Below, piece by piece: positions 1 through 64,000 of a DNA stretch of 64,000 nucleotides. The notes below the pieces were generated by a model. It worked only from the letters and a program-made list of their open reading frames with translations. It was not told where the DNA came from and did no database searches. Positions within the stretch are counted from its first letter, which is position 1, and every line of letters starts with the position of its first letter. Source of the stretch: Asticcacaulis tiandongensis. Lineage in GTDB: Bacteria; Pseudomonadota; Alphaproteobacteria; Caulobacterales; Caulobacteraceae. The DNA is taken from positions 310,001-374,000 of the forward strand of contig NZ_SSBC01000010.1 of assembly GCF_006475605.1 (NCBI RefSeq). The letters run 5' to 3'. Position numbers and translations under genes: made by a program.

Positions 1-134
1 TTGGAACCGGCTCCGGCATTGAGGCTGAGGTAGGGCGCTTCGGAGACGCCGCCCAGACGCGTGAAGAAACCGTGGGTGATTTCCGGCAGGTCAAGGAGCG
101 GGTGCAGGATGCGCGGGGGCAGGGGGGCTGTCAT
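1..134 (-). CDS. pgeF: Peptidoglycan editing factor PgeF (YfiH/laccase-domain family), N-terminal part only
   Basis: The reading frame starts at an ATG at 134 on the minus strand and runs off the left edge of the window. The visible 44 or so residues contain HGFFTRLGGVSEAPYLSLN followed by AGAGS, the conserved N-terminal signature of the PgeF/YfiH multicopper-oxidase-like family. Members edit peptidoglycan precursors (removing L-Ser wrongly placed for L-Ala) and were once called polyphenol oxidases. It lies downstream of the MidA-like gene and lgt on the same strand, the order lgt / methyltransferase / pgeF that is common in alphaproteobacteria, so it is probably the third gene of that operon. 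The catalytic Cys and His residues lie outside the window. The family call is fairly secure from the signature; intactness cannot be judged. Confidence 0.85.
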   Translation of the reverse strand, partial: MTAPLPPRILHPLLDLPEITHGFFTRLGGVSEAPYLSLNAGAGS

Positions 135-163
135 GGGGCATTATGCCTTTTTAGTAAGTAAGA

Positions 164-217
164 TTCCCCCTCTGTCACTTCGTGACATCTCCCCCATCAG
201 AGATAGGGGAGTATGAA
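164..217. repeat. Two-hairpin intergenic repeat, copy 1 (overlaps the 3' end of the midA-like gene)
   Basis: A C-rich strand is followed by the stem GTCAC-TTC-GTGAC, then CTCCCCC, then a second stem formed by CCCCCATC and GATAGGGG. The same layout recurs at seven other sites in the window. The stop codon of the MidA-like gene (175-177) falls inside the repeat, so the last dozen or so codons of that gene are repeat-derived. Confidence 0.75.
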
Positions 218-1284
218 GACGGATCCAGAGCGGGTAAGGGCTTGGGCGGGTAGCTGAGGCCCATGACCTTGAAGAGGGTGCCCATTTCATCTTCGGCGGT
301 CAGGCGCTCAAACTGATGGAACAGTTTTTCGGCCTGATCAGGGTTTTGCGAGGCCAGCGCCTCAAAGCGGGCCTCAATGCCAAGGCGTTGCAGGAACAGA
401 CCCTGAGGCGTCAGGGGGGCGACATGCAGGCCGGAACGGGCGGCGGTGGCCATGAGCGAGGGAAAATCCGCCCACTGGGTCAGGTCATGTTCGCCGGGGG
501 CTTCGAGCGGGTCGCGCTTTTCGTGGCGGTAAAGGGCCTGAAGCGTGTCGCCGGCTTCGGGGGTGTCGCGGCCATAGTCGATGAACAGGGCGGCCCCGCT
601 GGCGGATTTGACGATGCCGGAAATGGCTTCGATAAACTGGTTTTGCGCCGGAGAGATTTCGGCCACCTGTGGCGATACGGCGTCAAACGGGGCGGTAAAG
701 CCCTCGGGGGCAGGGATCAGGCCGATACAAAGTTCGCCGGTTTCAGTCAGGCCGACGCGGCGTTCAAACCAGCCATCAGGGGCCAGTTGGAACTGACGGG
801 CGGGCAGGCAGTCAAGGATTTCATTGCCGATAACAATCACCGGCGCGTCGGTCGGGATATGGTGCAGGCTGTCGAGGTGTTTGATATGCGGCAGACGCTC
901 AAGCTGACGGGCTTTGAGAGGGGCGGAGGCCTCAAGCATATAGATAGTGGCGGCGGTCTGAAACGCGGGCATCAGTGCAAAGGCGCGGTGCATATCGGCC
1001 ATCAGGGTGCCATCACCGGGGCCGGTTTCGACAAGATTTATACGCTCTGGCGCGCCCATATCCTGCCAGACCTGCAACACCCACAGGCCCAACAGTTCGC
1101 CAAATACCTGAGAAACCAGCGGGGCGGTGATGAAGTCACCCTCTGCCCCCAGAGCCGGACGGGTGGCGTAATAGCCGCCATATGGGTCATGCAGACAGGC
1201 CCACATATAGTCGGCAATGGTCATCGGGCCATCGAGGCGGATTTGCTCGGTCAGGCGGACTTTGAGGGGGGGCAGGTCAGCCAT
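175..1284 (-). CDS. Class I SAM-dependent methyltransferase, MidA/NDUFAF7 family
   Basis: A 369-residue protein of the MidA/NDUFAF7 family (DUF185/COG1565), whose eukaryotic members methylate an arginine of respiratory complex I; the bacterial substrate is unknown. Visible features are the N-terminal DYMWACLHDPYGGYY segment (residues about 25-40), the GDFITAPLVSQVFGELLG block (about 49-66), and the SAM-binding loop ETGPGDGTLM (about 86-95). The ATG at 1284 overlaps the lgt stop by one base (TGATG), which argues for translational coupling. It sits between lgt and pgeF, a common alphaproteobacterial arrangement. The last residues (SPISDGGDVTK) are encoded by an intergenic repeat that covers the stop codon, so the natural C-terminus may have been replaced. 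The family call is secure; a role in complex I assembly here is inference. Confidence 0.88.
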   Translation of the reverse strand: MADLPPLKVRLTEQIRLDGPMTIADYMWACLHDPYGGYYATRPALGAEGDFITAPLVSQVFGELLGLWVLQVWQDMGAPERINLVETGPGDGTLMADMHRAFALMPAFQTAATIYMLEASAPLKARQLERLPHIKHLDSLHHIPTDAPVIVIGNEILDCLPARQFQLAPDGWFERRVGLTETGELCIGLIPAPEGFTAPFDAVSPQVAEISPAQNQFIEAISGIVKSASGAALFIDYGRDTPEAGDTLQALYRHEKRDPLEAPGEHDLTQWADFPSLMATAARSGLHVAPLTPQGLFLQRLGIEARFEALASQNPDQAEKLFHQFERLTAEDEMGTLFKVMGLSYPPKPLPALDPSSYSPISDGGDVTK

Positions 1285-2135
1285 CAGTCAGGCTTTCCCT
1301 GCGTCTTTCCTTTCAGAGCCAGTGCGATGATCACCAGGCCCGCCAGCACCATCGGCGTCGACAGGATCATGCCCATGGTGATGACCTGAAAATTGGTCAT
1401 GTGCTCATCGGGGTTGCGAACCGTTTCCACCAGAATGCGGCTGAGGCCATAACCGGCGATGAAAATGCCCATCAGCAGGCCCGGCTGGCGCAGTTTTTTA
1501 TAGACATGGGTGAGGACGAACAGAATGACAAACAACAGAAGGCCTTCGAGGGCGGCTTCGTAGAGCTGGCTCGGGTGGCGGGGGGCAAGACCGGCAATGC
1601 ACGCGCCCTGTGCGTTAATTGGCGTATAGCTGTTGCAGAAGACAATCCCCCACGGTGCATCAGTCGGGCGGCCCCAAAGCTCGCCATTGACGAAGTTGGC
1701 CATACGCCCAAGGAACAGGCCGATAGGAGCGGCACAGGCCAGCAAATCCCCCAGAGACCATGGATTGATCTTTTGGGCACGGGCATAAAGGAGCGCGGCT
1801 ATAACCACGCCCATAAAACCGCCATGGAAGGCCATGCCGCCTTCCCAGACGCGGAAGGCGCGCAGCGGATCAGCCATGACAGCGGCCAGATCATAGAACA
1901 GAATGTAACCGATGCGCCCGCCGACAATAATACCCAGCGCCAGCCACAGAACCATGTCTTCAAGGCGGGTATTATCAAGCGGCGCGCCCTTGGGGCCCCA
2001 CAGGGCTTCGTTATTGATCAGGCGATGCAGATACCACCAGCCCAGCGCAATACCGACAATATAGGCCAGAGCATACCAATGGATCGCCACAGGGCCGATC
2101 TGCAGGAGAATAGGATCGATATCCGGTAATGTCAT
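1284..2135 (-). CDS. lgt: Prolipoprotein diacylglyceryl transferase
   Basis: Lgt moves a diacylglyceryl group from phosphatidylglycerol to the lipobox cysteine of prolipoproteins, the first step of lipoprotein maturation, in the inner membrane. The roughly 283-residue protein has several hydrophobic segments and the family motifs: GGRIGYILFYD (about 75-85), GGMAFHGGFMGV (about 102-113), NFVNGELWGRPTD (about 149-161) and RHPSQLYEA (about 188-196). An upstream in-frame TTG at 2147 would add four residues, but the ATG at 2135 gives the usual N-terminus (MTLPDIDP). It is first in a minus-strand run with the MidA-like gene and pgeF. Lipoproteins that should depend on it in this window include BamE, CzcB and the CE2-type esterase. 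Confidence 0.96.
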   Translation of the reverse strand: MTLPDIDPILLQIGPVAIHWYALAYIVGIALGWWYLHRLINNEALWGPKGAPLDNTRLEDMVLWLALGIIVGGRIGYILFYDLAAVMADPLRAFRVWEGGMAFHGGFMGVVIAALLYARAQKINPWSLGDLLACAAPIGLFLGRMANFVNGELWGRPTDAPWGIVFCNSYTPINAQGACIAGLAPRHPSQLYEAALEGLLLFVILFVLTHVYKKLRQPGLLMGIFIAGYGLSRILVETVRNPDEHMTNFQVITMGMILSTPMVLAGLVIIALALKGKTQGKPD

Positions 2136-2275
2136 GATGTGGTGCAAACCTGTGAAACAGTTGCTTCAGACCTAAAGGAATCATCGAAGCGGGGCAAGAA
2201 TCGTGAAAAACTTTCTTTCAGTAGGCGTAACGCGTATAGGCGGGGCGTGACACCCGTTTAACAGGAGCTTTAGTC

Positions 2276-2563
2276 GTGCAGTCGAAAAATCCGTTCCTCG
2301 ATGAATTTGCCAAGATGTCAGCCAATGCCATGTCGCTGATGCAATCGGCAGGCGATGAGGCCAAGGCCGCGTTTCAGGCGCAGGGGGACAAGTTTGTCGC
2401 CGAGTTTGATCTGGTGCGCCGTGATGAATTACTGGCGCTGAAGGATGAGATCGCGGCCTTAAGGCTTGAGATTGCCGAACTAAGGTCTGCTTCAGTGAAG
2501 AAGCCTGCGGCCAAAAAGACAGCGACACCAGAAAACACTACCCCCGAGACTGACGCAGAGTAA
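2276..2563 (+). CDS. ubiK: Ubiquinone biosynthesis accessory factor UbiK family (BMFP domain)
   Basis: A 95-residue protein with an amphipathic N-terminal helix (KNPFLDEFAKMSANAMSLMQ), a coiled-coil stretch around VRRDELLALKDEIAALRLEI (about residues 49-68) and a low-complexity Lys/Ala/Thr tail. This is the layout of the BMFP/YqiC family; the enterobacterial member UbiK trimerises, binds lipid and helps the Ubi complex make ubiquinone. The start is a GTG at 2276, ten bases after an AGGAG at 2262-2266. It is divergent from lgt and runs toward the YbjN gene with a 9-base gap, so the two are probably cotranscribed. The family is clear from length and coiled coil; the ubiquinone role is by homology. 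Confidence 0.8.
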   Translation: MQSKNPFLDEFAKMSANAMSLMQSAGDEAKAAFQAQGDKFVAEFDLVRRDELLALKDEIAALRLEIAELRSASVKKPAAKKTATPENTTPETDAE

Positions 2564-2572
2564 GTACATATT

Positions 2573-3100
2573 ATGGATTTGCCACAGGCCTATGATGCCG
2601 ACATGAGTTCCGACCCGCTTGAGATGGTCGAAACCATTCTGAGCGATGAAGGGCTGAATTTTGAACGCACGCCTGAGGGCGAGGTGATCTTTTCGCTTAA
2701 AGGGGACTGGAAAACCTATGACCTGTGGTTTTCCTGGCGACCGGAAGGCGAGTGCATACAGTTGTGTTGCACGCTTGATCTGCCGTTTACCGAAGTGCAG
2801 TTGCTCAGGCTCTATGAGCTTCTGACGTTGGTTAATCAGCGGGTGTGGTTCGGGCATTTTGAACTGTATCAGGATGAAATCGGCGGCAATGGCGCGTCTG
2901 TGGCGGATATTGTCTTCAGGCACACCATGGCCTTTAGTCCGGCGGAGCGCCCAAGCCCAATGCAAACCGCCCACATGATCAACAGCGCGGCAGAGACGGT
3001 TGACCGTTTCTATCCAGCGTTTGATTTCCTTATTCGTGGCGGGCAGTCGCCTGCTGACGCGATAACGGCCTGTCTGTTTGAGACGGTGGGGGAGGCATAG
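2573..3100 (+). CDS. YbjN domain-containing protein
   Basis: A soluble 175-residue protein with no signal peptide. It matches the YbjN/type III chaperone-like fold (DUF1790) as found in alphaproteobacteria: an N-terminal PLEMVETILSDEGLNFERTP segment, a beta-rich WKTYDLWFSWRPEGECIQLC core and a helix with LLRLYELLTLVNQRVWFGHF, where YbjN family members carry a similar LxxLNxxxWxGHF pattern. E. coli YbjN has been linked to stress and motility regulation, but its biochemical role is unknown. In alphaproteobacteria it commonly precedes proC, as here. The start at 2573 lies just after the ubiK-like gene. No operon-specific clue to function is visible. Confidence 0.8.
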   Translation: MDLPQAYDADMSSDPLEMVETILSDEGLNFERTPEGEVIFSLKGDWKTYDLWFSWRPEGECIQLCCTLDLPFTEVQLLRLYELLTLVNQRVWFGHFELYQDEIGGNGASVADIVFRHTMAFSPAERPSPMQTAHMINSAAETVDRFYPAFDFLIRGGQSPADAITACLFETVGEA

Positions 3101-3106
3101 GGGGAT

Positions 3107-3199
3107 CATGAAAAAGTTTTTGGCCTTTGGCCAAAATACGTTTTTCATGGTTTCTGATTTGACATATTCAGGCTCGGGGCGGCCCGTCGCCTGAATATG
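3107..3199. promoter_or_regulatory. Two successive long inverted repeats upstream of proC
   Basis: The first palindrome spans 3107-3149: outer arms CATGAAAAA and TTTTTCATG, inner arms TTTTGGCC and GGCCAAAA, a three-base loop and a small internal loop. The second has perfect 11-bp arms CATATTCAGGC (3163-3173) and GCCTGAATATG (3189-3199) around a GC-rich loop. Neither ends in a clean U-run for the plus strand. They may be a weak terminator after the YbjN gene plus a structured leader or operator for proC. Confidence 0.5.
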
Positions 3200-3221
3200 A
3201 CTTTAATTTCCGGATTTTAAG

Positions 3222-4022
3222 ATGCTGGCTTTGCCTTTGATGATTATCGGCGCAGGGGCGCTTGGAGGGTCGATCCTTAAGGGGTTGCGGGTGACGACGA
3301 CGGTTGATCCGTCAGACGTTATTATCCTTGATCTTCATCCACAGGCAGAGGCGCAGGCCTATGGCGAACTGGGGGCAAGGCTTAATCCTGAGGCTGATGT
3401 GCTGGCCGAAGCCCGAACCGTGATCGTCGCCGTCAAGCCACAGGGCTGGCGGGCGGTGGCGGAAGCCTTTGGTGACAAGCTGAGGGCTGATGCCGTGATC
3501 GTATCGGTTATGGCCGGTGTGCGCACCACTGATCTGTCGGCGGCCTTTGGCGCGCGCAAGGTGGCACGGGTCATGCCGACCACAGGCGTGGCGACCGGCA
3601 AGGGCGTGGCCAGTCTTTATGCAGCTGAAAGCGAAGCGCTTGAGGCGGCCAAATGTATTTTTGAGCCGATAGCTTCGACGGTGGTGTTGGGTGATGAGGG
3701 GCTGATTGATGCGGCGACGGCGGTTTCCGGATCGGGGCCTGCCTATGTCTATGCCTTTGCGGCAGCGCTTGAGGCAGCGGGGCTTGAGGCCGGTCTTGAG
3801 GCGGATGATGCGCGGGTGCTGGCGCGGGCGACACTGATTTCTGCGGCTAACCTGCTGGATATTTCCGGTGAGGAGCCTGAGGCGCTGATCAAGAAAGTCG
3901 CCTCTCCCGGTGGAACGACCGAAGCGGGTCTGAAATTTCTGCGGGCCGAAGGGCAGGGCTTGAATGAATTGATTACCGCAACCGTGTTGGCGGCGCAAAA
4001 GCGATCACGGGAACTGGGGTAA
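3222..4022 (+). CDS. proC: Pyrroline-5-carboxylate reductase
   Basis: ProC reduces 1-pyrroline-5-carboxylate to L-proline with NAD(P)H, the last step of proline synthesis. The 266-residue protein begins with a Rossmann loop, IIGAGALGGSILKGL (about residues 7-21). It has VAVKPQGW after the second half of the nucleotide-binding domain, MPTTGVATGKG in mid protein, and the C-terminal family signature ASPGGTTEAGLKFL (about 227-240). Length is normal for the family. The ATG at 3222 gives the expected short lead before the Rossmann loop. A pair of long hairpins lies just upstream. The gene is followed by an intergenic repeat and the convergent miaE. Confidence 0.95.
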   Translation: MLALPLMIIGAGALGGSILKGLRVTTTVDPSDVIILDLHPQAEAQAYGELGARLNPEADVLAEARTVIVAVKPQGWRAVAEAFGDKLRADAVIVSVMAGVRTTDLSAAFGARKVARVMPTTGVATGKGVASLYAAESEALEAAKCIFEPIASTVVLGDEGLIDAATAVSGSGPAYVYAFAAALEAAGLEAGLEADDARVLARATLISAANLLDISGEEPEALIKKVASPGGTTEAGLKFLRAEGQGLNELITATVLAAQKRSRELG

Positions 4023-4033
4023 TCGCCTGTTTG

Positions 4034-4091
4034 CCCCCTCCGGCTCGACAAGCTCGCCACCTCCCCCGTACGCTGCGCTACAGGGGAGGAT
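4034..4091. repeat. Two-hairpin intergenic repeat, copy 2
   Basis: CCCCCTCCGG, then a stem built on CTCGACAAGCTCG, then CACCTCCCCCG followed by TACGCTGCGCTA and CAGGGGAGGAT. The second half is almost identical to copy 6 at 38852-38910. It lies between the convergent genes proC and miaE. Confidence 0.8.
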
Positions 4092-4117
4092 AAAGGAAGG
4101 CGTTACCTGCCTCGGGG

Positions 4118-4738
4118 CTAATGGGTGCAGGGCCTGAGGCCCTGTGGCTTCCCTGAGTGAAACCGAAATTCGGGGTCAGGGTCAGCAATTAACGCCTGTT
4201 CGATGGGGCGAAGGGTCTGGATGCGGGCGGCAATGTCATCAGCGTCGCCATAGAGATGCGCCAGTTTCAGAAATCCCTGATAATGACGGGCTTCGCTGGC
4301 CAGCAAGCCGAAATAGAACTTTGAAAGTTCTGCATCGAGATGCGGTGCTATGGCGGCGAAGCGTTCGCAGGAACGGGCTTCGATAAAGGCTGAAATCACC
4401 AATACATCGACGAGCATGTGCGGCTCTTTGCGCCGGATATGCGCCCGTAAGCCCGAAGCATAACGGGCGGCGGAAATCGGCCTTAAGGCGATGCCGCGCT
4501 TTTTAATCAGCTTCATGACCTGTTCGTGGTGCACAAGCTCCTCACGCGCCAGACGGCTCATGGCGTCGATCAGTTCGACATGGGTATTGTATTTGGCCAT
4601 CAGGTTGAGCGCATTGGAGGCGGCCTTGTATTCGCAGGCCTTATGATCCAGCAGCAGAAGCTCCTGATTAGACAGGGCGGCATCGACCCACTCCGGCGGG
4701 GTTTCGGACTGCAAAAAGGCGTGTATCTCACTCAGCAT
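4118..4738 (-). CDS. miaE: tRNA-(ms2io6A)-hydroxylase MiaE
   Basis: MiaE is a ferritin-like diiron monooxygenase that hydroxylates the isopentenyl group of ms2i6A at position 37 of tRNAs reading U-starting codons. The 206-residue protein shows the repeated carboxylate/His pattern that binds the two irons: LDHKACEYKAASNAL (about 30-44), REELVHHEQVMKL (about 65-77), FIEARSCERFAAI (about 117-129) and LASEARHYQGFLKLA (about 147-161). The start codon lies within the 3' end of the upstream EamA transporter gene (11-base overlap), so the two are probably translated from one message, although no functional link is evident. Confidence 0.93.
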   Translation of the reverse strand: MLSEIHAFLQSETPPEWVDAALSNQELLLLDHKACEYKAASNALNLMAKYNTHVELIDAMSRLAREELVHHEQVMKLIKKRGIALRPISAARYASGLRAHIRRKEPHMLVDVLVISAFIEARSCERFAAIAPHLDAELSKFYFGLLASEARHYQGFLKLAHLYGDADDIAARIQTLRPIEQALIADPDPEFRFHSGKPQGLRPCTH

Positions 4739-5699
4739 GAGCGTCTTTTGCCAGCAGGTCTGAAGGTGTGCAAGCGGTTGCAGGTTTCACGGTCTCTGTG
4801 TTTGGCGGTTTTTGTTCCTGAAGCGTCAGAATAAGGATGGTGCCAAGAATAAGGGTCGCCCCCAGCCAGTCATAGGCTCCGAAGGGTATTTTCAACCAGA
4901 CAATGCCTATGCCTGCCGCGGCCAGGGGTTCGGCGCAGGCCATCAGGCTGACGGGGCGGGCACCGATCAGCTTTACGGCAGTCAGATAGGCGTGAAACGA
5001 CAAAAGCGTGCCGAAGACGACAATGAAGGCAAAGGCGCTTAAGGACTGAGGGTCCCAGACGCCTTCGATATGCCAGGGCTGGCTTATGAGGCTGAACAGG
5101 CCGCCGCCGATGAGCATGGCCCAGCCAATGACGGCTTCGGTCGGATAGCGCGACATCAGTTGCAGGGGCTGGATGGTATAGACCGCCAGTGCGACGGCGG
5201 CGAGCAAGCCCCAGAACAGGGCCATGGGCGACAGGCTCAGGCTGTCCGGACGCCCGTGCGTCACCAGAAGGAAGACGCCGCCGATAGCCATGAACAGACA
5301 CAGGAACTCAAGGGGGCGGGGCCAGCGTTTTTCTATGGCCGCGTACCAGCCCGCAATCAATACCGGCCCGACATACTGTATGATGGTCGCGGTGGCAGCA
5401 TTCGAGGCATTTATAGCCGCGAAATAGGTATATTGCACCGACCACATGCCCAGGATGCTGAAGGATAAGAGCCGCAAGGTGTCTTTGCGATCTGAGAAAA
5501 CAGACAAGGTTACTTTGGGGCGGCGTATCAGGGCAAAGGCAGTCATCAGAACACCGGTCACAAGCATACGCGCCGTGACCAGCCATTCGGGGCTTATGTT
5601 TTTGTGGTGAAACAGAAACTGGGCCAGCGTACCGGCAATGCCCCAGCACAGGGCGGAAAACAGCGCCAGTATACAGGCGACAACGGCAGGGTTACGCAT
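4728..5699 (-). CDS. EamA/DMT-superfamily transporter
   Basis: A 323-residue inner-membrane protein with about ten hydrophobic segments in two homologous halves, the arrangement of EamA (RhaT/YdcZ-like) drug/metabolite transporters. The first half carries SALCWGIAGTLAQFLF, ASNAATATIIQYVGPVLIAG and a LCLFMAIGGVFLLVT helix. The second repeats the pattern with FGTLLSFHAYLTAVKLIGA, ACAEPLAAAGIGIVWL and LGATLILGTILIL. Family members export amino acids, nucleosides or other small metabolites; the substrate cannot be read from sequence. The hydrophilic C-terminal tail (about 40 residues) overlaps the start of miaE. Start at the ATG at 5699, directly before the first helix. Confidence 0.85.
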   Translation of the reverse strand: MRNPAVVACILALFSALCWGIAGTLAQFLFHHKNISPEWLVTARMLVTGVLMTAFALIRRPKVTLSVFSDRKDTLRLLSFSILGMWSVQYTYFAAINASNAATATIIQYVGPVLIAGWYAAIEKRWPRPLEFLCLFMAIGGVFLLVTHGRPDSLSLSPMALFWGLLAAVALAVYTIQPLQLMSRYPTEAVIGWAMLIGGGLFSLISQPWHIEGVWDPQSLSAFAFIVVFGTLLSFHAYLTAVKLIGARPVSLMACAEPLAAAGIGIVWLKIPFGAYDWLGATLILGTILILTLQEQKPPNTETVKPATACTPSDLLAKDAHAE

Positions 5700-5780
5700 A
5701 GGGGCCTCATCCCCGCCTACGGAGCGGGGTAAGTGGGAAACGCGCTCCCTATAGGCGGTTGGGCGGTAAAAGAGTAGGGG

Positions 5781-6089
5781 CTATTTTTCGCGCCGGATAC
5801 TGTTGTCGAATTGATGTTTTTGGCGGGCCATGCGGTCGATAGTTTCATCCGTTTTTGCGCCGTCCGGTAATGCCAAAAGTAAAAGGAGAAACAGGGACAT
5901 GAAGAATATACGCATTCCCCACATGACAGGCGTCACGCCAATTGCCTCTGCAAGGCGGCCTAATTTTCGGGAATTGCTGATAAATTCTTCATCGCACACA
6001 AAAAACAAAACGAGTAATACGACCATAATGCCTATGAATTTAAGCGATTTGGCGCGATGTGATCGTTGAAAAATAAGTGGTAGTTTCAT
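5781..6089 (-). CDS. Small hypothetical membrane protein, two predicted TM helices
   Basis: The 102-residue product has a basic N-terminus (QRSHRAKSLK), a first hydrophobic helix IGIMVVLLVLFFVC, a short loop, a second helix MRIFFMSLFLLLLLALP, and a charged C-terminal tail. I do not recognise a family. A purine-rich GAGGGGAG lies about a dozen bases upstream of the ATG at 6089, which supports translation. It sits alone between the EamA transporter and the rplJ leader on the minus strand. Codon use is somewhat AT-richer than in neighbouring genes. Confidence 0.5.
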   Translation of the reverse strand: MKLPLIFQRSHRAKSLKFIGIMVVLLVLFFVCDEEFISNSRKLGRLAEAIGVTPVMWGMRIFFMSLFLLLLLALPDGAKTDETIDRMARQKHQFDNSIRREK

Positions 6090-6481
6090 TAGCCGGTTAG
6101 CTCCCCTCTCACTCTGAAATTCCTTATAAGATTAAGCAAGTGCGCGGAACAGGCTTGATTTCACCGGGCATTGTGTGTATTGGGCGGCCTTCGGCATGAA
6201 GGGCAACCTTCAGGTCGTTCTGTCCGAGACCTTCGGGGCGCAGGGGCCACCTGAGCCATAATTGTCTGAAAGCCTTCAGACGCCGAAAATAGACGGGACG
6301 CAACGCCACAAGGATTTACATGGTTTTCCCGTTAAAAGGAAAGCGGTGCAGCCTTATTGGGGTATAGCTTCTCATCACATGGACAGTCGGCAGGCCGTCA
6401 GAGTTTAGTCTCTGGCGTATTTGTCGTTGTTACGCTTTGCAGGGCTGTTCCTGCAAGGCACCACCTCAATTGGAGGCCGCA
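6090..6481 (+). promoter_or_regulatory. Upstream region and leader of rplJ-rplL
   Basis: About 390 bp without a convincing gene. The last 85 bp contain three small hairpins in series: CAGAG/CTCTG (6399-6414), GCAGG/CCTGC (6439-6454) and CCTC/GAGG (6464-6476). The last includes the GGAGG Shine-Dalgarno (6472-6476) of rplJ, so the ribosome-binding site can pair with a strand just upstream. In many bacteria the L10-L12 complex binds a structured rplJ leader and represses its own translation; a similar role here is inference. The rplJ promoter must lie in this region because no rplK/rplA precedes it, but I could not fix a -35/-10 pair. Confidence 0.5.
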
Positions 6482-6997
6482 ATGGACCGCGCACAAAAAG
6501 CCAGTTCGATCGAAGAGCTCAAGGGCGTCTTCGCCGAATCCGGCGTCGTGGTTGTGACCCAGTACTCGGGTCTGACCTTTGTGGAATTAGCTGAACTGCG
6601 CAACCGTCTTCGTAAAGAAGGCGCTGTGCTTAAGGTGTTCAAAAACCGTCTGGCCGTTAAGGCGCTTGATGGCTCGGTCGGTGACGCAGGCAATGCCCTG
6701 TTCAAAGGCCCTGTCGCTCTGGCCTATGGTTCAGACCCTGTGACCGCCGCCAAGATTACCGCTCAGTACGCCAAAGAAAATGACAAGCTCAAGCTCATTG
6801 GCGGCCTGATGGGGACGGAAGTCCTCAATGAAGCCGGTATCAAGGCTCTGGCCACTCTGCCGTCTCTGGACGAACTCCGCGCCAAGATCGTTGGCGTTCT
6901 GCAAGCTCCGGCAACCAAGGTTGCAGGCGTACTGCAGGCTCCGGCAGGTCAACTGGCTCGCGTGTTCAACGCTTACGCGACCAAAGACGCCGCTTAA
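6482..6997 (+). CDS. rplJ: 50S ribosomal protein L10
   Basis: L10 anchors L7/L12 dimers to 23S rRNA at the base of the ribosomal stalk. The 171-residue protein starts MDRAQKASSIEELKGVF; the frame is open 15 codons further upstream, but the GGAGG at 6472-6476 sets the start at 6482. Typical L10 features are VVVTQYSGLTFVELAELR (about residues 22-39), KVFKNRLAVKAL, and a C-terminal helix region with repeated LQAPA blocks that binds L7/L12. It is followed by rplL after 46 bases. Unusually for a textbook layout, rplK-rplA do not lie directly upstream. Confidence 0.97.
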   Translation: MDRAQKASSIEELKGVFAESGVVVVTQYSGLTFVELAELRNRLRKEGAVLKVFKNRLAVKALDGSVGDAGNALFKGPVALAYGSDPVTAAKITAQYAKENDKLKLIGGLMGTEVLNEAGIKALATLPSLDELRAKIVGVLQAPATKVAGVLQAPAGQLARVFNAYATKDAA

Positions 6998-7043
6998 TCA
7001 GCTGTTCCGTAATTCACACACACTACCCTTTTAAGGAAATACC

Positions 7044-7427
7044 ATGTCTAAGATTGAAAAGCTGGTCGAAGAACTTTCGACCCTGACCGTTCTCGAAGCT
7101 GCTGAGCTGTCGAAGGCTCTTGAAGAAGCCTGGGGCGTTTCGGCTGCGGCTCCGGTTGCTGTTGCTGCTGCTGGCGGCGCTGCTGCTGCTCCGGCTGAAG
7201 CTGCTGAAGAGCAAACCGAGTTCACCGTTGTTCTGGTTGACGGCGGCGACAAGAAGATCAACGTGATCAAGGAAATCCGTGGCATCCGTGCAGACCTCGG
7301 TCTGAAGGAAGCCAAGGATCTGGTTGAGGGCGCACCTCAGAACGTTAAGGAAAACGTTTCTAAGCAAGAAGCTGCCGACATCAAGAAGAAGCTTGAAGAC
7401 GCTGGCGCCAAGATCGAAGTTAAGTAA
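7044..7427 (+). CDS. rplL: 50S ribosomal protein L7/L12
   Basis: The 127-residue stalk protein has the expected parts: an N-terminal dimerisation domain ([18 protein letters not shown]), an Ala-rich hinge (about residues 34-55) and the C-terminal factor-binding domain with [18 protein letters not shown] and the helix [17 protein letters not shown]. An AAGGA precedes the ATG at 7044. It is the second gene of the rplJL unit and is followed by a strong terminator, so rpoB, 1.5 kb downstream, is separated from it by that terminator and an inserted glycosyltransferase gene. Confidence 0.98.
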
Positions 7428-7456
7428 TTCCGGCTTTTGCCAAATTTACAAGACAG

Positions 7457-7488
7457 CAGGCCCGAGGGGAAACCTTCGGGCCTGTTTT
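7457..7488 (+). terminator. Rho-independent terminator after rplL
   Basis: A stem of CAGGCCCGAGG (7457-7467) pairs with CCTTCGGGCCTG (7473-7484), followed by TTTT. It lies 30 bases past the rplL stop and should end the rplJL transcript. Confidence 0.85.
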
Positions 7489-7647
7489 GTGTTTAGAATG
7501 TACGGTACACTTGTGGCGGGCTGTTTTTTCGATTGAACGGGTGTGGCGGGCCTTAAATCTGGGGCAAAGTGTCGCCAGTTTTATTTTTCTGGAAATGTGA
7601 AGGCGTGATTGTACGGTGATAATGTTGGGCAATTTCAAGAGGGTTTT

Positions 7648-8730
7648 ATGAATGTATTTGTGCATGTTGCCTATGGATTTGGTGCGGAAAACTGGCACAA
7701 AAAATATATCAACGGGCAATTGGTAGGCTGTAATGATGCTTACGCCTACGGATATTATCTGGCACAGGCATTGGGATGTCGCGTTACCTATTCAACGGAT
7801 CATTCGTATAATTTTCTACAAATGCTCGTAAGAGGCGCGCTGCGCCTTTTGCTTGGGTTTGATATTTTGCATGCCTATCGAAATCGTGGTGAATGGAAGA
7901 AGGCGGATGTAATCTGGACGCATACCGAAAGTCAGCATCTATCTATTTTGTGCCTGTGTATGCTCTTCAACATCAAGCGCCCCAAAATGATATGTCAAAG
8001 TGTTTGGCTTATGGACGAATTTAACCGTTTGTCTCCGCTGCATAAGTGGTTGTATTTGAGATTACTAAAGCAGGCCGATGTTTTAACTTTTCTTTCTGAG
8101 TGGAACAGGGACGCCTGTCGGAAGCTGTTACCAGACAAAGATGTACGCATGGTACATTTTGGCATTAATCCTGACGGTTTTGGTGTCTTAAATAGCGGCG
8201 TTCCGGCAAAAGAGCGGCGCAAAATCATGGCGGTTGGGAATGACAGGCACCGTGACTGGAATGCCCTTATTGCGCAATTTTCCAATACCGATTTTGATGT
8301 GCGCATTGTATCTACGCGCGTCAGCAAAAGAGATTTGCCTTCAAATATTAATATAAGCCCCGTTTCACGGCAAGCCGATTTGATTGAGGCCTATATGGAG
8401 GCTGATATTGCCATTGTGCCTTTGAAGCATAATCTGCATGCTTCGGGGATAACGGCTATCTTTGAGGCAAATTTGTTTGAAAAGCCGCTCATCGTTACAG
8501 ATATTGGTGGAATCGACGGTTATTTTTCTAATGACGAGGTCTATTTCGCGGAACACGCTTCAAATACATCCCTGTATGATTCTGCCGTGCATATTCGCCA
8601 AAACCGTGATGAAGCAACAGGTAAGGCGAAACGTGCAGCGCAAAGAACAAGGGCAGATTATTCCTCACAAGCCTATGTGGCGGCTCACGTGGCTTTGTCT
8701 CATGAATTGTTGAATAAAAACCGATTGTAG
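7648..8730 (+). CDS. GT-B fold glycosyltransferase (GT4-like) between rplL and rpoB
   Basis: A 360-residue cytoplasmic protein that reads as a two-domain GT-B glycosyltransferase. The C-terminal half carries RKIMAVGNDRHRDWNALI (start of the nucleotide-sugar domain), ADLIEAYMEADIAIVPLK and a GITAIFEANLFEKPLIVTD segment resembling the E-x7-E donor-binding motif. The donor and acceptor cannot be told. The frame opens at 7609, but the ATG at 7648 follows a purine-rich AAGAGGG and fits the hydrophobic first strand (MNVFVHVAYGFG). Codon use is clearly more AT-rich than the flanking ribosomal and polymerase genes, which suggests later acquisition. It is alone between the rplL terminator and the rpoB leader, and no other polysaccharide gene is near. 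Confidence 0.75.
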   Translation: MNVFVHVAYGFGAENWHKKYINGQLVGCNDAYAYGYYLAQALGCRVTYSTDHSYNFLQMLVRGALRLLLGFDILHAYRNRGEWKKADVIWTHTESQHLSILCLCMLFNIKRPKMICQSVWLMDEFNRLSPLHKWLYLRLLKQADVLTFLSEWNRDACRKLLPDKDVRMVHFGINPDGFGVLNSGVPAKERRKIMAVGNDRHRDWNALIAQFSNTDFDVRIVSTRVSKRDLPSNINISPVSRQADLIEAYMEADIAIVPLKHNLHASGITAIFEANLFEKPLIVTDIGGIDGYFSNDEVYFAEHASNTSLYDSAVHIRQNRDEATGKAKRAAQRTRADYSSQAYVAAHVALSHELLNKNRL

Positions 8731-9002
8731 TTGCATGAAGTTTCCCCTCGACAAACGGGGATAAGTGCGGTATGGCACGCTCCCCTTTGAGGCGTATTGC
8801 GCCTTGAATATAGGCCTGAAGCCGGTCTTATGCTCTTTCTACCGGCGAGGGGCTTACGCTTTCGGAACTGAAAGCCTTTGAAAAACAGTGTCTTTGATGA
8901 GCCATCATCATAAAAGAGCAGGCACGTTGAACGTTTCTCAAAACGCCCCGCAAGGGGTGGTAAACCTGAAAATTTATCGCGTCCCACGCACAAGGAATAA
9001 CG
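8731..9002 (+). promoter_or_regulatory. rpoB upstream region with small hairpins
   Basis: This 272-bp gap before rpoB holds no gene. It contains a hairpin AGGCG-TATTG-CGCCT (8790-8804) and CCCCGCAAGGGG (8946-8957). Because a terminator and a foreign-looking gene separate rpoB from rplL, rpoBC probably has its own promoter here. The AAGGA at 8992-8996 is the rpoB ribosome-binding site. Confidence 0.4.
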
Positions 9003-13076
<4,074 letters not shown>

Positions 13077-13154
13077 GGCGCAAGCCTTACCCCCCAACCC
13101 TCCGCCACTATCTGCTGAATTTTTAGGCGCCTAGGCGCACATGGAGTCACTGGA

Positions 13155-16100
13155 ATGAACCAGGAAGTCCTCAATATCTTTAATCCGGTACAGGTCGCCC
13201 CGACCTTCGACCAGATCCGCATCACACTGGCGGCACCTGAGAAAATTCTCTCGTGGTCGTTCGGTGAAATCAAGAAGCCGGAAACCATCAACTATCGTAC
13301 GTTCAAGCCTGAGCGTGATGGTCTGTTCTGTGCGCGTATCTTTGGCCCGACCAAGGATTACGAATGCCTGTGCGGCAAGTACAAGCGCATGAAGTACAAG
13401 GGCATCATCTGTGAAAAGTGTGGTGTCGAAGTTACGCTCAGCCGCGTGCGTCGTGAGCGCATGGGCCACATCGAACTGGCGTCGCCGGTTGCCCACATCT
13501 GGTTCCTGAAGTCTCTGCCTTCGCGTATCTCCATGTTCCTCGACATGGCACTGAAGGACGTTGAGCGCGTTCTGTACTTTGAAAACTATATCGTCACAGA
13601 GCCTGGCCTGACACCTTTGAAGCTGAACCAGCTTCTGAGCGAAGACGAATATTATCGCTATCAGGAAGAATTCGGCGACGACAGCTTCACGGCTGAAATC
13701 GGTGCTGAAGCCATCCGCAACATGCTGATGGGCATGAACCTCAATGAGGTTGCCGACAAGCTGCGCGCGGAACTGGCGGATAATCCTTCGGAAATCAAGG
13801 CCAAGAAGGCGTCCAAGCGTCTTAAGCTGATCGAAGCCTTCCTTGAGTCCGGCAACAAGCCTGAGTGGATGGTGCTGACGGTTGTGCCGGTGATCCCGCC
13901 GGAACTGCGTCCGCTGGTGCCGCTGGATGGTGGTCGTTTCGCCACCTCCGACCTCAACGATCTGTACCGTCGCGTTATCAACCGGAACAACCGTTTGAAG
14001 CGTCTGATGGAACTGCGTGCGCCGGACATCATTATCCGCAACGAAAAGCGTATGCTTCAGGAATCGGTTGACGCCCTGTTCGACAACGGTCGTCGTGGCC
14101 GTGTCATCACCGGTGCCAACAAGCGTCCGCTCAAGTCTCTGGCTGACATGCTTAAGGGTAAGCAGGGTCGTTTCCGTCAGAACCTGCTCGGCAAGCGCGT
14201 CGACTATTCCGGTCGTTCGGTTATTACAGTTGGACCTGAACTGAAACTGCACGAGTGCGGTCTGCCGAAGAAGATGGCTCTGGAACTGTTCAAGCCATTC
14301 ATCTATGCGCGTCTGGATGCCAAGGGCCTGTCGGGTACCGTCAAGCAATCCAAGCGTATGGTTGAGCGCGAACAGCCTCAGGTCTGGGATATCCTCGAAG
14401 AGGTTATCCGCGAACATCCGGTGATGCTGAACCGCGCACCGACGCTTCACCGTCTTGGCATTCAGGCCTTTGAGCCTAAGCTGATCGAAGGTAAGGCGAT
14501 CCGTCTGCACCCGCTCGTCTGTTCGGCCTTTAACGCCGACTTCGACGGCGACCAGATGGCTGTGCACGTACCGCTGTCGCTTGAAGCCCAGCTTGAAGCC
14601 CGCGTCCTGATGATGTCGACCAACAACATCCTGTCGCCTGCCAACGGCAAGCCGATCATCGTGCCTTCGCAGGATATCGTGCTGGGTCTCTATTACCTGT
14701 CGCTGGTTAAGGACAACGAGCAGGGCGAAGGCATGATCTTTGCCGACCTGAACGAAATTCAGTCGGCTCTCGATGCTGCTGTGGTGTCGATGCATGCCAA
14801 GGTCAAGTGCCGCTTCACCGAAGTGGACCCTGACGGCGTCACCCGCACCCGCGTTGTTGATACGACACCGGGCCGCATGAAAATTGCTGCGCTTCTGCCG
14901 CGTCACGCTTCGATTGGCCTCAAGGTTCTTGAGAAGAACCTGACCAAGAAGGAAATCGGTAACCTGATCGACGTGGTTTATCGCCACTGCGGCCAGAAGG
15001 CGACGGTGATCTTTGCTGACCAGATCATGGCTCTGGGCTTCAAGGAAGCGGCGCGCGCCGGTATCTCGTTCGGTAAGGACGACATTGTTATCCCTGAAAC
15101 CAAGAAGGGGATCGTTGAAGAAACCCGTAAGCTGGTTGAAGAATACGAGCAGCAATATGCCGACGGTCTGATCACCAAGGGTGAGAAGTACAACAAGGTG
15201 GTTGATGCCTGGTCGAAGGCGACCGATCGCGTTTCCGACGAAATGATGAAGGAAATCAGCCGTAAGCACCTGCATGAAGATGGCCGCGAAAAAGAGATCA
15301 ACTCGATCTATATGATGGCCAACTCAGGGGCTCGTGGTTCTCAGGCCCAGATGAAGCAGCTGGGGGGTATGCGCGGTCTGATGGCCAAGCCTTCGGGCGA
15401 GATCATCGAAACGCCGATCATCTCGAACTTCAAGGAAGGCCTGTCGGTTCTGGAATACTTCAACTCGACCCACGGGGCGCGTAAGGGCCTTGCGGATACC
15501 GCGTTGAAGACCGCTAACTCCGGTTACCTGACCCGCCGTCTGGTGGACGTGGCACAAGACTGTATCATCATGGAAGAAGACTGCGGCACGACACGTGGCA
15601 TTACGCTGCGCGCTGTGGTCGAAGGCGGTGATGTGCTGGTGTCTCTGGGCGCGCGCGTTCTGGGTCGTACGGCTGCGGAAGACATCAAGGACGTCGCTAC
15701 CGGTGAAGTCGTGGTGCCTGCCGATACCTATATTGACGAAAATGTTGTCGATGCCATTGACGCTTCGGGCGTTCAGTCGGTCAAGGTACGTTCGGTACTG
15801 ACCTGTGAAGCCGAACAAGGTACCTGCGCGGCCTGTTATGGTCGTGACCTTGCCCGCGGTACCCGCGTCAACATGGGTGAAGCGGTCGGTGTTATCGCCG
15901 CTCAGTCTATCGGTGAACCTGGAACCCAGCTGACCATGCGTACCTTCCACATTGGTGGTACGGCTCAGGTGGCTGAACAGTCCTTCTACGAAACCACCTC
16001 TGACGGTGTGGTGAAGCTCAATACGGCGCCGACCGTTCGCGGTTCGCATGGCGATCTGATCTCCATGAGCCGTAACCTGATCATCACTATCCATCATGAT

Positions 16101-17336
16101 GGCAAGGATCGTGAATCCTATAAGGTACCTTATGGTTCGCGTCTGCGCGTTGAGGCGGGTAACGAGGTCAAAAAAGGCCAGCGTCTGGCCGAGTGGGACC
16201 CCTATACCAACCCGATCATCACCGAAGTGGGTGGTAAGGTTCGCTTCGAAGACCTTAATGACGGTCAGTCCGTCCGTGAGGAAACCGACGAAGCCACCGG
16301 CATCACCAACCGCGTCGTTGTTGATTTCCGTGCCGCCTCCAAGGCACAGGAACTGCGTCCGACCATGGGCATTATTGATGCCGATGGGGCTTACCTGCGT
16401 CTGGCCAGTGGTGCGGAAGCCCGCTACCTGTTGCCGGTCGGGGCTATCTTGTCGGTCGGTAACGGTGATGAGGTTCGCCCCGGTGAAATCATCGCCCGTA
16501 TCCCGACAGAAGGTGCCAAGACCCGCGACATCACCGGTGGTCTGCCGCGCGTTGCTGAACTGTTTGAAGCCCGTCGTCCGAAGGATTGCGCCGTCATCGC
16601 CGAAATGGATGGCCGCGTAGAATTTGGTCGCGACTACAAGAACAAGCGCCGCATCAAGATCACGCCGGAAGATGGTGGTGAAGCCGTCGAGTTCCTGATC
16701 CCTAAGGGTAAGCATATCTCCGTCCATGACGGCGATATCATCCAGAAGGGTGACTATATCATCGACGGTAACCCAGATCCGCATGATCTGCTGCGTATTC
16801 AGGGTGTTGAGGCTCTGGCTGAGTATTTGGTCAACGAAGTGCAGGAAGTTTACCGCCTGCAAGGCGTGCCGATCAACGACAAGCACATCGAAGTCATCGT
16901 GCGTCAGATGCTGCAAAAGGTCGAAATCCTTGAGCCGGGCGATACTGGCCTGATCAAGGGTGATCACCTCGACAAGCCGGAAGTTGACCTCGAAAACCTT
17001 AAGGCCGAGCGTCGTGGGGGCCGTCCGGCACTTACGCAGCCGGTTCTGCTCGGGATCACCAAGGCATCGCTGCAAACGCGCAGCTTCATTTCGGCGGCTT
17101 CGTTCCAGGAGACGACGCGCGTTCTTACCGAGGCTTCGGTCAACGGCAAGATCGATACGCTCGACGGCCTCAAGGAAAACGTAATCGTCGGTCGTCTGAT
17201 TCCGGCAGGTACGGGTGCCTATCTGCGCTCGCTCCAGCGTATCGCCACCAAGCGTGACGAAGCTCTGGCGCACCAGCGTGAAGAAGCTATGGAACCGTTG
17301 CCGGCAGAAGTTCTGCTTGAGGGGCCGCAGGGCTAA
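13155..17336 (+). CDS. rpoC: DNA-directed RNA polymerase subunit beta'
   Basis: The 1393-residue beta' subunit forms the catalytic centre with RpoB. It has the N-terminal zinc-binding region [20 protein letters not shown] (about residues 71-90), the invariant Mg-binding loop [12 protein letters not shown] (about 460-471), the trigger-loop/bridge-helix region including [19 protein letters not shown], and the second Cys cluster around [19 protein letters not shown] (about 885-903). The C-terminus carries the [18 protein letters not shown] block. Start at the ATG at 13155; length is normal. It ends the rpoBC operon and is followed by a strong hairpin terminator. Confidence 0.99.
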
Positions 17337-17382
17337 TAGCCCTGCACCCGTTAGCCCCGAGGTATGTGGGGCCGGTTATATG

Positions 17383-17418
17383 AAAAAAACCTCCGCAGGC
17401 AACTGCGGAGGTTTTTTT
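17383..17418 (+). terminator. Rho-independent terminator after rpoC
   Basis: Stem CCTCCGCAG (17390-17398) and CTGCGGAGG (17403-17411) with loop GCAA, flanked by seven A on the left and seven T on the right. It can act in both directions and lies 47 bases after the rpoC stop. Confidence 0.93.
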
Positions 17419-17464
17419 GTGGGTAATTGGAAGGGGGAAAGCGTATGGGGCGATTGGGTTTATA

Positions 17465-17554
17465 CCCCTCCGTCTCGTCGCTAAAGCGCCGAGCCACCTC
17501 CCCACGCAAGCGTAGGGAGGAGAGATGCCCCCTCCGCCGCTTTCAGGGGAGGAT
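17465..17554. repeat. Two-hairpin intergenic repeat, copy 3 (longer variant)
   Basis: CCCCTCCGTCTCGTCG, a stem region around AGCGCCGAG, CCACCTCCCCACGC with its partner GCGTAGGGAGG, then a second short unit CCCCCTCCGCCG...CAGGGGAGGATGA. It sits between the rpoC and bamE terminators and may be two units fused. Confidence 0.7.
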
Positions 17555-17563
17555 GAAGACAAC

Positions 17564-17596
17564 AAAAAAGCTCCGAGGAAGTTTCGGAGCTTTTTT
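17564..17596 (-). terminator. Bidirectional terminator after bamE
   Basis: Stem GCTCCGA (17570-17576) and TCGGAGC (17584-17590), with six A to the left and six T to the right. It lies downstream of bamE on the minus strand and back to back with the rpoC terminator. Confidence 0.88.
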
Positions 17597-17654
17597 AATC
17601 ATGGAAGAAGCCCCACACCTCGGGGCAAACGGGTGCAGGGTGCTAGCACCCTGC

Positions 17655-18143
17655 CTACTCGCGGCGGCGTTGGCCACCCAGCTGGTCTTCTTCGTTGACG
17701 ATGGTCTGACGGCCGACGTTACCGAGAATCTGTTCCAACGCGGTCAGTTCGCGGCCACGGGTCGGAGTCTTGTTGGGGTTGAGGGCAAAGTCACGGCCAT
17801 CGGCCAGTGACAGGTTGCGAACTTCCTTGACGACCTGCGTGTCACGATCAAATTCGACAACTGTGACGCTGCGGGCGGTCACGGTGGTCGGCTTATAGGT
17901 CATCTTCATATTGCTCTGGCTAATATAGTACCAGATGCCCGGATCATAGGTGGCGACCTGAGAGGGGGAGCCGAATTTTGTGCGTACCGAGGTTTGCGTG
18001 TCTTCGCCAACCTTGATGTCCTTGGCCGGGTCCGCTTCGATAGCCAGATAGCCCTGACGTGACATGGTAGGCGCGCAGGCAGCGGCGCTCAGGCCTAAGA
18101 GGGCAGCAAGACTGAGGGGCAGAAGAGACGACAGCTTTTTCAT
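17655..18143 (-). CDS. bamE: Outer membrane protein assembly factor BamE (SmpA/OmlA family) lipoprotein
   Basis: BamE is a small outer-membrane lipoprotein of the BAM complex that inserts beta-barrel proteins. The 162-residue product starts with a lipoprotein signal peptide (MKKLSSLLPLSLAALL) ending in a lipobox AAAC with Cys23. The SmpA/OmlA core includes GEDTQTSVRTKFGSPSQVA, where the family has its G-x-T-x2-V-x3-LG-x-P signature, and DPGIWYYISQ before the last strands. The C-terminal tail (DQLGGQRRRE) is alphaproteobacterial in style. It is convergent with rpoC and divergent from the bc1 chaperone gene. Its likely clients here include CzcC and the autotransporter. Confidence 0.9.
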   Translation of the reverse strand: MKKLSSLLPLSLAALLGLSAAACAPTMSRQGYLAIEADPAKDIKVGEDTQTSVRTKFGSPSQVATYDPGIWYYISQSNMKMTYKPTTVTARSVTVVEFDRDTQVVKEVRNLSLADGRDFALNPNKTPTRGRELTALEQILGNVGRQTIVNEEDQLGGQRRRE

Positions 18144-18190
18144 ATTAATCCATAGGCGGGGTTTGACCTGTACAGCACGCGAAACACTTT

Positions 18191-18208
18191 AAGCGCTTCA
18201 CACTTTTC
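18191..18208. repeat. Short copy of the GAAAAGTGTGAAGCGCTT repeat
   Basis: On the minus strand this reads GAAAAGTGTGAAGCGCTT, identical to the core of the second unit at 36810-36854. It lies 48 bases upstream of the bamE start, between bamE and the divergent chaperone gene. Confidence 0.6.
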
Positions 18209-18298
18209 GCATTGCACTTAAGGCACTTACTGCATAGTTAAGGCTGAATGAAGGCCATATTTATATGTGCTTTGCAAGTCAGTTTACAGGTTCGCATC

Positions 18299-18910
18299 AT
18301 GCTCGACAAGCTAATGAAGGCCATTATCGGGCTTAAGCCCCGTCCATCGGATGCGATTGGCCGTACGCTCTATGCCCAGACGGTGGCTCAGGCGCGTGAT
18401 GTACGTCTTTTCACCGATTATGGCGTCAAGGACGAGATCGGGGCGCGGTTTGAGGTGCTGACCGTCCATGTGCTGATTCTTATTGGCATATTGCGGGCCG
18501 AGGCCGATGACGAGCAGCGTAAGGAAACGGCTCAGGCTTTGTTTGATGCGTTTCTTCTGGCGCTGGACAACACCTTGCGTGAGCAGGGGGTGGGTGACCT
18601 GACTGTACCAAAGAAGATGAAGAAACTGACGGAAACCGTCAATGCGCGTTTGCATGCCTGGATCGATATCTGGGATCAGGGCGGTGACCATGCTGTGCAG
18701 ACTGATTACCTGCTGCGCACGGTGTATGCCGTTGGGGACGAAGAAGAGGCTGATTCGCGGCGTCCCCTTTGGGCGGAGGCCTTTAGCCACTATATTACAC
18801 GTATACGCTCAGGCATTGAGCCGTCGCGTTTGCTGACCGGTCAGGCTGACTGGTTGCAGACGGACTGGCCGCCGGTCAGCGAAACATCACATCTTAACGC
18901 AGAGGCTTAA
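18299..18910 (+). CDS. Ubiquinol-cytochrome c chaperone family protein
   Basis: A roughly 203-residue cytosolic protein of the CBP3/UQCC1-like family, whose mitochondrial members help assemble cytochrome b of the bc1 complex. Visible features are an N-terminal RPSDAIGRTLYAQTVAQARD block, the FEVLTVHVLILIGILR helix, an AQALFDAFLLALDNTLREQG block and the conserved GVGDLTVPKKMKKL, where the family has (V)GDx(A/S)VPK(R/K)MK. The frame opens at 18248, but the internal ATG at 18299 (MLDKLMKAI) gives the usual N-terminus; the choice is not decided by a clear ribosome-binding site. It starts the run chaperone / DUF177 / plsX / fabH / ihfA / MerR, a conserved alphaproteobacterial order. Confidence 0.85.
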   Translation: MLDKLMKAIIGLKPRPSDAIGRTLYAQTVAQARDVRLFTDYGVKDEIGARFEVLTVHVLILIGILRAEADDEQRKETAQALFDAFLLALDNTLREQGVGDLTVPKKMKKLTETVNARLHAWIDIWDQGGDHAVQTDYLLRTVYAVGDEEEADSRRPLWAEAFSHYITRIRSGIEPSRLLTGQADWLQTDWPPVSETSHLNAEA

Positions 18911-18913
18911 GCC

Positions 18914-19462
18914 ATGACTGATACCCAGACACCTGATTCGCCATTGTGGCCGCATACGGTGCGTTTCGATGAAGCCGCGCGCGGGCTTGATCTGACGCTT
19001 GGGGCCGATACGGCGCGGCTTAAGGTCATTGCCGAGGGCTTTGGCATGAGTGAGTTGCATCACCTTGAGGCGCGTATAAAAACCCGCAGCACGCAAGGCA
19101 ATCGGGGCGAGGTGGTGGTCGTCAGCGTCGCGGTAAAGGCCGAGGTCTCGCAGGAATGTGGGGTGACGCTTGATCTGTTCCGTCACGAAATTGAGGCTGA
19201 CATTGATGTGGTCTGTGCGCTGGTGGAAAAGCGCCGGTCGGCTGAGGGCGATGAGCCTGAGCAGGAACTGAGCCTTGATGATCTTGATGAGCCGGATCGT
19301 ATTGAAAATGGTCAGATCGATATCGGGCAATATGTCATTGAAGCGCTGGGAGAGGCCTATGATCCCTTTGCGCGCAAACCGGGTGCGGTATTCGAGGAGC
19401 CTGATGTCGCGCCGGAACCGTCACCGTTCGCGGTGCTGTCGCAGTTAAAGCCCAACGACTAA
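18914..19462 (+). CDS. DUF177 (YceD-like) protein
   Basis: A 182-residue soluble protein of the DUF177/YceD family. The bacterial and plant members influence accumulation of large-subunit rRNA, though the mechanism is unclear. Motifs include a LHHLEARIKTRSTQGNRGEV segment, the CGVTLDLFRHEIEADIDVV strand region (the family Cys context), and the diagnostic DEPDRIENGQIDIGQYVIE followed by ALGEAYDPFARKPG, matching the usual D-x-G-x2-(I/L)DLGE-x4-E-L-x2-L-P(Y)-R pattern. It begins three bases after the chaperone stop and lies before plsX. No rpmF intervenes, as is normal in alphaproteobacteria. Confidence 0.88.
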   Translation: MTDTQTPDSPLWPHTVRFDEAARGLDLTLGADTARLKVIAEGFGMSELHHLEARIKTRSTQGNRGEVVVVSVAVKAEVSQECGVTLDLFRHEIEADIDVVCALVEKRRSAEGDEPEQELSLDDLDEPDRIENGQIDIGQYVIEALGEAYDPFARKPGAVFEEPDVAPEPSPFAVLSQLKPND

Positions 19463-19562
19463 CCATCGGGAAACGCGTTTTTCCGTTGCGTTTTCTTATG
19501 AATAGGTGTTTCACAGCATTGTTATCACGGTTTTCCGTTGTGAGAGGTTTTGAGCGTTTCCT

Positions 19563-20696
19563 TTGTCTTCGTCATCTGAAAATACGTCTGAACCCTCCGA
19601 TAGTCTGCGCCCATCCGTGAAAAAAACGGAGGGTGTGGTCATAGCCATTGACGCCATGGGGGGAGATCATGGCCCGCGTGTCACGGTTGCTGGCGCGGCG
19701 CAGGCGCTTGAGCGCGAAAATATCGCCGGCCTGGGCTTTCAGTTTCATGGTGACGAAGCCCTGATTGCGCCTGAACTGGCGCGCTATCCGGCGCTTAAGG
19801 CGATCAGCCGCATCGTGCATACAGATCAGTCTGTGGCGATGAATGAAAAGCCAGCGCAGGCGCTGCGTCGTAAGGGCACCAGCCTGTTTATGGCCATTGC
19901 CGCCGTCAAGTCCGGTGAGGCCAGTGCGGTTGTGTCTGCGGGCAATACTGGCGCGTTGATGGCGCTGTCGAAAATGATCCTCAAGATGATGGCGCCGGAT
20001 CTTGAGCGCCCGGCGATTGCCTGTGGCTGGCCGAATCTCAAGGGCATGGGCACGGTGCTTGATGTCGGGGCCAATGTGACGTCGGATGCGCAGCAACTGA
20101 TTGAATTTGCCGTCATGGGCACGGCTTTCCATCGCGCGGTGCGCGGTGTCGATAAGCCAACCGTGGGCCTGCTGAATGTCGGTTCGGAAGATGTGAAAGG
20201 CCATGAAGAGGTGCGTGAAGCCCATCGCCTTCTGCGGGAAGGTGGCTTCGGTATCAATTATCATGGCTTTGTCGAGGGCGATGATATTGCGCTCGGGACG
20301 ACCGATGTCGTGGTGACGGACGGTTTTACCGGTAATATCGCCCTGAAAACCGCCGAAGGTACGGCGCGGTTTGTCAAAAATCTGTTTAAGGACGCATTAA
20401 AGTCATCACCTCTGGCTATGCTGGGCGCGCTTCTGGCGGCACCGGCGCTAAAGAAAATGGCGCGTCGGGTTGATCCCGGTCAGGCTAATGGCGGGCCGCT
20501 TCTGGGGCTGAATGGGATTGTGGTCAAAAGCCACGGCGGGGCTGAGGCCTGGGCCTATTCCAATGCGGTGTCGGTGGCGATTTCGCTGGCGGCATCCAAT
20601 TACGTGAACGACATTCGCAGCGCTCTGGCGCAGGTCAGGCAATCCATGGCCGAAACAGCCGAAGTGGCTGAACGGGCGGACGAAAAGGTATCGTGA
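19563..20696 (+). CDS. plsX: Phosphate acyltransferase PlsX
   Basis: PlsX makes acyl-phosphate from acyl-ACP for PlsY, the first committed step of phospholipid synthesis. The core starts at VVIAIDAMGGDHGPRVTV and includes MNEKPAQALRRKGTSLFMA, VSAGNTGALMALSKM, DVGANVTSDAQQLIEFAVMG, GLLNVGSEDVKGHE and the VVVTDGFTGNIALKTAEG block, all family hallmarks. The open frame starts at a TTG (19563) with a roughly 25-residue Ser/Glu-rich extension before the core; an in-frame GTG at 19617 is an alternative start. Neither has a convincing ribosome-binding site, so the N-terminus is uncertain. The stop overlaps the region of the fabH start, pointing to coupled translation. Confidence 0.95.
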   Translation: MSSSSENTSEPSDSLRPSVKKTEGVVIAIDAMGGDHGPRVTVAGAAQALERENIAGLGFQFHGDEALIAPELARYPALKAISRIVHTDQSVAMNEKPAQALRRKGTSLFMAIAAVKSGEASAVVSAGNTGALMALSKMILKMMAPDLERPAIACGWPNLKGMGTVLDVGANVTSDAQQLIEFAVMGTAFHRAVRGVDKPTVGLLNVGSEDVKGHEEVREAHRLLREGGFGINYHGFVEGDDIALGTTDVVVTDGFTGNIALKTAEGTARFVKNLFKDALKSSPLAMLGALLAAPALKKMARRVDPGQANGGPLLGLNGIVVKSHGGAEAWAYSNAVSVAISLAASNYVNDIRSALAQVRQSMAETAEVAERADEKVS

Positions 20697-20698
20697 GC

Positions 20699-21676
20699 AT
20701 GAGTGTGATACGTACAGCTGTGACGGGCATCGGGGGATATCTTCCCGAGCAGGTTCTGACCAATGCTGACTTCACGCGCATGGTCGATACGTCTGACGAA
20801 TGGATTGTCGAACGCACCGGTATAAAGCAGCGCCATAAGGCGGCCGAAGGTCAGGTCACCAGTGATCTGGCGGTAGAGGCGGCCAAGGTGGCGCTGGCGG
20901 CGTCGGGGCGTGATATTTCTGACATTGATCTGATCATTGTCGCGACGACGACGCCCGACATGACCTTTCCGTCTACGGCGTCGATCGTGCAGGCAAAGAT
21001 GGGTGCCAAGGGCGCTGCCTTTGACGTTCAGGCGGTCTGTTCGGGCTTTGTCTATGCCTTAAGTGTAGCTGACGGTTTCGTGGCGCGCGGATTGTCCAAA
21101 GCGGCGCTGGTGATCGGGGCTGAGGTCATGAGCCGGATCATCGATTATACGGATCGGGGCACCTGTATCCTGTTCGGGGACGGGGCGGGTGCCGTGGTGC
21201 TTGAGCCGGTTGAAGGGCAGGGGACGTCTGCGGATCGCGGCATTCTCAGCTTTGACCTGCAGTGCGACGGTACCAAGACCGATCTTTTGTATGTTGATGG
21301 CGGCGTGTTCGAAAATAACAACCACATCGGCAAGATACGTATGGTCGGGAATCAGATTTTCCGTCACGCCGTGCAGAAAATCGCGCAGGCCACCGAGGCA
21401 GCCATTGAAAAGGCCGGTATCACCCATGACGATGTGGACTGGTTTGTGCCGCATCAGGCCAATCAGCGTATCCTTGATGGCGTAGCGGACAAGCTGGGGC
21501 TTGATCGGGCCAAGGTGGTGTCCACGGTGGCTAACCATGCCAATACCTCGGCGGCGTCTATTCCGCTGGCCTGGTATGAGGCGACGAAAGACGGTCGGAT
21601 CAAGACCGGTGATCTGGTGCTCATCGAGGCGCTGGGGGGCGGTTTGACATGGGCTGCGGCGGCCATCCGGGTTTAG
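20699..21676 (+). CDS. fabH: 3-oxoacyl-[ACP] synthase III (beta-ketoacyl-ACP synthase III)
   Basis: FabH condenses acetyl-CoA with malonyl-ACP to start fatty-acid synthesis. The 325-residue thiolase-fold protein has the Cys-His-Asn triad: AFDVQAVCSGFVYAL (Cys near 110), VPHQANQRILDGVA (His near 250) and ANHANTSAASIPLA (Asn near 280). The N-terminal VDTSDEWIVERTGIKQRH is also typical. The ATG at 20699 is preferred over the GTG at 20693 because an AAAGG at 20684-20688 is well placed for it. It follows plsX by two bases. Confidence 0.97.
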   Translation: MSVIRTAVTGIGGYLPEQVLTNADFTRMVDTSDEWIVERTGIKQRHKAAEGQVTSDLAVEAAKVALAASGRDISDIDLIIVATTTPDMTFPSTASIVQAKMGAKGAAFDVQAVCSGFVYALSVADGFVARGLSKAALVIGAEVMSRIIDYTDRGTCILFGDGAGAVVLEPVEGQGTSADRGILSFDLQCDGTKTDLLYVDGGVFENNNHIGKIRMVGNQIFRHAVQKIAQATEAAIEKAGITHDDVDWFVPHQANQRILDGVADKLGLDRAKVVSTVANHANTSAASIPLAWYEATKDGRIKTGDLVLIEALGGGLTWAAAAIRV

Positions 21677-21724
21677 AGATTTTGTGTCTTCTCTGATATT
21701 TGATGATGTGACGCGCATAAGTCT

Positions 21725-21753
21725 TTGACGCGAACGGGAAAAAATGCGTATCC
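21725..21753 (+). promoter_or_regulatory. Possible sigma-70-type promoter of ihfA
   Basis: TTGACG (21725-21730) is followed after 17 bases by GTATCC (21748-21753), within the larger GCGTATCC. This resembles the alphaproteobacterial housekeeping pattern. It lies in the 108-bp gap between fabH and ihfA, so the last two genes may have a promoter of their own. Confidence 0.4.
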
Positions 21754-21784
21754 TGTTCGGGTTGCATGACTCTAACGGGAGTGG

Positions 21785-22093
21785 ATGATGAGCAAGGGGC
21801 CTACCTTAACGCGGGCAGAACTTTTCGAAAGTGTCCATAATGATCTGGGGTTGCCCCGTCAGGAATGTGCGGCTCTGGTCGAGCGCACGCTTGATCTGGT
21901 GATTGAGTCGCTCGAAAAAGGCGAAACCGTCAAGCTGTCTGGCTTTGGTGTGTTTCAGGTGCGTGAGAAAAACGCCCGCGTCGGACGGAACCCAAAGACG
22001 GGTAAGCCTGCGGCCATTGATCCGCGCAAGGTGATTTCATTCCGCGCTTCGCAAATCATGAAAGCCCGTGTTGATGCAGGGGCAGGTGAGTAG
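21785..22093 (+). CDS. ihfA: Integration host factor subunit alpha
   Basis: IHF-alpha pairs with IHF-beta to bend DNA at specific sites and acts in replication, recombination and transcription. The 102-residue protein has LTRAELFESVHNDLGLPR, the KLSGFGVFQVREKNARVGRN arm region, and NPKTGKPAAIDPRKVISFR with the intercalating proline. The RVGRNPKTG form and downstream position after fabH, together with the MerR gene that follows, match the alpha rather than the beta or HU subunit. The first two codons are both ATG (21785 and 21788). In Caulobacter IHF is a central cell-cycle factor; the same role here is inference. Confidence 0.93.
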   Translation: MMSKGPTLTRAELFESVHNDLGLPRQECAALVERTLDLVIESLEKGETVKLSGFGVFQVREKNARVGRNPKTGKPAAIDPRKVISFRASQIMKARVDAGAGE

Positions 22094-22096
22094 GAC

Positions 22097-22570
22097 GTGT
22101 CAAAGGGCCCCTTAGCCTTTCGCACGATTTCCGAGGTCGCTGAAACTCTGGACGTGCCTCAGCATGTGCTGCGTTTTTGGGAAACCAAATTCTCTTTTAT
22201 CACGCCAACGAAACGTGCAGGCGGACGACGGTTTTATCGCCCGCAGGACGTTGAGGTTCTGGCGGGTGTAAAGGCTTTGCTGCATGATCAGGGTTATACG
22301 ATCCGTGGCGTGCAGAAGCTCTATGCCGAGGAAGGTCTGAAGGCGCTGGTGGTGGCATACAAGGGGGCTGTCGCGCCTGAGGTTGAGCCGGTTCGGGGCT
22401 CGTCAGTTCAGCCGGAACCGGTTGCAGAGACGCCTGAAGGAGTCGTGTTCAGTGAGGCACGTATTCAGGCGCTCGGGGACGAGACGCGGGCGCAGTTTCT
22501 GGAGATTGCGCGAAATCTTGAGATCGCGCAGGCGCTTTTGGGGCGGCACATCGGTCGGCATTCGTCTTAA
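22097..22570 (+). CDS. MerR family transcriptional regulator (ihfA-linked)
   Basis: A 157-residue protein with an N-terminal MerR-type winged helix: [40 protein letters not shown] and [21 protein letters not shown] variable Pro/Glu/Val linker is followed by a short C-terminal helix ([18 protein letters not shown]). There is no Cys-rich metal-binding loop, so it is not a metal sensor of the classic kind. The GTG start at 22097 lies three bases after the ihfA stop. This ihfA-MerR pairing is conserved in alphaproteobacteria. Its target is unknown. Confidence 0.88.
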
Positions 22571-22687
22571 GCCTCAGCGTGCGGAAAGTTTTACGGTTTT
22601 GGGTGGAAAAAGGCTTTTCCGCTATTGCGGGGGGGCGGTTTCCTCTCTATAAGCGCCGTCCTCTGCTTCATATATTTGAACAGATGT

Positions 22688-22764
<77 letters not shown>

Positions 22765-22767
22765 TTT

Positions 22768-22810
22768 AATTAAAAAAGGGATGTCCTTTTAAGGGCGTCC
22801 CTTTTTTAAT
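22768..22810 (+). terminator. Terminator after tRNA-Pro
   Basis: ATTAAAAAAGGGATGTCC and GGGCGTCCCTTTTTTAAT form a long stem with a six-base loop, ending in TTTTTT. It begins four bases after the tRNA CCA end and can act in either direction. Confidence 0.88.
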
Positions 22811-22869
22811 TAGGGTGGGTAATGCGGTTGCATGGTCAAGGCTGGCAAGCAGAACCTGAGCCGGTGAAT

Positions 22870-23421
22870 TTACGGGCTTCGAGGTGGGGGCGGCTGCGGT
22901 TGACATGTAGACGGCAATCCTGAGAGCACCCGTTTTTCGGGCTTATCTCTCTGCCGTAGCGGATTTTCAGGAGTCTGAAAAGAGGGGGCGCGTAACGGCG
23001 TTGCCTGAGGCGCAAATGGCATCAGCAGCGCGTGCAGGGCCAGCAAATCGTCATCGTTGAAGGTTTCGCCCGCTATTGGGGCTTTTGCAGGGACCGCAGC
23101 CGCAGTGCTTAAGGCCCTGACGGGTTTCAGTTCAGGCGTTCTTTTGAGCACGGTGCGCACATAGTGTTTGTCTTCCTGAAGCTTAAGGCGGTTCATCAGG
23201 TGCTCACCGGCGAGAGCGGGTGCCCTGACTTCGGTAAGGTGAACACGCGCATAGATGCGTTCAATGAGGGTCGCGACGCGCACGGCGCGTTCCAGCTCAA
23301 GCATGTCTTCGGGAGGGGCCATGTTCTCGGCACAGATGAGCATCCGGTCGGCAAAGGCGCACAGGCGTGCTCTGCGGTCTTCGGGAGTCAACTGTTGCGG
23401 TGTCCGTGGGTTCATAGCCAT
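22870..23421 (-). CDS. Hypothetical protein, helical, about 184 residues
   Basis: I do not recognise a named family. The protein has a helical N-terminal part (TPEDRRARLCAFADRMLIC, then MAPPEDMLELERAVRVATLI), a basic middle (LKLQEDKHYVRTVLKRTPEL) and a Pro-rich, low-complexity C-terminus. No signal peptide or membrane segment is evident. The frame stays open up to 23583, but the extra N-terminal part is only the translation of an intergenic repeat, so I place the start at the ATG at 23421 (another is at 23415). It stands alone, convergent with tRNA-Pro and divergent from the VOC gene. Confidence 0.55.
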   Translation of the reverse strand: MAMNPRTPQQLTPEDRRARLCAFADRMLICAENMAPPEDMLELERAVRVATLIERIYARVHLTEVRAPALAGEHLMNRLKLQEDKHYVRTVLKRTPELKPVRALSTAAAVPAKAPIAGETFNDDDLLALHALLMPFAPQATPLRAPSFQTPENPLRQRDKPEKRVLSGLPSTCQPQPPPPRSP

Positions 23422-23508
23422 GGGATTATCATAGGGTGAGATGCGAAAACGGGGGTAAAACGGGTGGGAAAATGCGAAAAAAGAGCCACCCACGGCAGGC
23501 CGGTTTTG

Positions 23509-23601
23509 CCCCCGCCCCATGAAGGGGGGACTGGAAGATACCCCACCACCCCGCCGGTAAACCGGCGCGGTCCCCCTCCCCAATGAATTGGGGAGGTATG
23601 A
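23509..23601. repeat. Two-hairpin intergenic repeat, copy 4
   Basis: CCCCCGCCCCATGAAGGGGGG, then ATACCCCACCACCCCGCCGG with the stem GCCGGTAAACCGGC, then GCGGTCCCCCTCCCC and GGGGAGGTATGA. It shares the ACCCCACCACCCC and CGGTCCCCCTCCCC blocks with copies 5 and 8. Confidence 0.8.
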
Positions 23602-23664
23602 TTTTTTGCCTTAATGATGTCCGGTTTTGGTGGGGAAGTGTCGGATAACCAAAAGGAGGACGTG

Positions 23665-24138
23665 ATGAGCAAGAATACGATTTGCCTGTGGTACAACAAC
23701 GATGCGGAAGCGGCGGCGCGGTTTTATGCCGAGACCTTTCCGGACAGTTCGGTCGATGCGGTGTTTCGGGCGCCTGCGGATTTTCCGGGTGGTAGGGCCG
23801 GTGATGTGCTGACGGTGCAATTTACGGTGTGCGGTGTGGCCTGTATCGGGCTTAATGGCGGGGATATCTTCCCGCAATCGGAAGCCTTTTCGTTTCAGAT
23901 TGCCACCGAAGATCAGGCGGAAACCGACCGGTACTGGAACGCGATTGTCGGCAATGGCGGTGTTGAGAGTGAATGCGGCTGGTGCAAGGACAAATGGGGC
24001 CTGTCCTGGCAGATTACGCCGCGTGTACTGACCGAAGCGCTGGCGCAAGGTGGCGAGGTGGCGCGACGCGCCTTTGAGGCCATGATGCAGATGCAGAAGA
24101 TTGATGTCGCCAAGATCGAGGCGGCGGTGCGGGGTTAG
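23665..24138 (+). CDS. VOC family protein (PhnB/3-demethylubiquinone methyltransferase-like fold)
   Basis: A 157-residue protein of the PhnB-like branch of the vicinal oxygen chelate superfamily. It has ICLWYNNDAEAAARFYAETF at the N-terminus, VLTVQFTVCGVACIGLNGGD in the middle, and the signature CGWCKDKWGLSWQITPRVL near residues 108-126. The enzymatic role of this branch is unknown. A strong AAAGGAGGA sets the ATG at 23665 as the start, 17 codons inside the longest open frame. The last 84 bases of the gene are duplicated about 1 kb downstream at 25102-25185. Confidence 0.85.
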   Translation: MSKNTICLWYNNDAEAAARFYAETFPDSSVDAVFRAPADFPGGRAGDVLTVQFTVCGVACIGLNGGDIFPQSEAFSFQIATEDQAETDRYWNAIVGNGGVESECGWCKDKWGLSWQITPRVLTEALAQGGEVARRAFEAMMQMQKIDVAKIEAAVRG

Positions 24139-24207
24139 GTCTTTTAGAACTGCTTTGTGAAAGCGTGAGGTTCAGGTAATGTGCTGAGGGTAAACGGGGG
24201 ATCGACT

Positions 24208-24714
24208 ATGCGGATAGCGGTTATTGTAATCATCGCGCTGATAGCAGGGGTCATAGGGCTTGGGGCGTTCAGAATGACAGATGCAACGCAAATCGCTTCT
24301 GACGAGGTGGTTTACCTTACGGCTGAAAAGCGTGCGTTGCTCAAGCGCTTGCGTTCGGAAAAGAAGTTTGCCGCTGATGATATGTACACGGGCATGGCAA
24401 CGCCTGAGGATGAGAGGATAGCCAATGCGGCTATTCATGCCCTTATTGATGGCGTTCTGGCCATGCCAAATGACAAGGTTTCTGCAAAAGAGACATCAGA
24501 CCATATTGGTAAGGGGATCAAGTCCGTGGCGTGGCTGGAAACGGCAGACCGTGACCGTGCCTATGATTATTTTCGGGAAGTCTGGTACATTATAGGGTTT
24601 AAGGGGGCGATAGGTCATTTCAATTACGGCTCTTATTATACATTGCCTGAAGGGTATGGAGAGCCGCTTCCGCCGGGTTGGACGGCTTCAGATCAGCCGC
24701 GTCGTATCCTGTAG
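24208..24714 (+). CDS. Membrane-anchored or exported protein, DUF4844-like
   Basis: A 168-residue protein with one N-terminal hydrophobic helix (IAVIVIIALIAGVIGLGAF) that could be a signal anchor. The rest is soluble and helical, with YLTAEKRALLKRLRSEKKFA and WLETADRDRAYDYFREVWYI followed by IGFKGAIGHFNYG. The pattern of Asp-Thr/Ala-Asp-Arg ... YF-x2-(I/V)-x3-(I/V)G near the C-terminus resembles DUF4844, a family of unknown function, but I am not sure of the match. The ATG at 24208 fits the helix start. It lies between the VOC gene and the convergent nucleotidyltransferase gene, inside the stretch bounded by the duplicated VOC gene end. Confidence 0.6.
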   Translation: MRIAVIVIIALIAGVIGLGAFRMTDATQIASDEVVYLTAEKRALLKRLRSEKKFAADDMYTGMATPEDERIANAAIHALIDGVLAMPNDKVSAKETSDHIGKGIKSVAWLETADRDRAYDYFREVWYIIGFKGAIGHFNYGSYYTLPEGYGEPLPPGWTASDQPRRIL

Positions 24715-24737
24715 TGTGATAAGGGCTTAGGTCAGGC

Positions 24738-24767
24738 TCAGACTAAACGGCTATCGCGGGCAGTCAT
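24738..24767 (-). pseudogene. Possible start-codon remnant of a HepT-like (HEPN/DUF86) toxin gene
   Basis: On the minus strand the stop of the MntA-like gene overlaps a new ATG (ATGA), and the next codons read MTARDSRLV before a TGA. HEPN-domain (DUF86) toxins that partner MNT antitoxins usually begin in this way (M-x2-RD-x-R-L) with the same 4-base overlap. No continuation of the toxin is visible in any frame. The call rests on nine codons and the overlap only. Confidence 0.3.
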
Positions 24768-25054
24768 ATGGCGACGGCTTCGCGGACGACCTGATCGCGG
24801 AAGCGCGGGGGCAGGTCGTCAGGGGTGAGAACTTCGACACGCACCCCCAGTTGTTCCTCAAGTTCGACCTGAAGGCCGCAGATATCAAACAGGGTGGTTT
24901 CAGGGCGTGGCTCAACCAGAAGGTCGAGGTCGCTGGTTTCCTTATCGGTGCCTTTGAGGACTGAGCCGAAAACACGCGGATTTTTGAGCCCGAAGCGCTC
25001 AGTGAGGCGTCGGATACTTCTGCGGTTAAGGTTTAAGGCGTCAGACGGCTTCAT
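24764..25054 (-). CDS. MntA-like minimal nucleotidyltransferase (antitoxin family)
   Basis: A 96-residue protein of the minimal nucleotidyltransferase family. The motif VFGSVLKGTDKETSDLDLLV (about residues 28-47) contains the catalytic GS-x10-SDxDL signature, and a later LEEQLGVRVEVLTPDDLPP block supplies the usual third strand. In MntA-HepT toxin-antitoxin pairs this enzyme adenylylates the HEPN ribonuclease toxin and so silences it. Normally the toxin gene follows directly, but here only a short possible stub remains, so this is a solo antitoxin-like gene. It faces the DUF4844-like gene and starts close to the degraded VOC fragment. Confidence 0.8.
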   Translation of the reverse strand: MKPSDALNLNRRSIRRLTERFGLKNPRVFGSVLKGTDKETSDLDLLVEPRPETTLFDICGLQVELEEQLGVRVEVLTPDDLPPRFRDQVVREAVAI

Positions 25055-25075
25055 GGGTATGGAATGTACCCAATC

Positions 25076-25185
25076 ATGGCGCAGGTGGCAATCTGTCGTG
25101 TGAGGTGGCGCGACGCGTCTTTGAGGCCATGATGCAGATGCACAAGATCGATGTCGCCAAGATCGAGGCGGCTGTGCGGGGTTAG
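25076..25185 (+). pseudogene. Degraded 3' fragment of a second VOC gene
   Basis: Bases 25102-25185 match 24055-24138, the last 84 bases of the VOC gene including its stop, with four mismatches by eye. Just upstream, ATGGCGCAGGTGGC (25076-25089) resembles CTGGCGCAAGGTGGC at 24040-24054, with about 12 extra bases between the blocks. No start or 5' part of the gene is left. It is either the remnant of a tandem paralogue or a direct repeat left by an insertion between the copies. Confidence 0.75.
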
Positions 25186-25656
25186 GATATGGGGGCGCGT
25201 AATAGCCCTAAGGCTACATTCACACATTTGTTCAAAGCGCGAAAAGTGGACATGCTTGCAGCGCTACGGCGGAGCTATATTCCATTGACTTCCTAGCTCC
25301 ATTCCGCGTCAGCTACCGCTTGGAAGTAACGGGCCGCACATTTATTGGCGTCGCGATGTGAGCCTCTTCACCAAGAGTGTTAAGCTACCCGTCGTTGTTA
25401 ATCCACACCGTCGTCAATGCGAAGCAGTCTTGGGTAGTACAATGATTGCCAGCGCTATTAGCGGGGATTTCGACAACGCTTTCGTAAATTCGGAGATCAA
25501 CTACGAACCGCCTCACCACCTGCGCGCCTTATGGCGGATATTACAACCTCGAATCATTGCCTTGAAATACCAAAAAGACAATATAACTTGTTCTGTTCGG
25601 AAAAGGGCACCTCTATCTAGCGGTAGATATGCACCAGTGTGATAATCGGGGGAAGT
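25186..25656. other. 470-bp gap before the OLD-like gene
   Basis: No convincing gene. It includes a perfect 7-bp inverted repeat, GGAGCTA (25271-25277) and TAGCTCC (25294-25300), around a 16-base spacer. An open frame at 25358-25642 from a GTG has no recognisable features and I do not call it. The composition is more AT-rich than the surrounding core genome, as in the OLD-like gene that follows, whose promoter should lie here. Confidence 0.4.
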
Positions 25657-27303
25657 ATGCTTGAGTCAATTGAACTGAATTTCACCGAGACCGGTAAGCT
25701 CGTATTGCCCACGAAAGGTATTACGGTGTTCGTCGGTCCTAATAATTCAGGAAAGAGCCTTGTCCTCAAAGAAATTGAGGAAGCCTTCAGCCTATTCCAA
25801 GGGCCACTTAAATCTATAATTTTGAAAGACTTTCAGGTCTCGTGGCCCACGATAGAACAGGTAAATCTGTCCATAACAAAAAACAGTATTCGATCCTCGA
25901 AACAAGTACCCACTGGGCATGTTGAAATGGCGCGGATTAGCCAAGGGGGAAGAGAGGTCCACCACATCCACGAGGAATCCTTTAGATCCCAAGTAAAAAT
26001 CAGATCTAATAAACATTATCTGATGAATCAATATCTCAAATGGGGTGTGTTAAGGCTGGATGGACGATCCCGGTTCAATCTGACTAATGACCAATTAGGA
26101 GAAGATCTTCTCGGCCCGCCCCAGAATACCTTGGCTCATTTGTTTCAGGATGATCCGACGAGGCGTAAGGTTAGAAAGCTCGTCAATGAAGCTTTTGATC
26201 TCAATTTCGTTATCGATCCAACAAATCTTGGACAGCTAAGGGTCAGGCTTTCCACGAAACCGGTGCTTACAGATGAGCAATCCCTGAACGCGGAAGCACG
26301 GAAGTTTTTCTCTGAGGCCATCCACATTAAGGATGCGAGTGACGGTGTTCAAGCATTTACGGGTATCGTCACGGCCGTCTGTTCAGGTGAATTTCATACA
26401 ATTTTGATCGACGAGCCCGAAGCGTTTCTCCATCCGCCGCTGGCGCGAAAACTAGGTAAGAACTTAAGCGAGATCGCTGGTGAGCGCGATGGTATTCTAA
26501 TGGCATCTACACACAGCTCGGATTTTTTAATGGGCTGCGTTCAAGGTTCAACGCCTGTTCAGGTGGTTCGCCTCGAATATAGCAACGGTAAGTCACGCGC
26601 ACGCGTAATCAATCATAAGGTACTTGAGGGCTTCCTAAAGCGTCCCTTGATGCGGAGCGCGAACGTGATTTCCGCCTTGTTTCACGATGGTGTCGTGATC
26701 CTAGAGTCAGATAACGATCGTGCATTTTACTCGGAGATTTATTATCGCCTGTCAGAAGGGCGCTCCGGTTATCCCTCAATTCTATTCGTAAACGCACAGA
26801 ACAAGCAAACCATCAAGGACATCATGGGGCCATTGAGGGAATTTGGTGTTCCAGCGGCGGCCATTCCTGACATTGATATCGTGAAAGATGGAGGCAAGGT
26901 TTTTACAGACTGGCTGACAGGAGCCAAAATGCCGGAAATGCTCCATATCGGGTTGGGGCAGCAGCGTGCTTCAGTGCTCCAAGCCCTAAAAGAGTCCGGT
27001 AAGGACATGAAAAACGATGGCGGTCTGGAAATATTAGAAGGCGATAAGCTAGCGGCCGCAGATGAGTTTTTTAGCAGCCTCGAAAAATATGGCGTGTTTA
27101 CAGTGCGACGCGGTGAGCTGGAGGACTGGCTGCCAAATTTAAATGTGCCTGGTAAGAAAACAGATTGGACCATAGCGATGCTTGAACGACTAGGCGGCGA
27201 TCCCGTGGCAGAGGATTACGTCAAGGCGGGAACGGATGACGTATGGGCGTTCATTGAAAAGGTTGTTGGATGGATCAAAGACGCGGGTCGAAAGGGGACT
27301 TAA
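25657..27303 (+). CDS. OLD-like AAA ATPase with C-terminal TOPRIM-type domain (possible phage-defence nuclease)
   Basis: A 548-residue protein. The N-terminal ABC/AAA-type ATPase has Walker A GPNNSGKS (residues 27-34), a signature-like DASDGVQAFTG (about 228-238), Walker B TILIDEPEAFLHP (about 248-260) and a switch histidine in ASTHSSDF (about 287-294). The C-terminal part looks like a TOPRIM domain: VVILESDNDRAFYSEI supplies the catalytic Glu, and AAIPDIDIVKD the Asp-x-Asp. This is the layout of OLD-family nucleases, which include solo class 1 enzymes and the GajA, PtuA and AriA subunits of phage-defence systems. No UvrD helicase, HNH or AriB-like partner adjoins, so a class 1 or orphan form is likely. 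Start at the ATG after GGGGGAAG. Composition differs from the neighbours. Confidence 0.75.
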   Translation: MLESIELNFTETGKLVLPTKGITVFVGPNNSGKSLVLKEIEEAFSLFQGPLKSIILKDFQVSWPTIEQVNLSITKNSIRSSKQVPTGHVEMARISQGGREVHHIHEESFRSQVKIRSNKHYLMNQYLKWGVLRLDGRSRFNLTNDQLGEDLLGPPQNTLAHLFQDDPTRRKVRKLVNEAFDLNFVIDPTNLGQLRVRLSTKPVLTDEQSLNAEARKFFSEAIHIKDASDGVQAFTGIVTAVCSGEFHTILIDEPEAFLHPPLARKLGKNLSEIAGERDGILMASTHSSDFLMGCVQGSTPVQVVRLEYSNGKSRARVINHKVLEGFLKRPLMRSANVISALFHDGVVILESDNDRAFYSEIYYRLSEGRSGYPSILFVNAQNKQTIKDIMGPLREFGVPAAAIPDIDIVKDGGKVFTDWLTGAKMPEMLHIGLGQQRASVLQALKESGKDMKNDGGLEILEGDKLAAADEFFSSLEKYGVFTVRRGELEDWLPNLNVPGKKTDWTIAMLERLGGDPVAEDYVKAGTDDVWAFIEKVVGWIKDAGRKGT

Positions 27304-27629
27304 GTGTAGACTTGCGTCCAGAACAGTCCGGAATGTCTGTTTTTGGTGTTTCATCGTAGCCCACCGCCAAGATCCGCATTGGGCGCAAATCTGACTTACA
27401 GTTTCCGAACGTCTCATAAACCTTCTCCTCCCGCATCTGCGAAAAAATGCGGGGCAGGGGTGGCTTTATGGTCTCGATTCGTTTATAGAGCGCGCGAAAT
27501 CCACTCAGAATTGCTTCTTTTCTGGGCCTCCTGTCGGGCATCCCTTTTGTGGTGCGCGAAAGCGAAAGGCCCTTTTTTCGTTGGAAAAGAACAGGTTCTT
27601 ACCGAAACCCAAGGTGCCCCCGGAGTCAC
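27304..27629. other. Gap between the OLD-like gene and typA
   Basis: About 325 bp without a convincing gene on either strand. Seen here: a small hairpin CCGCAT/ATGCGG (27431-27452), and the near-palindrome AAGAAC-AG-GTTCTT (27587-27600) about 30 bases before typA. The typA promoter probably lies in the right half. The minus-strand frame 27275-27541 lacks a ribosome-binding site and recognisable features. Confidence 0.4.
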
Positions 27630-29465
27630 ATGAACTTACGCAATATCGCCATTATCGCCCACGTTGACCATGGTAAAACAACGCTCGTCGACGCCCTTCT
27701 GGCCCAGTCCGGCGTTTTCCGAGCCAACGAAGCGACCGTCGAACGCGCTATGGACTCCAATGATCAGGAACGTGAGCGCGGCATTACCATTCTGGCCAAG
27801 TGTACGTCCGTTCTGTGGAACGGCAAGGCCGGTGAAACCCGCATCAACATCATCGACACCCCAGGTCACGCTGACTTCGGTGGTGAAGTTGAGCGTATTC
27901 TGGGCATGGTTGACGGCTGCGTCATCCTTGTGGACGCCGAAGAAGGCGTCATGCCGCAAACCAAGTTCGTGCTCGGTAAGGCTTTGAAGCTCGGCCTGCG
28001 TCCGATCCTGTGTATCAACAAGGTTGACCGCGCTCACGCCGATCCTGACCGCGTGCACAACGAAGCCTTCGATCTGTTCGCCGCTATGGGCGCGACCGAA
28101 GAACAACTCGATTTCCCGCACATCTATGCCTCGGGCCGTTCGGGCTGGGCGACGCTCGATCTTAATCAGCCGTCCGATAATCTGGCGCCTTTGTTCGACC
28201 TTATTGTCGATCACGTGCCTGCGCCAAAGGTGGTCGAGAAGGTCAACGAGCCTTTCCAGATGCTGTCGGTGCTGATCGAATCCGATCCGTTCCTCGGGCG
28301 TATTCTGACCGGCCGTATTGCTTCGGGTAAGGCGGTGCCGGGTCTGGCCATCAAGGCGCTGGATCGTGACGGTAACGAAATCGAGCGCGGCCGTATCACC
28401 AAGGTGCTGGCTTTCCGCGGCCTGAAGCGTCAGCCGATTGACGAAGGTGCCGAAGCTGGTGACATCGTGGCTATTGCGGGTCTGGCTAAGGCAACGGTTG
28501 CCGATACGCTGTGTGACATGTCGCTGACGGATGCGCTGCCGGCGCAACCGATTGATCCGCCGACCATCTCGATGACCGTTTCGGTTAACGACTCGCCGCT
28601 GGCCGGTCGTGAAGGTGACAAGGTTCAGTCGCGTATCATTCGTGATCGCCTGTTGAAGGAAGCTGAGTCCAACGTGGCTATCCGCGTCACGGAAACGGCT
28701 GAAAAAGACGCTTATGAAGTTGCCGGTCGTGGTGAACTTCAGCTGGGCGTTCTGATTGAAAACATGCGCCGCGAGGGCTTTGAAGTCGCGATCTCGCGTC
28801 CGCGCGTGGTCTTCCAGCAGGACCCTGAGACGGGTGAGCGTATGGAGCCTATCGAAGACGTCATGATCGACGTGGACGATGACTATACCGGTATCGTGAT
28901 CGAAAAGCTGTCGGCGCGTAAGGCTGAACTGAAGGACATGGGGCCTTCGGGCGCGGGCAAGACCCGTATCACCCTCAAGTCGCCTTCGCGGTCGCTGATC
29001 GGTTATCAGGGCGAGTTCCTGACCGATACGCGTGGTTCGGGTGTGTTGAACCGTGTGTTCAGCCACTATGAAGGCTATAAGGGCCCGATCGACCAGCAGC
29101 GTAAGGGCGTGCTGATCTCTAACTCGGACGGCGAAACGGCGGCCTATGCGCTGTGGAACCTCGAAGAGCGCGGGACTATGTTCGTCAATGCGGGTGAGAA
29201 GACCTATATGGGCATGATCATCGGTGAGAACTCACGTTCGGATGACCTCGATGTCAACCCGATGAAGGCCAAGCAGCTTACCAACGTGCGCGCTTCGGGT
29301 AAGGACGAGTCGATCCGCCTGACGCCGCCGCGCCGCATGACCCTTGAGCAGGCGATTGCCTATATCGAGGACGATGAACTGGTGGAAGTTACACCGAAGA
29401 ACATCCGTCTGCGTAAGAAGACCCTGAACCCGACTTTCCGCAAGCGTCGCGAAAAGGTGGACTAG
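27630..29465 (+). CDS. typA: Translational GTPase TypA/BipA
   Basis: TypA is a ribosome-associated GTPase related to EF-G and LepA that acts in stress adaptation and 50S assembly. The 611-residue protein begins [20 protein letters not shown], containing the P-loop AHVDHGKT (G1). ERGITI (G2), [14 protein letters not shown] (G3) and INKVDR (G4) follow. The C-terminal part has the TypA-specific [20 protein letters not shown] and ends in [17 protein letters not shown]. The open frame extends 27 codons upstream, but the ATG at 27630 after CCGGAG matches the family N-terminus. A terminator follows at once. Confidence 0.97.
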
Positions 29466-29472
29466 GATTAAG

Positions 29473-29499
29473 CGGCTCCGGAAACGGGGCCGTTTTTTT
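29473..29499 (+). terminator. Terminator after typA
   Basis: CGGCTCCG, loop GAAA, CGGGGCCG, then seven T. It lies eight bases after the typA stop. Confidence 0.88.
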
Positions 29500-29532
29500 A
29501 TGGTGTGTGATGGGGGGGGAAATTATTTTTGA

Positions 29533-29547
29533 GAACATATTGCGAAC
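29533..29547. promoter_or_regulatory. LexA (SOS) box of recA
   Basis: GAAC (29533-29536), seven bases, GAAC (29544-29547): the alphaproteobacterial LexA operator GAAC-N7-GAAC. A third GAAC follows at 29551-29554. It is about 90 bases upstream of the recA start, as expected for LexA repression of recA. Confidence 0.85.
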
Positions 29548-29637
29548 TTGGAACAAATGGGGTACGACTAAAACCCGGAGATTCACGATGAGGGATAGAC
29601 CTTCGGGGTGGGAATCGTGACATAGGAGGGTTTGGTT

Positions 29638-30711
29638 ATGTCTCAGGCGGTATTGAAACTCGTGGCAAAAGACGACGCAGAAAAACAACGCGCCCTTGAA
29701 TCGGCGCTGGCGCAGATCGACCGTGCCTTCGGTAAGGGTTCGGTTATGAAACTGGGCACAGGCGGCAAGGTGGTCGAAATTGAATCGGTATCCACTGGTT
29801 CACTCGGGCTTGATATTGCGCTGGGTATTGGTGGCCTGCCCAAAGGGCGTGTCATTGAAATCTATGGCCCGGAATCGTCAGGTAAGACGACTCTGGCCCT
29901 GCATACGGTGGCCGAAATTCAAAAAGCGGGCGGGACAGCGGCCTTTGTCGACGCGGAGCATGCGCTTGATCCGACCTATGCCCAGAAACTGGGGGTGAAT
30001 CTCGATAATCTGCTGGTGTCGCAGCCTGATAATGGTGAGCAGGCGCTTGAGATTACCGATACGCTGGTGCGGTCGGGCGCGGTGGATATCGTCGTGGTCG
30101 ATTCGGTGGCCGCCTTGACGCCGCGGGCTGAAATCGAAGGCGATATGGGCGACAGCCTGCCTGGTCTTCAGGCGCGCCTGATGTCTCAGGCTCTGCGTAA
30201 GCTTACCGGCTCGATTTCCAAGTCGAAATGTATTGTCATTTTCATCAACCAGATACGTATGAAAATTGGTGTGATGTATGGATCGCCTGAGACGACGACC
30301 GGTGGTAATGCGCTGAAGTTCTATGCCTCGGTACGTCTGGATATTCGCCGCACCGGTGCCATTAAGGTGCGTGATGAGGTGATGGGCAACAGCACCCGCG
30401 TCAAGGTTGTCAAGAACAAGGTGGCGCCGCCGTTCCGTGAGGTCGAGTTCGATATTCTTTATGGCGAAGGTATTTCCAAGCTTGGGGAAATCATCGACCT
30501 TGGGGTCAAGGGCGGTATTATTGAAAAATCCGGTTCCTGGTATTCCTATAATTCGACCCGTATTGGGCAGGGACGGGAAAATGCCCGTGAGTTCCTGAAG
30601 GCCAATCCCGAAATGACGGCGGAGATCGAAAACGCGGTTCGTTCCAAGTCGGGTGTGCTTTCGGAGGAATTGCTCGGGACGCCTGAAGTTGATGGCGATG
30701 GCGACGAATAG
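29638..30711 (+). CDS. recA: Recombinase RecA
   Basis: RecA forms filaments on single-stranded DNA, drives strand exchange and triggers LexA self-cleavage. The 357-residue protein has Walker [14 protein letters not shown] (about residues 71-83), the VDAEHALDP block, Walker [12 protein letters not shown] (about 142-152), loop L1 with [28 protein letters not shown] (loop L2 region), and an acidic C-terminal tail (EVDGDGDE). AGGAGGG at 29624-29630 sets the ATG at 29638. The SOS box upstream implies LexA control, and a strong hairpin follows the stop. Confidence 0.99.
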
Positions 30712-30727
30712 GTCGTTTTGAACACAG

Positions 30728-30765
30728 TAAGGCGTTTTTCCCATGATGGAAAAGCGCCTTATTTG
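30728..30765 (+). terminator. Terminator after recA
   Basis: TAAGGCGTTTTTCC and GGAAAAGCGCCTTA form a 14-bp stem with one imperfect pair and the loop CATGAT, followed by TTTG. The U-run is short, but the stem is strong. Confidence 0.7.
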
Positions 30766-30880
30766 TAAAAAATATCCGCTCTGCATCAAAGGTCTTTGCG
30801 ATTGCTCTCAGGCCCCTTTATATACGGCTGAATCTGTCAGTTGCGCCTTGTGGCAAACGCGTTGAGCCCTCCGGAGTCCC

Positions 30881-33520
30881 ATGCCTTCCTTAAACGATAT
30901 CCGTAAGACTTTTCTGGACTACTTTGCTGCCAATGGCCACGAAGTCGTTTCGTCATCCTCGCTGGTGCCGCAGAATGATCCGACACTCATGTTCACCAAT
31001 GCGGGCATGGTGCCATTCAAGAATGTCTTTACCGGTGCAGAGACGCGTCCCTACAAGCGGGCGACGACGGCGCAGAAGGTGGTGCGGGCAGGTGGCAAGC
31101 ATAACGATCTGGATAATGTCGGCTATACGGCACGTCACCACACCTTCTTTGAAATGCTCGGCAATTTCTCGTTCGGGGACTATTTCAAGGCGGAGGCGAT
31201 TGAGCATGCCTGGAAGCTGGTTACGAAGGAATATGGACTTAATCCTGACCGGTTGATGGCGACGGTCTATGTGGATGATGACGAAGCGTTTGCGCTTTGG
31301 AAGAAGATTGCCGGCCTGCCTGAGTCGCGGATTGCGCGGATCGCGGGGGCTGACAATTTCTGGAGCATGGGGGATACCGGCCCCTGTGGCCCGTGTACCG
31401 AAATCTTCTATGATCATGGCGATCATATCTGGGGTGGCCCTCCGGGAACACCGGAAGAGGATGGTGACCGGTTCGTCGAAATCTGGAACCTCGTGTTCAT
31501 GCAGTATGATCAACAGGAAGACGGGACACGCCTGAACCTGCCGAAGCCGTCGATTGATACGGGCATGGGCCTTGAGCGCGTGGCAGCGGTCATGCAGGGC
31601 GTACATAACAACTATGATGTTGATCTGTTCCGTAACCTGATTTCTGCCAGTGTGTCTGAAACGGGTGTGGCCGCTGAGGGTGAGGCCTTGCCGTCACATC
31701 GCGTTATTGCTGATCACTTGCGTTCTACAAGCTTCCTGATTGCCGACGGGGTGACGCCATCGAATGAAGGTCGCGGCTATGTGCTGCGCCGGATCATGCG
31801 TCGGGCCATGCGCCATGCCTATCTGCTGGGGGCCGAGACTCCGCTGCTGCCGCGTCTGGCACCTGTGCTGGTGCGCGAAATGGGCGATCATTACGGTGAA
31901 CTCAAGCGTGCGGAAGCGACGATTGTCGAAACCCTGCGTCAGGAAGAAGAGCGCTTCCGTCGCACCCTGGGTCGTGGCATGAACCTGTTGGATGATGCGA
32001 CGCGTAACCTTGCCGAAGGTGGTATGTTGGCGGGCGAAACAGCTTTCAAGCTTTATGACACCTATGGCTTCCCGCTTGATCTGACGCAGGATGCGGTTCG
32101 GGCCAAGGGGTTGACCGTGGATGTCGATGGTTTTGAAACCGCTATGGAAGCGCAGCGTAACCGCGCACGCGCCAACTGGACGGGTTCCGGTGAAAAGTTT
32201 GTTGCGACGGAATGGTTTGGTCTGCGTGATCAGGTCGGCGCGACGGAATTTGTCGGCTATGAGCATCTGGGGGCGCAGGCCCATGCCCGTGTTATTGTGC
32301 GTGATGGCGAAAGCGTTTCCGAAGGTCTGGTGGGTGAGGCGTTGCAGGTCGTGTTTGATCGCACCCCCTTCTATGCCGAGGGCGGCGGGCAGGCCGGTGA
32401 TACGGGCCGCTTAAGCTGGCAGGGTGGCGAAGGCCGGATTGTGGATACGCAGAAACAGGCCGGTGACCTGTATGTGCACCATGTGGAAATCACGGATGGT
32501 ATTCTGGCGGTAGGTGATCTGGTGCATCTGGAGGTCGATGGTGACAAGCGCACGACCACGCGCTCCAATCACTCGGCGGCGCACCTGCTGCATGCCGCTT
32601 TGAAACGGGTACTTGGCCCGCATGTGGCGCAGAAGGGGCAACTGGTTGATGCCGAGCGCATGCGTTTTGACTTTAGTCATGGCGCACCTTTGTCTCCGGA
32701 AGAGATCGAGCGTCTTGAGGCTGAGGTCAATGCGGTCATTTTGCAAAATGAGGCGGCGCGGACCGAATTGATGGCCCCTGAGGCGGCGATTGAAGCCGGT
32801 GCGGTGGCGTTGTTTGGTGAGAAGTATGGCGAGGAAGTGCGTGTTCTGACGCTTGGGCATGCGCTTGAGGGCGAAGGCCGGTTCTCGGTGGAGTTGTGTG
32901 GCGGGACGCATGTTGCCCGCACCGGTGATATTGCGCTGTTTAAGATCGTCTCGGAAAGTGGCATTGCGGCGGGTGTGCGCCGGATTGAAGCCCTGACCGG
33001 GGAGGCAGCGCGTCAGTATTTGCTGGAACAGGCCGGTGTGGCAAGGGCTCTGGCGGATCAGTTCAAGGTGCCGGTGGCGCAGGTTGGCGCGCGGGTTGAG
33101 GCGCTGGTCAATGAGCGCAAGCGTCTGGAGAAAGAACTGGCGGAAGCCAAGCGAGCACTGGCGGTGGGCGGCGGTGGGGCGGCTTCCGGCCCTGAAGAGG
33201 TCAATGGCGTTAAGCTGATTGCCCGTGTGCTTGAGGGCGTAGGCGGTAAAGATCTTCGGCCCCTTGCGGAGGATTTCAAAAAGCAGGTCGGGTCTGGTAT
33301 TGTCGCGCTTGTGGGTGTGCTTGAGGGCAAGGCGGCGGTGACGGTGGCGATTACACCTGATCTGGTGGGCCGGTTCAATGCGGCGGAGTTGGCTAAGGCT
33401 GCGGTGATTGCTCTTGGGGGGCAGGGGGCGGGTGGCAAGCCTGATTTTGCGCAAGGTGGTGCGCCGGATGCGTCAAAGGCTGAGGCCGGGCTTGAGGCTA
33501 TAAGGGCCGCTTTGGTTTAA
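30881..33520 (+). CDS. alaS: Alanyl-tRNA synthetase
   Basis: AlaS charges tRNA-Ala and edits mischarged Ser and Gly. The 879-residue protein has the class II catalytic domain at the N-terminus ([19 protein letters not shown], and [20 protein letters not shown]), the motif 3 region [20 protein letters not shown] (about 290-309), the editing-domain zinc ligands [13 protein letters not shown] (near 563) and [12 protein letters not shown] (near 672), and a C-terminal DHHA1 domain with a coiled coil ([18 protein letters not shown]). The C-Ala end with [15 protein letters not shown] is intact. The start follows CCGGAG. It is next to recA, a gene order also seen in related genomes. Confidence 0.98.
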
Positions 33521-33531
33521 AAGGAGATGAT

Positions 33532-34311
33532 ATGGGCCGGTTGCATAACAAGGTAGCGTTAGTCACCGGCGGGGCGCAGGGTATTGGAGAGGCCATAGTC
33601 AGGTCTTTTGCCAATGAAGGTGCCCGGGTTATCATCACCGATATTGATCCGGATGACGGGGAAGCTCTGGCGGCGGATATTGGCGCGGCGGCGATTTATC
33701 GTCATCTGGATGTGTCCGAAGAGACTCAATGGGCAAAGACGCTGGATGATGTCATTGCGGAGTTCGGCCGTCTGGATATTCTGGTCAATAATGCCGGCAT
33801 CACGGGCCGCGGCAATGGGGTGCCGAATGATCCCGAACATACCTCGCTTGAGGATTGGCGACGGGTCATGCGGGTTAATCTGGACGGGGTGTTTCTGGGC
33901 TGTAAGCACGCCATTCGGGTGATGAAACCCAATGGCGGCTCCATAATCAATATGTCGTCACGATCAGGATTGGTAGGCATACCGCATCAGGCGGCTTATG
34001 CGGCGTCCAAGGCAGCGGTGCGTAATCACACCAAGACAGTGGCGCTTTATTGTGCTGAGCAAAAGCTGAATATCCGCTGTAACTCCGTACATCCGGCGGC
34101 AATCCTTACGCCGATGTGGGAAGCCATGCTTAAGGACGAGGCCGACAGGGAAGCGGTGGCCGCGGGTACGCCCTTGCACCGGTTCGGACGCCCTGATGAA
34201 GTGGCGGCTGTGGTTTTATTACTGGCCTCTGATGAAGCGACCTTTATTACCGGTTCCGAGTTCAATATTGACGGTGGGGTCCTGGCGGGGACGGCCTCTT
34301 CGCCTAAATAG
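33532..34311 (+). CDS. SDR family NAD(P)-dependent oxidoreductase
   Basis: A classical short-chain dehydrogenase/reductase of 259 residues. It has the TGGAQGIGEAIV cofactor loop (about residues 12-23), LVNNAGITGRG (about 85-95), a catalytic Ser in NMSSRSGLVG, and the YAASKAA catalytic Tyr/Lys pair (about 156-162). It ends in the usual GSEFNIDGGVLAG. The substrate is unknown; the closest general resemblance is to 3-oxoacyl or 3-alpha/20-beta-hydroxysteroid-type dehydrogenases. AAGGAGATG lies just before the ATG at 33532, 11 bases after alaS, so it may be read from the alaS transcript. Confidence 0.87.
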   Translation: MGRLHNKVALVTGGAQGIGEAIVRSFANEGARVIITDIDPDDGEALAADIGAAAIYRHLDVSEETQWAKTLDDVIAEFGRLDILVNNAGITGRGNGVPNDPEHTSLEDWRRVMRVNLDGVFLGCKHAIRVMKPNGGSIINMSSRSGLVGIPHQAAYAASKAAVRNHTKTVALYCAEQKLNIRCNSVHPAAILTPMWEAMLKDEADREAVAAGTPLHRFGRPDEVAAVVLLLASDEATFITGSEFNIDGGVLAGTASSPK

Positions 34312-34338
34312 GGCGGAAAGTGCCGTCCCGCGCCCCGA

Positions 34339-34914
34339 TTAACTGAGTACTTGCCACAGGCTGAAGAGGCCAAAGCCTATGAACAGAACCGAGGCTGTGT
34401 AACGTACCCATTGCATAGGTATGCGCGACAGGAGTTTATCGCCGAACAGGACGGCGGGCACATTGGCGATCATCATGCCGATCGTGGTGCCGAGGATAAC
34501 CGCAAACAGGGCATCGTATTTAGCCCCGAGAAAGACCGTCGCAATCTGGGTCTTATCGCCCATTTCAGCGAGGAAAAACGCTACGAGGGTGGTCAGGAAG
34601 GGGCCAAAATCGCGTTTCGGGGTTTCGTCATCATCGACCTTATCGGGGATGAGTATCCATAAGCCCAGAACGATGAACGCAATGGCCACAAGCCAGGGCA
34701 AATAATCCGTAACACCAAGGCCGGAGATAAAATGTCCGGCCCATGCTGCTAAAGCGTGATTTGCCAGGGTCGCAATGAATATGCCCCATATTATGGGTAC
34801 GGATTTGCGGTATCGGGCAGCGAGGATCAGGGCCAGAATCTGCGTCTTGTCGCCGATTTCAGAGACGGCCACCAGAAGTGTGGAATTCAGGAAGGCATCG
34901 AGATAGGGGGGCAT
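34339..34914 (-). CDS. TMEM165/GDT1 family manganese exporter
   Basis: A 191-residue inner-membrane protein with six predicted helices in two halves, each carrying the family signature: SEIGDKTQILAL (about residues 18-29) and AEMGDKTQIATV (about 116-127). Bacterial members of this UPF0016 family export Mn2+. The frame can start at a TTG at 34923, but the ATG at 34914 (MPPYLDAFLNSTLL) fits better. Upstream on the same strand lies a yybP-ykoY Mn2+ riboswitch, which independently supports a manganese role: expression should rise when Mn2+ is high. Confidence 0.93.
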   Translation of the reverse strand: MPPYLDAFLNSTLLVAVSEIGDKTQILALILAARYRKSVPIIWGIFIATLANHALAAWAGHFISGLGVTDYLPWLVAIAFIVLGLWILIPDKVDDDETPKRDFGPFLTTLVAFFLAEMGDKTQIATVFLGAKYDALFAVILGTTIGMMIANVPAVLFGDKLLSRIPMQWVRYTASVLFIGFGLFSLWQVLS

Positions 34915-34981
34915 AGGGTGCAATCAGGATCGGCCAAAGGTCAGACACAACAATCCGCACTGTCGCGGCCAATCTTTGGCG

Positions 34982-35112
34982 ACAAGGCAGATCGCAGGTC
35001 TCACCTGATCCTGAAGTCATAAGACATCAGAGCGATAAGGCCATGTCCATGCCGGACAAGTATGTTGACCTTATCCATCGGGTGCTTGGCCCGACGCGGT
35101 TACTCCCCTAGG
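34982..35112 (-). ncRNA. yybP-ykoY manganese riboswitch upstream of the GDT1-type exporter
   Basis: Read on the minus strand, the leader contains the two conserved halves of the yybP-ykoY aptamer. GGGGAGTA occurs at 35108-35101. GGTCAACATACTTG occurs around 35070-35057. GTGAGACCTGCGATCTGCC follows from about 35004 to 34986, closing the structure. These match the family consensus (GGGGAGUA...GUCAACAUACU...GAGACC...UGCC). It lies about 70 bases before the start codon. Known members sense Mn2+ and switch on Mn exporters. The expression platform should lie in 34915-34985, where CCAAAG and CTTTGG segments could pair. Confidence 0.88.
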
Positions 35113-35195
35113 GATGGGCGTGTTTCTAGCCACCTGTTGCACAGGGGTCAAGGGATGTTAGGGTTTTTACCGGTATTTACCGAAGCAGGGGTGAG

Positions 35196-35816
35196 ATGGA
35201 AAAGATCGATTACAAAAAGACGCTGAAGCCGCTTTTTAGTGCGCCCGTGGACAGGTTTGTGTCGGTTAAGGTGCCGTCGATGCAGTTTCTGAAGGTGGAT
35301 GGCGAGGGAGACCCAAATACGTCACCGGCATACAGGGATGCCGTTGTGTGGCTTTATGGAGTGAGTTTTAGCCTGAAATTTGCGGCAAAGACAGGCTTTG
35401 GGCGGGATTATGTTGTGCCGCCGCTTGAAGGGCTCTGGTGGGCGGATGACCCTGCGCATTTCTTGACACGACAAAAGGATATGTGGCGCTGGACGATGAT
35501 GATCATGGCGCCCGATTTTATCACGGATGAAATGTTTGCTGAGGCGGTAAGACGCGTGGCTCTGAAGCGCGAGGGAGCGAGGCCGCCGGAAAGTTTACGT
35601 CTTGAGATTTATGCGGAAGGGGAGGCGCTTCAGGCCCTGCATGTCGGCAGCTATGATGATGAAGGGCCACTGCTGGCCAGATTGCATCATGAGGTCATGC
35701 CGCAGGCAGGGCTGACGTTTAATGGCCCGCATCATGAGATTTATCTGAGCGACCCGCGCAAGACGGAAGCCCGTAAGCTCAAGACCCTTTTACGTCAGCC
35801 CGTGAGGCCGTTTTAG
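35196..35816 (+). CDS. GyrI-like small-molecule-binding domain protein
   Basis: A 206-residue soluble protein of the GyrI-like family (related to the C-terminal domain of AraC/Rob and BmrR effector domains). It contains FVSVKVPSMQFLKVDGEGDP near the N-terminus, YRDAVVWLYGVSFSLKFAAK, the PLEGLWWADD block (about 70-79), ALHVGSYDDEGPLLARLHHE and a terminal GPHHEIYLSDPRKTEARKL. There is no DNA-binding domain. Members bind or hydrolyse small hydrophobic compounds; the ligand here is unknown. It is divergent from the Mn-riboswitch/exporter unit and almost touches the convergent AEC gene. Confidence 0.85.
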   Translation: MEKIDYKKTLKPLFSAPVDRFVSVKVPSMQFLKVDGEGDPNTSPAYRDAVVWLYGVSFSLKFAAKTGFGRDYVVPPLEGLWWADDPAHFLTRQKDMWRWTMMIMAPDFITDEMFAEAVRRVALKREGARPPESLRLEIYAEGEALQALHVGSYDDEGPLLARLHHEVMPQAGLTFNGPHHEIYLSDPRKTEARKLKTLLRQPVRPF

Positions 35817-35817
35817 T

Positions 35818-36741
35818 TCAGAAAGCCGTCAGGACAATGGCCAGACCGGACAGGGTGAGCAGAGACAGAAGGGTGCTCTGGGCGATGGAAATGGCTGCGC
35901 CTTCGTACCACAGGCCGTACATGCGGGCCTGAATGAAGACGCTGACGGCGGTAGGGCAGGCGGACAAAAGGACGGCGGTTTTGAGGACAAGCGGTGGTGC
36001 GCCGAAGGCCCACATCAGTAGCGCGATCAGGGCGGGCGCGAGAAGAAGTTTGCCGACAACGGCGATGCTGTTGAGACGGTTGAGGCTCAGGAGTTTGGAA
36101 GCCGGCATCAGGCCGAGCATACCGCCGAGCGCGACCAGTGCCACAGGCACCGAAGATTGACCCATAATATTCAGGGCCTGATCAAGCATGGGGGGCAAGG
36201 TGATGCCGGAAAACAGGATGGCGAGGCCGGTCAGGCTGCCGATCACCGTCGGGTTGCGCGCGGTTTGTTTCAGGGCAAAGCCTGTGCCCTTGCCGCCCGC
36301 CATCGACAGGGCTGCGCAACCGATAAAGAACAGGATCAGGAAATCGGCGATAAAAAAGACCGGGCCGATATCGCGTACGCCTGCGCCAAACAGGCCGGTA
36401 GCTATGGGCAGGCCGAGAAAAGCCGAGTTGGAAATGAAGGCGGCCATGCCGACACCGCTGGCGTCACCTGTGGTGCCCTCGAGTTTGCGGACGGTGAGGA
36501 AACACAACAGGCCGGTGATCAGAAAGCCCAAACCATAGACGCCAAGCCATTTGACCGATGTCAGGGTTAGCGGGGCTGTATGGGAAAAGGCATGGATGAG
36601 ATAGGCGGGGAAGCCCAGCCAGTAGAAATAGGCGCTTAAGCCATCGAGGCCTTCGGATTTCAGGCGCCCAAGCCTGACCAGCACAATGCCGAGACCGACA
36701 AAGCTGAAAAAAAGGAGAACGCGGCTCAGGCTGTCAAACAT
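35818..36741 (-). CDS. AEC (auxin efflux carrier) family transporter
   Basis: A 307-residue inner-membrane protein with about ten helices in two halves, of the AEC/malonate-type transporter family (such as MdcF). Typical segments are LGIVLVRLGRLKSEGLDGLS near the N-terminus, GMAAFISNSAFLGLPIATGL (the conserved N-x-G/A-F-x-G-x-P motif), the central LGGMLGLMP turn, and TAVLLSACPTAVSVFIQA near the C-terminus. The substrate is probably an organic acid or a similar anion. The open frame extends 42 codons upstream, but that part is translation of a tandem repeat, so the start is the ATG at 36741. Confidence 0.88.
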   Translation of the reverse strand: MFDSLSRVLLFFSFVGLGIVLVRLGRLKSEGLDGLSAYFYWLGFPAYLIHAFSHTAPLTLTSVKWLGVYGLGFLITGLLCFLTVRKLEGTTGDASGVGMAAFISNSAFLGLPIATGLFGAGVRDIGPVFFIADFLILFFIGCAALSMAGGKGTGFALKQTARNPTVIGSLTGLAILFSGITLPPMLDQALNIMGQSSVPVALVALGGMLGLMPASKLLSLNRLNSIAVVGKLLLAPALIALLMWAFGAPPLVLKTAVLLSACPTAVSVFIQARMYGLWYEGAAISIAQSTLLSLLTLSGLAIVLTAF

Positions 36742-36752
36742 GCGTCGTCCTA

Positions 36753-36854
36753 TAGCGCATTCTGAAAAGTGTGAAGAGCTTTTCAGATCAAAATGCGCGA
36801 CAAGGTAAATAGCGCATTCTGAAAAGTGTGAAGCGCTTTTCGGATACGCGACAA
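36753..36854. repeat. Tandem pair of the GCGCATTCTGAAAAGTGTGAAG repeat
   Basis: Two units, 36753-36804 and 36810-36854. Each begins TAGCGCATTCTGAAAAGTG, continues TGAAGNGCTTTTC with a GAAAAG/CTTTTC hairpin, and ends CGCGACAAG. They lie directly upstream of the AEC gene start. A third, partial copy is at 18191-18208. Similar elements are common in other alphaproteobacterial genomes, as far as I recall. Confidence 0.75.
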
Positions 36855-36895
36855 GACAAAATCCCAAGAGCGTTCAGGGTGAACAGGCAAACCCT

Positions 36896-37507
36896 CTATT
36901 CGACCGCTGAAGCTGATGTTGGAACATCAGGGATGGTTTCGGGATTGGGCAGGCCGATATGAGTCACCTGCCAGCTGAACAGGCCGCGACGCTTCATGGA
37001 AAAGACCGTTTGGCCGCTATCGGGATGAACAACGCCGAGGCGCGCGCGGTCGATGCTCCAGTATAAGACCTTGGGCAGGGGCGGTTTGCCGGAAATTACC
37101 GATTTGGGGTCTGCGGTACTGGCGGATTTGCCGGCCCCATAGGACAGGGCCAGAAGCGCACGCGGCGTAAGATAGGCATCGGGATTGACGGCAGCAGGTT
37201 TCAGGGCCGGGGGGGCGGTCATGTCGGTAATGGTCTTGCCGATGGCCGCGCCTAATGCCCCTACGGGGTCTTTGAGGACGCTGGGGGGCGGGGCAGAGGC
37301 AGTGGTTTGACCGGCGGCATCGGCCAGAAGCTGATTACGCAGGGAGGTGCGCACGTCATCGAAGGCCACGAGTTCGGATAGGCTTTTGATGTCTTCGGAT
37401 TCGGCGGCTGAGCGCAGGTCGTAGAACGCCCAGACCGGCCCTATGGCAAAGGCGGCCAGCGCACCGGCAATCAGCAATACAATAGTTAGAGATAAGAGTT
37501 TCAACAC
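36896..37507 (-). CDS. DUF2939 family protein, membrane-anchored
   Basis: A 203-residue protein with an N-terminal hydrophobic anchor (LSLTIVLLIAGALAAFAIG) followed by WAFYDLRSAAESEDIKSLSE, where DUF2939 members carry the pattern Y-x3-DL-(R/K)-x-A-(A/V)-x2-(R/G)D-x2-(A/R)L-x2-(Y/L)VDF. VAFDDVRTSLRNQLLA follows, then a variable linker with YLTPRALLALSYG, and a beta-rich C-terminus (VFSMKRRGLFSWQVTHIGLP). The function of the family is unknown; it probably faces the periplasm. It lies between the AEC transporter and a repeat on the minus strand. Confidence 0.82.
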   Translation of the reverse strand: MLKLLSLTIVLLIAGALAAFAIGPVWAFYDLRSAAESEDIKSLSELVAFDDVRTSLRNQLLADAAGQTTASAPPPSVLKDPVGALGAAIGKTITDMTAPPALKPAAVNPDAYLTPRALLALSYGAGKSASTADPKSVISGKPPLPKVLYWSIDRARLGVVHPDSGQTVFSMKRRGLFSWQVTHIGLPNPETIPDVPTSASAVE

Positions 37508-37591
37508 GCGCCTGTTCCCCCATGACCGGTATTAACCCTATCGTAGCATGAAAATCGGATTTGTCAGGGAGAGGCCGAGTGAAAAAGAAAG

Positions 37592-37656
37592 ATACCCCAC
37601 CACCCCGATCCTGACGGATCGCGGTCCCCCTCCCCGCCAAAGGCAGGGAGGAGTAG
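37592..37656. repeat. Two-hairpin intergenic repeat, copy 5
   Basis: ATACCCCACCACCCC, then the stem GATCCTGACGGATC, then GCGGTCCCCCTCCCC and the partner GGGAGGAG. The left and middle blocks match copies 4 and 8, but the loop sequence differs. Confidence 0.8.
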
Positions 37657-37699
37657 AAGGGGCAGCACCTATAAGCAGGGGGAGGTATGAAAGGGGGCG

Positions 37700-38788
37700 T
37701 TATTTATTTTGCCAGAGTTCGGGGTGGGCGGTGAGGTGGGTTTTCAGCAGAGCGTTGATTTTCAGGTGATCTGCCAGTGACGGGTGGAAATGGCAGCCGC
37801 CATAGTCGAGGCCCTCAAAAAACAGCGTATCGACGCGGGTTTCGCCTTCGGCGCGCAAGGTATCGGCGACCTGACGGACATTATCACGCAAAGTGCCGTC
37901 AAAGCGGTCAGACGACATCAGGATGAAATGCGCATTGGGGTTGCGGGTGCGCAGGTCCTTGACGAAAGCAACATAGCCACGACGGTAATCGGCGTGCAGG
38001 GCTTCGGTATCGGCCCATTTATCGTCTGGTTTGACAGGGGTCGAAAAGTCATTGGTGCCAAGACCGATGACAATAATCTGAGGCTGCCAGTCGGGGTTAT
38101 TATAGACGGTCTGGCCATCAAACAGAGCGTAGGGGTAAAGCTCGGGCAGGGTCGGGCCTTTGAAGCTGTCGTAATTACGCACAACGCCACGGCCTGAGAA
38201 GGCGTTGATCTGGTAATCGGCGCTGAAGGCCTTGGCGGTCAGGGGGCCGAAGGCCTGAGAGGTGTCGGTGGTTTTCCAGACCTCGGCTTCGGTGCAGGTC
38301 TGGGTGGTTGAGGTGTTGCCGTAGCCTACGGTGAAGCTGTCGCCGATGAATTCGATCTGACGGGCGCGGGGAGCGGCGCTCAGGTTTCCGGCGGAAGTAA
38401 TGTTGTAAAAAGACCCCTGATGGGCCTGACTTTCGCTGATTTTTTCAAGCCTCAGATTATGCCGTCCGTTTTTAAGGCCCTTGATTTCAACAGGTGTATT
38501 ACCGGGACGATCAATAAGGCGTGGGGCTTGATCATCAATGTAAAGCTTATAGCGATTATGCGGGTCTTCGAAATGCAGGGTAACGCTGGTACCCTTGAAT
38601 GGAGCTTCAAAATATACGCCCGGCCATTGGTGAGTGTAACGGGGGATGGTCGTATCCGGCAAAACCATATCAGATTCAGCTACGCGACCTTCTATGTGTA
38701 GCGTTAGGTTTTCAGCGGTTTTCTGAGCGCAGGCTGAGAAGGACAGGCTGGTACAGGCGAGTAGTAAGAAAGCCGCCGTTTTATACAT
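37700..38788 (-). CDS. SGNH/GDSL esterase lipoprotein, carbohydrate esterase family 2 type
   Basis: A 362-residue exported protein. A signal peptide ends in a lipobox FSAC (Cys20), so it is probably a lipoprotein. An N-terminal jelly-roll-like region (HQWPGVYFEAPFKGTSVTLH and YKLYIDDQAP) precedes an SGNH hydrolase domain: IEFIGDSFTVGYGN supplies the nucleophile Ser (about 150), IVIGLGTNDFSTP the Gly/Asn block, and YGGCHFHPSLADH the His of the catalytic site. This two-part layout is that of CE2 enzymes, which deacetylate xylan or related polysaccharides. It could act on plant polymers or on the cell's own surface glycans; the sequence does not decide. Confidence 0.83.
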   Translation of the reverse strand: MYKTAAFLLLACTSLSFSACAQKTAENLTLHIEGRVAESDMVLPDTTIPRYTHQWPGVYFEAPFKGTSVTLHFEDPHNRYKLYIDDQAPRLIDRPGNTPVEIKGLKNGRHNLRLEKISESQAHQGSFYNITSAGNLSAAPRARQIEFIGDSFTVGYGNTSTTQTCTEAEVWKTTDTSQAFGPLTAKAFSADYQINAFSGRGVVRNYDSFKGPTLPELYPYALFDGQTVYNNPDWQPQIIVIGLGTNDFSTPVKPDDKWADTEALHADYRRGYVAFVKDLRTRNPNAHFILMSSDRFDGTLRDNVRQVADTLRAEGETRVDTLFFEGLDYGGCHFHPSLADHLKINALLKTHLTAHPELWQNK

Positions 38789-38851
38789 GATATTCCCCGC
38801 AATTATGTTTGCGGCAATGAATACCGTCAGGCAGGGGGAGTCAAGGGATTG

Positions 38852-38910
38852 CCCCCTCCGCCTCGACTTCGCTCGGCACCTCCCCCGTACGCTGCGCTAC
38901 AGGGGAGGAT
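38852..38910. repeat. Two-hairpin intergenic repeat, copy 6
   Basis: CCCCCTCCGCCTCGACTTCG followed by CTCGG, then CACCTCCCCCG, TACGCTGCGCTA and CAGGGGAGGAT. The right half is almost identical to copy 2 at 4034-4091. Confidence 0.8.
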
Positions 38911-38928
38911 GTTGTGAGAGGACAAAAT

Positions 38929-38960
38929 AAAACCGCCGGTCATGGTTGACCGACGGTTTT
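38929..38960 (-). terminator. Bidirectional terminator between the esterase gene and icd
   Basis: AAAACCGCCGGTCA pairs with TGACCGACGGTTTT around TGGT, with one imperfect pair. It is A-rich on the left and T-rich on the right. It lies about 80 bases past the icd stop on the minus strand, with a repeat in between. Confidence 0.8.
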
Positions 38961-38974
38961 AATGTTTAAGGGTT

Positions 38975-39031
38975 GCCCCACCCGTCATCGCTTCGCGATG
39001 CCACCCTCCCCATCAGAGATGGGGAGGTATG
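38975..39031. repeat. Two-hairpin intergenic repeat, copy 7
   Basis: GCCCCACCCG, the stem CATCG-CTTCG-CGATG, CCACCCTCCCCATC and its partner GATGGGGAGGTATG. It lies only a few bases past the icd stop codon. Confidence 0.8.
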
Positions 39032-39039
39032 TACGGGGC

Positions 39040-40254
39040 TTAGTTGGCCAGAGCCTTCGACAGGTTTTCGGAAACCTTGTCGAGGAAGCCTTCGGTGGTC
39101 AGCCAGCTTTGGGTATCGCCGACCAGCAGGGCCAGATCCTTGGTCATGAAACCGGATTCGACCGTATCGACCGTGACGCGCTCAAGGGTTTCAGCGAAGA
39201 CCTTAAGCTCTTCGTTGCCATCAAGCTTGGCGCGGTGTTTCAGGCCAACCGTCCATGCATAGATCGAGGCGATGGAGTTGGTCGAGGTCGCTTCGCCCTT
39301 TTGGTGCTGACGATAGTGGCGGGTCACGGTGCCATGGGCGGCTTCGGCCTCAAGGGTCTTGCCGTCCGGTGTCACCAGAGCCGAAGTCATCAGGCCGAGC
39401 GAGCCGTAGCCCTGAGCCACCGTGTCGGATTGTACGTCGCCGTCGTAGTTCTTACAGGCCCAGACGAACCCACCGGACCACTTCAGGGCCGAAGCGACCA
39501 TGTCGTCGATCAGACGGTGTTCGTAGGTCAGCTTTGCGGCCTTGAACTTATCGGCATATTCGGCGTCGAAGACTTCCTGGAACAGATCCTTGAAGCGACC
39601 GTCATAGGCCTTGAGGATGGTGTTCTTGGTCGACAGGTAAACCGGATAGTTGCGGTTCAGGCCGTATTCGAACGAGGCGCGGGCGAAGTCGCGGATCGAT
39701 TCGTCGAGGTTATACATGCCCATGGCCACACCCGAAGACGGGGCCTTGAAGACTTCGTGTTCGATGACTTCGCCGTCGTCGCCAACGAACTTGATCGACA
39801 GGGTGCCCTTGCCCGGGAACAGGAAGTCGGTGGCCTTGTACTGATCGCCAAAGGCGTGACGGCCAACGATGATCGGCTGGGTCCAGCCCGGTACCAGACG
39901 CGGTACGTTCTTACAGATGATCGGCTCACGGAAGACAACGCCGCCGAGGATGTTACGGATGGTGCCGTTTGGCGACTTCCACATCTTCTTCAGGCCGAAT
40001 TCTTCAACGCGGGCTTCGTCAGGGGTGATGGTGGCGCACTTGATGCCCACGCCGTATTGCTTGATGGCTTCGGCGGCGTCGATGGTGATCTGGTCGTTCG
40101 TCTCGTCACGCTTTTCGATGCCGAGGTCGAAATATTTCAGGTCAATGTCAAGGTAAGGGAAAATCAGCTTATCCTTGATCAGTTGCCAGATGATGCGCGT
40201 CATTTCATCGCCGTCGATGTCAACGACCGGATTGGCTACCTTGATCTTCGCCAT
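39040..40254 (-). CDS. icd: NADP-dependent isocitrate dehydrogenase (eukaryote-like type)
   Basis: Converts isocitrate to 2-oxoglutarate and CO2 with NADP in the TCA cycle. The 404-residue protein starts [20 protein letters not shown] and carries [15 protein letters not shown], the substrate-binding [19 protein letters not shown] (about 94-112), [20 protein letters not shown] with the metal-binding Asp residues, and the cofactor site [16 protein letters not shown]. These are hallmarks of the homodimeric eukaryote-like NADP-IDH typical of alphaproteobacteria, not the E. coli type. AAAGGA precedes the ATG by a good distance. It is a single-gene unit. Confidence 0.97.
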
Positions 40255-40474
40255 GAAGAATATCCTTTAATTAAAGTCAGATGGGCGGGAATGGTTCGCG
40301 CTTCCTATAGCCCCAAGGCCGCAGGGCTGCAAAGGGGAAAACGCGTGGCGCGGGGGTGGAGAGTGTTTTTACTCGTAAAATTGTGGTTTTGCGGATGCTG
40401 GTTTGTCACCCGTGAAGCGGTGTTGTTCTGGTGAAAATAATCGGGGTGAGAGAAGGGGGTTTTGGGGGGGGGAA

Positions 40475-40540
40475 GATGCCCCACCACCCCTTTGCATACG
40501 CAAAGCGGTCCCCCTCCCCATCACAGATGGGGAGGTATGA
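40475..40540. repeat. Two-hairpin intergenic repeat, copy 8
   Basis: ATGCCCCACCACCCC, the stem TTTGCATACGCAAA, GCGGTCCCCCTCCCCATC and the partner GATGGGGAGGTATGA. It lies just past the stop of the hfsH-like gene. Confidence 0.8.
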
Positions 40541-40543
40541 AGC

Positions 40544-41326
40544 CTAAGAGGCGCGGTGGGCGCCTTGGGTGTAGGTGACGACCTCGAAGCCGAGGCGTTC
40601 GGCGGTGACGGCGAGTTCGCGAAGGGTATCAGGTGTACAGCCCCACGGTGACGGATTTTCGCGCACGTCATGGGTATAGAGCACGAGCCAGCTTTGGGGG
40701 GCGTTGATGGCGCGGTGCATCCAGTCAAGGGCCAGTGTTTTGCCGTTGTCGCCTTCAATACCTACGGCGGGTGTCTGATTGAGGTCAGTGCCGGTGGTGA
40801 TCAGGCCGTGGTGCAAGGCGCGGGATGCGGTGTAACGGGTTTTCAGTACCTTCTTGGCCTGAGGCGAGACGTCACCATAGGGGTAGGCGAAAGTGTCTGA
40901 GGATTTTATATCAAGAGATTGAATAAGCTTCTGATTTTCGTCTGTACTTAAGGCGATTTCTGAAGCGGAAGCGCGTCCGCAGTCGATATGCAGCAGGGTG
41001 TGACAGGCGATTTCATGGCCACGGTCATTGAGGGCCTTGATGTGTGCGGCGTCGGCGTAGGGGCCGAAATGGCTGTCCTGCCCCATCAGGCCCGCAGAAA
41101 TATAATAGGTGGCTTTGAAGCCGTGCGCTTCGAGGATGTCCGCGCCAGTGGTGGCAGCCGTCAGGGGGGCATCATCAAACGAAAAGGTCAGGAGCGGGCG
41201 TTCGAGGCCGCTCAGCTGTGCCGGTTTGCGATGCATGAGCTTTGAGGCGCGACGACGCAGCTTTCCATAAAGCGAGCGGTCGGCGGAATAGGCGCTGGCG
41301 TAAGTCTCAGAAACGTCATTTGGCAT
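40544..41326 (-). CDS. hfsH: Polysaccharide deacetylase, HfsH-like (holdfast)
   Basis: A 260-residue cytoplasmic-type NodB/CE4 deacetylase. The motifs are LTFSFDDAPLTAA (catalytic and metal-binding Asp pair, about residues 47-59), HEIACHTLLHIDCGRA (metal His pair, about 106-121), DTFAYPYGDVSPQA and, near the C-terminus, LVLYTHDVRENPSPWG. No signal peptide is visible. It is last in a four-gene minus-strand run and its ATG overlaps the upstream stop by one base (TGATG). In Caulobacter crescentus HfsH deacetylates the holdfast polysaccharide and so controls adhesion and cohesion. The gene order here matches hfsE-hfsF-hfsG-hfsH, which is the main reason for the symbol. Confidence 0.82.
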   Translation of the reverse strand: MPNDVSETYASAYSADRSLYGKLRRRASKLMHRKPAQLSGLERPLLTFSFDDAPLTAATTGADILEAHGFKATYYISAGLMGQDSHFGPYADAAHIKALNDRGHEIACHTLLHIDCGRASASEIALSTDENQKLIQSLDIKSSDTFAYPYGDVSPQAKKVLKTRYTASRALHHGLITTGTDLNQTPAVGIEGDNGKTLALDWMHRAINAPQSWLVLYTHDVRENPSPWGCTPDTLRELAVTAERLGFEVVTYTQGAHRAS

Positions 41327-42255
41327 CAGACCACCTCGGCATAAAGGGCAGCGCGGTAAAGCCTGAGGGCAAAGGCGCGGCTTCTGACCGGCAGTTTGGT
41401 ATTAAGACCTGCGGATTTAACGCTTTGGCGCAGCAGGGATCGGAAGGGTAGTTTCCTGATAAGTTTTGCGACCTTATAACTGGGATATTGAGAGACGACT
41501 TCGGGGTGTTTTCTGACCACGCGGGCGAAGTTAGGCACCGACTGCTCGTATTTGCGCGTCAGGGTCTCAGGCGTATCAAGGCCCATATGGGTGGCGGTAT
41601 TATCGATGTGGCCGACGCCATATGTCTTGGCGATACGCATCGCCCATTCAACATCTTCCCAGCCCCATCCTGTGAAATCAGCATCGAAATCCTGAGCGCC
41701 GAAGACATCAGCGCGGATCAGGAGGTTCGAGGTAAAGACGTATTTTTCAGGTTGCTGCGAACGGGTAGCGGCATTCAGGCAATCGCTTTTGGTGGCCATC
41801 AGGCGATGGACATCAAAGCGTTTGTCCTTCGGGGCTTGAAGCAGGCTGAAGCCGCCAAAGACGACCGCCGGATTATCTGTGGTGGTGTCCAACCATCGGC
41901 GCAGGAAGTCCGGGCTGTCGGGCAGCATGTCGGCATCGAGGCAGAGGAAATAGCCGCCGCGGGCGGCGGTGGTCAGGCGGTTACGGCCCCGCGCGCGGCC
42001 TTCGTTGGCCGGTAAGGTGATTAGTCGCGCCGCCAGAGGGGCGGTTTCGATGGCTGTCTCGACCTCATGGGTCAGTTCCGGCATGAGTGAACCGTCATCA
42101 AGCAATATGACTTCGATATCCGGCGTGGCCTCAAGGCACAGAGCCTTGAACAGGGCGACGGGGCTTTCTTTGTAGAAAGGGATCAGCACCGACAGGCGCG
42201 GTGTGGCCGCTTCATAGGCGGGATTATCGGTCAGGCGGGCGGCAGAACGGGTCAT
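41326..42255 (-). CDS. hfsG: Glycosyltransferase family 2, HfsG-like (holdfast)
   Basis: A 309-residue GT2 enzyme with no N-terminal membrane helix. It begins with LSVLIPFYKESPVALFKAL and DIEVILLDDGSLMPELTHEV, followed by NEGRARGRNRL and YFLCLDADMLPDSPDFLRRW with the metal-binding D-x-D (about 122-124). FTGWGWEDVEWAMRIAK is the galactosyltransferase-like C-terminal motif. It is flanked by the flippase gene (4-base gap upstream) and the deacetylase gene (1-base overlap downstream). By position it corresponds to HfsG, which adds a sugar to the lipid-linked holdfast repeat unit in Caulobacter; the sugar is not known from sequence. Confidence 0.82.
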   Translation of the reverse strand: MTRSAARLTDNPAYEAATPRLSVLIPFYKESPVALFKALCLEATPDIEVILLDDGSLMPELTHEVETAIETAPLAARLITLPANEGRARGRNRLTTAARGGYFLCLDADMLPDSPDFLRRWLDTTTDNPAVVFGGFSLLQAPKDKRFDVHRLMATKSDCLNAATRSQQPEKYVFTSNLLIRADVFGAQDFDADFTGWGWEDVEWAMRIAKTYGVGHIDNTATHMGLDTPETLTRKYEQSVPNFARVVRKHPEVVSQYPSYKVAKLIRKLPFRSLLRQSVKSAGLNTKLPVRSRAFALRLYRAALYAEVV

Positions 42256-42259
42256 GGGC

Positions 42260-43714
42260 CTAACCTATACCGAAACGTCTGAAGATCCGATGACCAACAT
42301 CGCGAACGCCATTCAGGTTCAGCAGCAGGGCCAGTCCGGCATAGATGATCACGCCAATAATGCTTTTGAGCAGCAGTTCGACTATGCCGCCCAGTGACGG
42401 GATGATGTAAAGCACAGCCATCATGGCCAGAGTACATAGCGCAATTTTTGCCAGATTCCAGAATGGGACGGGCAGGGCTAGTGTGCGCAAACCGATAAGC
42501 CATGATCCGACAAGGCCGATGGCGAAGCTTAGGGTGGTGGCGACACCTGCGCCCCACAGGCCCCACAGCGGGATCAGCAGCAGATTAAGGCTTATATTGG
42601 CGACCGCCGGTACGCTCATGGCCAGTATCAGCAGCTTTGTCTTTTTTGACAGGGTGAAGGCCTGAAGGAAGTAGTAGGTATTCAGGCCGGAGAATAACGC
42701 GCCCACACTGATGATGCCGGTAATCGACAGGGCTTGTGCCCGCAGGCCTTCACCGATCAGAAGTTCTGCCAGTGGCGGGGCAACCATGATCAGGCCGCCG
42801 ACAGATGGAAACAGCACAAGTGCCATGGTGTTGATCTGTTCTCTGGCGGTGGCCTTCAGGCCTTCATAGCCGCCGTTTTCCAGCGCATGTACCATGGCGG
42901 GACCTCCGGCGGCACCGAACCAGATGAACAGCACATCGAGGATGCGTGAGGCGAGGCTGTAGCCTGCGTGATAGGCACCGGCCTGAGCCTCATCAAGGAA
43001 GTGCGCGATCAGGAAGCGGTCAATTGTATAGAGAATAAGTGTCAGAATGAGGCTGGCGGCAACGGGAAAGCCATAGGCGGCATAGTGACGGGCACGGCGC
43101 TTATCAAAACGCCCCTTAAAGGCGCGGCCCCAGTCTTCCCAGACGATAAAGGGCAGGGTCAGGGCGGCGATGAGGGCGACCCCAAGCAGGGGCGAACCAC
43201 CGCCAAGGCCGAGCGTGGCCAGCCACACACCAAAGCCGAAACCGCCTGCGGTCTGAACCATATCAATAAGAGAGGCCGGGCCAACACGTCCGGCGGAGCG
43301 GCGTTGTTCCTGCACCATCTTGATGAGGCTGCGGAACACCACGGCCCCCAGACCACAGCCAATGGCCAGTTTCAGGGCCTGTGCACCTTCGGTTTCGGCG
43401 GGCCACAGCCATAAGCCTAAGCCACAGACGAGCGCGAACAGGACAGTGACGACGGCAAACAGGCGATAGAGAGTGCCGTAAAGGCGGGGCGCTTCGGGGT
43501 TTTTCAGGGATTCAGCGGGATAAAAGCGAGCCATGGCCGCTTCGATCCAGGTGAAAAACAGCGTCTGTGCAAGGCTGGAGACTCCCATGGCCAGCGCATA
43601 GCGGCCATAGTCATCCGGCGATAATATGCGCGTAAAGACGGTGAGGGTGGCGAAACCGATCACCCCTTGCAGGATATTGGCGGGCAGATAACCCCATAAG
43701 CCTTTCCAGAACAT
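42260..43714 (-). CDS. hfsF: Wzx-type polysaccharide flippase, HfsF-like (holdfast)
   Basis: A 484-residue inner-membrane protein with about 12 to 14 hydrophobic segments, of the MOP/PST flippase superfamily. It begins WKGLWGYLPANILQGVIGFA and FTRILSPDDYGRYALAMGV, the usual Wzx N-terminus. Further features are RHYAAYGFPVAASLILTLIL, IDRFLIAHFLDEAQAGAYHA (conserved in the family) and a C-terminal helix bundle. Family members flip undecaprenyl-linked repeat units across the inner membrane. It lies nine bases after the hfsE-like gene and four before the hfsG-like gene, matching hfsF in Caulobacter. Confidence 0.84.
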   Translation of the reverse strand: MFWKGLWGYLPANILQGVIGFATLTVFTRILSPDDYGRYALAMGVSSLAQTLFFTWIEAAMARFYPAESLKNPEAPRLYGTLYRLFAVVTVLFALVCGLGLWLWPAETEGAQALKLAIGCGLGAVVFRSLIKMVQEQRRSAGRVGPASLIDMVQTAGGFGFGVWLATLGLGGGSPLLGVALIAALTLPFIVWEDWGRAFKGRFDKRRARHYAAYGFPVAASLILTLILYTIDRFLIAHFLDEAQAGAYHAGYSLASRILDVLFIWFGAAGGPAMVHALENGGYEGLKATAREQINTMALVLFPSVGGLIMVAPPLAELLIGEGLRAQALSITGIISVGALFSGLNTYYFLQAFTLSKKTKLLILAMSVPAVANISLNLLLIPLWGLWGAGVATTLSFAIGLVGSWLIGLRTLALPVPFWNLAKIALCTLAMMAVLYIIPSLGGIVELLLKSIIGVIIYAGLALLLNLNGVRDVGHRIFRRFGIG

Positions 43715-43723
43715 CTGACGCCT

Positions 43724-45331
43724 TTATCTTATGGTCTGGCGGTCGCCGAGGATACACGGAACGGTCAGGGCCATAATGTACAGATCAAGCCATACCGACT
43801 GACGCTCTATATATTCGACATCAAGCGTAATGCGACGGCGCACGTCTTCAGCATTGTGCAGCGGGCCACGCGAACCATGAATGGCGGCCCAGCCGGTCAT
43901 GCCGGGCTTCATGCGGTGACGCCAGGCATATTCAGCGACCAGCAGGGCGGATTCGTCAGGGCCTGTCTTCATGCCAATCGCATGCGGACGGGGGCCGACC
44001 AGCGACATTTCGCCAGCAAGCACATTGAACAGTTGCGGCAGTTCATCGAGGCTTGTTTTACGGATGAAGCGGCCGACCCGGGTGACGCGGTCATCTCCGG
44101 CTGTCACCTGACGCGAGGCGGTGGCATCGGTCGCTTCGACGCGCATAGAGCGGAATTTCCAGACGCCTATGGCTTCGTTGTTGAAGCCGTGGCGGCGCTG
44201 ACGGAAGAAAATCGGGCCGGGACTGTCGAGTTTGATGGCCAGTGCCACCAGAAGCATGATCGGGGAAAACACGATCAGGGCGGTGGTGCCGATAAAGACA
44301 TCCTGTACGCGCTTATGGAAGGCTTTTTTCTCGTCTTCGGAGATGCCGGAGACCTTGGCCAGCGGCAGGTCAGCCATGCGCGACAGGGCGGCCTGACGGC
44401 CGCTTTCGTTATGGATGTCGACCAGCAGCGACACGTCGTTGGGCAGGGCTTTCAGCTTTTCAATGATCGCATTGACGCGCGCCTTGGCCGAGGGATCGAG
44501 CGCAATGACGATCTGATCGACATAGGGGGTGATCTTGTGGCTGAGGAGGGACTGTGTATCGCCCAGAACCGGTACGCCGCCGATTGAGTCCGGATTGCGC
44601 GACAGGCGGTCATCAAACACACCGAGAATATTGACGTCGCGACGTTTCAGGGCCTCATCAACCAGTCGGCGGGCGTGCTTTGTAGCCCCGACAATAACAA
44701 TATTGGGCGTCAGGAGCCCTAAGCGCCGCCAGCGGGTAACCCACAAAAACCATGACAGGTGTAACAGGATAAGGCTGCCCAGAGCGGTCAGAGCCCACAG
44801 GCCCAGAAGTGATAAAACCTGAGTGACGTCATATGAAACCCGCGCCACAATGGCGCTCAGGCCTGCGGAAACGACCACGGCAAGGCTGACCTTGGCTATG
44901 TGGATGCCGAGGCTTTCGGTACGGGCAAAGCGGTAAAGGCCAAAACTGCCCAAGGCCCAGCAAGCCAGAAGAAGGGCGGTCAGGAAGGGCAGGGTTTCGG
45001 AAACATGCGCCTCAAGCCAGCCCGCACTTGAGGTCAGGCTGGCGCAGATGAAGCTGAGAAAGGCCAGCACAACCGCATCGGCAAAGCGGAACATGCGGGC
45101 GTACATGTCATTGGCGCGGCGTTCGCGCAGGGAAATCAGTCGCTCAGGTCGAAAAGGCCCGCGCCGGTCACGGGGCGAGGGTGCGTGCGGTGAAACGGCC
45201 CTGATCTGTGGTTTCAGGGCCGGATCAACAGGCTCGAAGTCATCAGTGGGGCGCGATGCGTCTGGTTTTGCAGATTTATCGCGTTTCAAAGCTTCCAGCA
45301 TAACCTTCTGTCTGGGCTGATCGGGTGTCAT
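43724..45331 (-). CDS. hfsE: Polyprenyl glycosylphosphotransferase (initiating sugar transferase), HfsE-like
   Basis: A 535-residue membrane protein. The N-terminal part is cytoplasmic and basic, then four to five hydrophobic helices are followed by a CoA-binding-like domain ([20 protein letters not shown] and [12 protein letters not shown]). A further helix leads to the catalytic bacterial sugar transferase domain: [56 protein letters not shown] and [18 protein letters not shown]. Such PglC/WcaJ-type enzymes move a sugar-1-phosphate onto undecaprenyl phosphate and so start repeat-unit synthesis. It heads the four-gene operon, as hfsE does in Caulobacter; redundancy with other initiators there is known. 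A 160-bp gap upstream should hold the promoter. Confidence 0.85.
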
Positions 45332-45495
45332 GGGGGCAACCTAATCCTAACGGGCTTAGGCTTCGGTTAACGGCCCGCACTTTTTTATACAGGAGGGTTT
45401 GAAACGGTGAATGCTGCAGGCGTGGGATTTTATCAACGACTGGCGCACGTTTGCCCGTTGCGTTTTATAAATGATCACGCTAAGTGGGTTTTAAC

Positions 45496-45586
45496 GGAGA
45501 CGTGCCCGAGAGGCCGAAGGGACTCGTTTGCTAAATGAGCGTACCCCAAAAGGGTACCGTGGGTTCGAATCCCACCGTCTCCGCCA
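45496..45586 (+). tRNA. tRNA-Ser (anticodon GCU)
   Basis: A 91-base class II tRNA with acceptor arms GGAGACG and CGTCTCC, anticodon stem CTCGT/ATGAG around the loop TTGCTAA (anticodon at 45530-45532), a long variable arm with GGTACC-like pairing (TACCCC/GGGTA), a TTCGAAT T-loop and an encoded CCA. It reads AGC and AGU serine codons. Confidence 0.97.
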
Positions 45587-45775
45587 TCTTCCCTCTTAAA
45601 ATACATAAACTAAGCTGAGGTGGGTAAGCCTTGCTGTGTCGTAGCCGAATGGTTCCGCAATAGGGACGCGTGTCAGGCAGGGATATGGTTCTGTTATCAC
45701 GTAACATATTGAAAAGGGTTGCTTTTTTCTTGTTGTGTGATAGGTGGGGTCTGTACGCCCCTGAGTTACTGCATT

Positions 45776-46177
45776 ATGCAAGCGTTTCGCCATCATTTGT
45801 CGCGCTACTGGATGTTCTGCCTGACCCTGTGCCTGGCGGCTGTGGTCAACATGTCCGTCATCACCGTGGACGCGCAGGTTCAGAACACCGTGCATATGGC
45901 CAGCGGCGATATTCTGCTGCCTGACGGTGGTTGGGCAACCGCCTGTGGCGGCGAAGGTGCCGGTTGCCACGACCACGCACCGCTTGTGAAACATCACAGC
46001 GACAATACAGGCGTTGAACACCACCACCATTTCAGCGAGACGGTGTCTGCGCCCTTGCCTCAGATGGCGCAGGCTTCGTCGTCGGGCTGTGTGCGTAACC
46101 TGACCTTACGGCCGGGGGAGACTGTTTCTCTTACAGGTGTTTTGCCGTCTTCTCTCGATCAGCCGCCACGAGGCTGA
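45776..46177 (+). CDS. Small His-rich exported protein preceding czcCBA
   Basis: A 133-residue protein with an N-terminal hydrophobic helix (MFCLTLCLAAVVNMSV) that could be a signal peptide. It then has a His/Cys-rich stretch: ACGGEGAGCHDHAPLVKHHS and VEHHHHFSETV (about residues 55-88). The frame is open from 45719, but the ATG at 45776 fits the signal. I do not recognise a family. Its place just before the czc genes and its metal-ligand-rich middle suggest a periplasmic metal-binding role, for instance buffering or presenting Zn, Co or Cd to the efflux system; that is inference. The gap to czcC is short, so it is probably in the same operon. Confidence 0.65.
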   Translation: MQAFRHHLSRYWMFCLTLCLAAVVNMSVITVDAQVQNTVHMASGDILLPDGGWATACGGEGAGCHDHAPLVKHHSDNTGVEHHHHFSETVSAPLPQMAQASSSGCVRNLTLRPGETVSLTGVLPSSLDQPPRG

Positions 46178-46244
46178 GCCTTTCTGACAATTCGTGCGCC
46201 GCCGTCGCGGTGCGTTCAGAAATGGTGTAGAGAGATACTTCCTT

Positions 46245-47530
46245 ATGAAAATCAAATATATGCGCCATCTGCTTCTGGCAGGTGCCGCGCTGGTGTGGAC
46301 GGGTGTGCCAGGCGCACTTCAGGCTGAGCCCTTAAGCCTGTCCACGGCCATGATCCGTGCGGCCAGTGCTGATCCGGCGCGTGAAGCGGCGCAACAGCGC
46401 AAAGCGGCGTCTGACGCCGGTGTGCGTCAGGCCGGTGTGCGGCCTAATCCGTCCATTGGTCTGGAAGTGGAAAACATGCTGGGATCAAATCCCTACAGCG
46501 GGATTGATCAGGTCGAAACGACCCTCAGCTATGAGCACACCCTTGAGCGGGGCGGCAAGCGTCAGGCCCGTATCGGCGCGGCGTCTGCTGAACGGGATGT
46601 CACTGTCGCTCAGGGCCGTCTTCGCGCCTATGGGGTGATGGGCGAGGTTCAGACACTATGGGTCGAGGCGACCGTGGCGGCGTCCGAGGTTAATCTGGCG
46701 CGGGAACGGCTGATGATGGCGCGGCAGGCGCAGTCGGAGATCGGGCGTCGGGTGTCGGCGGCGCGTGACCCTCTGTTTGCCGGTTCTCTGGCGGATGCGG
46801 AGGTTACCCGTGTGCAGATTGCCCTTGATCAGTCAGAAGCCAAATCGCGTCAGGCACGGGCGCAACTGGCGGCCTATTGGGGTGGGGCGGCGGATTTTGA
46901 ACTGGATGCCGGCTGGCTTGGGGACACAAGTGCGGCGCATCTTGTGCCGGTTATAAGGGATACGCCGGAGCTTGAGGTCATGCGGGCGCAGACCCGTCTG
47001 GCTTCGGCACAGGTCAGGGTGGAAAGCACGCGCACAACACAGGACATGACCCTTCAGGTCGGGGTGCGTCACTATCGGGCGGATGGGGCTGTGGCTTTTT
47101 TAGTAGGCGGTTCCATTCCGTTGGGTATCTACGACACCAATCGCGGCAATATCGAAAGAGCGCAGGCGGAAAATGCCGCGACGGCGGCAGATATTACCGT
47201 CTGGGAGCAGAAGCGCGCGCGGGACATAGCTGCCAGCACGGCGCGCATGCAGGGCTATGCCGAAGAAGTGCGGCGCATAGAGGCCGAGCTTATTCCACAG
47301 GCCGAGCGGGCGGTGACGCAAGTGCGGGCCGGTTTTGCCCGGGGCGGCTTTACCTATCGTGACGTAATGGGGGCTCAGGAGGTGCTGATTGCCGCCAAGG
47401 CCCGACGTCTTGAGGTGCTTAAAGACTATCATCTGGAGCGCGCGCAACGTGACCGTCTGACGGGGCAATGGGTGCCGCTGATTGCCTCTGTTGTGACTGA
47501 CAGGGCTGGTGACGTATCAGGGGATGCACA

Positions 47531-47534
<4 letters not shown>
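46245..47534 (+). CDS. czcC: TolC-family outer membrane factor CzcC of a heavy-metal RND efflux system
   Basis: A 429-residue exported protein with a signal peptide (HLLLAGAALVWTGVPGALQA). The mature part has two TolC-type repeats: VRQAGVRPNPSIGLEVENML and SYEHTLERGGKRQARIGAAS are the CzcC-style blocks, RRVSAARDPLFAGSLADAEV follows, and the second half has VGGSIPLGIYDTNRGNIERA and a long helix ending in YRDVMGAQEVLIAAKARRLE. It forms the outer-membrane channel for CzcBA. The open frame starts 17 codons earlier; the ATG at 46245 starts the signal peptide. The stop overlaps the czcB start. Confidence 0.9.
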
Positions 47535-51653
<4,119 letters not shown>

Positions 51654-51866
51654 TGCACGGAGGGGGGCGGGCTCTGTTGTCAGATCCGGCCCCTCTGGCC
51701 TGCGGCTCTCACGGGCGGGGCCGATGGTTGATTTCAGCGAAGCACCTTGGCGCAAGTTCGTGGTTGTATAAGGATAATGCCTATTTTAATGTTCCTGTAA
51801 TGTGTGCGTAGCGGTGAATTCTTAGACAAATGCTTTGTCAGGCGGGGAGAGGGTTGGGAAGTCAGT

Positions 51867-53051
51867 ATGCGCCGAAATCCACCAGTTGCGGTAACACCTT
51901 TCTCTCAGGATTTGCCACGTAATCTGAGTCTGAGTGATTTCGACGCCATTTCCGGTGTGGTGGATACCATCTATCAGGCAGCCTACGACGATCAGTGCTG
52001 GCCAGTGGCGCTTGAGGGCATAAGGCAGACCTTTGACGCTTCGGGGGTATGTATCGGCAGGTCGGGGCGGGCGGCCGGAAATGTTTTAGCCAGCGCCGCT
52101 GATGCCGATTTTCAGTTTGCCTATCTTGATTATTATGTGGATCACAACCTGCTCTGGCAGGCGGCGGAGCGTCTGAGGCCCGACACGGTCTATAGCCATG
52201 ACATTCCTGTGCAGGGCGGCGAATTACGCCGGACGGCGTTCTGGAATGAGTGGATGGCGCCGCAGGATTTCCACAGCACACTTGGTTACAGACTGAAAAG
52301 TGACAAAGGCGAAAGCTGGTTGTTCGATCTTGAGCGGGGACGTACCCAGGCGGAGTTTGATGAGGCCGATGTCCGTCTTTTGCGCGTTATCGGGCGCACC
52401 GTGCAGCGGGCGCTGTCTTTACGGGAACAACTGGGAAGCCTGCGTATTGAACATGCCCATGCCGCAGGGGCGCTCGATGCTCTGTCGATAGGGGCAATAC
52501 TGGTGGATGCTCAGGGGCGGTTGCAATATGCTAACCGTCTGGGCGACCGTATTGTGTCAAGAGCGGATGGGGTATTCCGTTGTATGCGCGGTGAACTTTA
52601 TGTGCGCCGGCCTGATTGCCGGGTGCAGTGGGAGCAGCTTCTGGCTGGCGCCAGTAACGCGGCTATTGGCCAAAGCGGCTATGTCACCCTGCGTACGCCA
52701 GAGGATAGTGACGCGATGGTGACGGCGCATGTCAGCCCCTTTGCGTCCCCTGAGGGTGCAGACGGCGGTAAATGTGCATTGATACTCCTCAAGCCTGTTG
52801 AGGCACAGGTGCATCAGGCAGATCATCTGATCAGTGTTTTTGGTTTGACGGCGGCTGAGGCCCGTGTCGCGGTCGCTCTGGGTAAGGGGCTTCAGGCTCA
52901 GGAAGTGGCCGCACTGTATGCCATCAGGTTATCTACGGTGAGATCGCACATTTCCAGTATTCTGGCGAAGGCGGACGTAAGGCATCAGGGGGAGTTGCTG
53001 GCGCTGATGTCGCAGCTTGCCCTGCCAGCCCTCAAGCGTGACGAGATGTGA
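51867..53051 (+). CDS. LuxR-type (HTH) transcriptional regulator
   Basis: A 394-residue protein with a C-terminal LuxR/GerE helix-turn-helix: FGLTAAEARVAVALGKGLQA, QEVAALYAIRLSTVRSHISS and ILAKADVRHQGELL (about residues 327-381). The N-terminal two thirds read as a sensory region with a PAS-like section around ALDALSIGAILVDAQGRLQY. There is no phosphoreceiver and no autoinducer domain I recognise. The frame opens at a GTG (51804), but the ATG at 51867 is a better start. It lies after czcA and directly upstream, on the same strand, of the exported IPT-like protein gene, so it may control the cluster at 53-57.7 kb; this is inference. Confidence 0.82.
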   Translation: MRRNPPVAVTPFSQDLPRNLSLSDFDAISGVVDTIYQAAYDDQCWPVALEGIRQTFDASGVCIGRSGRAAGNVLASAADADFQFAYLDYYVDHNLLWQAAERLRPDTVYSHDIPVQGGELRRTAFWNEWMAPQDFHSTLGYRLKSDKGESWLFDLERGRTQAEFDEADVRLLRVIGRTVQRALSLREQLGSLRIEHAHAAGALDALSIGAILVDAQGRLQYANRLGDRIVSRADGVFRCMRGELYVRRPDCRVQWEQLLAGASNAAIGQSGYVTLRTPEDSDAMVTAHVSPFASPEGADGGKCALILLKPVEAQVHQADHLISVFGLTAAEARVAVALGKGLQAQEVAALYAIRLSTVRSHISSILAKADVRHQGELLALMSQLALPALKRDEM

Positions 53052-53061
53052 TTATTTGTGC

Positions 53062-53081
53062 GCCTCCTTAATCTGAAGGAT
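53062..53081 (+). promoter_or_regulatory. Palindromic motif upstream of the secreted-protein genes, copy 1
   Basis: GCCTCCTTAATCTGAAGGAT, with TCCT/AGGA arms. A close relative (17 of 20 bases) lies at 57704-57723. Both are in intergenic DNA of the same gene cluster, and GTGATTATTT occurs next to each. It could be an operator, perhaps for the LuxR-type regulator. Confidence 0.4.
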
Positions 53082-53142
53082 GACAGTCATGCGTGTCAGA
53101 TGGCTATCGTAAATCCCTGTAGTGTTAATTGCGGGAATTTAC

Positions 53143-54192
53143 ATGAAACCATATGCCGTGTCGTTGCTGTTCAGTGGGTGTGTGGCCTTGGCTCCGTTTG
53201 CGGCTTTGGCCCAGAGCGCGTCACCCAGACCCACCCTCAAGACTGCGCCGAAGGCGGTGGTGACTGTGGATGCCAAAAGGCTTGAGCAGTACAAGGCGAG
53301 GCAACTTGAGCCGGTATCACGGCTGGAGGCGCGGGCGCCACAACGCCTGGTACATCCGCGACGACAGGAAAATGCGGCGCAGCAGAAAGCGCGGGTAGCC
53401 GCAGCCAACGCCAAAACGAAAACGATTGCCACGATCACAGTGCCGCTTACGATCACCGGCCCGCATATTGCGCGCATTGATGGCGTGGATAACGGGCGTT
53501 ATGAACCGGGCGGGCAATACCAGATCCGCGGTAAGGGTTTCGGGACGCGTAAGGGCACGGTGTTCCTCAAGGAAAATGCGCTCGGTAAGTCCATTGCGCT
53601 CAACATTCTGCATTGGTCGGATGAGCGTATCTATGCCGAAATCCCTGCCGACCTCTCCGGCGTGCCGGATGTGCCGAAGGTAACATTGGTGGTCGGGCCG
53701 GTCGGGGCGAACGCGCTCGAAAACCGCAGCAATGGTTTCTATGCCGCGCGTGAGGAGCACAGGCTGACGGTGTTTCCGGCAGGGGTTCTGGGCTATCCCA
53801 AGGGCCGCTTTGCCGATACGGTGACCAATGCTACCAATGGTGCGACCATAAGGCGCTATGTCGAACAAGGCGCTAATGACGCCTGTTTTCAGCCGGGCAC
53901 CGACCGTATTGATACGACAAAGCTCAACCTCAAGCCCGGTTTCTGGGTGCATAGTTTCGATGTCTGGTTCCCCAGGCTCGAATCCCGTGTCGATACCGAC
54001 GTTGGCGAGATACGCTATACCGGCTTTGGCCAGTACAGCCACCGATGGGACGGCGATAACATTATGATTGACTGGGGGGTGCAGCGCAGGCGATCGGCAC
54101 CGTGGACCCTGTATGCAGGGGCGTCACAGTGTGAATCGATCTATCGCCTGACGCTGAATATCAACGGCCCGCGTGGTGTGCCACTCCGGTGA
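53143..54192 (+). CDS. Exported protein of unknown function with an IPT/TIG-like domain
   Basis: A 349-residue protein with a signal peptide (YAVSLLFSGCVALAPFAALA, cleavage after AQA/S). A basic Ala/Arg/Gln-rich linker (about residues 50-85) is followed by an IPT/TIG-like strand region: ITGPHIARIDGVDNGRYEPG, GQYQIRGKGFGTRKGTVFL and AEIPADLSGVPDVPKVTLVV. The C-terminal half has YVEQGANDACFQPGTDRIDT and aromatic strands ending in ESIYRLTLNINGPRGVPLR. I do not recognise the family. It overlaps the next gene by four bases. The IPT-like fold suggests binding or adhesion in the periplasm or outside the cell. Confidence 0.7.
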   Translation: MKPYAVSLLFSGCVALAPFAALAQSASPRPTLKTAPKAVVTVDAKRLEQYKARQLEPVSRLEARAPQRLVHPRRQENAAQQKARVAAANAKTKTIATITVPLTITGPHIARIDGVDNGRYEPGGQYQIRGKGFGTRKGTVFLKENALGKSIALNILHWSDERIYAEIPADLSGVPDVPKVTLVVGPVGANALENRSNGFYAAREEHRLTVFPAGVLGYPKGRFADTVTNATNGATIRRYVEQGANDACFQPGTDRIDTTKLNLKPGFWVHSFDVWFPRLESRVDTDVGEIRYTGFGQYSHRWDGDNIMIDWGVQRRRSAPWTLYAGASQCESIYRLTLNINGPRGVPLR

Positions 54193-54644
54193 CGGGTCAA
54201 CCGGTTTATGCACGGTGGCTGATCATTGGGTTGGTTGTTGCCCAGTGCGCATTTTTATGGTTTGGCGCCGATAAAATTAATGAGCGGCGGCGTTTCCTTG
54301 AGACGGCGCTGCGGGTGCAGGCCGAGACTATACATACATGGGAGGTTCCGCCCAGAGGCCGAAGCAGCACTATGCATCATGCGCTGATCGCTTTTGAAAC
54401 GCCGGAAGGGCGTCTGATTAATGCGCCTTACAGGACCCAGTTTAAATTTCTGGCACTTAAGGATCGGGAGATACTTGAGGTGGTGTATAAGCCGGGTGTG
54501 CCGCAGACGGCCATGCCTGCGGACTTTCTGCGCCTGTGGTTTGAGCCATTGCTGGCTGCCGGCTTTGCCGGTTTTTTCCTTTTACTGGGGTTGTTTATAC
54601 TGTGGCCCGGGCGGAAAGCTACATTGCCTCAGATTGTCAGTTAA
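54189..54644 (+). CDS. DUF3592-like membrane protein
   Basis: A 151-residue protein with two hydrophobic helices (WLIIGLVVAQCAFLWFG near the start and LLAAGFAGFFLLLGLFIL near the end) around an extracytoplasmic domain with RSSTMHHALIAFETPEGRLI and YKPGVPQTAMPADFLRLW. This is the layout of DUF3592 proteins, though the match is moderate. It starts at a GTG that overlaps the preceding stop (GTGA). Its stop codon interlocks with that of the convergent gene at 54641 (TTAA). It probably works with the exported protein encoded just upstream. Confidence 0.65.
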   Translation: MTGQPVYARWLIIGLVVAQCAFLWFGADKINERRRFLETALRVQAETIHTWEVPPRGRSSTMHHALIAFETPEGRLINAPYRTQFKFLALKDREILEVVYKPGVPQTAMPADFLRLWFEPLLAAGFAGFFLLLGLFILWPGRKATLPQIVS

Positions 54645-55468
54645 TTGCCGATGCAATTGGCTTCAGTGCGTTTGCAGTCATAGACAGAGTTGGGCAGGCT
54701 GAATTCAAAAACACGATCACCGTGTTTGGCCTCAATGCGCATCCGGACGCTGCTTTGGTTTTTATATTGAATCTGGTTGGCGGGCCAGCGGGTTCGGGCA
54801 CCTGAGACTGCTGTTACCTTCACGACCAGTTGCGTATCGCTTTCGCTGACGATTTCAAGCATTGAGCCGCCATAGGTTGTCCCGAGAATCCATCCGGCTG
54901 TACCGCCGGACAAGCCCTTGCCATTGATACGGTGCGTACTGCCCAGTTTGAAGACAATATTTTCGCGCTTGCCATCGACATTGCTGATGTAGCTGCCGTC
55001 GGCAAGTTTAACGAGCGGTGCTTGCGCCGACGGAACAATCAGTTGCCTTTTCTGTGTCAGGTCTGAGGGACGGTTTGACAGAACGGGGGTGCCTAGCGTC
55101 ATCGTTGGTTTTGTCCAGCTGAGGGTTGCCCGGCAGCCATAGGCCCAATTCACGCCAACACGGTTACGGCCCACCTGTCCCCAACCGCCACGCACCCACT
55201 GAGATTCAGGAAGCTTGTTAATCAGCTTTTTGAAGTCGTCACCGCGAAACAGTAAGTCGCCTCTGGCCACAAAATCCTTAGGGTAAGGCATGTCGGGAAT
55301 CTGAAATTGTGTCACAACAATGTAACCGCCGGAGCCTAATTCATCGGCAGGGCCGGTATAGGGTTCAAATACATTTCGGCATTTGACCGGTGTCGATTCT
55401 GTGGCCGCCATGGCGGGCAGGGCCACGAGGCACGAGGCTGATATGGCCGTTAAAAACAAAGCCTTCAT
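54641..55468 (-). CDS. Exported protein of unknown function (secreted-protein cluster, third gene)
   Basis: A 275-residue protein with a signal peptide (MKALFLTAISASCLVALPAM, cut near AMA/A). The mature part is beta-rich, with several Cys (KCRNVFEPYTG, WAYGCRATLSW, CKRTEANC) likely to form disulfides. HRINGKGLSGGTAGWILGTT, SMLEIVSESDTQLVVKVTA resemble a TIG-like domain similar to that of the 53143 gene, though this is only a resemblance. I do not recognise the family. It is the last of three minus-strand genes for exported proteins, nine bases after the preceding one. Confidence 0.65.
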   Translation of the reverse strand: MKALFLTAISASCLVALPAMAATESTPVKCRNVFEPYTGPADELGSGGYIVVTQFQIPDMPYPKDFVARGDLLFRGDDFKKLINKLPESQWVRGGWGQVGRNRVGVNWAYGCRATLSWTKPTMTLGTPVLSNRPSDLTQKRQLIVPSAQAPLVKLADGSYISNVDGKRENIVFKLGSTHRINGKGLSGGTAGWILGTTYGGSMLEIVSESDTQLVVKVTAVSGARTRWPANQIQYKNQSSVRMRIEAKHGDRVFEFSLPNSVYDCKRTEANCIGN

Positions 55469-55477
55469 TAGGTTCCC

Positions 55478-56500
55478 CTAGTTGTTGCGAAGCACGTGTT
55501 TGCGACCGCCGATTTCGAGTGTCGAGGTTTTCTGATCTGCGCCGTTCCACGACCCGGCGTGGCTGCGGCTGAACAGGTTTTCCGGCGCGCGGCCTTTGAC
55601 GACAATGCTGTACCAGCAGAAGTTCTGGCCGGATTTGTATTTGAAGCGAACGCTCAGCTCGACCGCCCTGCCTGTAAAGCCCACCGGCCTTTCGCCATAG
55701 CTGTGGTGCGTGGTGATCGGGGTTTCCCTAAGCTGATAATCACAGGCCCCATTATCAACCAGACTGATCTTGCGGCCATGAATCTGCCCGTCGTCTATGA
55801 TCTGGATGCGGTCTTCGGCCCAGCCCCCGCTGCCGGTATGGGTACCGCCTTTGGTATGGGCGCCGATCCAGTCATCCGCCGGACAGATGTCCGCCGTACC
55901 GACCTGCGTATTGACCCGCCCCTGAAACTGGAGACTGCCCTGTCCGCTGTTGGCGGCTTTAGCCGCACAGGCAACGCGCCTGAGCGGAGGGAACCAGCGC
56001 CCTGTACCCAGCGGCGAGGTTTTCAGCTCGGTATTAAAGCGTATGATGCAGGTGCCGGAAAAAAGGGTTACGCGTACGGTTTGCGTCAGGTGCTGTGAGA
56101 CACTATCCGGAACCTTGAATTCTGCCGTTGAACCTGTGGCATGAACCTTGATGAGATCGACCTTTATGGGGTCGGCCTTCGACCAGCTGTTGCCGCGTTG
56201 TGCCTTGGAATACTCAATATAGGCCGATTTTATGTCGATTTTCGTCTTGAGATAATCTGCCGCGCCGGGGGCCAGATCAATCCTGAGATTACCTGTTGGT
56301 GTGCCTGGATATATTTGTGTGGAGGCGATACGTCCGGTGCCGCAAGGATCTGGACTCAGGCGTTTGACTGGCCCGCGTAAAATATCAGGTGGCTGGCGCA
56401 GGGTTTCGCTCCGCGGAAGCGTTAGAGCGTGCGTTGATGAGGCCAGAAGAAAGCTGAGTGCCGTTAGGATGTGGGCACTACGAAGGAAAAGGGGACTCAT
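55478..56500 (-). CDS. Exported protein of unknown function (secreted-protein cluster, second gene)
   Basis: A 340-residue protein with a signal peptide (ILTALSFLLASSTHALTL). It contains several Cys, a WFPPLRRVACAAKA segment in mid protein, ADICPADDWIGAHTKGGTHT and a C-terminal YKSGQNFCWYSIVVKGRAPE region. Its order of features follows the gene upstream (56497-57660), which has RWFPPVNTTVCSQ, FCGPWTTYHYAD and a matching Cys-rich end, so the two are divergent paralogues. They overlap by four bases. I know no family for them. The Cys pattern suggests periplasmic or secreted, disulfide-bonded proteins. Confidence 0.65.
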   Translation of the reverse strand: MSPLFLRSAHILTALSFLLASSTHALTLPRSETLRQPPDILRGPVKRLSPDPCGTGRIASTQIYPGTPTGNLRIDLAPGAADYLKTKIDIKSAYIEYSKAQRGNSWSKADPIKVDLIKVHATGSTAEFKVPDSVSQHLTQTVRVTLFSGTCIIRFNTELKTSPLGTGRWFPPLRRVACAAKAANSGQGSLQFQGRVNTQVGTADICPADDWIGAHTKGGTHTGSGGWAEDRIQIIDDGQIHGRKISLVDNGACDYQLRETPITTHHSYGERPVGFTGRAVELSVRFKYKSGQNFCWYSIVVKGRAPENLFSRSHAGSWNGADQKTSTLEIGGRKHVLRNN

Positions 56501-57660
56501 TTGAGGTTCAGCCTTTGCTCCTGAAGTTTGCCATTATCATCAAGCCAGCGGAAAACGGACGCGGATTGATCATGAGTCATGCGTACGGTTTGGGTGGGGC
56601 GGCCTGACGCGGTCCATTTTACGGGCGTCGACCAGTCTGCCGGAAAACCGCGCGGAACCGAGGCTTCGAACAACAGATGGTAGGGGCACATGGCGCCGCC
56701 GCGCGTTCTGGAATACCAATCGACCGAGATATGCGTGCTGGCTCTGGAGACGCCGTTAGCGACCTTATCCTTAAGGGCATATGGCCCGCCCTGACCCTCT
56801 GAGACGGCTGCCTGAGTGATGGTTTCTTCAAATGTGCAGGCGTCACTTGTCAGATGGACAATGCCGACGCGTATGTCGCGGGCCACGCCGCCGTGCCATA
56901 TTTCATAGGCATCACGGCGCTTATTGGACACTCGGCCGTTTGAATCAATCAGGGCCGCATCTGCGTAATGATAGGTTGTCCAGGGGCCGCAGAAATTGGT
57001 GCGCATGCCGCCAAAGCGTGTCTGTGCGGTGGGTCCGGGCTGAAATTCACGCCACAGATGCCGGTTCGGGCCTTCGGGTTGGCTGCAAACGGTTGTATTT
57101 ACAGGCGGAAACCAGCGCTGGCGAACATATTTTGGTTCAATATCCATGCTGAAATGTGTGTTGCACTGGCTGGTTTCAACGTGCACCGTAACCTTCTGTG
57201 GCAGGAAGGGTTCCTTGAGGGGCGGGACGCGGAATTCCACCCAGTCGGTCGTGCCTGTGGGAATGGCACCCTGTACGGTTTCGACCGAAGCCACCCGCCA
57301 GTGGCTATAGGGATTAACCACTTCATATGAAAAATAGACTTTTTTGATTGTCGGACCGGTCGTGTTCTGCTGGGCATCGGCAGGAATGCCATAAAGCACT
57401 TGATTGCCGGTTCTCGCCACGACCGGCGCGGCGGCGCGTTTGGGTTGCGTGCTGACAAAAAAAAGCCCGCCGGGGATCAGTTTTTCGGAATGTTTGAAGT
57501 TATCAATCCGGCATAAGGTGGCGGCCTTATTAAACGCGATGTTGTTAGGGATTTGCCTGACGCTGGTGGTGGGCCTGTTGATGGTCTGAGCGTGCAGCGG
57601 CACGCTAACAAAACTGAAAATCAACGACGGGATCAGCATCAATGAGCGCATTTGCAACAT
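56497..57660 (-). CDS. Exported protein of unknown function (secreted-protein cluster, first gene)
   Basis: A 387-residue protein with a signal peptide (LMLIPSLIFSFVSVPLHAQ). The mature part has VYFSYEVVNPYSHWRVASVE, a DWVEFRVPPLKEPFLPQK block, WFPPVNTTVCSQPEG, MRTNFCGPWTTYHYADAALI, and a C-terminal segment with GGAMCPYHLLFEASVPRGF and MTHDQSASVFRWLDDNGKL. At least six Cys are spread along the mature chain. It is a paralogue of the next gene and probably heads the three-gene minus-strand operon. The two ATG codons at 57660 and 57651 are both possible starts. Function unknown. A palindromic motif shared with 53062-53081 lies 44 bases upstream. Confidence 0.65.
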   Translation of the reverse strand: MLQMRSLMLIPSLIFSFVSVPLHAQTINRPTTSVRQIPNNIAFNKAATLCRIDNFKHSEKLIPGGLFFVSTQPKRAAAPVVARTGNQVLYGIPADAQQNTTGPTIKKVYFSYEVVNPYSHWRVASVETVQGAIPTGTTDWVEFRVPPLKEPFLPQKVTVHVETSQCNTHFSMDIEPKYVRQRWFPPVNTTVCSQPEGPNRHLWREFQPGPTAQTRFGGMRTNFCGPWTTYHYADAALIDSNGRVSNKRRDAYEIWHGGVARDIRVGIVHLTSDACTFEETITQAAVSEGQGGPYALKDKVANGVSRASTHISVDWYSRTRGGAMCPYHLLFEASVPRGFPADWSTPVKWTASGRPTQTVRMTHDQSASVFRWLDDNGKLQEQRLNLK

Positions 57661-57703
57661 CCGGGTTACCAGACGGACACTAAGCCTTATGCGCGGTGTC
57701 TCT

Positions 57704-57723
57704 GCCTCCTCAATCTGGAGGAG
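57704..57723. promoter_or_regulatory. Palindromic motif in the divergent promoter region, copy 2
   Basis: GCCTCCTCAATCTGGAGGAG, with CCTCC/GGAGG arms. It matches copy 1 (53062-53081) at 17 of 20 bases. It lies between the minus-strand secreted-protein operon and the plus-strand ScsB-like gene, so it could act on either or both. Confidence 0.4.
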
Positions 57724-57821
57724 GGAGGTGATTATTTATAAGCTTAAGGCGTGTTCATTGAGGAAAGCAGACGGAAATGCGTGTGGCGTGCGTTTAATGC
57801 CTGATCACGGAAGATATACGC

Positions 57822-59846
57822 ATGAACAGATGGTTCCTCAGCCTGTGCCTTATGCTGGCCGCGCTTATGCCTTTGCGGGCTTTGGCGGCGGAGCGGGTTG
57901 CGCTTGAGCACACGACAGCGTCGCTTGTGTCCGAATATAGCCAGATTGATGGCCAGATTGCTGGTAAGTCACCGTTCTGGGTGCTGTTCCGGCTGGATAT
58001 TCAGGAGGGCTGGCACACCTACTGGATTAATCCGGGGGATTCGGGTCTTGCCCCGTCTCTGGAGTGGGATTTACCTGAGGGCGTTCAGGCCGGTGAGATC
58101 GTGTGGCAGCCGCCGCACCGCCAGCCCTTTGGGCCGCTTATGAACTATGGTTACAGTGATGTAGCCTATCATCTGGTGCAGATTACGCCGCCTAAAGAGG
58201 GGCTAAAAGGCTCTTTGCCGCTTAAGGTCAGTGCGAGTTGGCTGGTCTGTGAGGAGGAATGTATCCCCGAGGAGGCGGAACTAAGCCTGACAGTGCCTGT
58301 AGGCGAGGTGTCCGTGGCGTCTGCACAGTCTGAGGATATTAAACGGCTGGTGCAGACGGCAAGCCTAGAGGCCCTGCCGATAACTGAACTCACGAGTGAT
58401 GAGACCAGCCTGACACTGCGTTTGCCTTATCAGGGTGCACGGCCTCAGGATTTATACATTTACCCGCGTGAGGCGGGGGTCATTGAAACCGTGGCCGCCC
58501 AGCCGTTTGACCTTAAGGACAATGTCCTGACGGTGCGGCTGACGCGTGGCATGCTTGAGGTGCCCGACGCTTTTGAGGGGCTGTTGGAAGTGCGTGATGC
58601 GGACGGTTTGCGGCATTATGTCATCACAGCACCGGATGTATCGCCGGTCAGCGCATCCGCCGATGTCGGCACGGGATTCTGGCTGATTCTGTTGTCGGCC
58701 TTTGCCGGTGGCATCATTCTCAATGCCATGCCCTGCGTCTTTCCGGTTTTATCGCTTAAGGCGCTGGCTATCAGTCGTAAAGCCGGACAGGGCGATGCGC
58801 ATATCCGCCGTGATGGGCTGGCCTATACGGCGGGTGTGGTGATCAGTTTCCTGCTGATCGGCGGGCTGTTCCTGCTTATTCGGGTAGGCGGTGATGCGGT
58901 GGGGTGGGGGTTCCATATGCAGTCACCTCTGGTGGTGACGGCCCTGATTTATCTGTTGTTTGTCATCGGGCTTAATCTGTCGGGCCTTTACGATATTACG
59001 CTCAGTTTTGGCGGTGGACAGTCCCTGACGCAGACGGATGGCTGGAGCGGCAGCTTTGCCACAGGGGCGCTGGCGACGCTGGTGGCCACGCCCTGTACGG
59101 CCCCATTCATGGCTACGGCTCTTGGGGCAGCGCTGACCTTGCCAGCAATAGGCGCGCTTGGAGTATTTGCGGCGCTGGGGCTTGGGCTGGCCTTTCCGTT
59201 TTTGCTGCTGTCCGTATTTCCTGCCCTGTTGCGTAAGTTGCCGAAGCCCGGGCCGTGGATGGAAACCTTCCGGCAGTTTCTTGCCTTTCCGATGTATCTG
59301 GCGGCGGTGTGGCTTTTGTGGGTACTGGGGCAGCAGGGCGGCATCAATGCCGCGGCTCTGGTGCTTACGGGGTTAGTGGTCTTCACTTTGGCCGTGTGGG
59401 TATGGCGGCGTGTATCGGGCGGAAAGGTGCGGGTCGTGATGGCTGTGCTTATTGCGCTTGTGTCTCTGTTCCCGTTTGTGATTCTGGCGCGCGGCGGGGA
59501 GGCACAGGTTGAGAATACAGGCACGGCCTTTTCCACAGACCGCATTGAACAGGCGCGGGCCAGCGGCGAGGGGGTGTTTGTCTATGGCACGGCGGCCTGG
59601 TGTATTACCTGTAAGGTCAATGAGCGCGTGGCGCTTGATACGGCTGAGGTGGAGGCGTTTATGGCCGAAAGGAATATAACGGTTATCCGCGCCGACTGGA
59701 CCAATGCCGATCCGGCGATCACGGATTGGCTGGCGCAATTTGGCCGTAATGGCGTGCCGCTCTATGTCTATTATCCGCCATCTGGTGAGCCGGTTGTCCT
59801 CCCCCAAGTCCTGACCCCCGCCATTGTGCGGGAAAAACTGTCCTGA
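57822..59846 (+). CDS. DsbD/ScsB-type transmembrane electron transporter with C-terminal thioredoxin domain
   Basis: A 674-residue inner-membrane protein that should carry electrons from cytoplasmic thioredoxin to periplasmic substrates. After a signal peptide (LCLMLAALMPLRALA), an N-terminal domain has the Cys pair WLVCEEECIPEEAEL (about residues 138-152). The eight-helix core has NAMPCVFPVLSLKALAI and LVATPCTAPFMATALG, each with its redox-active Cys. The C-terminal thioredoxin-like domain has TAAWCITCKVNERVAL (CxxC, about 592-607). The extended N-terminal part is of the ScsB type, a DsbD relative studied in Caulobacter, where it reduces a peroxiredoxin-like protein and TlpA. Its partner here may be the redoxin encoded 24 bases downstream. 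Confidence 0.87.
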   Translation: MNRWFLSLCLMLAALMPLRALAAERVALEHTTASLVSEYSQIDGQIAGKSPFWVLFRLDIQEGWHTYWINPGDSGLAPSLEWDLPEGVQAGEIVWQPPHRQPFGPLMNYGYSDVAYHLVQITPPKEGLKGSLPLKVSASWLVCEEECIPEEAELSLTVPVGEVSVASAQSEDIKRLVQTASLEALPITELTSDETSLTLRLPYQGARPQDLYIYPREAGVIETVAAQPFDLKDNVLTVRLTRGMLEVPDAFEGLLEVRDADGLRHYVITAPDVSPVSASADVGTGFWLILLSAFAGGIILNAMPCVFPVLSLKALAISRKAGQGDAHIRRDGLAYTAGVVISFLLIGGLFLLIRVGGDAVGWGFHMQSPLVVTALIYLLFVIGLNLSGLYDITLSFGGGQSLTQTDGWSGSFATGALATLVATPCTAPFMATALGAALTLPAIGALGVFAALGLGLAFPFLLLSVFPALLRKLPKPGPWMETFRQFLAFPMYLAAVWLLWVLGQQGGINAAALVLTGLVVFTLAVWVWRRVSGGKVRVVMAVLIALVSLFPFVILARGGEAQVENTGTAFSTDRIEQARASGEGVFVYGTAAWCITCKVNERVALDTAEVEAFMAERNITVIRADWTNADPAITDWLAQFGRNGVPLYVYYPPSGEPVVLPQVLTPAIVREKLS

Positions 59847-59870
59847 TTTATACAAGAAGGAGTTAGTCTT

Positions 59871-60494
59871 ATGAAATATTCGCGTAGATTAGTAAGCGTT
59901 GGTTTGATGGCAGCCGCCATAGGCTTTGGGCCTTATATCGCCCATGCTGCCCGTCCGGGCACTGCGGCCCCCGCATTCAGCCTTAAGGACGTTGACGGCA
60001 AGACCGTTACGCTGGCGTCCCTTAAGGGCAAGGTCGTGGTCATTGACTGGGCCAATTATCAGTGCCCCTTTGACAAGATGCACTATGAGAGTGGCAACCT
60101 GCCTGCCTTGCAGAAGAAATATACAGACAAGGGCGTGGTTTGGCTGACCATCCATTCGTCTGCTCCGGGTAAGCAGGGCTATCATGCGCCCGCAGACATG
60201 AAAAAGGAAAATGTGCGGGTGAAAAATGCGGCCACATATGTGCTGACCGATTATGACGGCAAGGTGGCGCGGGCCTATGATGCCAAGACGACGCCGCAGA
60301 TCTATGTCATCGATAAGGCAGGAGTCCTGCAATATAACGGGGCTATAGACAGCATTCCTTCGGCCAAGGCGGAGACACTGGCCAAGGCGGTGCCGCACGG
60401 GGCCAACGCCATTGATGCGGTTCTGGCGGGCAAAAAGCCCAGTCCGGCCGCTACGCAACCCTATGGCTGTAATATCAAGTTTCCTGACTCATAG
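59871..60494 (+). CDS. Exported AhpC/TSA-type redoxin, probable partner of the ScsB-like protein
   Basis: A 207-residue protein with a signal peptide (SVGLMAAAIGFGPYIAHA). The mature part is a thioredoxin-fold redoxin: APAFSLKDVDGKTVTLASL, VVVIDWANYQCPFDKMHYES (catalytic Cys about residue 63, where TlpA-like proteins have CxxC), LTDYDGKVARAYDAKTTPQI with the cis-Pro, and a second Cys in the C-terminal YGCNIKF. The single-Cys active site with a distal Cys resembles a peroxiredoxin-like protein more than a TlpA disulfide reductase. AAGGAG sets the start, 24 bases after the ScsB-like gene. In Caulobacter the ScsB system has a peroxiredoxin-like substrate (PprX); equivalence is inference. Confidence 0.82.
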   Translation: MKYSRRLVSVGLMAAAIGFGPYIAHAARPGTAAPAFSLKDVDGKTVTLASLKGKVVVIDWANYQCPFDKMHYESGNLPALQKKYTDKGVVWLTIHSSAPGKQGYHAPADMKKENVRVKNAATYVLTDYDGKVARAYDAKTTPQIYVIDKAGVLQYNGAIDSIPSAKAETLAKAVPHGANAIDAVLAGKKPSPAATQPYGCNIKFPDS

Positions 60495-60512
60495 GCCTGA
60501 GGCAGGGACGCA

Positions 60513-60550
60513 TAAAAAAACCGCCAGTCAGATAACTGGCGGTTTTTTTT
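60513..60550 (+). terminator. Bidirectional terminator between the redoxin and autotransporter genes
   Basis: ACCGCCAGT (60520-60527 region) pairs with ACTGGCGGT (60534-60542), flanked by seven A and eight T. It lies between two convergent genes and can serve both. Confidence 0.9.
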
Positions 60551-60569
60551 ATTTTGATCGTTGCGCTTA

Positions 60570-63500
60570 TCAGAACTGGAAGCGCACGCGGATGGCCAGA
60601 GACTTGTTCTCGTAGGCATCCTGTTTTTCATATTCGGCTTCGATGCCGAAGTAGCTGTATTGGTTGCTGGCGGCAATGCGCACACCCGCGACCGGCCCGC
60701 CACCTTCGACCTCACCGCCGGTGAGGGTGAAGGGGTTGCCACCTTCGAAGCTGGCGACCGTGTCGGCCAGTTCGGCCGAGAAGTTATTGCGGTAGCCTAC
60801 CCAGACCTCAGGCTTGAACAGGGCGTCTTTGTTGGCGCGTCCGACATTAAGCAGGGCCGTGCCGCTGAACAGATGGCTGGTGCGTTCTTCGACCGACAGG
60901 TCAAATGCGGCCCCGCCGCCCGTTTCGTCATGGGCATCTTCCTTCAGGCCATAGTAGTCGGCGCTGACCGAGGGGGTGACCGTCAGGAAACCGGCGCCAA
61001 ATTCATAGCTGGCGCCGACGCTGCCGTTATAGGAGACGCCGTTCCACTTTGATTTGCCGTTGGCAATAAAGTTGGTCTCAAGGATATGACGCTCAGATTC
61101 AAAGCTGGCGCGACCAACGCCGCCGCGTGCCCAGGCCTTGAGGCCGCTGCCGTTATCCACGCGCCAGTAAAGGCCGAGGCTCAGGTCTGTGGCGCTCAGG
61201 TCTTCTTCGGGGGTGGCGAAGGAATCGGTCGGAGAGGCGGCGGTATAGCCGAGGAACAGGCCGACGGCCTGTGTGGAGCTCAGGCCGCGTTCAACGCCAC
61301 CGGCAAAGCTGAAGCCACGGGCTTCGAAACCGGCGCTGTCGCCACGCTCGCGCGTGATTTCATAGCCATATTCCTGAAGCCAGTACTGGGTTTCACCGGC
61401 AGAGGGGACGACCGACTGGGCGAACAGGGTGCGGCTCAGGGCTTCGTTACCCTTGGCCAGCGTCAGGATGTTTTCACCCGAGAAGTCCGGCAGGAAGGAC
61501 ATATAGGATTTGAGGAAAGCGGCTTCTGTTGTGGGGGCCAGAAGGGCATTGGTCGCCGCTGTGCTGCCCTGAGCCGCCGTCAGAACGGCATCGAACGCGC
61601 CGTATTCGCTTGCGGACAGGCCGGACTCGGCCTGAGTGCGGACACGCACATCGGCATAGAGGGCCGTACTGGCTGTGTCTGTCGAAAGGCTTGCCATGTA
61701 CAGATAGGGCAGGGACTGATCGAGGTTTTCAACATTCACCGTGCCGAACGAAATGTTCGAGGCGGTGAGGAGGGTATAGCGGGTGCTGCTGCGGACGATC
61801 TTGTCGAAGCCCAGTTCTACCTTTGCGCCATTTTCAAAGGTGGCGGCACCGCTGGAGATCAGCACGGCCTGAGTGGGCGTTTCGGTGTTCAGATTAAAGC
61901 GCAGGGCACCGTCTTTGCGGACGTTCAACTGGCTGAGATTGGCGATTGTGCCGCGTCCGAGCTCCAGACGCCCGTCGATAATATCAAGCGCAAGTGTACC
62001 CGTGCCTTTCAGGATGCCACCAACACGACCGCCCTTATCGATGGTCAGGCTGTTCTGACCGGCACCATAATCAAGTGTCCCCAGCATATAACCGCCATTG
62101 ATAGTGATGACGTCATTGCCTGCCCCAAGCAGAACGTCGCCGGCAATGAAGGGCGCAGGCTTTGGGGCTTCTGTGGTCGAAGTATCATTCTGGATCAGGG
62201 TCAGGCCAACCGTATTGCCGCGGGTGTCGATGGCAATCGGGCGATGGGTCGCCGTCTGGGCATTACCGTCACTGTCGGCACCACCGGAAATAGCCGCAGA
62301 GATGCTGCCGGTGTTGGTCAGGCTGGTGAGGGTATTTGCGCCATCAAAGATAGCCACGGCCTGAGCATCCTTGCCTGTGGCCTGAACGCCAATGGCACCG
62401 CTGTTCAGAAGTGAAGTGGTCTGACCGCCCGAGCCAATATGCACGGCATAGGCTTTGATGTTTTTGCCCGTGGCCTGAGCTGTGATAGCGCCTGAGTTTT
62501 CAATGGCCGGAACCTGTGCGCCCGAACCAATGGACAGACCATAGGCCGAATGTGCGCCTTCGGCGCTTCCGGCACCGGAAGTGATGCTTCCGGCGTTGAT
62601 GAATTTATCCGCTTGTGTGCCTGCCAACAGGGCGACAGCACGCGCATCAGCGTCCAGAGACGCGGCGCTCAGGGTGCCGGAGGAGTAGATGCCGTTTTCG
62701 AGCGTCACTGTGTGACCGAGGCCGCCGACCTGCAGGGCTGTGGCACTCATGCCGCTATAGACGCCGTTGGCGGAAATCGAACCGCGATTGACCAGTCCAT
62801 AGGTCTGGTTTTTATACCGGTCGGTGGCATTAGAGTTATATGTCACGGCACCGATGGTGATGTCCTGCGTCGCTGAGCCAATCAGGAAAGCTGGCGCGCT
62901 GCCGTATTGGACAATCGCCGCAGTGCTTTCGGTCGAATCGGTCAGACCGTTGCCGTTTTCATCGTTGTTTCTCTCGGCGACGGGTTTGTCTGCGTCCGTA
63001 TCAGCCACGGCACCCCCAATCAGGATGCCTTTGGTGACATCACCGGAGATGGAGACAGCGGACTTGCCCTGTTGCTTGTGCTCGGCCTTGAGCTTTTCAA
63101 GCAGGTCAGTGCTCACGCCATTAGGATAGCGATAGCCGGAATTGCCGATGCTCGAATCAATAATGACCGAGCCGGTCTGGGTGCCGGAAATATCCAGACC
63201 TGTCGCGTTCGGCCCCTGAGAGGTGATCGCACCGCTGACATAGACATTACCGGTACGGTCGCCAGCCAGACGGATGCCGGTGACATCAGTGCCGGTGATG
63301 CTCAGATTGCCATCGAAGGTGAAATTGCCAGTCTGGCCGTTTTCAAGGGCTATACCGGCTGACTGATTGCCTTCGACAACGATGCGGGCCGTGGTTGTGG
63401 TGGTGTTGTTAATCGCGATATCGCCGGTGACAGCGCCGGTAGAGCGAATACCGTAACGGTTTGTGCCCTTGGCGAAATCACCGTCGATCAGGCCGTCCTT

Positions 63501-63893
63501 GGGGTCATCCGTGTCGGTCGCCGTATAGTCGTCGGTGATGCTGATGGTGCCGCCATTCATGGTCAGGCCGGTTGTGCGGGCACCGTCAATCAGTACACCG
63601 GTCGCATTATCAGCCGGTTTGGCGATGGTAATAGAGCCTTCGATGACGGCCTTATGATTCGAATTGATCGTCAGGGCGGTCCCGCTTTCGAGGGCTATGC
63701 TGCCTGCCGAGGCGATTTTGATGTCATCCGGATTGCCGGAATTGATAGTCGCCGTCAGCGCAGGCGTGGTGCGCGCGGTCGAAATCGTTGTTTCCGCCTG
63801 AGCCTGCGCGGTAAAGATCAGACCAGACGCGGTGATCAGGCCGAGGGCGGTGGCGTTGAACAGGTGGGATTTGCGCATGGTCTTTTGTTTCAC
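60570..63893 (-). CDS. Autotransporter (type Va) with beta-helix-like passenger
   Basis: A 1107-residue protein. The signal peptide (FNATALGLITASGLIFTAQA) is followed by a long Thr/Ser/Gly/Asn-rich passenger (about residues 35-800) built of short repeats such as GDIAINNTTTT, GNVYVSGAITSQGPNATGLD and KFINAGSITSGAGSAEGAH, which suggest a parallel beta-helix. The C-terminal 280 or so residues form the autotransporter beta-barrel: YWLQEYGYEITRERGD, GFSFAGGVERGLSSTQAVGL, YWRVDNGSGLKAWARGGVGR, and a final Phe in LAIRVRFQF, the BAM signal. The passenger role (adhesin, enzyme or other) cannot be read; no catalytic motif is obvious. The start is at 63893 or at the second ATG, five codons on. Confidence 0.88.
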   Translation of the reverse strand: MKQKTMRKSHLFNATALGLITASGLIFTAQAQAETTISTARTTPALTATINSGNPDDIKIASAGSIALESGTALTINSNHKAVIEGSITIAKPADNATGVLIDGARTTGLTMNGGTISITDDYTATDTDDPKDGLIDGDFAKGTNRYGIRSTGAVTGDIAINNTTTTTARIVVEGNQSAGIALENGQTGNFTFDGNLSITGTDVTGIRLAGDRTGNVYVSGAITSQGPNATGLDISGTQTGSVIIDSSIGNSGYRYPNGVSTDLLEKLKAEHKQQGKSAVSISGDVTKGILIGGAVADTDADKPVAERNNDENGNGLTDSTESTAAIVQYGSAPAFLIGSATQDITIGAVTYNSNATDRYKNQTYGLVNRGSISANGVYSGMSATALQVGGLGHTVTLENGIYSSGTLSAASLDADARAVALLAGTQADKFINAGSITSGAGSAEGAHSAYGLSIGSGAQVPAIENSGAITAQATGKNIKAYAVHIGSGGQTTSLLNSGAIGVQATGKDAQAVAIFDGANTLTSLTNTGSISAAISGGADSDGNAQTATHRPIAIDTRGNTVGLTLIQNDTSTTEAPKPAPFIAGDVLLGAGNDVITINGGYMLGTLDYGAGQNSLTIDKGGRVGGILKGTGTLALDIIDGRLELGRGTIANLSQLNVRKDGALRFNLNTETPTQAVLISSGAATFENGAKVELGFDKIVRSSTRYTLLTASNISFGTVNVENLDQSLPYLYMASLSTDTASTALYADVRVRTQAESGLSASEYGAFDAVLTAAQGSTAATNALLAPTTEAAFLKSYMSFLPDFSGENILTLAKGNEALSRTLFAQSVVPSAGETQYWLQEYGYEITRERGDSAGFEARGFSFAGGVERGLSSTQAVGLFLGYTAASPTDSFATPEEDLSATDLSLGLYWRVDNGSGLKAWARGGVGRASFESERHILETNFIANGKSKWNGVSYNGSVGASYEFGAGFLTVTPSVSADYYGLKEDAHDETGGGAAFDLSVEERTSHLFSGTALLNVGRANKDALFKPEVWVGYRNNFSAELADTVASFEGGNPFTLTGGEVEGGGPVAGVRIAASNQYSYFGIEAEYEKQDAYENKSLAIRVRFQF

Positions 63894-64000
63894 TCGTTAT
63901 AAATTGTGTTTGAATGGATCAGGCACTGAGTCCGATGGCGGAAATGTTTCCGGAGGAATGTGGGCTATTCTATGTCATTAAGTCACAAGCCGGAAACTAT

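Follow-up and report, generated by a model that had tools for sequence, protein, structure and literature searches.

Orphan genes for exported and membrane proteins, bracketed by two copies of an inverted repeat, in Asticcacaulis tiandongensis

The window analyzed here is a stretch of 64,000 nt from Asticcacaulis tiandongensis (GCF_006475605.1, contig NZ_SSBC01000010.1, positions 310,001-374,000 of the forward strand), and all coordinates below are positions within it. Five genes of the window form two convergent transcription units, in both of which inspection and hydropathy revealed an N-terminal export or membrane signal. On the plus strand, P0001 (53143..54192) encodes an exported protein of 349 aa with two cysteines in its C-terminal part, and P0002 (54189..54644) a membrane protein of 151 aa with two predicted membrane segments. 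The minus strand carries the genes for three exported proteins, P0003 (54641..55468; 275 aa, four cysteines), P0004 (55478..56500; 340 aa, six cysteines), and P0005 (56497..57660; 387 aa, six cysteines). A first-pass annotation, made by a model from the letters alone, had described four-base overlaps on both arms. These are exact for P0001/P0002 (GTGA, 54189-54192) and P0004/P0005 (ATGA, 56497-56500), but P0003 and P0004 do not overlap and are 9 bp apart. The interlocked stop codons of P0002 and P0003, TTAA at 54641-54644, are exactly as had been described.

All five open reading frames are in place and have coding-like codon usage. With four neighboring genes as the reference, the annotated frame was the best of six in 5/5 genes (0.04 to 0.10), and the other five frames were negative. 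Because the annotated frame wins this comparison, P0001-P0005 look like real genes, and chance is no explanation for them as such; whether they constitute one system is a separate question. Beyond the N-terminal hydrophobic stretch, P0001, P0003, P0004, and P0005 have 2, 4, 6, and 6 cysteines, and the single cysteine of P0002 lies within its first membrane segment. The cysteines for which P0003-P0005 had been called Cys-rich are thus present, but with such counts the richness is only moderate.

P0004 and P0005 are paralogues by sequence comparison, as had been proposed, with six cysteines each, cysteines that align, and a common RWFPP-x5-C motif (BLASTP E 3e-8, 26% identity over 125 aa). In a whole-genome search, P0004 recovered P0005 at 2.1e-5 and P0005 recovered P0004 at 1.3e-5. 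No known family was found for P0003, P0004, or P0005 in the libraries searched, Pfam among them, and PDB yielded no match below E 1 for P0004, P0005, or their alignment. A match of P0003 to LPMO_10 (E 0.2) was rejected as below the family cut-off, and its match to CGTases (E 0.55) ranked behind an unrelated top match at 0.5. Profile comparison gave no relation of P0003 to P0001 and its homologue P0009 (described below) or to P0004/P0005, nor between these two groups. PHROGs and PADLOC gave no match. The presence of an orphan, fast-evolving, exported paralogous pair near a small membrane protein would fit a secreted antagonism or immunity set, in which P0003-P0005 were the fast-evolving effectors and P0002 their membrane partner. 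We consider this highly improbable, as no toxin, secretion, or defense family was matched and the P0002 gene sits on the opposite arm.

The DUF3592-like character attributed to P0002 was borne out through an intermediate. A Phyllobacterium protein that is itself a member of PF12158 (E 7e-9) aligned with 100 aa of P0002 (E 2e-11), which by sequence makes P0002 a remote DUF3592 protein sharing with that family two membrane segments flanking a soluble part. The PF12158 profile itself does not reach P0002, which thus stays below the family cut-off, and a profile built from five PF12158-type sequences of relatives also missed it, with 167/500 segment-wise shuffles scoring higher.

P0001 had been called IPT-like, and we found that its residues 119-178 align with CGTase residues 508-564 in a phmmer search of PDB chains (E 0.0025; E 0.018 with a two-row profile). 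The aligned segment corresponds to domain D of the cyclodextrin glucanotransferases, which we take to be of the TIG family, and a TIG-like (IPT/TIG-like) domain in P0001 is therefore probable; P0001 differs from the CGTases in having no catalytic domains. Pfam-A searched up to E 10 gave no family for P0001, TIG/IPT included. The two structure predictions obtained had mean pLDDT values of 37.6 and 35.8, both below 40 and too low to support a fold search, and the model of P0001 (35.8) was too poor to judge an Ig-like beta fold. A distant homologue of P0001, P0009, was found in a genome of another class of the phylum (G699; 236 aa, 24% identity, E 8e-12), and the part of P0001 outside the TIG-like segment has no relative besides it. 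P0009 is exported like P0001 and is the final gene of a tight row, but its neighbors, a CsgG-type lipoprotein and a MucB/RseB-type protein, are unrelated to P0002-P0005. It was not found among 148 relatives of G699.

Among 99 relatives, of which 24 belong to the same genus, there was no convincing P0001, P0003, P0004, or P0005; the genome searches for cluster members covered these four, and for P0002 PF12158 only. No other genome was found with even two of the five genes. P0001-P0005 are an orphan cluster of nearly unique genes. Co-occurrence across genomes, which had been put forward as a check on the cluster, was thus not seen, and since the set is orphan it is a test that cannot be passed; its absence speaks against conservation of the system, yet is compatible with one restricted to a lineage. 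That the genes are orphans points to rapid evolution or to acquisition, by analogy with surface-exposed proteins.

Several weak matches were judged to be chance. Up to E 0.1, P0003 matched its own genome and 14 relatives, the best of the latter at 4.3e-4. Of 11 loci translated, six showed a single common stretch, which in 4/4 checked of those six loci lies antisense to a glutamyl-tRNA synthetase-type gene. The P0003 DNA had no significant similarity to that gene, and no RNA family was found at the matching stretch. P0005 matched five other relatives (best 0.0014, over 72 residues within an 873-aa frame), and P0001 matched 11 others (best 5.4e-4, with five internal stops). A phylum search with P0001 gave a match inside a LacI-type gene (G681, 0.0037) and further ones in G664 and G542. 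The P0004/P0005 alignment matched nine others at E up to 0.05 among 385 genomes of the class, the best of these having E 4.3e-4 and spanning 45 columns that include a stop. There was no relative of P0005 or of the P0001/P0009 alignment in genome_contigs; of the P0004/P0005 alignment, P0003, or P0001 in viral_contigs; of P0001, P0004, P0005, or P0009 in plasmids; or of P0005 in phages. A search of plasmids with P0003 gave one unannotated record at E 0.2. Nothing on such a cluster was found in the open-licence literature, and, as in the first-pass annotation, no known pathway was recognized for it.

Upstream of the cluster lies P0006 (51867..53051, plus strand), a LuxR-type regulator of 394 aa with a C-terminal GerE-like HTH and the candidate regulator of the cluster. 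Its Pfam GerE match is weak (4.7e-4, 20.2 bits, under the cut-off of 23.5), but its full-length relatives are annotated as helix-turn-helix regulators and one exceeds the GerE cut-off, in keeping with the original assignment. Surface or exported genes lay within 7 kb in 5/7 plasmid regions with P0006 relatives, an uncontrolled count; these included YadA-like, autotransporter, Ig-like, and ADYC genes, and two of the five neighborhoods were near-identical. The ADYC protein beside one P0006 relative had no BLASTP match with P0001-P0005.

Downstream, P0007 (57822..59846, plus strand) encodes a DsbD/ScsB-like membrane electron transporter with PF11412 (DsbD_N), PF02683 (DsbD_TM), and PF13899 (thioredoxin-like) at 63.4, 56.6, and 60 bits, all above cut-off. 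It travels with P0008 (59871..60494, plus strand), an exported redoxin whose AhpC-TSA assignment Pfam confirmed. Both are flanking genes, P0007 probably being outside the cluster. With an exported redoxin gene behind that of a DsbD-type transporter, the arrangement resembles a Caulobacter pair of ScsB and peroxiredoxin (Cho et al. 2012, as cited in an excerpt of PMC3672137), a likeness of the flanks and not of the cluster. The two genes had been predicted as they were found, and a disulfide-reducing link with the cluster had been drawn from them. Adjacency, the even cysteine numbers, and the three P0007 domains would agree with the exported proteins being substrates of the ScsB-like/redoxin system, but the DsbD-redoxin pair stands without the cluster, at 60-72% identity and beside a tRNA gene, in two genomes of the same genus (G015 and G011), and a second DsbD-type gene exists elsewhere in this genome (G000:C17, 41%). 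The proposed link is not supported, and we regard it as very doubtful.

Also upstream of the cluster, a CusA/CzcA family permease (1568 bits, cut-off 701) and an RND adaptor, also above cut-off, were identified. Periplasmic metal or redox proteins between such an efflux operon and the ScsB-like/redoxin pair could make a metal or oxidative envelope-stress module. An excerpt of PMC8900818 connects copper with Scs proteins, including Caulobacter ScsC, which binds copper(I), and the downstream copy of the repeat described below also faces DsbD. Yet no metal-binding family was matched in any of P0001-P0005, and both the efflux operon and the DsbD pair belong to conserved gene types, the latter existing without the cluster, which leaves this explanation improbable.

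The two outer promoter regions bracketing P0001-P0005 were found to share a 20-bp inverted repeat, a feature absent from the first-pass annotation. Copy 1 (53063..53082, core 53062-53080; CCTCCTT-AATCTG-AAGGATG) ends within the 62 bp preceding P0001, and copy 2 (57705..57724, core 57704-57722; CCTCCTC-AATCTG-GAGGAGG), like copy 1 given on the plus strand, lies 43 bp upstream of the minus-strand P0005 start and 99 bp upstream of the DsbD start. In the stem the copies differ by a symmetric exchange (T-A to C-G), and their arms pair 6/7 and 7/7. Two sites occur in the window at up to 3 mismatches, versus 0.03 expected in shuffles. The whole genome has two sites at 0 mismatches, a count partly by construction because the search pattern was written from these two sites, none at 1 or 2, and ten at 3; the ten exceed a reversed-pattern control (1) but are uninformative since relatives show a comparable excess. 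A repeat common to both intergenic regions arose in 3/2000 shuffles, a moderate significance. Beyond the repeat the leaders are not significantly alike, and an extended similarity first suggested was dropped after the shuffle test (219/2000). Among intergenic comparisons within the window (31 regions, both strands), 7/930 share at least 17/19 bases. The repeat pair is one of these seven, and three or more of the remainder are one interspersed repeat. The DsbD orthologues in G015 and G011 have no such repeat upstream, and copy 2 therefore belongs with the cluster. No copy lies upstream of P0006. The twin palindromes are the best evidence for both arms as one regulated unit, which they suggest. 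Of the earlier interpretation, common control is thus indirectly supported by the shared palindrome, and the disulfide link is not supported.

The five might instead be no system, but unrelated orphan genes gathered at a permissive site, in which case the palindrome would have arisen by coincidence or be what is left of a repeat. The lack of a second genome with two of the genes and the several intergenic repeats of the window would agree with this, and what precedes DsbD varies, since the tRNA gene is there instead in G015 and G011. Against it are the tight packing on each arm, the two paralogues, the exported or membrane nature of all five proteins, and the finding that, with up to 2 mismatches allowed, the repeat occurs nowhere in the genome except at the outer promoters; we consider it rather unlikely, if a serious competitor.

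Our preferred interpretation, held tentatively and at somewhat less than even confidence, is that P0001-P0005 are cell-envelope proteins restricted to a lineage and regulated together, which would be held by disulfides and bind some target outside the inner membrane. Both repeats would be bound by one regulator, for which the adjacent P0006 is the simplest candidate, and both arms would so be switched together. P0001, P0003, P0004, and P0005 would be exported and, from their even cysteine counts, have internal disulfides, and would serve in binding or at the surface as beta-rich proteins, with P0002 as the inner-membrane partner. As the structure models are unusable, the binding or surface role is guesswork based on a single weak domain match. 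A bolder version, which we think unlikely, is a new secreted envelope assembly, in which four disulfide-held exported proteins and a membrane partner, their genes facing each other between paired copies of one dedicated operator, would be driven by a PAS/GAF-like LuxR sensor, each lineage having its own unrecognizable version.

Narrowly spread, fast-evolving clusters of exported genes are a large unexplained share of genomes, and archaeal clusters of that kind have been named dark matter islands, according to an excerpt of PMC4158269. For the cluster of A. tiandongensis, the two matching palindromes and the adjacent regulator offer a direct handle on its unity and timing.

Five open reading frames were present at positions 53143-57660 as the first-pass annotation had described, two on the plus strand (P0001, P0002) and three on the minus strand (P0003-P0005), and codon use favored the annotated frame in 5/5. 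The window lies at G000:C10:310001-374000 in a genome of 3.22 Mb. The genes are tightly packed, and the reported overlaps and interlocked stop codons were exact, save that P0003 and P0004 are separated by 9 bp and do not overlap. Hydropathy analysis revealed an N-terminal hydrophobic stretch in P0001, P0003, and P0005 and two hydrophobic segments in P0002, starting near residues 5-10 and 116-123; the N-terminus of P0004 is signal-peptide-like by eye and fell below the hydropathy threshold used.

None of the five proteins had an accepted family in Pfam, NCBIfam, PHROGs, or PADLOC. Residues 119-178 of P0001 matched cyclodextrin glucanotransferases (E 0.0025) in their domain D, which we take to be of TIG type, and the cluster proteins may have a binding or surface role. 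The DUF3592-likeness proposed for P0002 survived as a remote one, via a plasmid-borne intermediate. The sole plasmid match of P0002 (E 0.03) was a protein annotated DUF3592, which aligned with it pairwise at E 2e-11 and belongs to PF12158 (E 7e-9); the PF12158 profile itself did not match P0002, which by this chain of similarity is a remote DUF3592 protein. Sequence comparison bore out the paralogy of P0004 and P0005. Each has six cysteines in identical order, 4 of them sharing alignment columns, and these may form disulfides; P0003 stands alone, with no relative among the cluster proteins. AlphaFold2 models of P0005 (two-row alignment; mean pLDDT 37.6) and P0001 (single sequence; 35.8) were too poor for use.

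The distribution of P0001, P0003, P0004, and P0005 was examined in 100 near-relative genomes, comprising the genome itself, 24 of the same genus, and the remainder from the family and order. P0004 was found in its own genome only (E <= 0.001), and at E <= 0.1 P0005, P0001, and P0003 gave short weak matches in 5, 11, and 14 other genomes, respectively, which we judged to be chance. P0001 was detected in 1/385 genomes of the class, its own, and in 4 others among 398 genomes of the phylum (E <= 0.01), one match being strong (9.2e-8). That genome, G699, encodes P0009, which by its alignment to P0001 (E 8e-12 across 236 aa) is a true homologue; it was not found in 148 relatives of G699. The P0009 gene ends a row of three tightly packed genes (locus L085, 8737-11251), preceded by genes for a lipoprotein of CsgG type and a protein of MucB/RseB type, with a 4-bp overlap. 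The main rival reading, that these are unrelated orphan genes forming no system, is in our estimate rather unlikely; our preferred reading, held tentatively, is that the cluster is a lineage-restricted, co-regulated set of envelope proteins. The genes, the way they are packed, and the twin palindrome described next are the demonstrated part of that reading.

A twin palindrome bears on co-regulation. The sequence GCCTCCTYAATCTGRAGGA is common to the P0001 leader (53062-53080) and the intergenic region between P0005 and the DsbD-type gene P0007 (57704-57722), forming an inverted repeat with arms of 7 and the loop AATCTG (6/7 and 7/7 pairs), in which a T-A pair of one copy is C-G in the other. 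Using a search pattern derived from the two sites themselves, these were the only sites in the 64-kb window at <= 3 mismatches (0.03 expected), and genome-wide the pattern matched two sites perfectly and ten with 3 mismatches, with no site at 1 or 2. The alignment score of the two regions was reached in 3/2000 shuffles of the P0001 leader, and the minimal hairpins have RNA folding energies of -4.1 and -13 kcal/mol. Two further counts, like the derivation of the pattern from its own sites, weigh against the element. Among the 31 intergenic regions of the window, 7/930 comparisons reached 17/19, the palindrome pair included. TCCT-N8-AGGA occurs at three sites in the window, two being the palindrome copies, and three were also reached in 4/100 shuffles. 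Because the repeat is absent upstream of DsbD in the same-genus genomes G015 and G011, we regard copy 2 as belonging with the cluster, not with DsbD.

Other intergenic regions also share sequence. Those at 22765-23613, 37508-37699, and 40435-40543 have a common AAGATACCCCACCACCC-type stretch that matches at 17-19 of its 19 bases and is a repeat interspersed in this genome, and those at 4023-4117 and 38789-38961 have an identical CACCTCCCCCGTACGCTGC. Elsewhere, at 24764-27303, where G+C is lower (0.51-0.52), a nucleotidyltransferase-domain gene lies near a gene for an AAA ATPase with an OLD-like TOPRIM domain; this may be a toxin-antitoxin or defence island.

Upstream of the cluster are a CusA/CzcA-type efflux operon and the LuxR-type gene P0006, whose product may control the cluster. 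Full-length relatives of P0006 (up to 31% identity) were found in 87 plasmid records. Surface or exported protein genes lay <= 7 kb from the relative in 5/7 neighborhoods read: YadA-like and autotransporter genes on a Mesorhizobium plasmid, an autotransporter gene on a Phyllobacterium plasmid, the same Ig-like gene on two Rhizobium plasmids, and an ADYC protein gene on one Rhizobium plasmid. Two Burkholderia neighborhoods had none within 7 kb. Since this count has no control set, we treat the proximity as a lead only. No neighbor was detectably related to the five cluster proteins. At 5459-6698 of a Rhizobium plasmid locus (L156), genes next to the LuxR relative encode two exported proteins, one an ADYC protein and the other a small one built of repeated NAITA units.

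Downstream are P0007, the redoxin gene P0008, and an autotransporter gene, with a strong hairpin of 15 pairs followed by a T run, terminator-like in form, between the latter two at 60514-60549. Orthologues of all three adjoin each other in G015 (60, 70, and 54%), as do those of P0007 and P0008 in G011 (60 and 72%). The cluster is absent beside both pairs, and the suggested disulfide-reducing link is not supported, the DsbD-redoxin pair being independent of the cluster. Because tRNA genes stand 5' of DsbD instead, tRNA-Val in G015 (preceded by an HU-type gene) and tRNA-Met in G011 (where the contig starts 0.6 kb before DsbD), the spot beside the conserved DsbD-redoxin pair is variable, the cluster having been added here or lost in G015 and G011. 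The cluster is an undescribed orphan set with a testable regulatory signature.
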